39,067 nucleotides of DNA, from positions 1 through 39,067 of the forward strand of contig NZ_FRCW01000016.1 in NCBI RefSeq assembly GCF_900143055.1. Direction: 5' to 3'. Positions 1 through 39,067 of the stretch are shown piece by piece (within the stretch, counting starts at the first letter, position 1; the number at the start of each line of letters is the position of its first letter). Under the pieces are notes generated by a model, which searched no databases, was not told where the DNA came from, and saw only the letters and a program-made list of their open reading frames with translations. The stretch comes from Fibrobacter sp. UWR3 (lineage in GTDB: Bacteria; Fibrobacterota; Fibrobacteria; Fibrobacterales; Fibrobacteraceae). The position numbers and the translations under genes are program-made.

Positions 1-94
1 CCCGCCCTTTCTTTTGTCCGCACCCCGGCCAAGCGAATCGGCCAGAACCGCTCCCGCGAGAGTGAACTCGTTCACTTTCAACACGGAGCGAAAA

Positions 95-1306
95 GTGCCG
101 ACATCGAAGAAGCAAACGCAAAAGAAAATAAAAGTTCTGTCCTTATTTTCTGGATGTGGTGGATTAGACCTGGGTTTTCTAGGCGGGTTCTCTTTTTCTG
201 GAAAGGATTATGAACGTCTTGATACCGATGTCGTTTTCGCAAATGATTTTGATCCTGATGCTGTCAACTGTTATAACAGCAATGCTTTGCTTGTGAAAGA
301 TTCTGCAAAATCAATATGCAAGGATGTTCGAGAAATTGAGGACGAAGAATTTCCCGACTTCGATGTCATGATCGCTGGATTTCCGTGCCAACCATTTTCC
401 AATGCGGGGAACCGTAAAGGCGTAAACGATAAAAATGGCCGTGGTACATTGTTTGAGGAATGTGAACGAATCTTAAAGTATAAGATTTCTCAAAAGAAAA
501 AGCCCAAAGCATTTTTATTCGAAAATGTTCGAGGAATCCTTTCGTCTAAAATGCCTGACGGAAAAACAACTGTGCCAAATGAAATTAAGGCTCGAATGGA
601 AAAACTCGGTTATAACGTTTCGATGCAATTGGTTTGTGCGAGTGATTACGGAGTTCCGCAAAAAAGATACCGTGTATTAATTGTTGGTGTCGATAAGAAA
701 ATAGGCTCGTTTGATTTCGAAAAGATAAAAGAACTTGTCCAAAAAGAAAACATTCCGTCGGAATCTTTTGGCAAACAAGAAAAGTTACTTCTTGGTTCTA
801 TCTTGAAGGATGTCCCTAAAGAAGACTTTTGGGAATATACAAAAGCAACTCAAAATATGATTGAGAAAATCGGCCCTTGTGCACATGGTGCGAGAGCTTT
901 GAAATATTTCAAAAAAGATTTTGAGTACGATAAGATGCCCGAAATTTATAAGGAAGGTAAATCTTGGAAGGATATTCCTCCAGAGGAATTGACGCCTCGC
1001 TTTAAGAAGATTTATGATGATCCCAAGAAGTACCATTCCCCAAAATTTTTCAGAAGATTTGCTTTTGGCGAAATCAACGGAACGATTACGGCTTCATCTC
1101 AGCCTGAAAACTGCGGTATAACTCACCCCATTGAAAATAGACGCTTTACTGTTCGCGAAATTGCCAGAATCCAATCATTTCCAGACAATTTTGATTTTAG
1201 CAAAATCCCCTTGCAATCAAGGTATAAAGTTATTGGGAATGCAGTTCCGCCGATACTCGGTTGGGTTGTCGCGAAAACATTGACTGAAATTATAAAGGAG
1301 GGATAA
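95..1306 (+). CDS. DNA (cytosine-5) methyltransferase of a LlaJI-like R-M system
   Basis: C5-cytosine DNA methyltransferase that would protect host DNA from the nuclease encoded just downstream. Canonical motifs are in order: motif I LSLFSGCGGLDLGF near the N-terminus, motif IV GFPCQPFSNAG with the catalytic Cys, motif VI FENVRGIL, motif VIII QKRYRVLIVG, motif IX RRFTVREIARIQSFP, and motif X IGNAVPP close to the C-terminus. The start chosen is GTG at 95, which has GGAG at 85-88 and puts motif I about 13 residues in. TTG at 14 and GTG at 62 are in frame, and the frame is open to the window edge, so a longer N-terminus cannot be excluded. The body is AT-rich, while the first ~100 bases are GC-rich like host DNA. 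LlaJI systems carry two m5C methyltransferases, so a partner may lie upstream of the window. Only 4 nt separate the stop from the next gene, whose strong AAAGGAGGG site (1294-1302) lies in this gene's 3' end. Confidence 0.93.
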   Translation: MPTSKKQTQKKIKVLSLFSGCGGLDLGFLGGFSFSGKDYERLDTDVVFANDFDPDAVNCYNSNALLVKDSAKSICKDVREIEDEEFPDFDVMIAGFPCQPFSNAGNRKGVNDKNGRGTLFEECERILKYKISQKKKPKAFLFENVRGILSSKMPDGKTTVPNEIKARMEKLGYNVSMQLVCASDYGVPQKRYRVLIVGVDKKIGSFDFEKIKELVQKENIPSESFGKQEKLLLGSILKDVPKEDFWEYTKATQNMIEKIGPCAHGARALKYFKKDFEYDKMPEIYKEGKSWKDIPPEELTPRFKKIYDDPKKYHSPKFFRRFAFGEINGTITASSQPENCGITHPIENRRFTVREIARIQSFPDNFDFSKIPLQSRYKVIGNAVPPILGWVVAKTLTEIIKEG

Positions 1307-1310
1307 ACTT

Positions 1311-3554
1311 ATGTATTTGTCGAAAGAATCTATCGTCAATTTATTCTTCCAAATGAATTTTCTCTATTCGGGAGAAGACATTCAAAAACAGGGTGGAACA
1401 CAATTTTTTAGCGAATTGAAATATTTTCTTGCGTTGGATGAATTTATCAAATCAGAGCAAAGACCTTGCGATACGAAAAATAAAAATGATAAACAGAAGT
1501 TTGTTGTCAATGTAGGTCATTTCGTTCAACTTTCAGATCCAAATACTAGTGAATCTTTGGATGCTAAAAACTTCTTTGATAGTTTTGGGCAGAATAAGGA
1601 TTTTGATGTTGGAAGCAATTTCTTTAGTGCCGGAGCGGTAAACAAGTCTTTGACTTCGACTACGCCATTATCTTTTCCTTCAAGACATCCGCAATTACTT
1701 AAATGTGAAAATGGTGTAATTGACATTGCGGATGGAGCTTATCAGCGTTTCGCAAATGAGCAAGACTATCTTTATTATCAAGACAGAAAAAAGAAAACTA
1801 TTCTTCCTAACAAGAAAGCGCTTCTCTTTTTCTGGTTGAACAGAAATACTGATTTTACAAGTAAAGATTCTCTCTTTAACGATTTCTTGAATAGCCTGCG
1901 CAAACGCTATTCTCCAAATATGATTAGCGCATTGAAATGGGATGAACAAGACGCTGTTTACATCAACATTGCAAGAAATTTAAGCACTTCAAATGATATA
2001 TCTTTCGTGAAAAAAGAAGATTTAATATTTGATCAGAAGGATTCATATCAAAGAAAAAAATATTTTGAAACATGGTTATGCCTAAATTCATCAGGAGATG
2101 ATGGTTTTAGAACGCTTTGTGTTGATGTTTGTGAACAATGGCTTGATAAAAAAATGCCAGGCAATCAAATTGGAAATTTGTTCCGTTATAAAGATTATGA
2201 ATCATATAAGAGGGAACATATCCGAATAACAGCTTTGAAAGATTTTAGCTCTGTTAGTGATAATGACCAAAGTGGTAGACCTAGAACAGCAATAAATCAT
2301 TATCTGAATTTTTTGAATAAAATGCCTCACACAAAAAAAGTAGATGATGACAATTTTGTCAAGTTACTAAAGCAGTTGGAACAGGAGATTGAGAAAAATC
2401 CAGAAAGAATAGATGCTTTGAAAAAACTTCTGCCTCTTGAAGAAAAAAAAGACAAAGATTCTTCTGGTACTCAATCATTGTTCTACTTCAATTTTACTCC
2501 ATTCACCCCCACCCAAAAAATCTACTACGGTGTTCCGGGTTGTGGCAAGAGCCATACGATTACCACAATGCTGAAGGATGAAAAGGCTAAAACCCCGACA
2601 TTCAGCGAAGAAAATCAAGTCGTCCGCACCACATTCCACCCCGAATACACCAACGCCGACTTTATCGGTCAAATCCTTCCCGAAGTTCATGAGGACCCTC
2701 AGGGAAAATCCGTTGTGGAGTACAAGTTCAAACCGGGACCTTTTGCAAAGATTTTGAAGCAGGCTTTGCACAATCCGAGCAGACCGTTCTACCTCGTTAT
2801 TGAAGAAATCAACCGCGGAAATGCCGCAGCCATTTTTGGCGATGTATTCCAACTTCTGGACCGTCTGAAAAATGGAGATACATCAAAGGAACCTGTCGGG
2901 ACAGATGGTTTCGAAAATCATTACGGAAAAGGCTGGAGCGAATATTTCGTCATGAATGCTGATGTCAACGCTTACATCCGTGACGCAAAAAGCGATGATG
3001 AACTCGATACAAAATCAATTGATGTTTCAGGAATCCATTTCTCGTCTAGCACGGGGCTGCGCCTCCCGCCAAACCTTTCCATCTACGCAACGATGAATAC
3101 CAGCGACCAGAATGTGTTTACGCTCGATAACGCATTCCAGCGCCGTTGGGATATGGAACTCGTTCCGAACACCTGCATTTGGAGTGATGAAGACCATAAA
3201 AAGCAGGCGAAGTTGCAAATCGGCGATACGGATATTCGCTGGGAAACTTTCCGCAATGCTATAAATAGCGAAATCTCCGATGGAGACTTTTTCAATGCCG
3301 ATGACAAGCAGTTGGGACTGTTCTTTATTGAAGCCGAAGGCGATAAAATCGATGGGAAAAAGTTTGCAAACAAGGTCTTGAAATACCTGTGGGCAGACGT
3401 TTTTAAGCGCGATACCGGAAAAATTTTCAAATCCGAAAACCTGAGCAAGGTAGTGGAAGATTTTACAGGTACAGATGCGTTCGACAAGGTGTTTGCCGAT
3501 GAGTTTGTTCAATCATTGAAAAGCACCAACGATGAAATAAAGAACCACGAATAA
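1311..3554 (+). CDS. McrB-like AAA+ NTPase subunit of a LlaJI-type restriction enzyme
   Basis: Motor subunit of a McrBC/LlaJI-type restriction complex, 747 aa. The C-terminal half carries a McrB-family AAA+ module: Walker A GVPGCGKSHT at about residues 407-416, a Walker B-like segment LVIEEINRGNAAAIFGDV near 495-512, and MNTSDQN at about 595, the counterpart of the MNTADR signature of McrB, followed by a FQRRWD arginine-finger-like segment. By homology it should hydrolyse GTP or ATP to translocate DNA and activate the nuclease subunit. The first ~400 residues resemble no domain I know and are probably the DNA-recognition part. Composition changes sharply near 2500: the 60 bases at 1801-1860 contain 20 G+C, while 3361-3420 contain 27. 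The change falls at the start of the AAA+ module. The stop is immediately followed by the start codon of the next gene, so the two are translationally coupled. Confidence 0.88.
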   Translation: MYLSKESIVNLFFQMNFLYSGEDIQKQGGTQFFSELKYFLALDEFIKSEQRPCDTKNKNDKQKFVVNVGHFVQLSDPNTSESLDAKNFFDSFGQNKDFDVGSNFFSAGAVNKSLTSTTPLSFPSRHPQLLKCENGVIDIADGAYQRFANEQDYLYYQDRKKKTILPNKKALLFFWLNRNTDFTSKDSLFNDFLNSLRKRYSPNMISALKWDEQDAVYINIARNLSTSNDISFVKKEDLIFDQKDSYQRKKYFETWLCLNSSGDDGFRTLCVDVCEQWLDKKMPGNQIGNLFRYKDYESYKREHIRITALKDFSSVSDNDQSGRPRTAINHYLNFLNKMPHTKKVDDDNFVKLLKQLEQEIEKNPERIDALKKLLPLEEKKDKDSSGTQSLFYFNFTPFTPTQKIYYGVPGCGKSHTITTMLKDEKAKTPTFSEENQVVRTTFHPEYTNADFIGQILPEVHEDPQGKSVVEYKFKPGPFAKILKQALHNPSRPFYLVIEEINRGNAAAIFGDVFQLLDRLKNGDTSKEPVGTDGFENHYGKGWSEYFVMNADVNAYIRDAKSDDELDTKSIDVSGIHFSSSTGLRLPPNLSIYATMNTSDQNVFTLDNAFQRRWDMELVPNTCIWSDEDHKKQAKLQIGDTDIRWETFRNAINSEISDGDFFNADDKQLGLFFIEAEGDKIDGKKFANKVLKYLWADVFKRDTGKIFKSENLSKVVEDFTGTDAFDKVFADEFVQSLKSTNDEIKNHE

Positions 3555-4889
3555 ATGAACGGAATGCGAATCACTGTCGCCGAAAAGGGTTCGGACTTTG
3601 TCGGTCTTAAAATCACGCTTGATGCCAGATGCGTGACGTTCCCTATGGGTTACTCGATTACATCGAGTGATAACGCCGACATCGCGCCAACCCTTCGTTC
3701 CGAAATTCTTTTGCTGATTCGAAAAATAAGCGATTGCGAAAAATTGCAGGGCGAACGGGTTTGCCGCATAAACACGAACGACCAGCGTCTCGATTTCCCT
3801 ATTGGCAGCATCCTGTTCCTGATAGAAGACTTCCTTAATCGCGGTTCCTATTACACCGAAAAAGAAAAAATCATGGGCGATGGCCTGCCCGGGAAAATTT
3901 CCTGGAGCGGCACCATCAAAAGAATCAAGCCGATTGTTTCTGAACGCGGCATCGCGTTCCTTGATTTTATCGTCCACAAGAGTCGCATAAAGAACGACCG
4001 GCTTATTACGGAACTGCACAAGTATTGCGTTTACAAGTCATTTGAACTGTTGGGATTCCTCTATACGGTGGCGATGCCGGATCAAGGACTTATTAACGAA
4101 GCGGATATCAAGAAGAACAGGGCCTATTACGTCAGCTTTCTGGACTCAAAAATTTCGGAAACCCACCTAGAGCAGAACGCCGAACTTTTCGTCCACATGA
4201 AAAATGTCATCCAGAATTTCGACAGCGAAGACACGATAAGTTCTGCAACTTACGGGACAAATTCTTTCCATACGATCTGGGAAAGCATGGTTAACGACGT
4301 GTACGGAACCGTGAGCAAACCGGAAATGGAAAAATATTACCCTTGTTCTAAATGGAAAAGACCGAATGGCGATTGGCTAAAAAATAATGTTCCACTCCGG
4401 CCCGACACGATAATGATTGACGATAGCACAGGGGTTAAGCTTTGCTTTATTCTCGATTCTAAATACTATTCGTACGCTGCGATGAAAAATGACGGCGCAG
4501 ATGTGTCCGAAGATAATTCGCAGGTTTCTGTCGCAGACCATGGCTCTATCCCTGGAACGGATTCCATACAGAAGCAAATCACTTACGCTGAATTTATAGA
4601 CAAGTCACGAACACGACCTACGAATAAATGCCCGGAAAAATACAAGTTTGATCCAGACAAGATTTTCAACGTATTTATTTTACCGGGAAATGTGCCGGAC
4701 GGCAACGGCATCAAATACATCGGTTACGCCGAAGCTGATTGGAACACCAAAGCTACCGAAGGCTACCGAAAAATCCACGGATTTCTTCTCGACACCAAAA
4801 CCGTGATGCGAAAGCAAATTTCGTCATCAACCTCTAGGCGGATATTGATTGACTACATTTTAAGTGTCGTTCACGAACAGGGTGCTTGA
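3555..4889 (+). CDS. LlaJI-like restriction endonuclease subunit (McrC-like partner)
   Basis: Probable nuclease subunit working with the AAA+ protein encoded directly upstream; the two genes abut (TAA then ATG). At 444 aa it resembles the LlaJI restriction endonuclease family (RE_LlaJI). The conserved core starts near residue 233 with YGTNSFHTIWESMVNDVYG and continues to a PD-(D/E)XK-type site: RPDTIM near residue 281 (Asp) and FILDSKYY near residue 299 (D-x-K). The N-terminal ~220 residues are presumably the part that contacts the NTPase or DNA. An in-frame ATG at 3564 is an alternative start; neither has a clear Shine-Dalgarno site, consistent with coupling to the previous gene. The family assignment is from recalled motif patterns; general McrC identity is less likely than LlaJI because an m5C methyltransferase accompanies it. 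Confidence 0.8.
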   Translation: MNGMRITVAEKGSDFVGLKITLDARCVTFPMGYSITSSDNADIAPTLRSEILLLIRKISDCEKLQGERVCRINTNDQRLDFPIGSILFLIEDFLNRGSYYTEKEKIMGDGLPGKISWSGTIKRIKPIVSERGIAFLDFIVHKSRIKNDRLITELHKYCVYKSFELLGFLYTVAMPDQGLINEADIKKNRAYYVSFLDSKISETHLEQNAELFVHMKNVIQNFDSEDTISSATYGTNSFHTIWESMVNDVYGTVSKPEMEKYYPCSKWKRPNGDWLKNNVPLRPDTIMIDDSTGVKLCFILDSKYYSYAAMKNDGADVSEDNSQVSVADHGSIPGTDSIQKQITYAEFIDKSRTRPTNKCPEKYKFDPDKIFNVFILPGNVPDGNGIKYIGYAEADWNTKATEGYRKIHGFLLDTKTVMRKQISSSTSRRILIDYILSVVHEQGA

Positions 4890-5013
4890 ACTGTATATTT
4901 GTACGAGTACATCGGCAAGGATATCTTCAAGAAATGTCCGTAGGGCTTGCTACACCGCCGAGCAGATTGCCTCGTTCTAATATCTAGCCGCCATTTTTCT
5001 ATATTTACACACG
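4890..5013 (+). other. Intergenic region between the R-M cassette and der
   Basis: This 124-bp spacer holds a promoter-like TATATTTG at 4894-4901 and a second TATATT box at 5000-5005 just before der. Between them, short open stretches (for example YTAEQIASF ending at a stop near 4980) look like the worn end of a former gene, perhaps a nuclease of the Rpn/transposase-like family. The match is too short to call a pseudogene. Confidence 0.3.
5000..5005 (+). promoter_or_regulatory. -10 box of der, placed for a leaderless mRNA
   Basis: TATATT at 5000-5005 is followed by only 8 nt before the der ATG at 5014, so transcription would begin at or beside the start codon. No Shine-Dalgarno sequence is present. 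The same arrangement recurs at several other genes in the window. The -35 region is weak. Confidence 0.5.
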
Positions 5014-6441
5014 ATGAAATTACCAGTCGTGTGCATTATCGGACGCCCGAACGTGGGCAAGTCCTCGCTATTCAACCGCATCCTGGGCCGCAGGGCGGCA
5101 GTCGTCTCGGACCGTGACGGCGTTACGCGCGATAGGCATTACCAGACGGCGAACTACAAGGGCCACGAGTTCACGGTGGTCGATACGGGCGGATTCTTGC
5201 CCGACGATTCCATCGACGTTTTGGCCGATAGCGTCCGTGCGCAGATTTTCAATGCGGTCGAGGAATCCGACCTCGTGCTCTTCATGGTGGATGTCCGCGT
5301 GGGCATTACCAAGCTCGACCAGCAGTTTGCGCGCCTTATCCGCAAGCTCGATAAGAAGGTGATTCTTGTGGCGAACAAGAGCGAGCAGCAGGGCGACCGC
5401 CAGGAAAGTTACGAGTTTCTCAAGCTCGGTTTTGGCCAGCCCCGCACCATCAGTGCGCTTACGGGCTATGCCTGCCTCTCGCTCCTCGACGAGGTCGTCT
5501 CGATTCTCCCGACGCCGGTGCGTGGCGAACGCAAGGAAGAACGCCCCATCCGTTTCGCGATTCTTGGCCGCCCGAACGCGGGCAAGAGCACGCTGTTGAA
5601 CCGCCTGCTGAACGAAGACCGCGCAGTGGTTTCCGACATTCCGGGTACGACCCGCGATTCCATCGACTGCGACTTCATTGTCGATGGCCAGAAGTTCGTG
5701 GTAACCGACACGGCGGGCCTCCGCAAGAAGGCGAAGGTCGAGGACGAAGTCGAAATTTTCAGCAACATGCGCACGCTCGAAAGCATCCGCCGCTCCGACC
5801 TCTCGGTACTGATGGTCGATTGCACCCGCGGGCTCGAGGTGCAGGACTTCCGCATCATTACCGAAATCCGCAAGGCGGGCAAGGGCCTGGTGCTCGTGCT
5901 CAACAAGTGGGATATCTACCCGGACAAGACGGAAAAGTCCTTCGACCACATGGTGAAGGAGATGCTCGAACGCGAACCGATGCTCGAGTACGTGCCGATT
6001 ATTTCTGCAAGCGCCAAGGAAGGCCAGCGCGTGAACCGCATTGTGCAGGCCATCCAGACGGTGTATGCCAACTGCCGCCGCGTGCTGGGCCGTGACCGTG
6101 TCGCCGAAAGTTTTGCGAACTTCTTGCAGGAGAAGGCGCCCCCGAGCCACAACGCCCGCGTGGTGTCGCTTACCCGCGCATGCCAGATTATGGTGGAGCC
6201 GCCCGTCATCGCAATCGAGACGCGCACGCCCGAGCTGGTGGATGAGTCGTACAAGCGCTACCTGCTCAAGAAGTTTTACGAGGAATTCCAGTTGCAGGGT
6301 GCCCCCTTGCGCCTGAATTTCGACCAGAAGTTAACCCTCAGAAAGGATGAAGAACTTGAACAGTTTACTGAGTCTTCCAATAGCGTACTTGCTGGGGTCA
6401 ATCCCCAGCGCCATATGGATCGCAAAACTCGCGAAAGGTAA
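5014..6441 (+). CDS. der: Ribosome-assembly GTPase Der (EngA)
   Basis: Double-GTPase required for maturation of the 50S ribosomal subunit. Two tandem G domains are evident: the first opens with IIGRPNVGKSSLFNRI at residues 8-23, with DTGG switch II and NKS as the G4 motif; the second carries GRPNAGKSTLLNRL near residue 187, DTAGLRKKAK and NKWD. A C-terminal KH-like region follows. At 475 aa it is typical in length, although the last ~35 residues extend past the usual end (near GAPLRLNF). That tail overlaps the start of plsY by 95 nt in another frame. ATG 5014 is the obvious start because it precedes the first G1 motif by a few residues. Together with plsY and gpsA it forms a plus-strand run. 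Confidence 0.98.
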   Translation: MKLPVVCIIGRPNVGKSSLFNRILGRRAAVVSDRDGVTRDRHYQTANYKGHEFTVVDTGGFLPDDSIDVLADSVRAQIFNAVEESDLVLFMVDVRVGITKLDQQFARLIRKLDKKVILVANKSEQQGDRQESYEFLKLGFGQPRTISALTGYACLSLLDEVVSILPTPVRGERKEERPIRFAILGRPNAGKSTLLNRLLNEDRAVVSDIPGTTRDSIDCDFIVDGQKFVVTDTAGLRKKAKVEDEVEIFSNMRTLESIRRSDLSVLMVDCTRGLEVQDFRIITEIRKAGKGLVLVLNKWDIYPDKTEKSFDHMVKEMLEREPMLEYVPIISASAKEGQRVNRIVQAIQTVYANCRRVLGRDRVAESFANFLQEKAPPSHNARVVSLTRACQIMVEPPVIAIETRTPELVDESYKRYLLKKFYEEFQLQGAPLRLNFDQKLTLRKDEELEQFTESSNSVLAGVNPQRHMDRKTRER

Positions 6442-7024
6442 GAACTTCGACATTAGGGATTACGGCTCCAAGAATGCGGGCCTCACCAATACGTTCCGCG
6501 TGCTCGGCTGGAAGCCGGCGCTCCCCGTGGTATTCATGGACTTGCTCAAGGGCTTCTTCGGCCCGTGGATTGCCATGAGGTTGTGCGAAATGCAGGTGGC
6601 CGCCGGCGGTGCCGATTATTCGCACTGGGTTCCGCTTGTCGCGGGTATCCTCGTGATTCTTGGCCACAGCTTCACCTGCTTCGCGGGTTTCCGCGGTGGC
6701 AAGGGCGTGCTTGCGGCGCTCGGCGTGTTCCTCGCGCTCTGCCCGATTACGGCCCTCTCGGCTTTTGGCGTGTGGATTGTCCTCACGGCTTCAACCAAGT
6801 ACGTTTCGGTAGGTAGCATCGGCGCATGCGTCGCGCTCGGCGTTTTTGCCGTGATGGGGTACCTCAAGTTGCCCTTCCCGCCCGACGATATCAACCTCGG
6901 GCTCATGATTACCTGCCTTTTGGTGGCGGTTTTCGTGATTGTGAAGCACAAATCGAACATCAAGCGCCTTTTGAACGGCACCGAGAACGGTTTTGGCAGC
7001 AAGCGCAAGACTCCGAAGGCATAA
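6347..7024 (+). CDS. plsY: Acyl-phosphate:glycerol-3-phosphate acyltransferase PlsY
   Basis: Inner-membrane enzyme that transfers an acyl group from acyl-phosphate to sn-glycerol-3-phosphate, the first step of phospholipid synthesis. Family motifs are visible: YLLGSIPSA at the N-terminus, GSKNAGLTNTFRVLG (acyl-phosphate/G3P-binding loop), and GHSFTCFAGFRGGKGV. Several hydrophobic segments span the protein, which at 225 aa is slightly longer than usual because of a basic tail. The start is uncertain: ATG 6347 directly abuts AAAGG at 6342-6346 (spacing zero), whereas TTG 6356 lies 9 nt after the same site and gives a normal PlsY N-terminus (MNSLLSLPIAYLLGSIP). The gene begins inside der, so translation is probably coupled. 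The neighbour gpsA makes its substrate. Confidence 0.97.
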   Translation: MKNLNSLLSLPIAYLLGSIPSAIWIAKLAKGKNFDIRDYGSKNAGLTNTFRVLGWKPALPVVFMDLLKGFFGPWIAMRLCEMQVAAGGADYSHWVPLVAGILVILGHSFTCFAGFRGGKGVLAALGVFLALCPITALSAFGVWIVLTASTKYVSVGSIGACVALGVFAVMGYLKLPFPPDDINLGLMITCLLVAVFVIVKHKSNIKRLLNGTENGFGSKRKTPKA

Positions 7025-7055
7025 ATATTGTAGATTGTTATAAGAATGATTGTCA

Positions 7056-7144
7056 GTGTCATTCTGAGCGCAGCGAAGCGGAGTCGAAGAATCTAAAAAG
7101 ACCCATTCGACTTCGCCACGAAGTGGCTTCGCTCAGGGTGACAC
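7056..7144 (+). repeat. REP-like palindromic repeat between plsY and gpsA
   Basis: An 89-bp imperfect inverted repeat. The left arm GTGTCATTCTGAGCG starts at 7056 and the right arm GCTCAGGGTGACAC ends at 7144. Internal GAAGCGGAGTCGAAGAATCT and GACTTCGCCACGAAG segments can add further pairing. Dispersed elements starting GTCATTCTGAGC are common in many bacterial genomes and behave as REP/MITE-like sequences. No second copy was seen in this window. In the plsY-gpsA transcript it would form a long hairpin 22 nt before the gpsA start. Confidence 0.75.
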
Positions 7145-7166
7145 GCAAGAGATTAGGAAAGATAAT

Positions 7167-8198
7167 ATGAAGGTTACAGTTTTAGGTACTGGTGGTTGGG
7201 GCCTGACTCTCGGTCAGGTGGTCTATGAAAACAAGTGCGAAGTTTCGTTCTGGACAAACTCGCAGGCCGAAGTCGATCTGCTTTCGACGGAACATCAGTA
7301 CAAGGACAAACTCCCTGGCGTAATCTTCCCGGCGGATTTCAAGTATACGACCGACATGAATGCGGCCCTCGACGGCTGTGACATGGTGCTTATCGTGGTG
7401 CCGAGCCAGTTTATGGGCGGTGTCGCGAAGAACTTGGGCAAGTGGACTCCGGCGAAGGGCAAGGAACCTATCGTTGTCTGCGCCACCAAGGGCATTCTTG
7501 AAGGCACGAACCAGCTGATGAGCGAAGTGCTGCTCTCGAACGTGCCGTGGCTCACCGACGACAAGATGGTCGCCTTCAGCGGGCCTTCGCATGCCGAAGA
7601 AGTTAGCCGCCATATCCTTACCGCGATTGTGGCCGCCTGCGTGAACGAGGAATCCGCGAAGCTCGTGCAGAAGGTGATGAGCTGTTCTTACCTGCGCGTT
7701 TACAGTTCTACCGACATCGTGGGCGTGGAACTCTGCGGTTCTGTGAAGAACGTGATTGCAATTGCCTCTGGCGTGCTCTACGGGCTCGAGGCGAGCGGCA
7801 AGTACAAGATTGGCGACAATACGCGTGCAGCCCTCCTTACCCGTGGTCAGGCCGAAATGTGCCGCCTGGGCAAGGCTCTCGGTGCAAAGTCCGAAACGTT
7901 TGCGGGCCTCGCCGGCATGGGCGACCTTATCGTGACCTGCCTCTCGCAGCACAGCCGCAACCGCTATGTGGGTGAACACATCGGGCGTGGCGAAACCATC
8001 GAGCAGGTGCTTGCCGGCATGAAGATGGTGGCCGAAGGCGTGCCCACCTGCAAGAGCACCAAGGCTCTCGCCGACAAGCTCGGTGTCGAGATGCCCATCG
8101 TGAATTCCGTGCATGCGCTCCTCTTCGAAGGCAAGAAGGTCGACGATGTCATCAAGGACATGTGGGGCCGCGAGCTCAAGGAAGAAGTCTGGGGCTAA
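7167..8198 (+). CDS. gpsA: Glycerol-3-phosphate dehydrogenase [NAD(P)+]
   Basis: Cytosolic enzyme reducing dihydroxyacetone phosphate to sn-glycerol-3-phosphate, the substrate of the PlsY enzyme encoded upstream. The N-terminus has the dinucleotide-binding motif VLGTGGWGLTLG. Family motifs follow: FSGPSHAEEV, GSVKNVIAIASG with the catalytic Lys, NTRAALLTRGQAEM and GLAGMGDLIVTCLS. The length of 343 aa is normal. ATG 7167 has AGGAAA at 7155-7160. The gene ends 4 nt before the stop of a convergent gene, and an intrinsic terminator lies within that neighbour's coding region. Confidence 0.98.
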   Translation: MKVTVLGTGGWGLTLGQVVYENKCEVSFWTNSQAEVDLLSTEHQYKDKLPGVIFPADFKYTTDMNAALDGCDMVLIVVPSQFMGGVAKNLGKWTPAKGKEPIVVCATKGILEGTNQLMSEVLLSNVPWLTDDKMVAFSGPSHAEEVSRHILTAIVAACVNEESAKLVQKVMSCSYLRVYSSTDIVGVELCGSVKNVIAIASGVLYGLEASGKYKIGDNTRAALLTRGQAEMCRLGKALGAKSETFAGLAGMGDLIVTCLSQHSRNRYVGEHIGRGETIEQVLAGMKMVAEGVPTCKSTKALADKLGVEMPIVNSVHALLFEGKKVDDVIKDMWGRELKEEVWG

Positions 8199-8202
8199 AC
8201 CC

Positions 8203-9591
8203 CTAGAAACGGATTGATGCGCCGAAGTGGGCGGCAAACCCGTTTCGGAAAATTCCGCCGGATTCAAGTCCGGCGTTTTTGTTTTTGTCAGATGGAGTTT
8301 CCGTGCGCTCGGTATAATCCGTCTTGAGCGGGACGATTTGCGTCGCGCTGGCGAAAAGCGAGAGGTTGCGGAGAATTCCCTGGGTTTCGCGCTCCAGCGT
8401 AATCCCGAGCCCGGCGATGAGCCCGTAGCTCTCGAGCATCCACGACCAGGAATCGTCCTTTGCCTTGTATCCTATGAACGATGTCGTCGAGGATGTCCTG
8501 TCGACTTCAATTTCGTCGTAGGTGTAGTATCCGTGCAGGTCGATGCGCGGGGAAACCTTCGTGTGCGCCGTGATATTGAATTGCGGGTTAAAGTGCCCTC
8601 CCAGCATAACGGCAGAAAGGTCGATGTCTGCATCCACCAGGTAGTTCTTCTGCAAGAACGAGAACGAAAGCGTCTGCATGATGGACACGGGCAGCAGGCG
8701 GTTCGGGGCGAACGTCTCGAAGAATCGCTTTTTGTTCCGCTCCATGTGCACGTCTGCCTTGATGCCGCGCGCATCGAGCCCGAAGGTTTCCTTTTCCCAC
8801 TGGACACTGCCGTAATGCAGGCTTACATCTAGCGGGACGAACATGAAACGCTTGGTGCTGTTGTCGCGCCAGGTGTTCCCGAAAATGTTCACGTCGGCAG
8901 AAGCTCCCGCATAGTAGAAATCGAGTTTGCTCGTTTCAAAATGGTGCGCATATCGAGCATCCCACAGCCAGATGCGCGAGGAATCCTTGATAAAGTATTC
9001 CTGCTTTGCGTTGTACGGAGTCGTGCCGATGCGCTGCAGGCCTGCCGCAAGTTCGTTGCCTGCAAACCTTGCTCCGGCTGTAAATCCCTTGCGCAGGTAT
9101 TGCGAATTCCAGTCGCCTTCGATAAGGTGGACCTCGTCGTTTTCGTTTTCGGATTCCCAGCGGATGGTCGCAAGTTCCGGATTCCCGCGCTCGACAAGTG
9201 CTGCCGCATACAGCGAAGAATCTGCAGTGTGTATGGAGACGCTTGATTTTAGCGTCGGCATGCTACTTGCCTCTACGGAAAAAGTAATGTTCCTGAAGTC
9301 GGCCTGGATTCCCGCTGAACCGACCATGCGGTTGCTGTTTAAAGAAAGTTCCCAGCCGTCTTTCCAGAGCCCGTCTATGCGGTAATGCGAAAACGAGGCG
9401 AAAGCGGAATAATTGTTGACTTGTGCCGTGTCTGCTACGTGGCAGAAAGTGCCGTTCAGTTCTTTCGTGTCGGAATCCAGCAAAAAAAGCCCGCCACAAT
9501 GGGCGAGGCCTTTTGTTTCACCATACGCCAATGGCGTTGCAAGGAGACTTGTCAAGCCTATGGCGTATAGCGATTTAAAGATAGCAGTCAC
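8203..9591 (-). CDS. Putative outer-membrane beta-barrel protein, function unknown
   Basis: A 462-aa protein I cannot assign to a named family. It opens with a signal peptide (a Lys, then a hydrophobic stretch LYAIGLTSLLATPLAYG). It is then made of alternating aromatic and polar segments typical of beta strands, with regular turns, and ends in GASIRF. A C-terminal Phe is the usual insertion signal of outer-membrane barrels. The start is GTG 9591, six bases after the stop of the upstream lipoprotein gene; no Shine-Dalgarno is evident, which suggests coupled translation. The two genes therefore probably form an operon, and the products may act together in the outer membrane. The 3' end overlaps the terminator used by gpsA transcripts. 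Confidence 0.65.
   Translation of the reverse strand: MTAIFKSLYAIGLTSLLATPLAYGETKGLAHCGGLFLLDSDTKELNGTFCHVADTAQVNNYSAFASFSHYRIDGLWKDGWELSLNSNRMVGSAGIQADFRNITFSVEASSMPTLKSSVSIHTADSSLYAAALVERGNPELATIRWESENENDEVHLIEGDWNSQYLRKGFTAGARFAGNELAAGLQRIGTTPYNAKQEYFIKDSSRIWLWDARYAHHFETSKLDFYYAGASADVNIFGNTWRDNSTKRFMFVPLDVSLHYGSVQWEKETFGLDARGIKADVHMERNKKRFFETFAPNRLLPVSIMQTLSFSFLQKNYLVDADIDLSAVMLGGHFNPQFNITAHTKVSPRIDLHGYYTYDEIEVDRTSSTTSFIGYKAKDDSWSWMLESYGLIAGLGITLERETQGILRNLSLFASATQIVPLKTDYTERTETPSDKNKNAGLESGGIFRNGFAAHFGASIRF
8256..8286 (+). terminator. Intrinsic terminator of the der-plsY-gpsA run
   Basis: A 7-bp GC-rich stem (CGCCGGA at 8256-8262 with TCCGGCG at 8269-8275), a 6-nt loop, then TTTTTGTTTTTG on the plus strand. 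It lies 58 nt after the gpsA stop but inside the 3' coding end of the convergent gene 8203-9591. Confidence 0.8.
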
Positions 9592-9597
9592 TGCTGA

Positions 9598-11496
9598 TTA
9601 ATCGATGACGATTTCGTTTTCTTCTTCGTCCCAGTCTTCTTCATCTTCGTAGTATTCGTCGAAGTCGTCGTCGATAGCGGCCCTGATGAATTCATCCCAG
9701 AAGAAGTCGACTGTCATGTCGGGGAAGATGCCGCCGAATGTGACATCGGGGAAGATGATGAGCTTGCGGAGGTCTTCGAAGGTGTATAGTTCAATTTCGG
9801 AATCGACCATCTTGCCGTTGAGGAGGCCCTGGATAGTTTCGGTCTTGTTGCCGTCCTTGTCGGTAAAGTAACCGAAGTTGGGGACCTCGTTCTCGTAGAA
9901 GGCGACGGCGTACTTGATGGTGCCCTTGTCGTCCTTGCACATTCCTGCGGGGAGCGTCACATCGGGAATCTTCCATTCGGTTTTTGTTATGGGCTCGTCG
10001 CTATTAATCATGGCCCATGGGTCACCTTCCGCGTAGCTGTTGACGACGAACTTGATCTTGCAACCGTCAGCAACGTAGCCGATTTCTGCCTTGATGCGTT
10101 CAGGTTCGTAGACATCCATGAAGATTGTTCCCGAGGTCTCGTCGTCATCCCATCCGGAGACTTGGTTGCTCTCTATGTCGGGATTGAACTTGTAGTATTC
10201 CTGAGCTATGTAACCCTGCATGTATCTCTGGGCGTAAGCATTGCCTTCCAAGTCTTCGGACCAATAGAAACCGCCGTCCGGGTTCACCCATTCGGACTTG
10301 TCGTTCACCACGTGGTACGGCAAGAACTTCTGGATGCCGTCGGTATTCTCGAACCACTTGTAGGGTACGAACTTGATGGTCTTGTCTTTGGCGTAGGGAA
10401 GGTCGAATCCGGTACGGAGCTGCGTCTTGATGGTGCTCAGGGAATCGATGATTTTCTGGGCATCGGCGGTACTCAGGTCGGCTTCTTCGTCATCCCCCAC
10501 GATGTAGAGGTCGTTCTCCTGGGTCTTGAGGCCGTTCTTTGCTTCTTCGAGCCCGTACTGCAGGCCGAACTGCACGTAGTTAATCGCGCTGTCGATCATG
10601 TTCGGGATGTTCTTGTATTCGCTTTTCCAGGAATCATGGATGCTTGTAAACTTGCTCTCTTTCCCGATAAACTTGAACAGGTGCTCGAAACCATGGTTGT
10701 CGTAGTAGTTAACCTTGGCATCTAACTCCATAAGGGAGTCAATCCAGTCGTATTTGCCGTTCTCGTCGATGTTGAGGTTGAGGCTCACAACTGCGGTGAG
10801 TGTCGCTTTGGCGGCGTACAGTGCGGCTAGTACCGGTGCGAATTCACCGCGGTCTAGCTCAACGTTGCGCTCGTCGATGTTGTAGGTGCAGGTGAACGCG
10901 TCGTCGTTAGCGATATTCGTCATGTAGCTGATGGCGGAATCCAGCGACGGGATGGCGGTAGCGATGGCGGCCTGCGCATCGCTCACCAAGATGCCGCGGA
11001 GTTCGTCGGTGGAATGGAAGGCTAGGTTGAAGGAAACCTCGGAAGAACCCCTCATGTCGCGCGAAAAGAGCGCTGCACCGGGTTTACCCGTGCGGGCGAG
11101 CAGCGTGTCGATCAGGTTGTTGATTTTCTTGTTGTTCGCGATATCCGAGATGATGGATGCCGTGTAGGCGAGCTGCGCTTCGCAGTTGCCGGGATATTTT
11201 TTGAGGATTGCCTCGACGGAGGACTTTGTTGCGGCGCTCATTTCTTGCGCCTTGTTCAGGTCGCCATCCCCGAAGGTGGAATAGACGTCGGTGAGGTCGC
11301 TCTTGATTTTCTCGATTTGTGCCTTGTCGCCTTCGTCCGTAATTTCTTGGCAGCCGGCAGTGACTTCGACCTTGGTCTCGATGGGGTCGCTGGAAATTTC
11401 CTTGCTTTCGGGACTGCTGCTGGTATCGTCGCCGCATCCGGCGAGGATTGATAGGCAGCCAAGAGTAAGGATTGAGAGTAATTTGACTTTGTTCAT
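9598..11496 (-). CDS. Large lipoprotein, function unknown
   Basis: A 632-aa predicted lipoprotein. The N-terminus MNKVKLLSILTLGCLSILAGCGD contains a lipobox (LAGC) for signal peptidase II, followed by a Ser-rich linker. The next ~250 residues are mostly helical and Ala-rich (for example EAQLAYTASIISDIANNK), reminiscent of TPR-type lipoproteins. The C-terminal half is mixed and includes FPDVTFGGIFPDMTVDFFWDEF. The last ~25 residues are extremely acidic (runs such as YYEDEEDWDEEENE). ATG 11496 is preceded by AAGGAG at 11508-11513 on the minus strand. It is first in a likely two-gene operon with the barrel-like protein. I do not recognise a function. Confidence 0.72.
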   Translation of the reverse strand: MNKVKLLSILTLGCLSILAGCGDDTSSSPESKEISSDPIETKVEVTAGCQEITDEGDKAQIEKIKSDLTDVYSTFGDGDLNKAQEMSAATKSSVEAILKKYPGNCEAQLAYTASIISDIANNKKINNLIDTLLARTGKPGAALFSRDMRGSSEVSFNLAFHSTDELRGILVSDAQAAIATAIPSLDSAISYMTNIANDDAFTCTYNIDERNVELDRGEFAPVLAALYAAKATLTAVVSLNLNIDENGKYDWIDSLMELDAKVNYYDNHGFEHLFKFIGKESKFTSIHDSWKSEYKNIPNMIDSAINYVQFGLQYGLEEAKNGLKTQENDLYIVGDDEEADLSTADAQKIIDSLSTIKTQLRTGFDLPYAKDKTIKFVPYKWFENTDGIQKFLPYHVVNDKSEWVNPDGGFYWSEDLEGNAYAQRYMQGYIAQEYYKFNPDIESNQVSGWDDDETSGTIFMDVYEPERIKAEIGYVADGCKIKFVVNSYAEGDPWAMINSDEPITKTEWKIPDVTLPAGMCKDDKGTIKYAVAFYENEVPNFGYFTDKDGNKTETIQGLLNGKMVDSEIELYTFEDLRKLIIFPDVTFGGIFPDMTVDFFWDEFIRAAIDDDFDEYYEDEEDWDEEENEIVID

Positions 11497-11524
11497 AAAA
11501 AAAGGTTCTCCTTGTTTCCATGAA

Positions 11525-11530
11525 AATATA
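11525..11530 (-). promoter_or_regulatory. Probable -10 box of the lipoprotein operon
   Basis: TATATT on the minus strand at 11530-11525, with GTGGCA 16 nt further upstream as a weak -35 box. It would give a leader of roughly 20-25 nt containing the AAGGAG ribosome site of the lipoprotein gene. Confidence 0.45.
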
Positions 11531-11612
11531 AAAAAAGAATAGAATGTGCCACTATTTTTTTATGTGACGTAAAAAATTGCCGATTGACGGCGCGTTCAAG
11601 GCGATAAAAAGG

Positions 11613-12560
11613 TTACTTACGGATTTTTAGGAGCACGATTGCTCCCTGGGCTGCCTGGAATAGTAGTGGCAGGTAACTGAGCAGGGTGGATGCAAGTACT
11701 ACGTCGGCAGGGATTCCGAGAAGCCCCGTGTAAAGGCTGACCTGCACGTTCTCGCGGATACCGATTCCGTTTATGGATATCGGGAGCATGGTAAATGTAA
11801 CCATGATGGTGGTGAATACCGTTATGACGGCGATATTGACATCAATTCCTACGGCACGGAAGTAGGCGTAGTGGATAATGATGGTCACAATCTGCAACCA
11901 TACGGAATCCAGTCCCGATAACCAGAACGCCTTCGGGTGGCTCCGGTAGATGGCGAAAGCCTGTTGCAACTTCAGCAGGAACGGAACTTTTTGAACAAGT
12001 TTGTCTGGAATCTTGATTTTATCCAGAAATAGGCTCCCGACAATGATAACCAGGGCTAATATGGCAACTGCGCTTACGGTGATGGTGTAATGGGCTGGAA
12101 CCTGGTAGCGAATCAAGACGAACGGGATTGCGATGAAAAAACTGAGGAACATCGCGATAAGCCCCATGACACGTGATATCGCAATTGCCGCAACGGAGTT
12201 TGCCGTGTTCCCGAATTTGCGCCCGAATGCGACCGTCTTGACGGCATCTCCACCGAAACCGCTGGGGAGCAGGTTGTTGAAAAAGTAACCTAGCGCAATG
12301 TAGGCGTAAAAAGTGCGAAATTTGACTTTTTTCCCGTCCTCGAGCAATAAACCGCGCCAGCGGTTTGCCTGGATAGCCATGAGAACGACGGTTAAGAACA
12401 AAATAAAGAGCAACCAGGGGAGAGCCGACGGCTTCCAGTTCGAAATGGCGTCAAAAAACGGGATTTTGTTCAGAATATATGCCAATCCCCCGACGGTAAC
12501 GATGACTTTTATCGCCGTAAAAAGCATTTTTGTCGTTTTTTTTCGATTGTCGGGTTGCAT
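11613..12560 (-). CDS. UPF0104 / LPG-synthase-type integral membrane protein
   Basis: A 315-aa polytopic inner-membrane protein of the LPG_synthase_TM (UPF0104, AglD-like) family, whose members act as lipid flippases or as the membrane part of lysylphosphatidylglycerol synthases. Visible marks are the early conserved segment FFNNLLPSGFGGDAVK, a pattern shared with a second copy at 30320-31330 (FFNNFMPGNVGGDVKK), about eight hydrophobic segments, and the late motif MLPISINGIGIRE. The catalytic acyl-tRNA-using domain of MprF is absent, so a transport or flipping role is inferred. The start ATG 12560 is supported by a TATATT box 6 nt upstream, giving a leaderless mRNA; ATG 12527 is an alternative. 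The frame stays open far upstream, but that part lies over the divergent lipoprotein gene and is not real. Confidence 0.85.
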   Translation of the reverse strand: MQPDNRKKTTKMLFTAIKVIVTVGGLAYILNKIPFFDAISNWKPSALPWLLFILFLTVVLMAIQANRWRGLLLEDGKKVKFRTFYAYIALGYFFNNLLPSGFGGDAVKTVAFGRKFGNTANSVAAIAISRVMGLIAMFLSFFIAIPFVLIRYQVPAHYTITVSAVAILALVIIVGSLFLDKIKIPDKLVQKVPFLLKLQQAFAIYRSHPKAFWLSGLDSVWLQIVTIIIHYAYFRAVGIDVNIAVITVFTTIMVTFTMLPISINGIGIRENVQVSLYTGLLGIPADVVLASTLLSYLPLLFQAAQGAIVLLKIRK

Positions 12561-12566
12561 AAGCCT

Positions 12567-12572
12567 AATATA
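12567..12572 (-). promoter_or_regulatory. -10 box of the UPF0104 gene, leaderless spacing
   Basis: TATATT on the minus strand (12572-12567), followed by AGGCTT and then ATG. The 6-nt spacing puts the transcription start at the start codon. It is back to back with the plus-strand box at 12579-12584. Confidence 0.5.
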
Positions 12573-12578
12573 AAATAT

Positions 12579-12584
12579 TATATT
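12579..12584 (+). promoter_or_regulatory. -10 box of the LamG-like lipoprotein gene
   Basis: TATATT at 12579-12584 followed by a leader of about 30 nt containing AAAGGAGG (12611-12618). Divergent from the UPF0104 promoter in the same 63-bp spacer. Confidence 0.45.
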
Positions 12585-12623
12585 CAGTTGTAGGATTTTC
12601 CCGTGAAGGGAAAGGAGGAAATA

Positions 12624-14564
12624 ATGAAAAAATGGATTATGGTTCCTGCCGTGGCTTCGATGGCGATGGTTGGAATGTTCGGATGTTCGTCGGATTCGAC
12701 GGACTCTAAATCTCCGGTTGCAATAGAGGGCGTAGAAGGGGCATCCGGCGAGATTGCTCTTGTGAGTGCTTCGGATGCGAAGGCTCACATGGCTATGTTC
12801 AGGCGCTCTGTTGTGGATTCCTGGCAGTTTGAATCTGCTGAATCCGATAGCGCCTCTACGGGAGTTGATTCTGTCCTGCAGAATTCGAATTTCGCAGTTG
12901 ATGCTGATGTGACGGTCGAAGACGATTCTGTCTATACGGTTGCTTCTGCCGGTGTCGATGGCAAGGGCTTTGCCTGGATGGTCCAGGTTGAAAACGGTGC
13001 CGTCGTTTATTCCTGGCGCGAAAATGCCGAAAGCGAATGGCAGAAGTTCAAGACCGAAAAGCGCATTGAAAAACTCGAAAAGAACAATGTCCGCGTCGAA
13101 CTTGCGGGTAAGGTCGTTGTCATTTTTGTGAACGGCAAAATCGAAGGCGCCTTCCGCAACGAAAAGTTCGGCTCCTTCACGATGGAAGGCTTGTTCACGG
13201 TTGGTTTCGACAAATTCGATATGGGGAAGTGCCATTGCCATAACGGCCATGTGGAACAGGTCGATGTGGAAACGGTCAACGAGATCGAGGATACCCCGAT
13301 TGATTCTATCGAAGTGGTTGAACCGGTTGAAACGCCTATTGATACTATCGCCGGCGGGAGCGACCCTGTTCCCGAGACGGTTTGGATTGCCGAATGGGAC
13401 TTCAATGATGCCGAGAATGTCGGCCTCGACGTGACTGGTAACGGCCACAACGCGACCATCGGTGAAGGTTCGGTGGCTTCCACAGATGGAATTGCCGCTT
13501 TTGACGGCAAGTCTGGCTTTACCGTGGCCTTGGCTGACGATATCAAGATTAACGAGTTTGTTGTCGAGGCTCGCGTGAAGCCGACTCAGTTCGGTACCAT
13601 GCAGAACATCATTGTGGCCGAGCCCCCCGGACGTGGTGTGGATGGCTGGCAGCTTCGCATTGACGAGGGTGTGCTGACGGTTCACCTGCGTGATGACGAT
13701 CTCAACGGTGACGACTGGAATATCTTCCCGGGCAAGCGTATGACTCTTGGCGAATGGAATGTCATTCGTATGGAACGCAGTGCCGATAGTGTCAAGCTTT
13801 TCCAGAATGGCGAACTTACCGTTGCTGCCGCCTATACGGGTGATCTGACTCAGATGCGCTACAACTGGAGCATCGGTTTCGATGGTATGCAGCAGGCTTT
13901 CCACAACCGCTACTTCATCGGCGAAATGGACTATGTCCGCTTTGGAGCCTTTAACGGCTTTAGCGCAGGCGTGTTGCCGGTGAAGTCCAAGAGGCTTCTT
14001 GTGGCTTGGGAATTCAATGAACCTACGTTTATTGGCCTTGACCGCATGGCAAACAACTCTACGCACGATTTGGTGGGTAGCCCGAAGGTTGCCGATACGA
14101 CGGTTGCGCTTGATGGCAGGTCTGGCTTGGAAGTTGGCCTCTCGAAGGTATTCCAGCGCAATACGTTTGCGATTGAAACCCGCGTAAAGCCGACCCAGTT
14201 TGGTGAAATGCAGAATATCATTGTTGCCGAGCCTCCTGGACGCTATGGCGACGGTTGGATTGTCCGCCTCGACAATGGCGTGCTGACGGTGCATTTCCGC
14301 GACGAGGATACTGACGGCATTACCTGGAATATTCTCAAGGGCGAAAAGCTTGCCCTGGATGAATGGACCGACATTCGCGTGGAACGTGGTGCCGAATCCA
14401 TCAAGGTGTTCCAGAATGGCGAACTGACGGCTGAAGCTGAGACGACGGGTGATATCTCGCAGCTCGGTTACGACATCGGTATCGGTTTCGATGCCATGAG
14501 GCAGGCCAAGCACGACCGCTTCTTTGAGGGTGAAATCGACTTCATCCGCTACTACGGGCTGTAA
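12624..14564 (+). CDS. Lipoprotein with three LamG/concanavalin-like units
   Basis: A 646-aa predicted lipoprotein. The true start is ATG 12624, five bases after AAAGGAGG; GTG 12603 is in frame but lies upstream of that site. The signal peptide ends at the lipobox-like MFGC, giving a lipidated Cys at residue 21. Two C-terminal units of about 190 residues are clear duplicates: both contain RVKPTQFG, MQNIIVAEPPGR, FQNGELT and a GE-D-RY/RF ending. They have the pattern of the concanavalin-like jelly roll (Laminin_G_3). A third, diverged unit lies near residues 45-205 (DGKGFAWMVQVE, VVVIFVNGKIEGAFRNEKFG). A linker rich in Glu, Val, Pro and Thr separates it from the repeats. A role in binding polysaccharide or protein at the cell surface is inferred from the fold only. 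Confidence 0.82.
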   Translation: MKKWIMVPAVASMAMVGMFGCSSDSTDSKSPVAIEGVEGASGEIALVSASDAKAHMAMFRRSVVDSWQFESAESDSASTGVDSVLQNSNFAVDADVTVEDDSVYTVASAGVDGKGFAWMVQVENGAVVYSWRENAESEWQKFKTEKRIEKLEKNNVRVELAGKVVVIFVNGKIEGAFRNEKFGSFTMEGLFTVGFDKFDMGKCHCHNGHVEQVDVETVNEIEDTPIDSIEVVEPVETPIDTIAGGSDPVPETVWIAEWDFNDAENVGLDVTGNGHNATIGEGSVASTDGIAAFDGKSGFTVALADDIKINEFVVEARVKPTQFGTMQNIIVAEPPGRGVDGWQLRIDEGVLTVHLRDDDLNGDDWNIFPGKRMTLGEWNVIRMERSADSVKLFQNGELTVAAAYTGDLTQMRYNWSIGFDGMQQAFHNRYFIGEMDYVRFGAFNGFSAGVLPVKSKRLLVAWEFNEPTFIGLDRMANNSTHDLVGSPKVADTTVALDGRSGLEVGLSKVFQRNTFAIETRVKPTQFGEMQNIIVAEPPGRYGDGWIVRLDNGVLTVHFRDEDTDGITWNILKGEKLALDEWTDIRVERGAESIKVFQNGELTAEAETTGDISQLGYDIGIGFDAMRQAKHDRFFEGEIDFIRYYGL

Positions 14565-14585
14565 TACCTTGTTAGACGTTTAATC

Positions 14586-14593
14586 TATATTTG
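14586..14593 (+). promoter_or_regulatory. TATATTTG promoter box of the GT2 gene
   Basis: TATATTTG at 14586-14593 matches the Bacteroidota-type -7 element TAnnTTTG. The expected start site (about 14598) lies within the left arm of the adjacent terminator hairpin, so transcripts from here would lack most of that arm. Confidence 0.45.
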
Positions 14594-14621
14594 AAGGGAC
14601 CTGTTGGTCCCTTTCCTTTTT
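14594..14621 (+). terminator. Intrinsic terminator of the LamG lipoprotein gene
   Basis: A perfect 8-bp stem AAGGGACC (14594-14601) / GGTCCCTT (14606-14613) with loop TGTT, followed by TCCTTTTT. It lies 30 nt after the lipoprotein stop and ends 9 nt before the next start codon. Confidence 0.7.
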
Positions 14622-14629
14622 GGGTGAAT

Positions 14630-15604
14630 ATGAAAATCGACGTAGGTATTATCAACTATAATGGTGGCACGGAACTTCTGGAATGTGTAAGGAGCTTGCT
14701 TGCGCAATCTGAACCTGTGCGTGTGCTTGTTTTTGATAATGCTTCTGCGGACGATTCCATACGTATTTTGAAGGAACAAAACTTAGACTGCACCGTAATT
14801 GAATGCCCCAAGAATCTTGGATATGCGGGAGCCTGTAATGGACTGCTCGAAAAGATGAATGCCGACATTCAGGTGCTTTGCAATATGGACCTGGAATTCG
14901 ACCCGGCTTGGGCAAAAAACTTGCTTGCGTGTTTTGAACGCCATCCGGAAGCGGGCTCGGTTGCAAGCCTCGTGATGGAAAAGAGCGGGGTAGTGAATGC
15001 GGTCGGCGTGCAGTTCGGCGCGGACCTTTTCGCAAAAAACGAAGCAAGCGGGTTGAATATTTCCGAAGCCGATGTGCGCGAGAAGGATGTGTTCGGATGC
15101 TATGGTGCGGTAATGAGTTTCCGTAAGGCGGCTGCCGAGGCTGCCGGCAAGATGGATGCGAGTTACTTCTTGTTCTTTGAGGAAACGGAATGGTATTTCC
15201 GCCATAACCTCGCGGGGTACAGGACGGTCTTTTGCCCCGAGGCAAAGGTCTATCATGAACGCTCGATGACGACGGTGCGCTATTCCCCGCGCAAGCTGTT
15301 CTATTCCGAGAGGAACCGCCTGCGTACTGCGATTCGCTTGCTGCCATTTGCAGATATTGTGAAGTTGCCGTTCCGCGGGTTCGTGCGTTACCTGAACATG
15401 GCGAAGGGCGGCGTTCCCGGGCAATCGGGTGACGGGAAAAAACTCTCGAAGGCTGCCATTTGCGGTGCGTTGCTGAAGGCCTGGTTGCAGGCATTGGCAA
15501 TGCTCCCGCAGGAACTTTGTATTCGCAGGAAATACCGCAAACAGTTCGGCGATGTCGGCGCGAAGGTGCGCGCTATTCTTGAGATGTACCCGATTCGGCC
15601 CTGA
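14630..15604 (+). CDS. Family 2 glycosyltransferase
   Basis: A 324-aa inverting glycosyltransferase with a GT-A fold, of the type often annotated as rhamnosyltransferase. The N-terminus VGIINYNGGTELLECVRSLL is the usual nucleotide-binding start. CNMDLEF near residue 85 stands in the DxD position, and FLFFEETEWYFRHNLAGY with the later YHERSM is the acceptor/catalytic region. No transmembrane segment is obvious, so it would act on the cytoplasmic face of the membrane. ATG 14630 is chosen because the TTG at 14591 lies inside the terminator stem. The 3' end overlaps rmd by 32 nt on the other strand. With gmd and rmd next door, transfer of a GDP-derived deoxyhexose is a plausible but unproven role. 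Confidence 0.9.
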   Translation: MKIDVGIINYNGGTELLECVRSLLAQSEPVRVLVFDNASADDSIRILKEQNLDCTVIECPKNLGYAGACNGLLEKMNADIQVLCNMDLEFDPAWAKNLLACFERHPEAGSVASLVMEKSGVVNAVGVQFGADLFAKNEASGLNISEADVREKDVFGCYGAVMSFRKAAAEAAGKMDASYFLFFEETEWYFRHNLAGYRTVFCPEAKVYHERSMTTVRYSPRKLFYSERNRLRTAIRLLPFADIVKLPFRGFVRYLNMAKGGVPGQSGDGKKLSKAAICGALLKAWLQALAMLPQELCIRRKYRKQFGDVGAKVRAILEMYPIRP

Positions 15605-16477
15605 AGTGGTCGAACATCTTCTTGAGCGTCACGCGGATGTCGGTGCCCTTCCAGTACTTTTTCACGCGGGAGTTGTCTGCGCAGAGGTATGGTGTTTCTA
15701 CTGGACGAACCTTCTCGGGATCCACGACGATTTCGATTTCGACGGGCGTGAATTTTAGAATCACGTTTTTGAGCAGGTCCTCGATTTTATTCGCGATGCC
15801 GGAACCCACGTTGTAGATATCGAACTCGTTCTCGTTCTCGAGCAGCATGCGGTAGACATGCACGACGTCTTCCACATCGGAGAAATCGCGCCAGGCGCTC
15901 AGGTTGCCCACGAGAATCTTGCCGGGCTTGCCCGACTTGTCGATTGCGGCGACCTGCTTCACGAAACTCGGGAGCGCAAACGTAGTTGTCTGCCCGACTC
16001 CAGTGTGGTTGAACGAACGTGTGCACACTATTTTCATGCCGTATTTCTTGCGGTAGAGCTGTGCGAAGTTTTCTTGCGCAATCTTCGAGATGCCGTAGGG
16101 GTTGCTCGCTTCGAGTGGGTCCGTTTCCTTGAGCGGGGATCTGCCTTCGGGAATGGCGTATTCCTCGGCGCTCCCGATTAAAAGAGTCTTTGCCTGCGGA
16201 GCATGCTTGCGGATTGCTTCCAGCAGGTTGAGCGTTCCGTTCACGTTCACGCTGATAGTGGCGGCAGGATTTTTCCACGAAGCCCCTACCGAACTGATGG
16301 CTGCGAGATTCACGACGGCGTCGGGCTTGGCGCTTTCAATAAGTGCTTCCACCTGGCCTGCGTTCTGCAGGTTCACTTCGGGAAGGTCCACCTTTACGGT
16401 GGAATGCCCTGCGGATTCAAGTTCGCGGGCTAAGTACCTGCCGACGAATCCCGATGCCCCGACGATGACGACCTTCA

Positions 16478-16478
<1 letters not shown>
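15573..16478 (-). CDS. rmd: GDP-6-deoxy-D-mannose reductase (Rmd-like)
   Basis: An extended short-chain dehydrogenase, 301 aa, predicted to reduce GDP-4-keto-6-deoxy-D-mannose to GDP-D-rhamnose. It begins MKVVIVGASGFVGRYLAREL, the NAD(P)-binding GxxGxxG. The YxxxK catalytic pair is in NPYGISKIAQ, and a GSAEEY segment precedes it. PSFVKQV and WRDFSDVEDVV match the Rmd branch better than the GDP-fucose synthase branch. Start ATG 16478 overlaps the gmd stop (TGATG) and has GAAGGAAAG upstream, so gmd and rmd are coupled. This pairing supports the substrate assignment. A GDP-fucose synthase or another NDP-sugar reductase is the main alternative. Confidence 0.85.
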
Positions 16479-21433
<4,955 letters not shown>

Positions 21434-21434
21434 A

Positions 21435-22643
21435 ATGCAGGCCAGACCGTTCGTTCTCTTTTGCGCAGGTGAAGATTCCGGCGACGTACTGGGCGAAACC
21501 CTTGTCCGCCCCGCAGTAGAAAGCGGAATGAACGTTCTTGGAGTAGGTGGCCCGCGCATGCAGCGTGCGGGCCTTGTGCCGGTAGGGGACTACGAAACCT
21601 TGCCCGTATCGGGTTTCGGCGACGTGCTCCCGCGGGTCTTTCGCCTGAAGAAAATATTCTCGCATTTGGAATCGCTCCTGCGGGAAGATTCCTGCGTAGC
21701 GCTGGTCTGCATTGATTATCCCGGGTTCAACATGAAGTTGTGCCGCAGGGCACTCGCTTTAAAAAAGCCGGTTCTGTATGTGGCGCCCCCGCAGGTCTGG
21801 GCCTGGAAAAAGCACCGCGCCCGCCGCTTGAGGGGCGCGAAACTGGCGGTGCTCTTTAATTTTGAACGGCGTGTTTATGAATCCCTCGGGCTGGGTGCCG
21901 AGATTCTGGAGCACCCCTTCTTGCGGGCGGTGGGCGCGCGTGCAATCGGCCCGAATTCGCGTGCAACCAGCCCGAATTCGCGGGCAATCGGCCCGGACGC
22001 GCGCGAAACCCGCCCGAACCAAGACGTAGTCGTATTGCCCGGTAGCCGCGAGTCGCAGGCTCTCCGCAACTTGCCCTTCTTTATGGAGGTCGTATCGCGG
22101 GTACACGCGCTTCACCCCGAAAGGAACTTCGTGCTTGTCGCATCCCGCGAATCGCTCAAAATGCAGTTTGAACGAGCAGTGGCAAAATTGTCCCCTGCAG
22201 GGAGTGTCCCTGCCTGGTTGCGCATTGATGTTGCCCCGCAAGAAGCCCGCGAACGTGCCGCCTTTTACGCCCGCCATGCGGCTGCGCTCTGCATGCCGGG
22301 CTCTGCCACGCTGGAACTTGCGCTTTCGGGCGTACCGCTCGTAGTTGCCGATGTGCTTGACCCGCTCACGTATTTCATCGGGAAACATTTCGTGAAGACG
22401 GATTATTTTGCCCTACCGAACGTGCTGCTCGGGCGTTCCGCATATCCGGAATATTTTTTCACGCGGGGTGCATCCCGCAAAAAAGATAGTGCCGAACGTG
22501 TTGCGGAAACTCTCCGGAATGCACTCGAAAATCCGCCACGCTCGATGGTTGCAGACCTGGTAAAGACCTTCGCCGCTTCAACGAGCGCCGAATCGTTAAT
22601 GACGGAATTTCTTTGCGAGTTCGTCGAGCGTGATACGCATTAG
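21435..22643 (+). CDS. lpxB: Lipid-A-disaccharide synthase
   Basis: GT19 glycosyltransferase that joins UDP-diacylglucosamine and lipid X to form the lipid A disaccharide at the inner membrane. Family marks: AGEDSGDVLGETL at the N-terminus, GVGGPRMQRAG, FGDVLPR, CIDYPGFNMKL, YVAPPQVWAWKKHRARRL, LPGSRESQ, and late in the protein MPGSATLELALSGVPLVV. The length of 402 aa is normal. An odd tract of four 7-residue units sits at about residues 168-195, just before LPGSR. The gene follows dnaE by one base and its last 48 nt overlap convergent mutL. Its presence shows that the organism makes a lipid A outer membrane. Confidence 0.96.
   Translation: MQARPFVLFCAGEDSGDVLGETLVRPAVESGMNVLGVGGPRMQRAGLVPVGDYETLPVSGFGDVLPRVFRLKKIFSHLESLLREDSCVALVCIDYPGFNMKLCRRALALKKPVLYVAPPQVWAWKKHRARRLRGAKLAVLFNFERRVYESLGLGAEILEHPFLRAVGARAIGPNSRATSPNSRAIGPDARETRPNQDVVVLPGSRESQALRNLPFFMEVVSRVHALHPERNFVLVASRESLKMQFERAVAKLSPAGSVPAWLRIDVAPQEARERAAFYARHAAALCMPGSATLELALSGVPLVVADVLDPLTYFIGKHFVKTDYFALPNVLLGRSAYPEYFFTRGASRKKDSAERVAETLRNALENPPRSMVADLVKTFAASTSAESLMTEFLCEFVERDTH
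21937..22020 (+). repeat. Four tandem 21-bp repeats inside lpxB
   Basis: Four imperfect 21-bp units fill 21937-22020. Each begins CGCG and the first reads CGCGTGCAATCGGCCCGAAT plus T. They encode RAIGPNS, RATSPNS, RAIGPDA and RETRPNQ, so the reading frame is kept. The tract occupies the linker between the lpxB EHPFL and LPGSR motifs. Confidence 0.9.
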
Positions 22644-24467
22644 CGTAGGAGCGCCGTAAGGCGACTTCAGCGGATTTTCGGTCGCCATCAGTTGGCCTAC
22701 AAGCATCGCCATTTCTTCGGGCTTGAGTTTGTCGCCCGCCTGGTACGCGTTCGTCTTGGACCAGGCCTTCGCAAGCGTATCCTGTACCACCGAAGCGTCG
22801 CCCTTGTCGCCGCTTTCGGCGCAACTGTCCAGGAATTCGTGAACCGCCTTTACGGCTCTAGATAACTTGAGTGCGCTCGGGATTGCTCGAATCTGGAAGG
22901 TGTCACCGCCGAAGGGCTCTACGAAGAATCCCAACTTGCGCAATTGCTCGTCGACGCTGGCAAAGATTTGCTTTTCGATCTTGCTGAATTCAATCAGTTC
23001 GGGGAAAAGCAGTTCCTGGCAATCAAGGTCTGCGCCCTTTTGTAGAATATTAAGCGCCTTCTCGTACAAGATGCGCGAGTGCGCCGCATGCTGGTCTATA
23101 ATCAGCAGGCCTTCCGCGTCTTCGCCCGCAATGTAGGTGTCCGCAATCTGGAACAGGGTAGGAGCCTTCCACGGTTGCGGTTCCGGCTCTGGAACGGGGA
23201 CGTTCCCTTCACTCGGTTCTAGCGAAATGATTTTCCCCGCCTCGGGTTGCGAGAACAGGTCCTGCACGTCATCCGAAACATCGTAGCGGGTTGCCTTGCG
23301 GGTCTCCTGTATGCCTTGCTTGTAATTCGGAGCGACTGGCTTGTAGAGGGGTTGCGCGAACGAATTGTCCGGCAAATTTTGTGTATCGCCCGCCGAACTG
23401 GGAGGCGTGGTTGCGCTTACGTTGTTTGTACTTTGGGTGTTGAATTCTCCGCTTAGGTCAATAAACGGGGAATTTGCTTCCAGGTCCTTCTGGAACGTAT
23501 CGCGAATGGCGTGGTTCACCACCAGGAATACGAGGTTCTGGTTCGCGAATCGCACTTCGCGCTTTGCCGGGTGGACGTTCACGTCGAATTCGGTATCGGG
23601 CATGTCGAGGAACAAGACCGTTACCGGCTTGCACTGCGCCCCGTAGGGCTCGTACGCCTGCGAGACCGCTTTCCCTATCATCTTGTTTTCAATCGGGCGG
23701 TTTCGCATGAACAAAAATTGGTGGTGACGTTTCCCCTTCGTTTCGGTCGTGGGGGAGATGTATCCCGTAACATGGATGCCCGCCTCGGTATAGTCGACCG
23801 GCAATAGGCTCTTTGCTATCCCGGAGCCTATTGCTTCGGCGAGTCTCGAACGCAGTTCACCGGGAACGCCTATGAACACGCTTTTTTCGCCCACCTTGTA
23901 ATCGAAGCGAATCTCGGGGTGTGAGATGGCTGTTTTTATGATTACATCGAGAATCTTCGTTCCCTCGGAGGTTTCGCTCCCGAGGAAGCTCCGGCGCACA
24001 GGCGTATTGAAAAACAGGTCTTCGATAAGGAATGTGGTGCCATGGCCTGCGGCGTAGGGTTCTTCGCTTTCGACTTGCCCGCCCTTGAGTATAAGCCTTC
24101 CTCCGTCGCCGTCTTCGGTAGAGGTCGAAATGGTCATTTTCGAGATGGCGGCAATTGATGCGACGGCTTCCCCGCGGAATCCATTTGTTTGCAGGTGGAA
24201 CAGGTCGTCTGCCGTATACAGTTTGGAAGTCGTGTGCCTCAGGTAGCACAGGTCAAGGTCTTTCTTGCCCATGCCTTTGCCGTTATCTACAACGAGAATC
24301 TTCTTTTTGCCGCCTTCTTCGATTTGCACCTGTATACGGGTGGCCCCTGCGTCGATGGAATTCTCTATAAGTTCCTTTACAGCCGACGCCGGACGCTCAA
24401 TAACTTCGCCCGCAGCGATTTTATTGATTATTTCATCCGGTAAAAGGTGTATTTCAGCGGTTTTCAT
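22596..24467 (-). CDS. mutL: DNA mismatch repair protein MutL, without canonical endonuclease motifs
   Basis: GHKL ATPase that links mismatch recognition by MutS to strand removal; 623 aa. The N-terminal ATPase is intact: IAAGEVIERPASAVKELIEN, DAGAT, DNGKGM, TSK and GFRGEAV. The C-terminal dimerisation domain is present but its metal site is not canonical. The DQHA(x)2E(x)4E motif reads DQHAAHSRILYE, with Ser464 in place of the first Glu. The ACR position reads AWS (568-570), and the CPHGRP position reads SPYGAP (602-607). This suggests a MutL that does not nick DNA itself. A TATATTTG box ends 5 nt before ATG 24467, so the mRNA is probably leaderless. The 3' end overlaps lpxB by 48 nt. Confidence 0.96.
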   Translation of the reverse strand: MKTAEIHLLPDEIINKIAAGEVIERPASAVKELIENSIDAGATRIQVQIEEGGKKKILVVDNGKGMGKKDLDLCYLRHTTSKLYTADDLFHLQTNGFRGEAVASIAAISKMTISTSTEDGDGGRLILKGGQVESEEPYAAGHGTTFLIEDLFFNTPVRRSFLGSETSEGTKILDVIIKTAISHPEIRFDYKVGEKSVFIGVPGELRSRLAEAIGSGIAKSLLPVDYTEAGIHVTGYISPTTETKGKRHHQFLFMRNRPIENKMIGKAVSQAYEPYGAQCKPVTVLFLDMPDTEFDVNVHPAKREVRFANQNLVFLVVNHAIRDTFQKDLEANSPFIDLSGEFNTQSTNNVSATTPPSSAGDTQNLPDNSFAQPLYKPVAPNYKQGIQETRKATRYDVSDDVQDLFSQPEAGKIISLEPSEGNVPVPEPEPQPWKAPTLFQIADTYIAGEDAEGLLIIDQHAAHSRILYEKALNILQKGADLDCQELLFPELIEFSKIEKQIFASVDEQLRKLGFFVEPFGGDTFQIRAIPSALKLSRAVKAVHEFLDSCAESGDKGDASVVQDTLAKAWSKTNAYQAGDKLKPEEMAMLVGQLMATENPLKSPYGAPTLMRITLDELAKKFRH

Positions 24468-24471
24468 GGCA

Positions 24472-24479
24472 CAAATATA
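24472..24479 (-). promoter_or_regulatory. TATATTTG promoter box of mutL, leaderless spacing
   Basis: TATATTTG on the minus strand (24479-24472). The TATATT part is 6 nt (TGTGCC) from the ATG. No Shine-Dalgarno sequence is present. Confidence 0.55.
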
Positions 24480-24566
24480 GCCAAAACCTATATATAGTGC
24501 TTGTTTTTTTGTTAAATTGTCATTGGATTCCGGTTAGGGGGTCTAACAAAAAGCGAGGTTAGAATA

Positions 24567-25862
24567 GTGATTTCGAATTTCTTCATGCAACTGATTCATA
24601 TTGAACTGTTGACTTCATATTCTGTGAAGGATTTGCTCACGCTTATGCGACGTGACCCGAGGTTCGATGTCAAGTTGGTGAACGACTTGTTTTTTGAAGG
24701 CTCCCTTATCGATGAGAATTCGCACCGCTTTATTGCCGATAATATCGTTTCGTGGCTGTATGAGCGTGGCGAAAACCCGGATGAGTTTATTGAACGTATC
24801 GTAAAGCGCTGTGCTGATTTTGAGGCAGTCCCTGCCCGTAGCGTGTTGCGTACCTACCTGCCGTTCGTATCGCAGTTCTACCAGACCCAGGACGTCCGTG
24901 CGCTTTGCCTGGAAACTATTCCGAAGCGCTACCCGTTCCTCACGCACGCCTCTATTCTCAGGGATTCGACCGAAAACGACATGAGGAATATGTTCCTCGC
25001 CTTCCGGTTTGAAACTCCGGGTGCGCTAGTCTCGAACCCCATGCGCTGGATTCTCGGCATGTTCCGTGTAGGCCCGCTCCTCCTGAACACGCCTGCATAC
25101 GAATACATGGAATACGAGGCTACCCAGACTTCGTTTATCGAGGCCCTTGAAGGCCGCGTCGAAGCAGAAATGAAGGATGGCAACGTCTACATTGGAGACA
25201 AACTTGTGGGTCGGACCGCCACCTTCGGTGAGTGCCTCGACAAGCTTGGATTTGAGTGGGAAAATACGCCTGAACGCGATGTGGGCTGTGTGCTCGCCCT
25301 TGAAGACCTGCGTGACGAAAAGACGAATTCCGTACTGCTCCGTAAGGGCTGCTACTATGGTACGCCGAGCAACATCCTCGATGTGCGGTTCAAGGCGAAC
25401 GTGATTACCTCGGAACCGTTCCTCAAGTTGATGAGCTCTGTGGTGAAGCAGGAATTTGATGCCTGGAAGCCGGTGCAGAAGACCCAGGAACAGCTGCTTG
25501 GAGCCATGAACGATTCCGTGGAAGTGGTTTACTACAAGAGCGACGACTCTATCTCGGTGAACCGCAAGCACCTGATGCGCAATGTGCCCGCGAGGATCCT
25601 GCGCAACTTGCTCCGCGAATACACCGCAACCGGCCGCGAAGAATACGAAAACCGTGAATTCAAGCGCGACCCGTCGATTTGCATGGACCCGCTCCGCCCG
25701 AACTTCGAAAGCCGCCTGAACCGCGTGATTGCGCACATCAACGGCACCGACGAGAAGGACGGCAACAGCGAAGGCGTCAAGAAATACTTCGAAATTGAAC
25801 GCCACCGCCGTGGTGGGTTCAGGTTCCTCCCGAAGTGCAAGATTGTGTTCCGCGAAGAATAA
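24567..25862 (+). CDS. Conserved-looking protein of unknown function (431 aa)
   Basis: I do not recognise this protein. It is soluble-looking, with no signal peptide or clear membrane segment, and is rich in charged residues. The first ~150 residues appear helical (HIELLTSYSVKDLLTLMRRD). The middle contains a compact beta-rich stretch (VGCVLALEDLRDEKTNSVLLRKGCYYGTP split across 280-310), and the C-terminus is strongly basic (RHRRGGFRFLPKCK). Codon use matches the host-like neighbours, so it is probably a resident gene. Start GTG 24567 has GAGG about 11 nt upstream; ATG 24585 lacks any site. An inverted repeat GTTAG/CTAAC at 24533-24547 sits in the leader. It is transcribed away from mutL. Confidence 0.75.
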   Translation: MISNFFMQLIHIELLTSYSVKDLLTLMRRDPRFDVKLVNDLFFEGSLIDENSHRFIADNIVSWLYERGENPDEFIERIVKRCADFEAVPARSVLRTYLPFVSQFYQTQDVRALCLETIPKRYPFLTHASILRDSTENDMRNMFLAFRFETPGALVSNPMRWILGMFRVGPLLLNTPAYEYMEYEATQTSFIEALEGRVEAEMKDGNVYIGDKLVGRTATFGECLDKLGFEWENTPERDVGCVLALEDLRDEKTNSVLLRKGCYYGTPSNILDVRFKANVITSEPFLKLMSSVVKQEFDAWKPVQKTQEQLLGAMNDSVEVVYYKSDDSISVNRKHLMRNVPARILRNLLREYTATGREEYENREFKRDPSICMDPLRPNFESRLNRVIAHINGTDEKDGNSEGVKKYFEIERHRRGGFRFLPKCKIVFREE

Positions 25863-25877
25863 TTTTACAAAAAAGTT

Positions 25878-25908
25878 TTGAAATCGCGCTGAACTTTAGT
25901 TATATTTG
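25878..25908 (+). promoter_or_regulatory. Sigma-70-type promoter of a candidate small RNA
   Basis: TTGAAA at 25878-25883, a 17-nt spacer and TATATTTG at 25901-25908: the best promoter match in the window. It lies 15 nt after the stop of the 431-aa gene and points into a region with no start codon for over 150 nt. Confidence 0.7.
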
Positions 25909-25912
25909 TAAA

Positions 25913-26043
25913 CGTTGGGATGGTTGAAAGGTAAATCCTATCTATTTCCATCATAGCTCCCCTCCTGATGGGATTAAGGTTCCGGATGCCGCTCAATATT
26001 TTCTCCTTCTTAGGAAAGGGCCCCTCACGGGGCTCTTTCTTTG
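25913..26043 (+). ncRNA. Candidate small RNA, or long 5' leader with attenuator
   Basis: A transcript of about 130 nt is bounded by the promoter at 25878-25908 and the intrinsic terminator at 26014-26048. Inside it, CCATCA (25948-25953) pairs with TGATGG (25966-25971) to show a 12-nt loop TAGCTCCCCTCC, which includes a CCTCC complementary to Shine-Dalgarno GGAGG. GATGG also occurs at 25919-25923 and could pair with the same CCATC, giving an alternative fold. No open frame of note is present. It matches no known RNA family that I recognise (not SRP RNA, 6S, tmRNA or a common riboswitch). It may be an independent sRNA, or a leader regulating the gene at 26070. Confidence 0.5.
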
Positions 26044-26048
26044 ATTTT
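26014..26048 (+). terminator. Intrinsic terminator after the candidate sRNA
   Basis: An 11-bp stem (left arm 26014-26024, right arm 26029-26039) with loop TCAC, followed by TTTGATTTT. It ends about 20 nt before the GTG of the next gene. Confidence 0.8.
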
Positions 26049-26069
26049 ACAAAAATGGATTAGGAGTAA

Positions 26070-26996
26070 GTGGTTGCAGTGATTTGCCCAAAATGTAATC
26101 AAAAATACGAAGATGATATGCCTCGCTGCCTGTGGTGTGACGCAGTAAACCCCAGTTATAGTATGAATAAGATTAAGTCGCAAATTAATGAGGACTTGAA
26201 AACGGATGCTTTGGAAAAAGATGTAGAAACGTCTAAAGGAACAATTGTTTTTTGGCTTGCTACTTTAGGTGGAGAATGTGGATTGCATCTTTTTATGACG
26301 GGGTACTATTTAAGAGGTCTCGCCTATCTTCTTTTTGGAAGTTTTACTTATTCACTTCTATGTGGATTCTTTGGTATGTTTGTTTTTCCCTTTTATTTTT
26401 ATTTTGTTGCACCTGCTGCGGTTGTGACAATTAGATTTCTATGCTTTTGTGATTTGTGGAGTATTTGTCATGGGAAATTTTTTAACAAGAGAAAGAAAAA
26501 TGTGTTCAGCGCAGCCAAATGGATGAATGTGTTGCTCCCTGTTGTTGGCTGTTTTTACCTGCTAATTTCAGGGTTAGAGTGCTTAAATCAATTTGCGAAT
26601 TATTCAATAATTGGTCAAAAAAGGTTGGAATCTGTTTTGCAAGCATATGTTGATTGTCAAGAAAAATATTTTATGCAGAATAATAAAATAGGGACTGTTG
26701 ATGAGATAGACTTTGATTCGATCGTTGATATAAATACCAACTATTTCACGTATAAAGAAATCAAAAACGGGATTGAAATTGAGAATCTTACATCGTACGG
26801 ATCATGTCAAAATCATTCTAAATGGAGGATTACAGCTGAATTTGAAAAAAAATTGAATTGGAAAATTGATTTGCCAGAAGAAAAATTTTGCAAAAAAAAT
26901 TTTCCTAGAATAAGTGAATATAAGGAGAAAATTGAGAATTTTTGGGTAGTGTCAAGGGTTTTTCGCAAAAATAGTTTGTTCCAACATCAGATTTAG
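26070..26996 (+). CDS. Zinc-ribbon membrane protein, 3' end altered by an IS element
   Basis: A protein of unknown function. The N-terminus has a CPKCNQKYEDDMPRCLWC zinc ribbon (two CxxC pairs). Three or four hydrophobic segments follow between about residues 60 and 180, and then a hydrophilic C-terminal part. The gene is strikingly AT-rich (16 G+C in the 60 bases at 26641-26700), unlike its neighbours, which suggests recent acquisition. Its last ~15 codons (ending RVFRKNSLFQHQI) lie in the end of the IS256-type element, so the native C-terminus is lost and the present stop comes from the insertion. TAGGAG at 26061-26066 is 3 nt from GTG 26070 and 12 nt from GTG 26079, so the start is uncertain. 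Confidence 0.7.
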   Translation: MVAVICPKCNQKYEDDMPRCLWCDAVNPSYSMNKIKSQINEDLKTDALEKDVETSKGTIVFWLATLGGECGLHLFMTGYYLRGLAYLLFGSFTYSLLCGFFGMFVFPFYFYFVAPAAVVTIRFLCFCDLWSICHGKFFNKRKKNVFSAAKWMNVLLPVVGCFYLLISGLECLNQFANYSIIGQKRLESVLQAYVDCQEKYFMQNNKIGTVDEIDFDSIVDINTNYFTYKEIKNGIEIENLTSYGSCQNHSKWRITAEFEKKLNWKIDLPEEKFCKKNFPRISEYKEKIENFWVVSRVFRKNSLFQHQI

Positions 26997-28296
26997 GCTA
27001 CATTTCCTTTCTTTCCGTGTTTTTCCAGTTCACGTTTCAGTTCGTTTTCCTTTTCCTGCTCGTATAGGTGTTTCATGTTCAGGTACCTCTTGGTGCCCCA
27101 TTCCTTCGAAGCGACATGCCTTAGCCTTGCGCAGACAAGCATAAGGGCCGATTCCCCGTCCGGGAAGCAGCCGACAACACGAGTCCTTCTGCGTATCTCG
27201 CGATTCAGCCGTTCGAGGATGTTGTTCGTCCGGATATTGCGCCAGTGCTGGCTGGGGAACTCCAGGTACGTCAGCGTTTCGCCAACTCCCTTCGCGTACA
27301 TGTCCGCGGCCGAGTTCAGTTTCATCTCGCGCAACTTGCGTTCAACATCCTTGATCTTGGCTAGCGTGGCCTCGCGGTCCTCCTGGGCGTAGGTGGCCTT
27401 GAGGAGGGCGGCCACTGCGGCGAACTTGTTGCGGGGCACCTTCGTGAACACGTTCCTGAAGAAGTGAACCGTACAGCGCTGCCATTTGACATCCGGGAAG
27501 ACCTCCGATGCGGATTCCAGGAAGCCCAGGTGCTTGTCCGAGGTGAACAGGCGCACCCCCTTCAGGCCGCGTTTCTTCAGGCTTAGCAGGAACGATTTCC
27601 AGCATTCCTTGCTCTCGCTCGCACCTTCCGCCGCACCGAGGATTTCGCGGTAGCCGTCGCCGTTCACGCCTATGGCCACAAGCACCGACACGCTGGTCAT
27701 TTCGCCTCCCCAGCTGCGCTTCAGGTAGATGCCGTCCACGAACACGTAGGGGTATTCGCCGGAGAGTGGTCTGTTGCGCCACTCCTCGATCTTGCCGTAC
27801 ACCTTCTGGCTCAGGTTGCTGACCGTTGAGGCGCTTACGCGGGAGCCCCACAGGAGTTCGGTGACGTCCTCTACGCGGCGAACGGATACGCCCGCAAGGT
27901 ACATCTCGATGAGCGATTCCTCCACGGACGATTCCCTGCGCCGGTAGCGCTCTATGATGGCCGTCTCGAACGGGGCCAGGCGCAGTTTTGGTACGGCGAT
28001 GTCGAGCTCTCCCGCGCCCGTGAGGAGTTTCCTGTGGTAGTGGCCGCTGCGGTAGTTCCTGCGGCCTTCGGAGCGTTCGTGCTTCTCGGCATTGCAGAGG
28101 TCTGCCGCCTCCTCGTCTAGCATGGCGTTGAGCGTGTCCTCGACTGTGCCACGGATGAGCGTTTTCAGGTCGTCCTTGAGGCCGGCTTCGTCGATTTTGA
28201 TTATATTTCTTTCCATAGGATGGTCCTTTTTTTGTGTTTGATTTGTGGTTATTTCAAATCTAAAAATTGGAACATCCTATTTTTTTACCCCCTTAG
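26953..28296 (-). mobile_element. IS256-family insertion sequence (boundaries approximate)
   Basis: A complete element of about 1.34 kb holding one transposase gene. The ends share an imperfect inverted repeat: the left end reads CAAGGG, then AAAAATAG, TGTTCCAA and AGATTT going inward; the right end (minus strand) reads CTAAGGG, AAAAATAG, TGTTCCAA and AGATTT with small indels. A clean 8-9 bp target duplication was not found, so the exact limits could be off by several bases. The interior is GC-rich (35 of 60 at 27541-27600) and sits in AT-rich DNA. The left end supplies the stop codon of the zinc-ribbon gene. Confidence 0.8.
26993..28216 (-). CDS. IS256-family (mutator-type) transposase
   Basis: A full-length transposase of 407 aa that catalyses copy-paste transposition. 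The DDE residues are recognisable: the first Asp in YVFVDGIYLK, the second in VRLFTSDKHLGF, and the Glu in NNILERLNREIRRRTRVVG, which is the usual family signature. The CTVHFFRNVF segment is also typical. The N-terminal part is the DNA-binding region. ATG 28216 follows AAAGGA with 7 nt spacing. No frameshift or stop is seen, so it may be active. Its stop overlaps the end of the zinc-ribbon gene by four bases. Confidence 0.96.
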   Translation of the reverse strand: MERNIIKIDEAGLKDDLKTLIRGTVEDTLNAMLDEEAADLCNAEKHERSEGRRNYRSGHYHRKLLTGAGELDIAVPKLRLAPFETAIIERYRRRESSVEESLIEMYLAGVSVRRVEDVTELLWGSRVSASTVSNLSQKVYGKIEEWRNRPLSGEYPYVFVDGIYLKRSWGGEMTSVSVLVAIGVNGDGYREILGAAEGASESKECWKSFLLSLKKRGLKGVRLFTSDKHLGFLESASEVFPDVKWQRCTVHFFRNVFTKVPRNKFAAVAALLKATYAQEDREATLAKIKDVERKLREMKLNSAADMYAKGVGETLTYLEFPSQHWRNIRTNNILERLNREIRRRTRVVGCFPDGESALMLVCARLRHVASKEWGTKRYLNMKHLYEQEKENELKRELEKHGKKGNVA

Positions 28297-28400
28297 CGGA
28301 ATTTGCGAAAGAAAATATACGTTACCAATTTTTGAATATTTGAGTAAAATGCTCCCCATTTGTCGGTTGAACTAATGTAAAACCACTTTGTTTCATAGGC

Positions 28401-28430
28401 AAAAAAATAGCCCGCAGCGATGCGGGCTAT
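28401..28430 (-). terminator. Intrinsic terminator of the sigma factor gene
   Basis: On the minus strand a perfect 10-bp stem ATAGCCCGCA/TGCGGGCTAT (28430-28407) with a 4-nt loop is followed by six Ts (28406-28401). It lies 20 nt after the sigma gene stop. Confidence 0.9.
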
Positions 28431-28449
28431 AAACGTTTTATACCGACAA

Positions 28450-29262
28450 TTATTTGTTGATGGCGGCCAGGAACGCGTCCTTCTTTTCTTGCAGGAATTC
28501 CTTGCTGTTGTACTTGCGGATGCGGCGCAGAGCCTGGTCACGCAGCTGGCGTACGCGTTCGTGCGAGATGTTCATGGACTCGCCGACTTCACGCAACGTC
28601 TGCGGGGCTTCCTGGTTGATACCGAAGATGCCGGTGATGACCTTTGCTTCGCGTTCGGGCAGCTGTTCCATCAAGTCGCGAGCGAGCATTTCGACGCTCT
28701 GGATTTCGGAATCGGCTTCCGGGTTCGATGCGCCGGTATCGGGCAACACTTCGGCGTACGTCGCCTTGGAGTCTGCCTTCAGCGGGCTATCGAAGGAAAC
28801 GCCGCGCTGGCCAATCTGAATGAGCTCACGGATTTCTTCGTTGATTTCCTTACCGCGGGACTGCTCGTGCAAAGCCTTGCGCACGCGAAGGTGCTGGTTT
28901 GCCGGCAGGCGGATGAGGTTACCCTGCTCGTTGATGGCACGGGTAATGTAAGCCTTGATCCACCACACGCCGTAACTGATGAACTTGAGACCGCGGGTGT
29001 GTTCGAACGACTCGATGGCGCGCACGAGGCCCATGGCGCCTTCGCTCACCAGGTCCGGGAGCGGAATGGGGCAGCCGCGGTACTGGATGGCGACCTTCAG
29101 CACGAAACGCATGTTCGCGGAGATAAGTTTCTTGCGGGCTATCTTGTCACCTTCTTTTGCTTTCTGGAAAAGAATCTGCTCTTCTTCACGGGAAAGGGGA
29201 GCGGTCCTTCTAATATCTTCAAGGTAACGCTTGAGTGTGGTATCGGTGGAATCTATATGCAT
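28450..29262 (-). CDS. RNA polymerase sigma-70-family factor without region 1.1
   Basis: A 270-aa sigma factor with regions 1.2 to 4 but no region 1.1, as in Bacteroidota primary factors. Region 1.2 is LKRYLEDIRRTAPLSREEE. Region 2 includes ANMRFVLKVAIQY, LVSEGAMGLVRAIESFE and FISYGVWWIKAYITRAI. Region 3 starts NLIRLPANQHLRVRKA. Region 4.2 is TLREVGESMNISHERVRQLR, the -35 recognition helix-turn-helix. The start is ATG 29262 with AAGGAAA upstream; a longer frame to 29343 lacks sigma homology and covers the promoter. It could be the housekeeping factor or a group 2 factor. The sigma-54-type promoter upstream favours a regulated, RpoS-like role, though other promoters may exist. Confidence 0.9.
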   Translation of the reverse strand: MHIDSTDTTLKRYLEDIRRTAPLSREEEQILFQKAKEGDKIARKKLISANMRFVLKVAIQYRGCPIPLPDLVSEGAMGLVRAIESFEHTRGLKFISYGVWWIKAYITRAINEQGNLIRLPANQHLRVRKALHEQSRGKEINEEIRELIQIGQRGVSFDSPLKADSKATYAEVLPDTGASNPEADSEIQSVEMLARDLMEQLPEREAKVITGIFGINQEAPQTLREVGESMNISHERVRQLRDQALRRIRKYNSKEFLQEKKDAFLAAINK

Positions 29263-29300
29263 TTTATTTCCTTGCCCCTTAAATATCGCTTTTTTTATTA

Positions 29301-29316
29301 GCAAGTAACGTGCCAA
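29301..29316 (-). promoter_or_regulatory. Sigma-54 (-24/-12) promoter of the sigma factor gene
   Basis: Minus-strand TTGGCACGTTACTTGC followed by T matches the RpoN consensus TGGCACG-N4-TTGCW at every defined position. The start site would be near 29289, giving a leader of about 27 nt that includes the ribosome site of the gene starting at 29262. Confidence 0.75.
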
Positions 29317-29421
29317 AAGTGTAAAATTTTCGTGGGTTTTCAAAAAAATGTTTATTTGGCGCGAAAAAGACGGTTTAGGGACCTGTTTTTGACTATTTCT
29401 TGTCTTGTTTTCTAGAATTTA

Positions 29422-29436
29422 GTTACAAAATGTAAC
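29422..29436. promoter_or_regulatory. Palindromic operator or enhancer site
   Basis: GTTACA-AAA-TGTAAC is a perfect inverted repeat. A wider one, ACAAAAT (29426-29432) with ATTTTGT (29448-29454), overlaps it. It lies about 130 bp upstream of the predicted sigma-54 start, a normal place for an activator, and about 100 bp before the plus-strand methyltransferase gene. Confidence 0.45.
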
Positions 29437-29521
29437 AAATGTCACGAATTTTGTAAATAGGGACAGCGGTAAATAGAGCAGAATCTATCTCATACAATAC
29501 TCTCCTTCTGTTCTATTTTCG

Positions 29522-29527
29522 TATATT
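29522..29527 (+). promoter_or_regulatory. -10 box of the methyltransferase operon, near-leaderless
   Basis: TATATT at 29522-29527, then 9 nt to ATG 29537. No Shine-Dalgarno is visible. It probably drives the run of genes up to murI. Confidence 0.45.
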
Positions 29528-29536
29528 TTGCCCGTT

Positions 29537-30316
29537 ATGTCAATTAAAGAACCCGATCAATCTGTATGGAACCGTTTTTGGCAGCGTAAAAACGACATGG
29601 ACAAGGTGTATCCCTCGTCTCCGTCGGTGCTGAATGCTATTAAGAAGAACTTTAAGCTCCAGGGGCTAAAAATCCTGGAGGTGGGTGCGGGTACGGGTCG
29701 AGACAGTGCGGAACTTGCGAAGCTGGGGGCGGATGTCTACGTTCTCGACTTTGCCGAAAACAGCCTCAAGATTGTCGATGCGCTCCGTGCGCGTGAAAAC
29801 CTTTACGATAACTTGAAACTCGTCCGTGGCGATGCGTTCAAGGCGCCCTTCCCGGATTGCACTTTTGACTTGGTGTTCCATCAGGGTTTGGCGGAGCACT
29901 TCAAGGATTCGCTCCCGCTCATCAAGGAGAACTACCGCATCTTGAAGCATGGTGGGTGCTGCCTCTGCGATGTGCCGCAGACGGTTCACCCCTACACGGT
30001 CATCAAGCATATCTTGATTGCGATGGACAAGTGGTTCGCCGGCTGGGAAAAGCAGTTTACCATGGGACAGTTGAAAAAGCTCATGGTCGATGCCGGGTTC
30101 AAGTGCGAATATGCCTACGGCGACTGGATGCGCCCGAACCTGTTCTACCGCATGCTTCGCGAACTCGGGTTCAAGCTCGGGGTGGAACTCCCGAAGTACC
30201 CGCTCAACGGCACCGCGTACCAGAAGGCGAAGGATGCTATCCTTGATGCGCTGAAGTCTGTGCCGGTCATGCACTACACGCAGCTCTCTATTGGAGTCAT
30301 TGGCCGCAAACCCTAA
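29537..30316 (+). CDS. Class I SAM-dependent methyltransferase
   Basis: A 259-aa methyltransferase of the UbiE/Methyltransf_11 type; substrate unknown. SAM-binding motif I is ILEVGAGTGRDSAELAKLGA (residues ~43-62), with VYVLDF as motif II, VRGDAFKAPFPDCTFDLVFHQG as motifs III/IV and LKHGGCCLCDVP as the post-I strand. No signal or membrane segment. ATG 29537 fits the promoter spacing; TTG 29528 lies within the promoter box. Only 3 nt separate it from a UPF0104 membrane protein gene, so a lipid or lipid-linked substrate is a reasonable guess, but nothing in the sequence proves this. Confidence 0.88.
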   Translation: MSIKEPDQSVWNRFWQRKNDMDKVYPSSPSVLNAIKKNFKLQGLKILEVGAGTGRDSAELAKLGADVYVLDFAENSLKIVDALRARENLYDNLKLVRGDAFKAPFPDCTFDLVFHQGLAEHFKDSLPLIKENYRILKHGGCCLCDVPQTVHPYTVIKHILIAMDKWFAGWEKQFTMGQLKKLMVDAGFKCEYAYGDWMRPNLFYRMLRELGFKLGVELPKYPLNGTAYQKAKDAILDALKSVPVMHYTQLSIGVIGRKP

Positions 30317-30319
30317 TTT

Positions 30320-31330
30320 ATGGCGCTCAACCCTAAAATAAAGTCGGCGCTCGTTTTTGCGCTCAAGCTCACGGTGACGCTTGTCCCTGCGTACTTTGTG
30401 TACCGGAACATCGTCGGTTCGCCGGATTGGGACAGCGGTGACTTGTACCGGTTGTTCTCGGCCAAGAGCGTTCTGCCGTTCGTGGTGGCGCTGGTGTGCC
30501 TTGCGGTTTCGAACTTCACGGCGTGCCTGCAGTGGAAACTTTTGCTCGAACGTCAGGGCGTTCACCTGGGCTATGCCCGCCTGCTCAAGCTCTACTACGT
30601 GGGCTTGTTCTTTAACAATTTTATGCCGGGGAATGTTGGCGGCGACGTGAAAAAGGTCTACGATATCCGCATGCAGGGTGGGCAAGATACGGTAGGCGCG
30701 GGCCTTACGGCGACATTCTTTGATAGGTTGTTCGGATTGTTCTTTGTGACGTTGTTCGCGCTTGCGATGGGGGCGCTGTTCTTTGTGCACGACGATGCGC
30801 AACGAGCCTTCGTGTGGCCGTCCATCTGGATTTTCCTCGGGTTCTGCGCCATGTTTGCGGGCCTTTGCAGCAAGCGGCTCGGGCGCATTGCGACCAACCT
30901 CATGTCGCGCTTTTTGCCCAAGAGCGTGGGTGAGAGGCTGGTGCGCATGTTCGAGAGGTTTCGGCATTTCCGTTCGGTAAAGCTTTGGGCGCAGATTTCG
31001 GCGTTGTCTTTTGCGACGCAGTCGCTTCGCATTCTGGTGCATTTCTTTTGCGGTATCGCCGTGGGCGTGGAACTTTCGGTTTCGTGGTATTTCTACTACA
31101 TTCCGCTGGTAGCCATCGTGAGCGCTCTCCCGATATCGATTGGCGGGTTCGGCCCGCGTGAACTCCTGGCGCAGTCCCTGTTTGCCCGTGCCGGAGTGGC
31201 GAGTCTTGAATCGGTTGTTATCCAGTTGCTTGCATATTTCGTGAGCCTGGTCTTGAGTTTATTTGGCGCGTTCGTGTTCCTGTTGGGAGGAAACGCGAAT
31301 AGTGCAGGCTGTCAGGACAAACAATCCTGA
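30320..31330 (+). CDS. UPF0104 / LPG-synthase-type integral membrane protein (second copy)
   Basis: A 336-aa polytopic membrane protein, paralogous to the one encoded at 11613-12560. Shared marks are the early LLLERQGVHLGYARLLKLYY region, FFNNFMPGNVGGDVKK, a DRLFGL segment, and the late ALPISIGGFGPRE motif. About eight hydrophobic segments are present. The family includes putative lipid flippases and the membrane half of MprF; there is no aminoacyl-transfer domain here. It follows the methyltransferase by 3 nt, and a 52-nt gap with a GGGTGC/GCACCC hairpin (31344-31365) separates it from the helicase fusion gene. Confidence 0.87.
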   Translation: MALNPKIKSALVFALKLTVTLVPAYFVYRNIVGSPDWDSGDLYRLFSAKSVLPFVVALVCLAVSNFTACLQWKLLLERQGVHLGYARLLKLYYVGLFFNNFMPGNVGGDVKKVYDIRMQGGQDTVGAGLTATFFDRLFGLFFVTLFALAMGALFFVHDDAQRAFVWPSIWIFLGFCAMFAGLCSKRLGRIATNLMSRFLPKSVGERLVRMFERFRHFRSVKLWAQISALSFATQSLRILVHFFCGIAVGVELSVSWYFYYIPLVAIVSALPISIGGFGPRELLAQSLFARAGVASLESVVIQLLAYFVSLVLSLFGAFVFLLGGNANSAGCQDKQS

Positions 31331-31382
31331 TTTGATTTAGGTAGGGTGCAGGGGAAATAGCACCCAATCCATCGAGGTAATT

Positions 31383-33542
31383 ATGGATGCCGAAGGCATC
31401 TTGCGTGGCCTGAATGCAGACCAGCGCGCGGCCGTATTGCACGACCACGAAAAAAATGCACAACTTTTGATACTTGCGGGGGCGGGCTCGGGCAAGACTT
31501 CCGTGCTTACCAAGCGAATCCAGTACCGCATTGCGATGGGCGTGAATCCGGAAAATATCCTGGCGCTCACGTTTACCGCGAAGGCCGCTTCTGAAATGCG
31601 GGAACGCGTGCAGAAACTTTTCCCGGGGGCGCCTGTACGGCTGTGTACGTTCCATTCGCTTGCTCTCTACATGCTCAAGCAAAACATCGGGGGTAAGTTC
31701 GCCTACGAGATGGTGGGGCTTAAGAAACCTCCCGTACCGCAGGATAGCCCCGCGGAAGACTTTGTGGAAAACCTGGTGCGGCAGAAAATCCCGGCGAAGG
31801 AACTCGACCGGGAGCGCCTCTTTGACGATGCGTTCCCGTCGTCGCTCAGTTCTAGGCTCGACAAACTGCGCGTCTCCGTACTCGAAACCGGGCAGGTCGT
31901 ATTCGAGGACCTCATTTACCTTGCGATTCGCCTGCTTGAAAATCATGAAGAGGCCCGTGCATATTTCCACAGGCAGTGGACCGAAATCCTTGTCGACGAA
32001 TACCAGGACATAAACCCCTCGCAGTACCGCATGGTGAAGGCGCTCCTGGGTGACAGGAAAAGCCTGTTCGTGGTGGGCGACGACGACCAGGCGATATACG
32101 GGTTCCGCGGCGCGGATATCGGGAACATCAATCGCTTTTGCGACGACTTCAAGGAGAGTACCTTGATTCGCCTGGAGTGGAACTACCGCTCGACCTCGAA
32201 CATATTGCACCTTGCGAACGCGATATTCGAGAACAAGCCTCTCCGGCTGCGGAAGGTCTTGCGCGCGGGCAACCCGAACGGCTCGGGCGGAAATCCGCTG
32301 TTCAGGGAAAACCGTGAACCCGAGGTGTGGGTGTCGGAAAACCCCATCGAGGAAATGATGAAGATTATCTGCAAAATCAAGGAACTGCGTGAAGCGTACG
32401 ATCTCGCTTGGAAAAACTTCGCGATTCTCGTGCGTTATAACCGTCAGCGTGCCTATTACGAGGAAGTTCTGCGCGATGCGGAACTCCCGGTGGCGGGGGA
32501 CGAAACCAGCGATGGGGAGGAGGTGGAAGACGGTATCCATATAGAGACAGTTCATGCATCCAAGGGGTTGCAGTACGCCGTGGTGTTCTACGCGGGCATT
32601 GCCGAAGGGCTTACTCCGGGGGAATGTACTGGCAGTGCAAAACAGCGCAAAAAGCAGTTGGACGAAGAACGCAGGCTCTATTATGTGGGCGTTACCCGTG
32701 CCGAAGCATACCTGATTTTGTTATATTGCAAACAGCGGTTTTGGAAGGGCAGACTCCGTAACTACAGAAAGTCCCGGTTCCTGCCCCGAAAAGACACCCT
32801 TATTCCGGAATTGAAAATGCCTGTTATTTTGTTCAAAATATATGTTGTCGTTGTGGTGCTTTCGTACATGTTTATCCACATTCTGGCTCTGCCGTTCGTG
32901 CGCATTGCCCATAGGGGGCAGATGGGCCTCTGGATAGACAAGAAAATCCAGAGCTTCGGCAGGTTCTGCATGAAGGTGCTCCGCATTGACCTTTCCATCG
33001 AGGACCAGGCAATCCTTTCGAAGGTGGACTGGACCCGCCCTGTCTTTGTGATGGGAAACCACAATTCGTATGCGGATATCCCGATTATCTTCCTCGCGAT
33101 TGAACGCACTATCGGTTTTATCGCGAAGACGGAACTGCACATGATTCCCTTCCTCAACTTCTGGATGAAGGAAATCGGCTGCGTGTTCGTGAACCGCGAG
33201 AAGGGTGGCGGTGCTGCGCTTATCCGCGAGGCTATGGCACATGGCCGTGCCCCGAGGCTCTTTATATTCCCCGAAGGAACGCGTGGCAAGGACGAAAATA
33301 TGGTGCCGTTCAAGAGCGGCGGCTTCAGGCTGGCGCTCGAGGCGGAAGCGACGATTTTGCCTGTGTTTATCAAGGGCTCCGGATTTGCGTGGGAACACCG
33401 CAAGGATGCAAAGCGCAAGAAGGTTTCGGTGAAGGTGCTCGAGCCGCTCGACGTGAAGGCGATGCTTGCCGAAAACGCGAAACTTGATGCCCGCAAGGAC
33501 TTGATGCGCATTGTTCGCGAACGGATGGAAGCGGCGGTATGA
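31383..33542 (+). CDS. UvrD-like helicase (lacking 2B) fused to a PlsC-type acyltransferase
   Basis: One open frame of 719 aa joins two unrelated enzymes. Residues 1 to about 475 form a superfamily 1A helicase: Walker A ILAGAGSGKTS (near 30-40), LTFTAKAASEMRERV, CTFHSLALYML, DEYQDINPSQY (near 203), VVGDDDQAIYGFRGAD, EWNYRSTSNIL, IETVHASKGLQYAVVF and YYVGVTRAE. The large 2B region normally between motifs IV and V is missing; only ~10 residues connect them. Residues 479-719 form a complete 1-acyl-glycerol-3-phosphate acyltransferase: a membrane helix, NHNSYADIP (HX4D), and FPEGTRG near 627. No stop lies between them; the acyltransferase begins at an in-frame ATG at 32817 that could also serve as a separate start. 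GAGG (31374-31377) precedes ATG 31383. The 3' end overlaps murI by 4 nt. Confidence 0.88.
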   Translation: MDAEGILRGLNADQRAAVLHDHEKNAQLLILAGAGSGKTSVLTKRIQYRIAMGVNPENILALTFTAKAASEMRERVQKLFPGAPVRLCTFHSLALYMLKQNIGGKFAYEMVGLKKPPVPQDSPAEDFVENLVRQKIPAKELDRERLFDDAFPSSLSSRLDKLRVSVLETGQVVFEDLIYLAIRLLENHEEARAYFHRQWTEILVDEYQDINPSQYRMVKALLGDRKSLFVVGDDDQAIYGFRGADIGNINRFCDDFKESTLIRLEWNYRSTSNILHLANAIFENKPLRLRKVLRAGNPNGSGGNPLFRENREPEVWVSENPIEEMMKIICKIKELREAYDLAWKNFAILVRYNRQRAYYEEVLRDAELPVAGDETSDGEEVEDGIHIETVHASKGLQYAVVFYAGIAEGLTPGECTGSAKQRKKQLDEERRLYYVGVTRAEAYLILLYCKQRFWKGRLRNYRKSRFLPRKDTLIPELKMPVILFKIYVVVVVLSYMFIHILALPFVRIAHRGQMGLWIDKKIQSFGRFCMKVLRIDLSIEDQAILSKVDWTRPVFVMGNHNSYADIPIIFLAIERTIGFIAKTELHMIPFLNFWMKEIGCVFVNREKGGGAALIREAMAHGRAPRLFIFPEGTRGKDENMVPFKSGGFRLALEAEATILPVFIKGSGFAWEHRKDAKRKKVSVKVLEPLDVKAMLAENAKLDARKDLMRIVRERMEAAV

Positions 33543-34348
33543 TAGGTGTTTTCGATTCGGGATTTGGCGGGCTTACCATACTCCGCGACCTGAAGAAGGC
33601 CTTGCCGGATTATGACTTTCTGTACCTGGGCGATAACGCGCGGGCGCCTTACGGGTCGCGCAGTTTCGAGACGATTTACCGCTATACGCTGGAATCGGTC
33701 CGCACGCTCTTTGCCCGCGGTTGCCCGCTGGTGATACTTGCCTGCAATACGGCGTCGGCGCGGGCGCTCCGGAGCATCCAGCAGCAGGTGCTGCCGTTCG
33801 AGTTCCCGGACAGGCGGGTGCTGGGCATTATTAGGCCCACGACCGAAGAGATTGGCAAGTTCAGCAAGACGGGCCACATCGGGATTTTTGCTACCGCGGG
33901 TACGGTTTCCTCGAACAGTTACGGGATAGAGATAAGCCACTTCTTCCCGGACATGAAGGTGACACAGCATGCCTGCCCCATGTGGGTGCCGCTGGTGGAA
34001 TGCGGGGAGGCAGGTACCGAGGGGGCGGCCTTCTTCGTGAAGAAGGATGTCGACGCCCTGCTGGCACAGGACCCCGAAATCGATACGGTGCTTTTGGCCT
34101 GCACGCACTACCCGCTTTTGGAACGAGAAATTCGAGCCGCACTGCCACCGCAGGTTCGGCTCGTTTTCCAGGGCGATATCGTCGCGGGCAAGACGCTTGA
34201 CTACCTCAGGCGCCATCCGGAGATGGAATCCAGGCTCACGAAGGGCGGAAAAACGACGTATCTGACCTCGGATACTGCCGAATTTTTCGAAAAAGGGGCG
34301 TTTTTGTTCGGAATTGACAGAATTTCGGCAGAATCAGTAGTCCTGTAA
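33539..34348 (+). CDS. murI: Glutamate racemase
   Basis: Cytosolic, cofactor-independent enzyme converting L-glutamate to D-glutamate for peptidoglycan. The 269-aa protein begins MIGVFDSGFGGLTILRDL, the family signature. YLGDNARAPYGSRS follows, and the two catalytic cysteines are in LACNTASA and LACTHYPLLE. The start ATG overlaps the upstream stop (ATGA at 33539-33542), so expression is coupled to the helicase-acyltransferase gene. It is the last gene of the run that begins at 29537, unless the unknown gene at 34430 is also included. Confidence 0.97.
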   Translation: MIGVFDSGFGGLTILRDLKKALPDYDFLYLGDNARAPYGSRSFETIYRYTLESVRTLFARGCPLVILACNTASARALRSIQQQVLPFEFPDRRVLGIIRPTTEEIGKFSKTGHIGIFATAGTVSSNSYGIEISHFFPDMKVTQHACPMWVPLVECGEAGTEGAAFFVKKDVDALLAQDPEIDTVLLACTHYPLLEREIRAALPPQVRLVFQGDIVAGKTLDYLRRHPEMESRLTKGGKTTYLTSDTAEFFEKGAFLFGIDRISAESVVL

Positions 34349-34429
34349 CTTATAAAAATGTACATTGCAAATGTAACTAACGAACCTATTTAGGTCCGCT
34401 TGTGTTTTTTTATCATAGTGAGTAGTAAC

Positions 34430-35068
34430 ATGCCGAAGACACAGATCAATCTCGAAGGTTGGCAGGACTACCGTGGCAATGCCGCCGGAAGCCTGCTTTA
34501 CGTGGAAACCAGCCGTCAGTCCGAAATGCCGGTGCGCGACCAGCTCAACGAAAATGAAAAGGGTTTTCTTTACGAGCCGAACTACGAAACCAGCACTTAT
34601 GGCCTCATGAGCTGCTACAATGTGAAGAACATCAACGCCATTGTGAGTGCCAAGAGCCGCTACATCCTTTTCGGCACCCGCTACGAAGGCCTTAGCGATT
34701 CCGAAAAGCGCAACAAGTACCTCATTATGGGTTACATGCGCATCGACAAGATCAAGGACGTGCGTACCCGCCATATCCAGCGCTTCATGTCTAACCCGGA
34801 ACTTCAGGAACCGGAATGCATGCAGAAGGAACACAACTGGGCTGTCTACGGCCCGATGCATTTCGTCTCGATGGACGATTCCTTCCTCGTGACCGACGAG
34901 ATTCTCAAGGAATGGGGCTACAAGGGCCATGCGAGCCGCCAGCTCAAGGCCGTGTTCCAGAAGGAACACCTGGACCAGATTCTCTCGTTCCTGGATTCTA
35001 AGGAAGACAAGATTGACGAATATATCGCCATCGTCGACGAATTCAAGGAAGCCCTCGAAGAAGGGTAA
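34430..35068 (+). CDS. Protein of unknown function (212 aa)
   Basis: Not recognised. It is a soluble acidic protein without signal peptide. The central part has a run of likely beta strands (SRYILFGTRYEG, KYLIMGYMRIDKI) and conserved-looking aromatic residues (HNWAVYGPMHFVSMDDSFLVTD). The C-terminus is helical and acidic (DSKEDKIDEYIAIVDEFKE). The central pattern slightly recalls nucleotide-modification-associated or ASCH-like domains, but this is a weak impression. ATG 34430 is preferred; GTG 34418 is also in frame. A TATCAT box at 34411-34416 may be its -10 element. Codon use is host-like. A strong terminator follows 20 nt after the stop. Confidence 0.7.
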   Translation: MPKTQINLEGWQDYRGNAAGSLLYVETSRQSEMPVRDQLNENEKGFLYEPNYETSTYGLMSCYNVKNINAIVSAKSRYILFGTRYEGLSDSEKRNKYLIMGYMRIDKIKDVRTRHIQRFMSNPELQEPECMQKEHNWAVYGPMHFVSMDDSFLVTDEILKEWGYKGHASRQLKAVFQKEHLDQILSFLDSKEDKIDEYIAIVDEFKEALEEG

Positions 35069-35087
35069 TTGCGTCACTGATGCATCA

Positions 35088-35115
35088 AAAACACCGGCTT
35101 TTAAGCCGGTGTTTT
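35088..35115 (+). terminator. Intrinsic terminator after the 212-aa gene
   Basis: Arms AAAACACCGGCTT (35088-35100) and AAGCCGGTGTTTT (35103-35115) are fully complementary. The A-rich and T-rich ends make it able to work in both directions. Confidence 0.9.
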
Positions 35116-35272
35116 CGTATTTATAATGTTTGCTACAAGCGACGCTTTGCACGCTCACACAATCACTTCGTTCCAGTGTTCGCTTTGCGAAACGCCGCTC
35201 TACGCAAAAAAAACGGAGTGTGCTTGAGTTTGAGATGTTTGTTGCCGGCGTGTGAAAAAAAGCCGGAACTAC
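35116..35272. other. Intergenic stretch without a recognisable gene
   Basis: Between two terminators. It contains short palindromes (for example GTTCGCTTTGCGAAAC near 35180, and CCGGC/GCCGG arms around 35245-35265) but no convincing coding frame or promoter. Confidence 0.4.
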
Positions 35273-35308
35273 AAAAGCCCATGCGACTGTTAGTCACTAT
35301 GGGCTTTT
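35273..35308 (-). terminator. Terminator of the GH30 gene
   Basis: AAAAGCCCAT (35273-35282) pairs with ATGGGCTTTT (35299-35308), with an inner GACT/AGTC stem. It lies 42 nt past the GH30 stop and is symmetrical enough to act on both strands. Confidence 0.8.
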
Positions 35309-35349
35309 ATGAAATGCTGGGTGGGGGTTAAACTACAGGCTTGCTGCTT

Positions 35350-37500
35350 CTACTTTCTCACGATTTTTACGGTCGTGGCCTTCGTCTTCACGATATACAT
35401 GCCCTTCTTGAGGTCGAGGCGGAGAGTTCCATCCGCGTTCAGGGCCTGACCCTTGATCCCGCTCCAGAGGAGGTTGCCGTTCATGTCGAACACCTTCGCT
35501 TCCTTGTTCAGGTCGCTTGCGGCGAAGTTCGTGCGCATACCCTTGATGGCGGAACTGCCTCCACATCCGGTAGCCACAATCTTTGCAATGTAGATGCCGG
35601 CGTTGTCGCTGTTGAACGAGAGCTGCGTGGAGCCGAAGGGGGCTCCGGTCGAGTCAATTTCGTTTGCGAGCGGGACGGATACTTCGGCCCAGGAACCCGC
35701 GGGGGCGGAGTTTCCGTACTGGTAGTTGCTCCAGGTGCTGCCGCCCGCGCCGCCGATGTTCACGGAGGCGTCTTCGGCGTCGATGCTACGCATGGTGAAC
35801 ACGAGGTCCGTGCACTTGGTAAGCGGTTCCTTCACTGCTGCTGCATCGGGAATGGTGAAGAGGGCGTGCTGGTAGCCGCAGTCATCCTGCGCGCAGCCTG
35901 CGAGCGGAACCTTCACGTACTTGGAAATTCCGTCGAGCGCGGTCGTCTCGAAGGTGACCTTGCCGAGGGTCTCGTCGCTCTTCCAACCCGCTGCGGAAGT
36001 TTCGTTCGCGTAGTCCACAATCACGAGAGAATCACCGAAGTTTTGGTTGGGGTCAATGTACGGGTCGTCGATGGGGGAGTCTTCGCACTGGAGCGCTGCC
36101 GTGTTGCTCGTGGTGAATACGACCGTGGTGATGGACTTTGCAGGGGCGTCGATGATGGCGCCTGCGGTGACGGTCTTGCTCTTTTCGCCGCTTTCGGTAG
36201 ACTGCACGGCGTAAACCGGGTTGTAGCCGTTCACGGAGAAGTTCAGGTTCTGTGCGGAACCCTTGTTGATGGCGATGACGGAGATGGAATCGCAGTCGGC
36301 GCTACGGAAGGCGACTGCATAGATGTCGCTACCGTCGGCGGTGCTGCTCACGACGCGCCAGCCCGGGTTCACGAACTTCGAGTAGTGGCGCATGGCGTGG
36401 TATTCGGGGTTGATGTAGAGCTTTGCCTCGGTGCAGCTGCTCCAGCCTTCGCCCGGGCAAACGCCGATGAGCTGGCCGTTCTGTTCACCCCAGAAGAGTT
36501 CCCAGGCGATGTAGGCGTTCAGCTTGCCGCTCGTAAAGCCGACCTGCATAATATGGGCGAGGCCGAGCATGTCCTGCTCGCGCACGGCGTTTTCCATAGT
36601 GCAGAATTCCGTCATGATGATAGGCTTGTTGTCGCTGCCATAGTTCTTGCCGATAGCGGTCATCGCCTTGCGGAAGTTCTCCGGGTTCAGGTAGTTGGTT
36701 CCGGAGTTGTCGTTGCCGTCACCCGCATGGTACAGGTGGTAGGCGTAACCGTCGAGGTTCTTGTCGTCGAGCGCCTTTGCGTACTTTTCGAAGTTGCTGT
36801 AGCCGATGCCGAGCGGTTCGGGGCCGATAATCTTCGGCGGGTTCGCAAGCGTGCTGATGGAATCGCGAACCGCCTGGAGAGCCTGCTTGTAACCGGCGAT
36901 TTCGCTTGTCTCGCTAGGTTCGAACAGTGTCTCTTCGTAGTCGGCTTCCATGTCGGGTTCATTCTGCAGGCTGATGTAGTCCGGAGTGATGCCCGCGGCG
37001 GCGTATGCCTGCAGGCTCTTTTTCCACCAGCCGGCGAATTCGCTGTAGACGAACTTGCCGTACGGGTCGCTGCTCGAAGTCTTGAGCGTGTTTTCGCTTT
37101 TGGAATGCTTCTGCCCGTTATCGCTTCCGTTCACGCTGCCGCTCGGTTTGAGGTTGCCCGGTGCAGACCAGCTGGACATCTCGATCTTGAGGCGGTTGCC
37201 GAGGCGCTCCTTGCCGGCCTTCACGATGGCGGCATCGTCTGCAATGCTCTTGGAGTCTTCTTGCTTCCAGTTGCCGATGCGGAGCAGCGAGAGGTTGAGT
37301 CCGTTAAATGCCGTGTCGTAGAAGTCCTTCTGCATCGAAGAACTCATGGCGGTAATCCAGCTTTGGTAGTAGGCTGCGCCCGCACCAAATCCGACAATCT
37401 TTTGTGCCGTGCTGGCGGGATCTACCGTGATATTTGCGGCTGTCGCAAGCGATGCCGCAGCAAGGGCGACCGAGGCCGCCGTCAGGGATTTCTTAAACAT
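35350..37500 (-). CDS. Secreted GH30 glycoside hydrolase (glucuronoxylanase-like) with T9SS-type tail
   Basis: A 716-aa secreted enzyme predicted to cut beta-linked plant polysaccharide, probably (glucurono)xylan. ATG 37500 has AAAAAAGGATG just upstream and opens a signal peptide (MFKKSLTAASVALAAASLATAA). The catalytic (beta/alpha)8 domain shows QKIVGFGAGAAYY, LLRIGNWKQ, SSWSAPGNLKPSG, the acid/base SLQNEPDME (Glu181) and the nucleophile IIMTEFCTM (Glu298), followed by AYIAWELFWGEQNG. A side beta domain (VVSSTADGSDIYAVAFRS) completes the GH30 fold. Residues ~500-640 are a beta-rich, carbohydrate-binding-like domain. The last ~55 residues (KVFDMNGNLLWSG, LDLKKGMYIVKTK, VKIVRK) resemble a type IX secretion C-terminal domain. 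The assignment of xylan rather than glucan is inferred. Confidence 0.92.
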   Translation of the reverse strand: MFKKSLTAASVALAAASLATAANITVDPASTAQKIVGFGAGAAYYQSWITAMSSSMQKDFYDTAFNGLNLSLLRIGNWKQEDSKSIADDAAIVKAGKERLGNRLKIEMSSWSAPGNLKPSGSVNGSDNGQKHSKSENTLKTSSSDPYGKFVYSEFAGWWKKSLQAYAAAGITPDYISLQNEPDMEADYEETLFEPSETSEIAGYKQALQAVRDSISTLANPPKIIGPEPLGIGYSNFEKYAKALDDKNLDGYAYHLYHAGDGNDNSGTNYLNPENFRKAMTAIGKNYGSDNKPIIMTEFCTMENAVREQDMLGLAHIMQVGFTSGKLNAYIAWELFWGEQNGQLIGVCPGEGWSSCTEAKLYINPEYHAMRHYSKFVNPGWRVVSSTADGSDIYAVAFRSADCDSISVIAINKGSAQNLNFSVNGYNPVYAVQSTESGEKSKTVTAGAIIDAPAKSITTVVFTTSNTAALQCEDSPIDDPYIDPNQNFGDSLVIVDYANETSAAGWKSDETLGKVTFETTALDGISKYVKVPLAGCAQDDCGYQHALFTIPDAAAVKEPLTKCTDLVFTMRSIDAEDASVNIGGAGGSTWSNYQYGNSAPAGSWAEVSVPLANEIDSTGAPFGSTQLSFNSDNAGIYIAKIVATGCGGSSAIKGMRTNFAASDLNKEAKVFDMNGNLLWSGIKGQALNADGTLRLDLKKGMYIVKTKATTVKIVRK

Positions 37501-37582
37501 ACACACATCCTTTTTTATAGTCAATAGTCATTGGTCTATGGTCATTGGCTTTTTTGTCGCGGCTAAGTCGCCTAATTATCAA

Positions 37583-37617
37583 CTAACAACTAATAACTAA
37601 TAACTAGTAACTAGTAA
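37583..37617. repeat. Five tandem 7-bp repeats ending at a stop codon
   Basis: CTAACAA, CTAATAA, CTAATAA, CTAGTAA, CTAGTAA. The last unit overlaps the TAG stop of the sugar transferase. Read on the minus strand, the 7-bp period places stops in several frames. A related AGTCATTGG-type duplication lies at 37518-37548. Confidence 0.8.
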
Positions 37618-38783
37618 GCTCCTTCGCCCTTGAACACGACTTTGAACGTCTTGAGGATAAGCTTGAAATCGTCTCCGAGATTGCCGTCGCGACGGATGTA
37701 GTCGTTGTCGAGTCGCATCTGCCCTTCGAACGAGATGTTGCTTCGACCGCTTACCTGCCAAATACAGGTGAGTCCAGGGGTCACGGACAGGCGCATGCGG
37801 TGCCAGGGTTCGTATTCCGCCACCTCGGAAGGAATCGGCGGGCGCGGACCCACGATAGACATGTCGCCCTTGATAATATTGATGAGCTGAGGGAGTTCGT
37901 CAAGGCTGAACTTGCGCAGCACATGCCCGAACGGGTAAATGCGCGGGTCGTTCTTCATCTTGAACGTCTTGCCGCCAGTCTCGTTCTGGGCCATCAGTTC
38001 CTTTTTGCGCTCTTCTGCATCCACGTACATGCTTCGGAACTTGTACATGGTAAACAGTTTGCCGTTACGCCCCACGCGGGTCTGCTTGAAAATGACCGGC
38101 CCCTTGTGGTCGCTAATCTTGACTGCTGCGGCACAGAACAGGAGAATGGGGGAAAGGACTACCAGGGCTAGACTCGAACAGGTGACATCGACAAGGCGCT
38201 TGATGGCGTGCCGGTACTTAATCTTGTGCGGGTGCTGCCAGATATGGTCGAGGTTCAGGCGCTCGAGCGAGAAGAAGCTTCCGTTGGTGCTGTTGAACTT
38301 CTTGAGGGCTTCGTCCATTTCCAGGTTGTCTTTTTCCTGGAGCCCGGTGTAGATGTATGCCTGGAATATGGGGCTCTTGGGCTTGTGGCGGAGAGCCTGG
38401 ATAAGGCCCGCGTCGTTCAGCTTGTGGAGGATTTCCTTGCGGATGGATTCCAGCGTGTTCATGTCGGAATTCAGGAGGATAATCCCGATACCGCTCTCGT
38501 CGGTCAGGTACCCGAGCACGTCGATGAAGCGGAGGTGCGAGAACATGGTGAGCACTCTGATGCGCCAGGTCTTTTCCACAATGCGCGAGGGGCGGCCCCA
38601 GCCAAAGAAGTCGTACTGGTGCGAGTAAACCTTGATGAACAGGAAGGGCCTGCGGGTGCGGTTCGCCCTCAGGAATTCCTCGTTGAGGCGCGTCCTGAAG
38701 AGACGTGCCGGATAGACAATGTTCTTGAGCCTTTGCTCGTTAAGAATGTCGCTTATCGCCGGATTGGATATTTCCTGTTCCAT
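37611..38783 (-). CDS. Sugar-phosphate transferase (polyprenyl-phosphate type) with degenerate GGDEF-like N-terminus
   Basis: A 390-aa enzyme that starts a glycan chain by moving a sugar-phosphate from a nucleotide sugar to undecaprenyl phosphate at the inner membrane. The C-terminal ~200 residues are the PglC/WbaP-type catalytic domain: one membrane helix (VDVTCSSLALVVLSPILLF), GPVIFKQTRVGRNGKLF, YKFRSM, the catalytic Asp-Glu pair in FSLDELPQL (295-296), GDMSIVGPRPP, and LTCIWQVSGRS. The N-terminal ~190 residues lack the usual four membrane helices. They instead look like a soluble alpha/beta domain, with RPFLFIKV and LTDESGIGIILLNSD at positions recalling a degenerate GGDEF fold. A TATATT box 7 nt before ATG 38783 suggests a leaderless mRNA. 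Confidence 0.9.
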   Translation of the reverse strand: MEQEISNPAISDILNEQRLKNIVYPARLFRTRLNEEFLRANRTRRPFLFIKVYSHQYDFFGWGRPSRIVEKTWRIRVLTMFSHLRFIDVLGYLTDESGIGIILLNSDMNTLESIRKEILHKLNDAGLIQALRHKPKSPIFQAYIYTGLQEKDNLEMDEALKKFNSTNGSFFSLERLNLDHIWQHPHKIKYRHAIKRLVDVTCSSLALVVLSPILLFCAAAVKISDHKGPVIFKQTRVGRNGKLFTMYKFRSMYVDAEERKKELMAQNETGGKTFKMKNDPRIYPFGHVLRKFSLDELPQLINIIKGDMSIVGPRPPIPSEVAEYEPWHRMRLSVTPGLTCIWQVSGRSNISFEGQMRLDNDYIRRDGNLGDDFKLILKTFKVVFKGEGAY

Positions 38784-38790
38784 GTAAAAA

Positions 38791-38796
38791 AATATA
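38791..38796 (-). promoter_or_regulatory. -10 box of the sugar transferase gene, leaderless spacing
   Basis: TATATT on the minus strand (38796-38791), then TTTTTAC and ATG. Spacing is 7 nt with no Shine-Dalgarno. Confidence 0.5.
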
Positions 38797-38862
38797 GTTA
38801 TTTTGTGCTCCGGATAGGGTATGGAATCCGCAAGGTGGCTGTAGGCTACTAGCGTAAAATTC

Positions 38863-38868
38863 TATATT
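38863..38868 (+). promoter_or_regulatory. -10 box of the homoserine dehydrogenase gene
   Basis: TATATT at 38863-38868 followed by a leader of about 30 nt that carries GGAG (38893-38896), 7 nt before ATG 38904. This gene therefore uses a normal ribosome site, unlike the leaderless candidates. Confidence 0.45.
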
Positions 38869-38903
38869 GTGTCTCCGAAAAAATCAAAAAATGGAGACGC
38901 AAT

Positions 38904-39067
38904 ATGCTGCGTATTGGCTTAATTGGTACTGGAACCGTCGGTGGCGGTGTCATTCAGATTCTGGAACAGAAAATTGCCGAGTACAAGGAAAAGCTCGGTG
39001 TCGAACTCGAACTCGCCTGCATCTGCGCGAAGTCCGAGGAAGAAGTTGCCCCGTACAAGGCGAAGGG
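38904..39067 (+). CDS. hom: Homoserine dehydrogenase, N-terminal part (cut by window end)
   Basis: The first 54 codons of an NAD(P)-dependent oxidoreductase. MLRIGLIGTGTVGGGVIQIL is the typical start of homoserine dehydrogenase, which reduces aspartate semialdehyde to homoserine on the way to threonine and methionine. The following LACICAKS is the second strand of the Rossmann fold. A GGAG ribosome site precedes the ATG with good spacing. The catalytic and any ACT regulatory domains lie beyond the window. Confidence 0.9.
   Translation, partial: MLRIGLIGTGTVGGGVIQILEQKIAEYKEKLGVELELACICAKSEEEVAPYKAK

Follow-up and report, generated by a model that had tools for sequence, protein, structure and literature searches.

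A Conserved Putative Sigma-54 Promoter Upstream of a Clade-Specific Sigma-70-Family Gene in Fibrobacter Suggests a Two-Step Sigma Cascade

Introduction

The closest known cascade to the arrangement described here is the Rrp2-RpoN-RpoS pathway of Borrelia burgdorferi (PMC2940757, PMC3037356). In Borrelia, as predicted for Fibrobacter, a sigma-54 promoter drives a sigma-70-family gene and an enhancer-binding protein (EBP) is needed, a role that we infer for the Fibrobacter EBP. The Fibrobacter sigma factor differs in that it is not RpoS and comes from a different phylum. Fibrobacter also has a conserved candidate DNA-binding palindrome upstream of the gene, and sigma-54 sites before chaperone genes. 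The Borrelia cascade holds for Fibrobacter as an analogy only.

A survey of predicted sigma-54 regulons reported that GroES, GrpE, DnaK, and Hsp20-type genes were enriched behind sigma-54 promoters in Bacteroidota and Planctomycetota, and that sigma-70/sigma-32 genes (COG0568) were associated with sigma-54 (PMC12316311). The main text of the survey does not name Fibrobacter, which adds to it a sigma clade, two palindromes, and family-wide conservation.

Fibrobacter is an important rumen plant-fibre degrader (a gut cellulose-degrader), and its gene regulation is little known. In E. coli, the rpoH and rpoD genes have extra stress promoters, and sigma-54 makes a minor contribution to rpoH. The Fibrobacter gene resembles them as a sigma gene with a promoter predicted to be read by another sigma factor, but no feature near the start of the gene is as well conserved as its sigma-54 site. 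The open-licence literature searched contained nothing on sigma-54 in Fibrobacter, and a two-step sigma switch has apparently not been described before in this group. A conserved cascade from sigma-54 to a second sigma factor, together with sigma-54 control of chaperones, would provide a concrete, testable wiring diagram. Its elements would be promoters, two different putative activator sites, and seven EBPs as candidate activators, and the cascade would be a further natural case of sigma-54 driving a sigma-70-family factor, comparable with that of Borrelia.

Results and Discussion

Predicted Promoter Site in Front of the Sigma Gene

The window is the whole 39,067-nt stretch of Fibrobacter sp. 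UWR3 DNA that was analysed. The following features surround the start of the sigma gene.

28450–29262, minus strand: sigma-70-family sigma factor, 270 aa (Pfam PF00140, PF04542, partial PF04539, and PF04545), with orthologues in 80 loci and a clade of its own
29300–29315, minus strand: predicted sigma-54 −24/−12 promoter TGGCACGTTACTTGCT, an exact consensus match, unique in the window
29289, minus strand: predicted transcription start at the G of GCGATATT, placed by the sigma-54 spacing (12 nt after the GC)
29263–29289, minus strand: predicted 27-nt leader with an AAGG ribosome-binding site (29270–29273), the AAGG being present in most orthologues

The sequence TGGCACGTTACTTGCT matches TGGCACG-N4-TTGCW exactly, with the GG at 29313–29314 and the GC at 29301–29302. 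No other exact match occurs in the window, and dinucleotide shuffles average 0.02. When two mismatches were allowed, the window contained 6 matches against 6.8 expected, so among the window matches the exact site alone stands out. The ATG of the sigma gene (29262) lies 27 nt past the predicted start, and GCGATATT was found again just 3′ of TTGCT in most orthologues. If TTG at 29343 were the start codon, the sigma ORF would be longer and would span the promoter site. The spacing between the site and the ATG varied from 51 to 109 nt among the orthologues, with indels that break the frame, which indicates that the promoter site is non-coding. The preliminary description of this DNA had proposed a perfect sigma-54 promoter on the minus strand, with a leader of about 27 nt and outside the coding part of the sigma gene; all of this agrees with the present results. 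The GATATT 3′ of the site was considered as a −10 box with its −35 element inside the sigma-54 site, and was rejected. Its spacing would be 21–23 nt and no −35 element is conserved 17 nt upstream, so GATATT was taken as the start of the transcript.

Conservation of the Promoter Site

The orthologue set consisted of 80 loci and the window (81 in total), and the orthologues with 99–100% protein identity were named F. succinogenes or Fibrobacter sp. A GG-N10-GC sequence near the consensus was found before the ATG in 75 of the 81 loci, reaching down to approximately 71–74% protein identity. These sites were divided into 38 exact matches and 13, 21, and 3 matches with one, two, and three mismatches, respectively. 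In the 66 Fibrobacteraceae-like orthologues, TTGGCA and TTGCT were invariant and the flanks drifted; across these rows the information content was 1.85 bits in the fixed columns and 0.48 bits in the upstream flank. The invariant columns are the sigma-54 contact positions. The GG and GC dinucleotides, which the preliminary description had suggested comparing, were unchanged in the close relatives that retain the site. The distant Fibrobacteria (71–74% identity) had forms such as TGGAACGGCTATTGCT, and 8 of 9 loci reached P ≤ 0.05 against shuffles.

The sigma-54 consensus is short, and scaling the window shuffles to the genome gives approximately two exact matches expected by chance. Pattern searches found 17 exact sites in the genome, located before coherent genes, and the site in front of the sigma gene is invariant across orthologues. 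These results make a chance match extremely improbable. The promoter is very likely real and functional, judged from its sequence and conservation. The site was absent in L111, L115, L116, and the Candidatus Fibrimonas loci L128–L130, where rpoN is present. This indicates that some lineages can do without sigma-54 control.

Upstream Palindrome and Divergent Gene

The region between the sigma gene and its divergent neighbour contains the following features.

29422–29436, minus strand: palindrome GTTACATTTTGTAAC, a candidate EBP site about 107 bp upstream of the promoter, unique in the window at two or fewer mismatches
29439–29458, minus strand: ATTTACAAAATTCGTGACAT, a degenerate form of the palindrome of the orthologues, at the EM motif position, overlapping a weak sigma-70-type promoter match
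29537–30316, plus strand: divergent SAM-methyltransferase-like gene, its function read from the sequence

An unbiased palindrome-constrained motif search of the 180 bp upstream identified TTGTCAT-N6-ATGACAA in the orthologues; in most Fibrobacter the motif and the −24 element are about 110–145 bp apart, and in some it is nearer. With two or fewer mismatches, the palindrome was present in 39 of 75 rows and in 1 of 1500 shuffles. The general form GTYAY-N5/6-RTRAC, located about 70–145 bp upstream in most Fibrobacter, is conserved together with the promoter. The distant loci have a 15-bp version, such as GTCATAATTTATGAC in L119. The tblastn search of neighbours showed that the divergent methyltransferase-like gene is a conserved neighbour in Fibrobacteraceae, and did not find it at the more distant loci. 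Perfect palindromes occur at the distant loci L118, L119, L120, L122, and L126, where the gene was not found, which weakens the idea that the palindrome belongs solely to the methyltransferase. The palindrome is likely an activator site, as suggested by its conservation with the promoter. Activator control had been part of the preliminary description; the conserved upstream palindrome fits it, and the copy in the window strain is degenerate.

The promoter scan showed a weak sigma-70-type match (TTTACA-17-TACATT with TG, 29457–29429) that overlaps the palindrome and may be a second promoter. The sigma gene might be transcribed mainly from it, under the control of a repressor or an activator that binds the palindrome, and the sigma-54 site would then give a conditional boost. 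The layout of GTCAT-N6-ATGAC, 5-6-5 as in CRP/FNR-type sites, is in line with this arrangement, as is the retention of the gene in some lineages without the sigma-54 site. However, the consensus match is weak, the sigma-54 site is the invariant block in the 66 orthologues, and no comparably conserved −35/−10 pair was found within 45 bp on either side in these orthologues. We consider transcription mainly from the sigma-70-type promoter somewhat unlikely and retain the sigma-54 site as the predicted promoter.

RpoN, Enhancer-Binding Proteins, and Proposed Mechanism

The preliminary description had pointed to rpoN and EBPs as the genes to look for. The genome has a single copy of rpoN, which is retained in 19 of 19 relatives checked, and encodes seven strong EBPs, each with AAA+ and Fis-type HTH domains. 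GAF matches were found in three of them (one below the family cut-off) and a receiver domain in one. The orthology was too weak for EBPs to be assigned by presence and absence across genomes, and this approach was dropped. To name the GAF-type EBP of L003 as the activator of the sigma gene is only a guess.

In the proposed mechanism, RNA polymerase carrying RpoN would form a closed complex on TGGCACG-N4-TTGCT. An EBP on the GTYAY-N5/6-RTRAC palindrome would loop over and open this complex by ATP hydrolysis, and the sigma factor so produced would then direct the polymerase to another group of promoters. We infer the binding of the activator and its timing from this arrangement. It is highly probable that the site works as an EBP-activated sigma-54 promoter and serves an alternative sigma factor specific to this clade. 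A cascade from sigma-54 to a sigma-70-family factor, with its putative second set of promoters, is likely.

Identity of the Sigma Factor

Six proteins with sigma-70 region 2 were found in the genome, of which three are long (the window sigma, L015, and L016). The window sigma contains regions 1.2, 2, partial 3, and 4. It scored far under the RpoS, RpoH, and RpoD cut-offs, with 194.5 bits for the RpoS family TIGR02394 (cut-off 378.7) and 125.6 bits for the RpoH family TIGR02392 (cut-off 323.1). Against the sequences of solved structures in the PDB, SigA ranked first (144 bits) and RpoH was far down (74 bits). The phylogenetic tree placed the window sigma in its own supported clade (99/98), separate from the L015 type and from E. 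coli RpoD, RpoS, and RpoH, with the deep branching left unresolved. Identification as RpoS was rejected by the family score and the separate clade, and as RpoH by the family score, the structure-sequence ranking, and the tree. The RpoN-RpoS-like cascade of the preliminary description thus holds for a sigma-70-family gene behind a conserved sigma-54 promoter, and fails in that the driven factor is not RpoS.

Region 2.4 of the window sigma reads WWIKAY, versus WWIRQ in L015 and RpoD. In region 4.2, H replaces the first R of RERIRQ, and region 3 is shortened. The altered residues of regions 2.4 and 4.2 include −10-contact residues, and the promoter preference therefore probably differs.

The window sigma had no orthologue outside the class Fibrobacteria, where the identity was only 35–39%, whereas the L015 type was present in 61 of 61 genomes of the phylum. 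This makes L015 the better candidate for the primary sigma factor. The identity of the window sigma was 96–99% in the genus, 91–97% in the family, and 72–73% in the class, and that of L015 was 87–98%, 78–87%, and 61–62%, respectively. Throughout the class, the window sigma has diverged less than L015, the presumed primary sigma factor; such strong conservation is odd for an alternative sigma factor.

The rpoD gene of E. coli has a heat-shock promoter. The window sigma may similarly be the main housekeeping sigma factor of the class Fibrobacteria, with the sigma-54 promoter as a stress-inducible extra. Its better conservation at all three levels agrees with such a role, and region 1.1 is present in none of the three long sigma factors of the genome, so length singles out none. 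In contrast, the phylum-wide presence of the L015 type, the class restriction of the window sigma, and the RpoD-like WWIRQ of L015 as opposed to WWIKAY and a shortened region 3 make a housekeeping role quite unlikely. The window sigma is probably not the primary sigma factor. Downstream of its gene, a 407-aa minus-strand ORF (26993–28216) resembles an IS256-type (mutator) transposase, judged by eye.

Sigma-54 Sites Before Chaperone Genes

About 15 of the 17 exact sites in the genome were closely followed by an ORF start. Exact sites precede dnaK, htpG, a ClpB/ClpC-like ATPase gene (called clpB), glnB (P-II), and a glutamate synthase-like gene; further ones precede a purF-like gene, dapF, spoVG, a porin-like gene, Rpn-type nucleases, and others. 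Sites with one mismatch precede groES, grpE, and hsp20 in the same genome. The sigma-54 site was found at dnaK, groES, and clpB in 26 of 26 Fibrobacteraceae genomes each; the htpG, grpE, and hsp20 sites were seen in the genome of the window strain. The dnaK site is retained in part of the more distant members of the phylum, and the dnaK and groES sites are lost in the sister family f2.

The palindrome TGTTTCA-N3-TGAAACA (two or fewer mismatches) was found in 24 of 26 genomes at dnaK and likewise at groES, and random sequence had at least four mismatches. An exact copy lies downstream of the sigma-54 site of htpG in the genome of the window strain. HrcA was absent from this genome, the one searched. 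RpoN appears to carry the chaperone genes in Fibrobacter through a putative activator site unlike that of the sigma gene. Because the two palindromes differ, a different EBP probably triggers the chaperones, and one common activator for the chaperones and the sigma gene was not supported.

The window sigma could be a heat-shock sigma factor equivalent to RpoH, with an RpoN trigger in common with the chaperones and a positive loop acting on them. Sigma-54 control would be common to the sigma gene and dnaK, groES, clpB, htpG, grpE, and hsp20, and region 2.4 contains an RpoH-like WIKA. However, the chaperones have their own sigma-54 promoters with a different palindrome, the window sigma is closer in sequence to SigA/RpoS than to RpoH, and in the class relatives of family f2 the sigma gene retains its site whereas dnaK and groES lost theirs. 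A heat-shock identity is therefore unlikely. We favour a clade-specific alternative sigma factor that would be one arm of a stress and nutrition network centred on RpoN, in which the same RpoN would drive the six chaperone genes through the other palindrome and probably another EBP. A stress role of the window sigma is plausible given these sites. We speculate, as a possibility rather than a probability, that Fibrobacteraceae replaced RpoH/HrcA heat-shock control by RpoN. Under this scenario, sigma-54 would switch on, via separate activators, both the chaperones and an extremely conserved sigma factor specific to the class. RpoN would then be a central regulator of stress with a second-tier sigma factor of its own.

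Other sigma-54 sites were accompanied by other elements. The 20-bp element TGATTTAA[GT]CGATTAATCA preceded the sigma-54 site by an almost fixed distance of about 74 nt at L023, L024, L025, L030, L034, and L141. The genes concerned encode Rpn-type PDDEXK nucleases, SpoVG, and a Gp49-like protein, and were read as another sigma-54 module under an operator of its own. TTTTACA-N5-TGTAAAA palindromes were found at the dapF and purF sigma-54 promoters (L035 and L036) and near a GAF-type EBP in L004, and these sites probably represent a nitrogen or biosynthesis module. The exact site L031 (C4:124649) lies after the GAF-type EBP gene of L003 and before a gene for a small, apparently secreted charged protein without a Pfam match. 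L047, another small protein of this kind, has a sigma-54 site with one mismatch.
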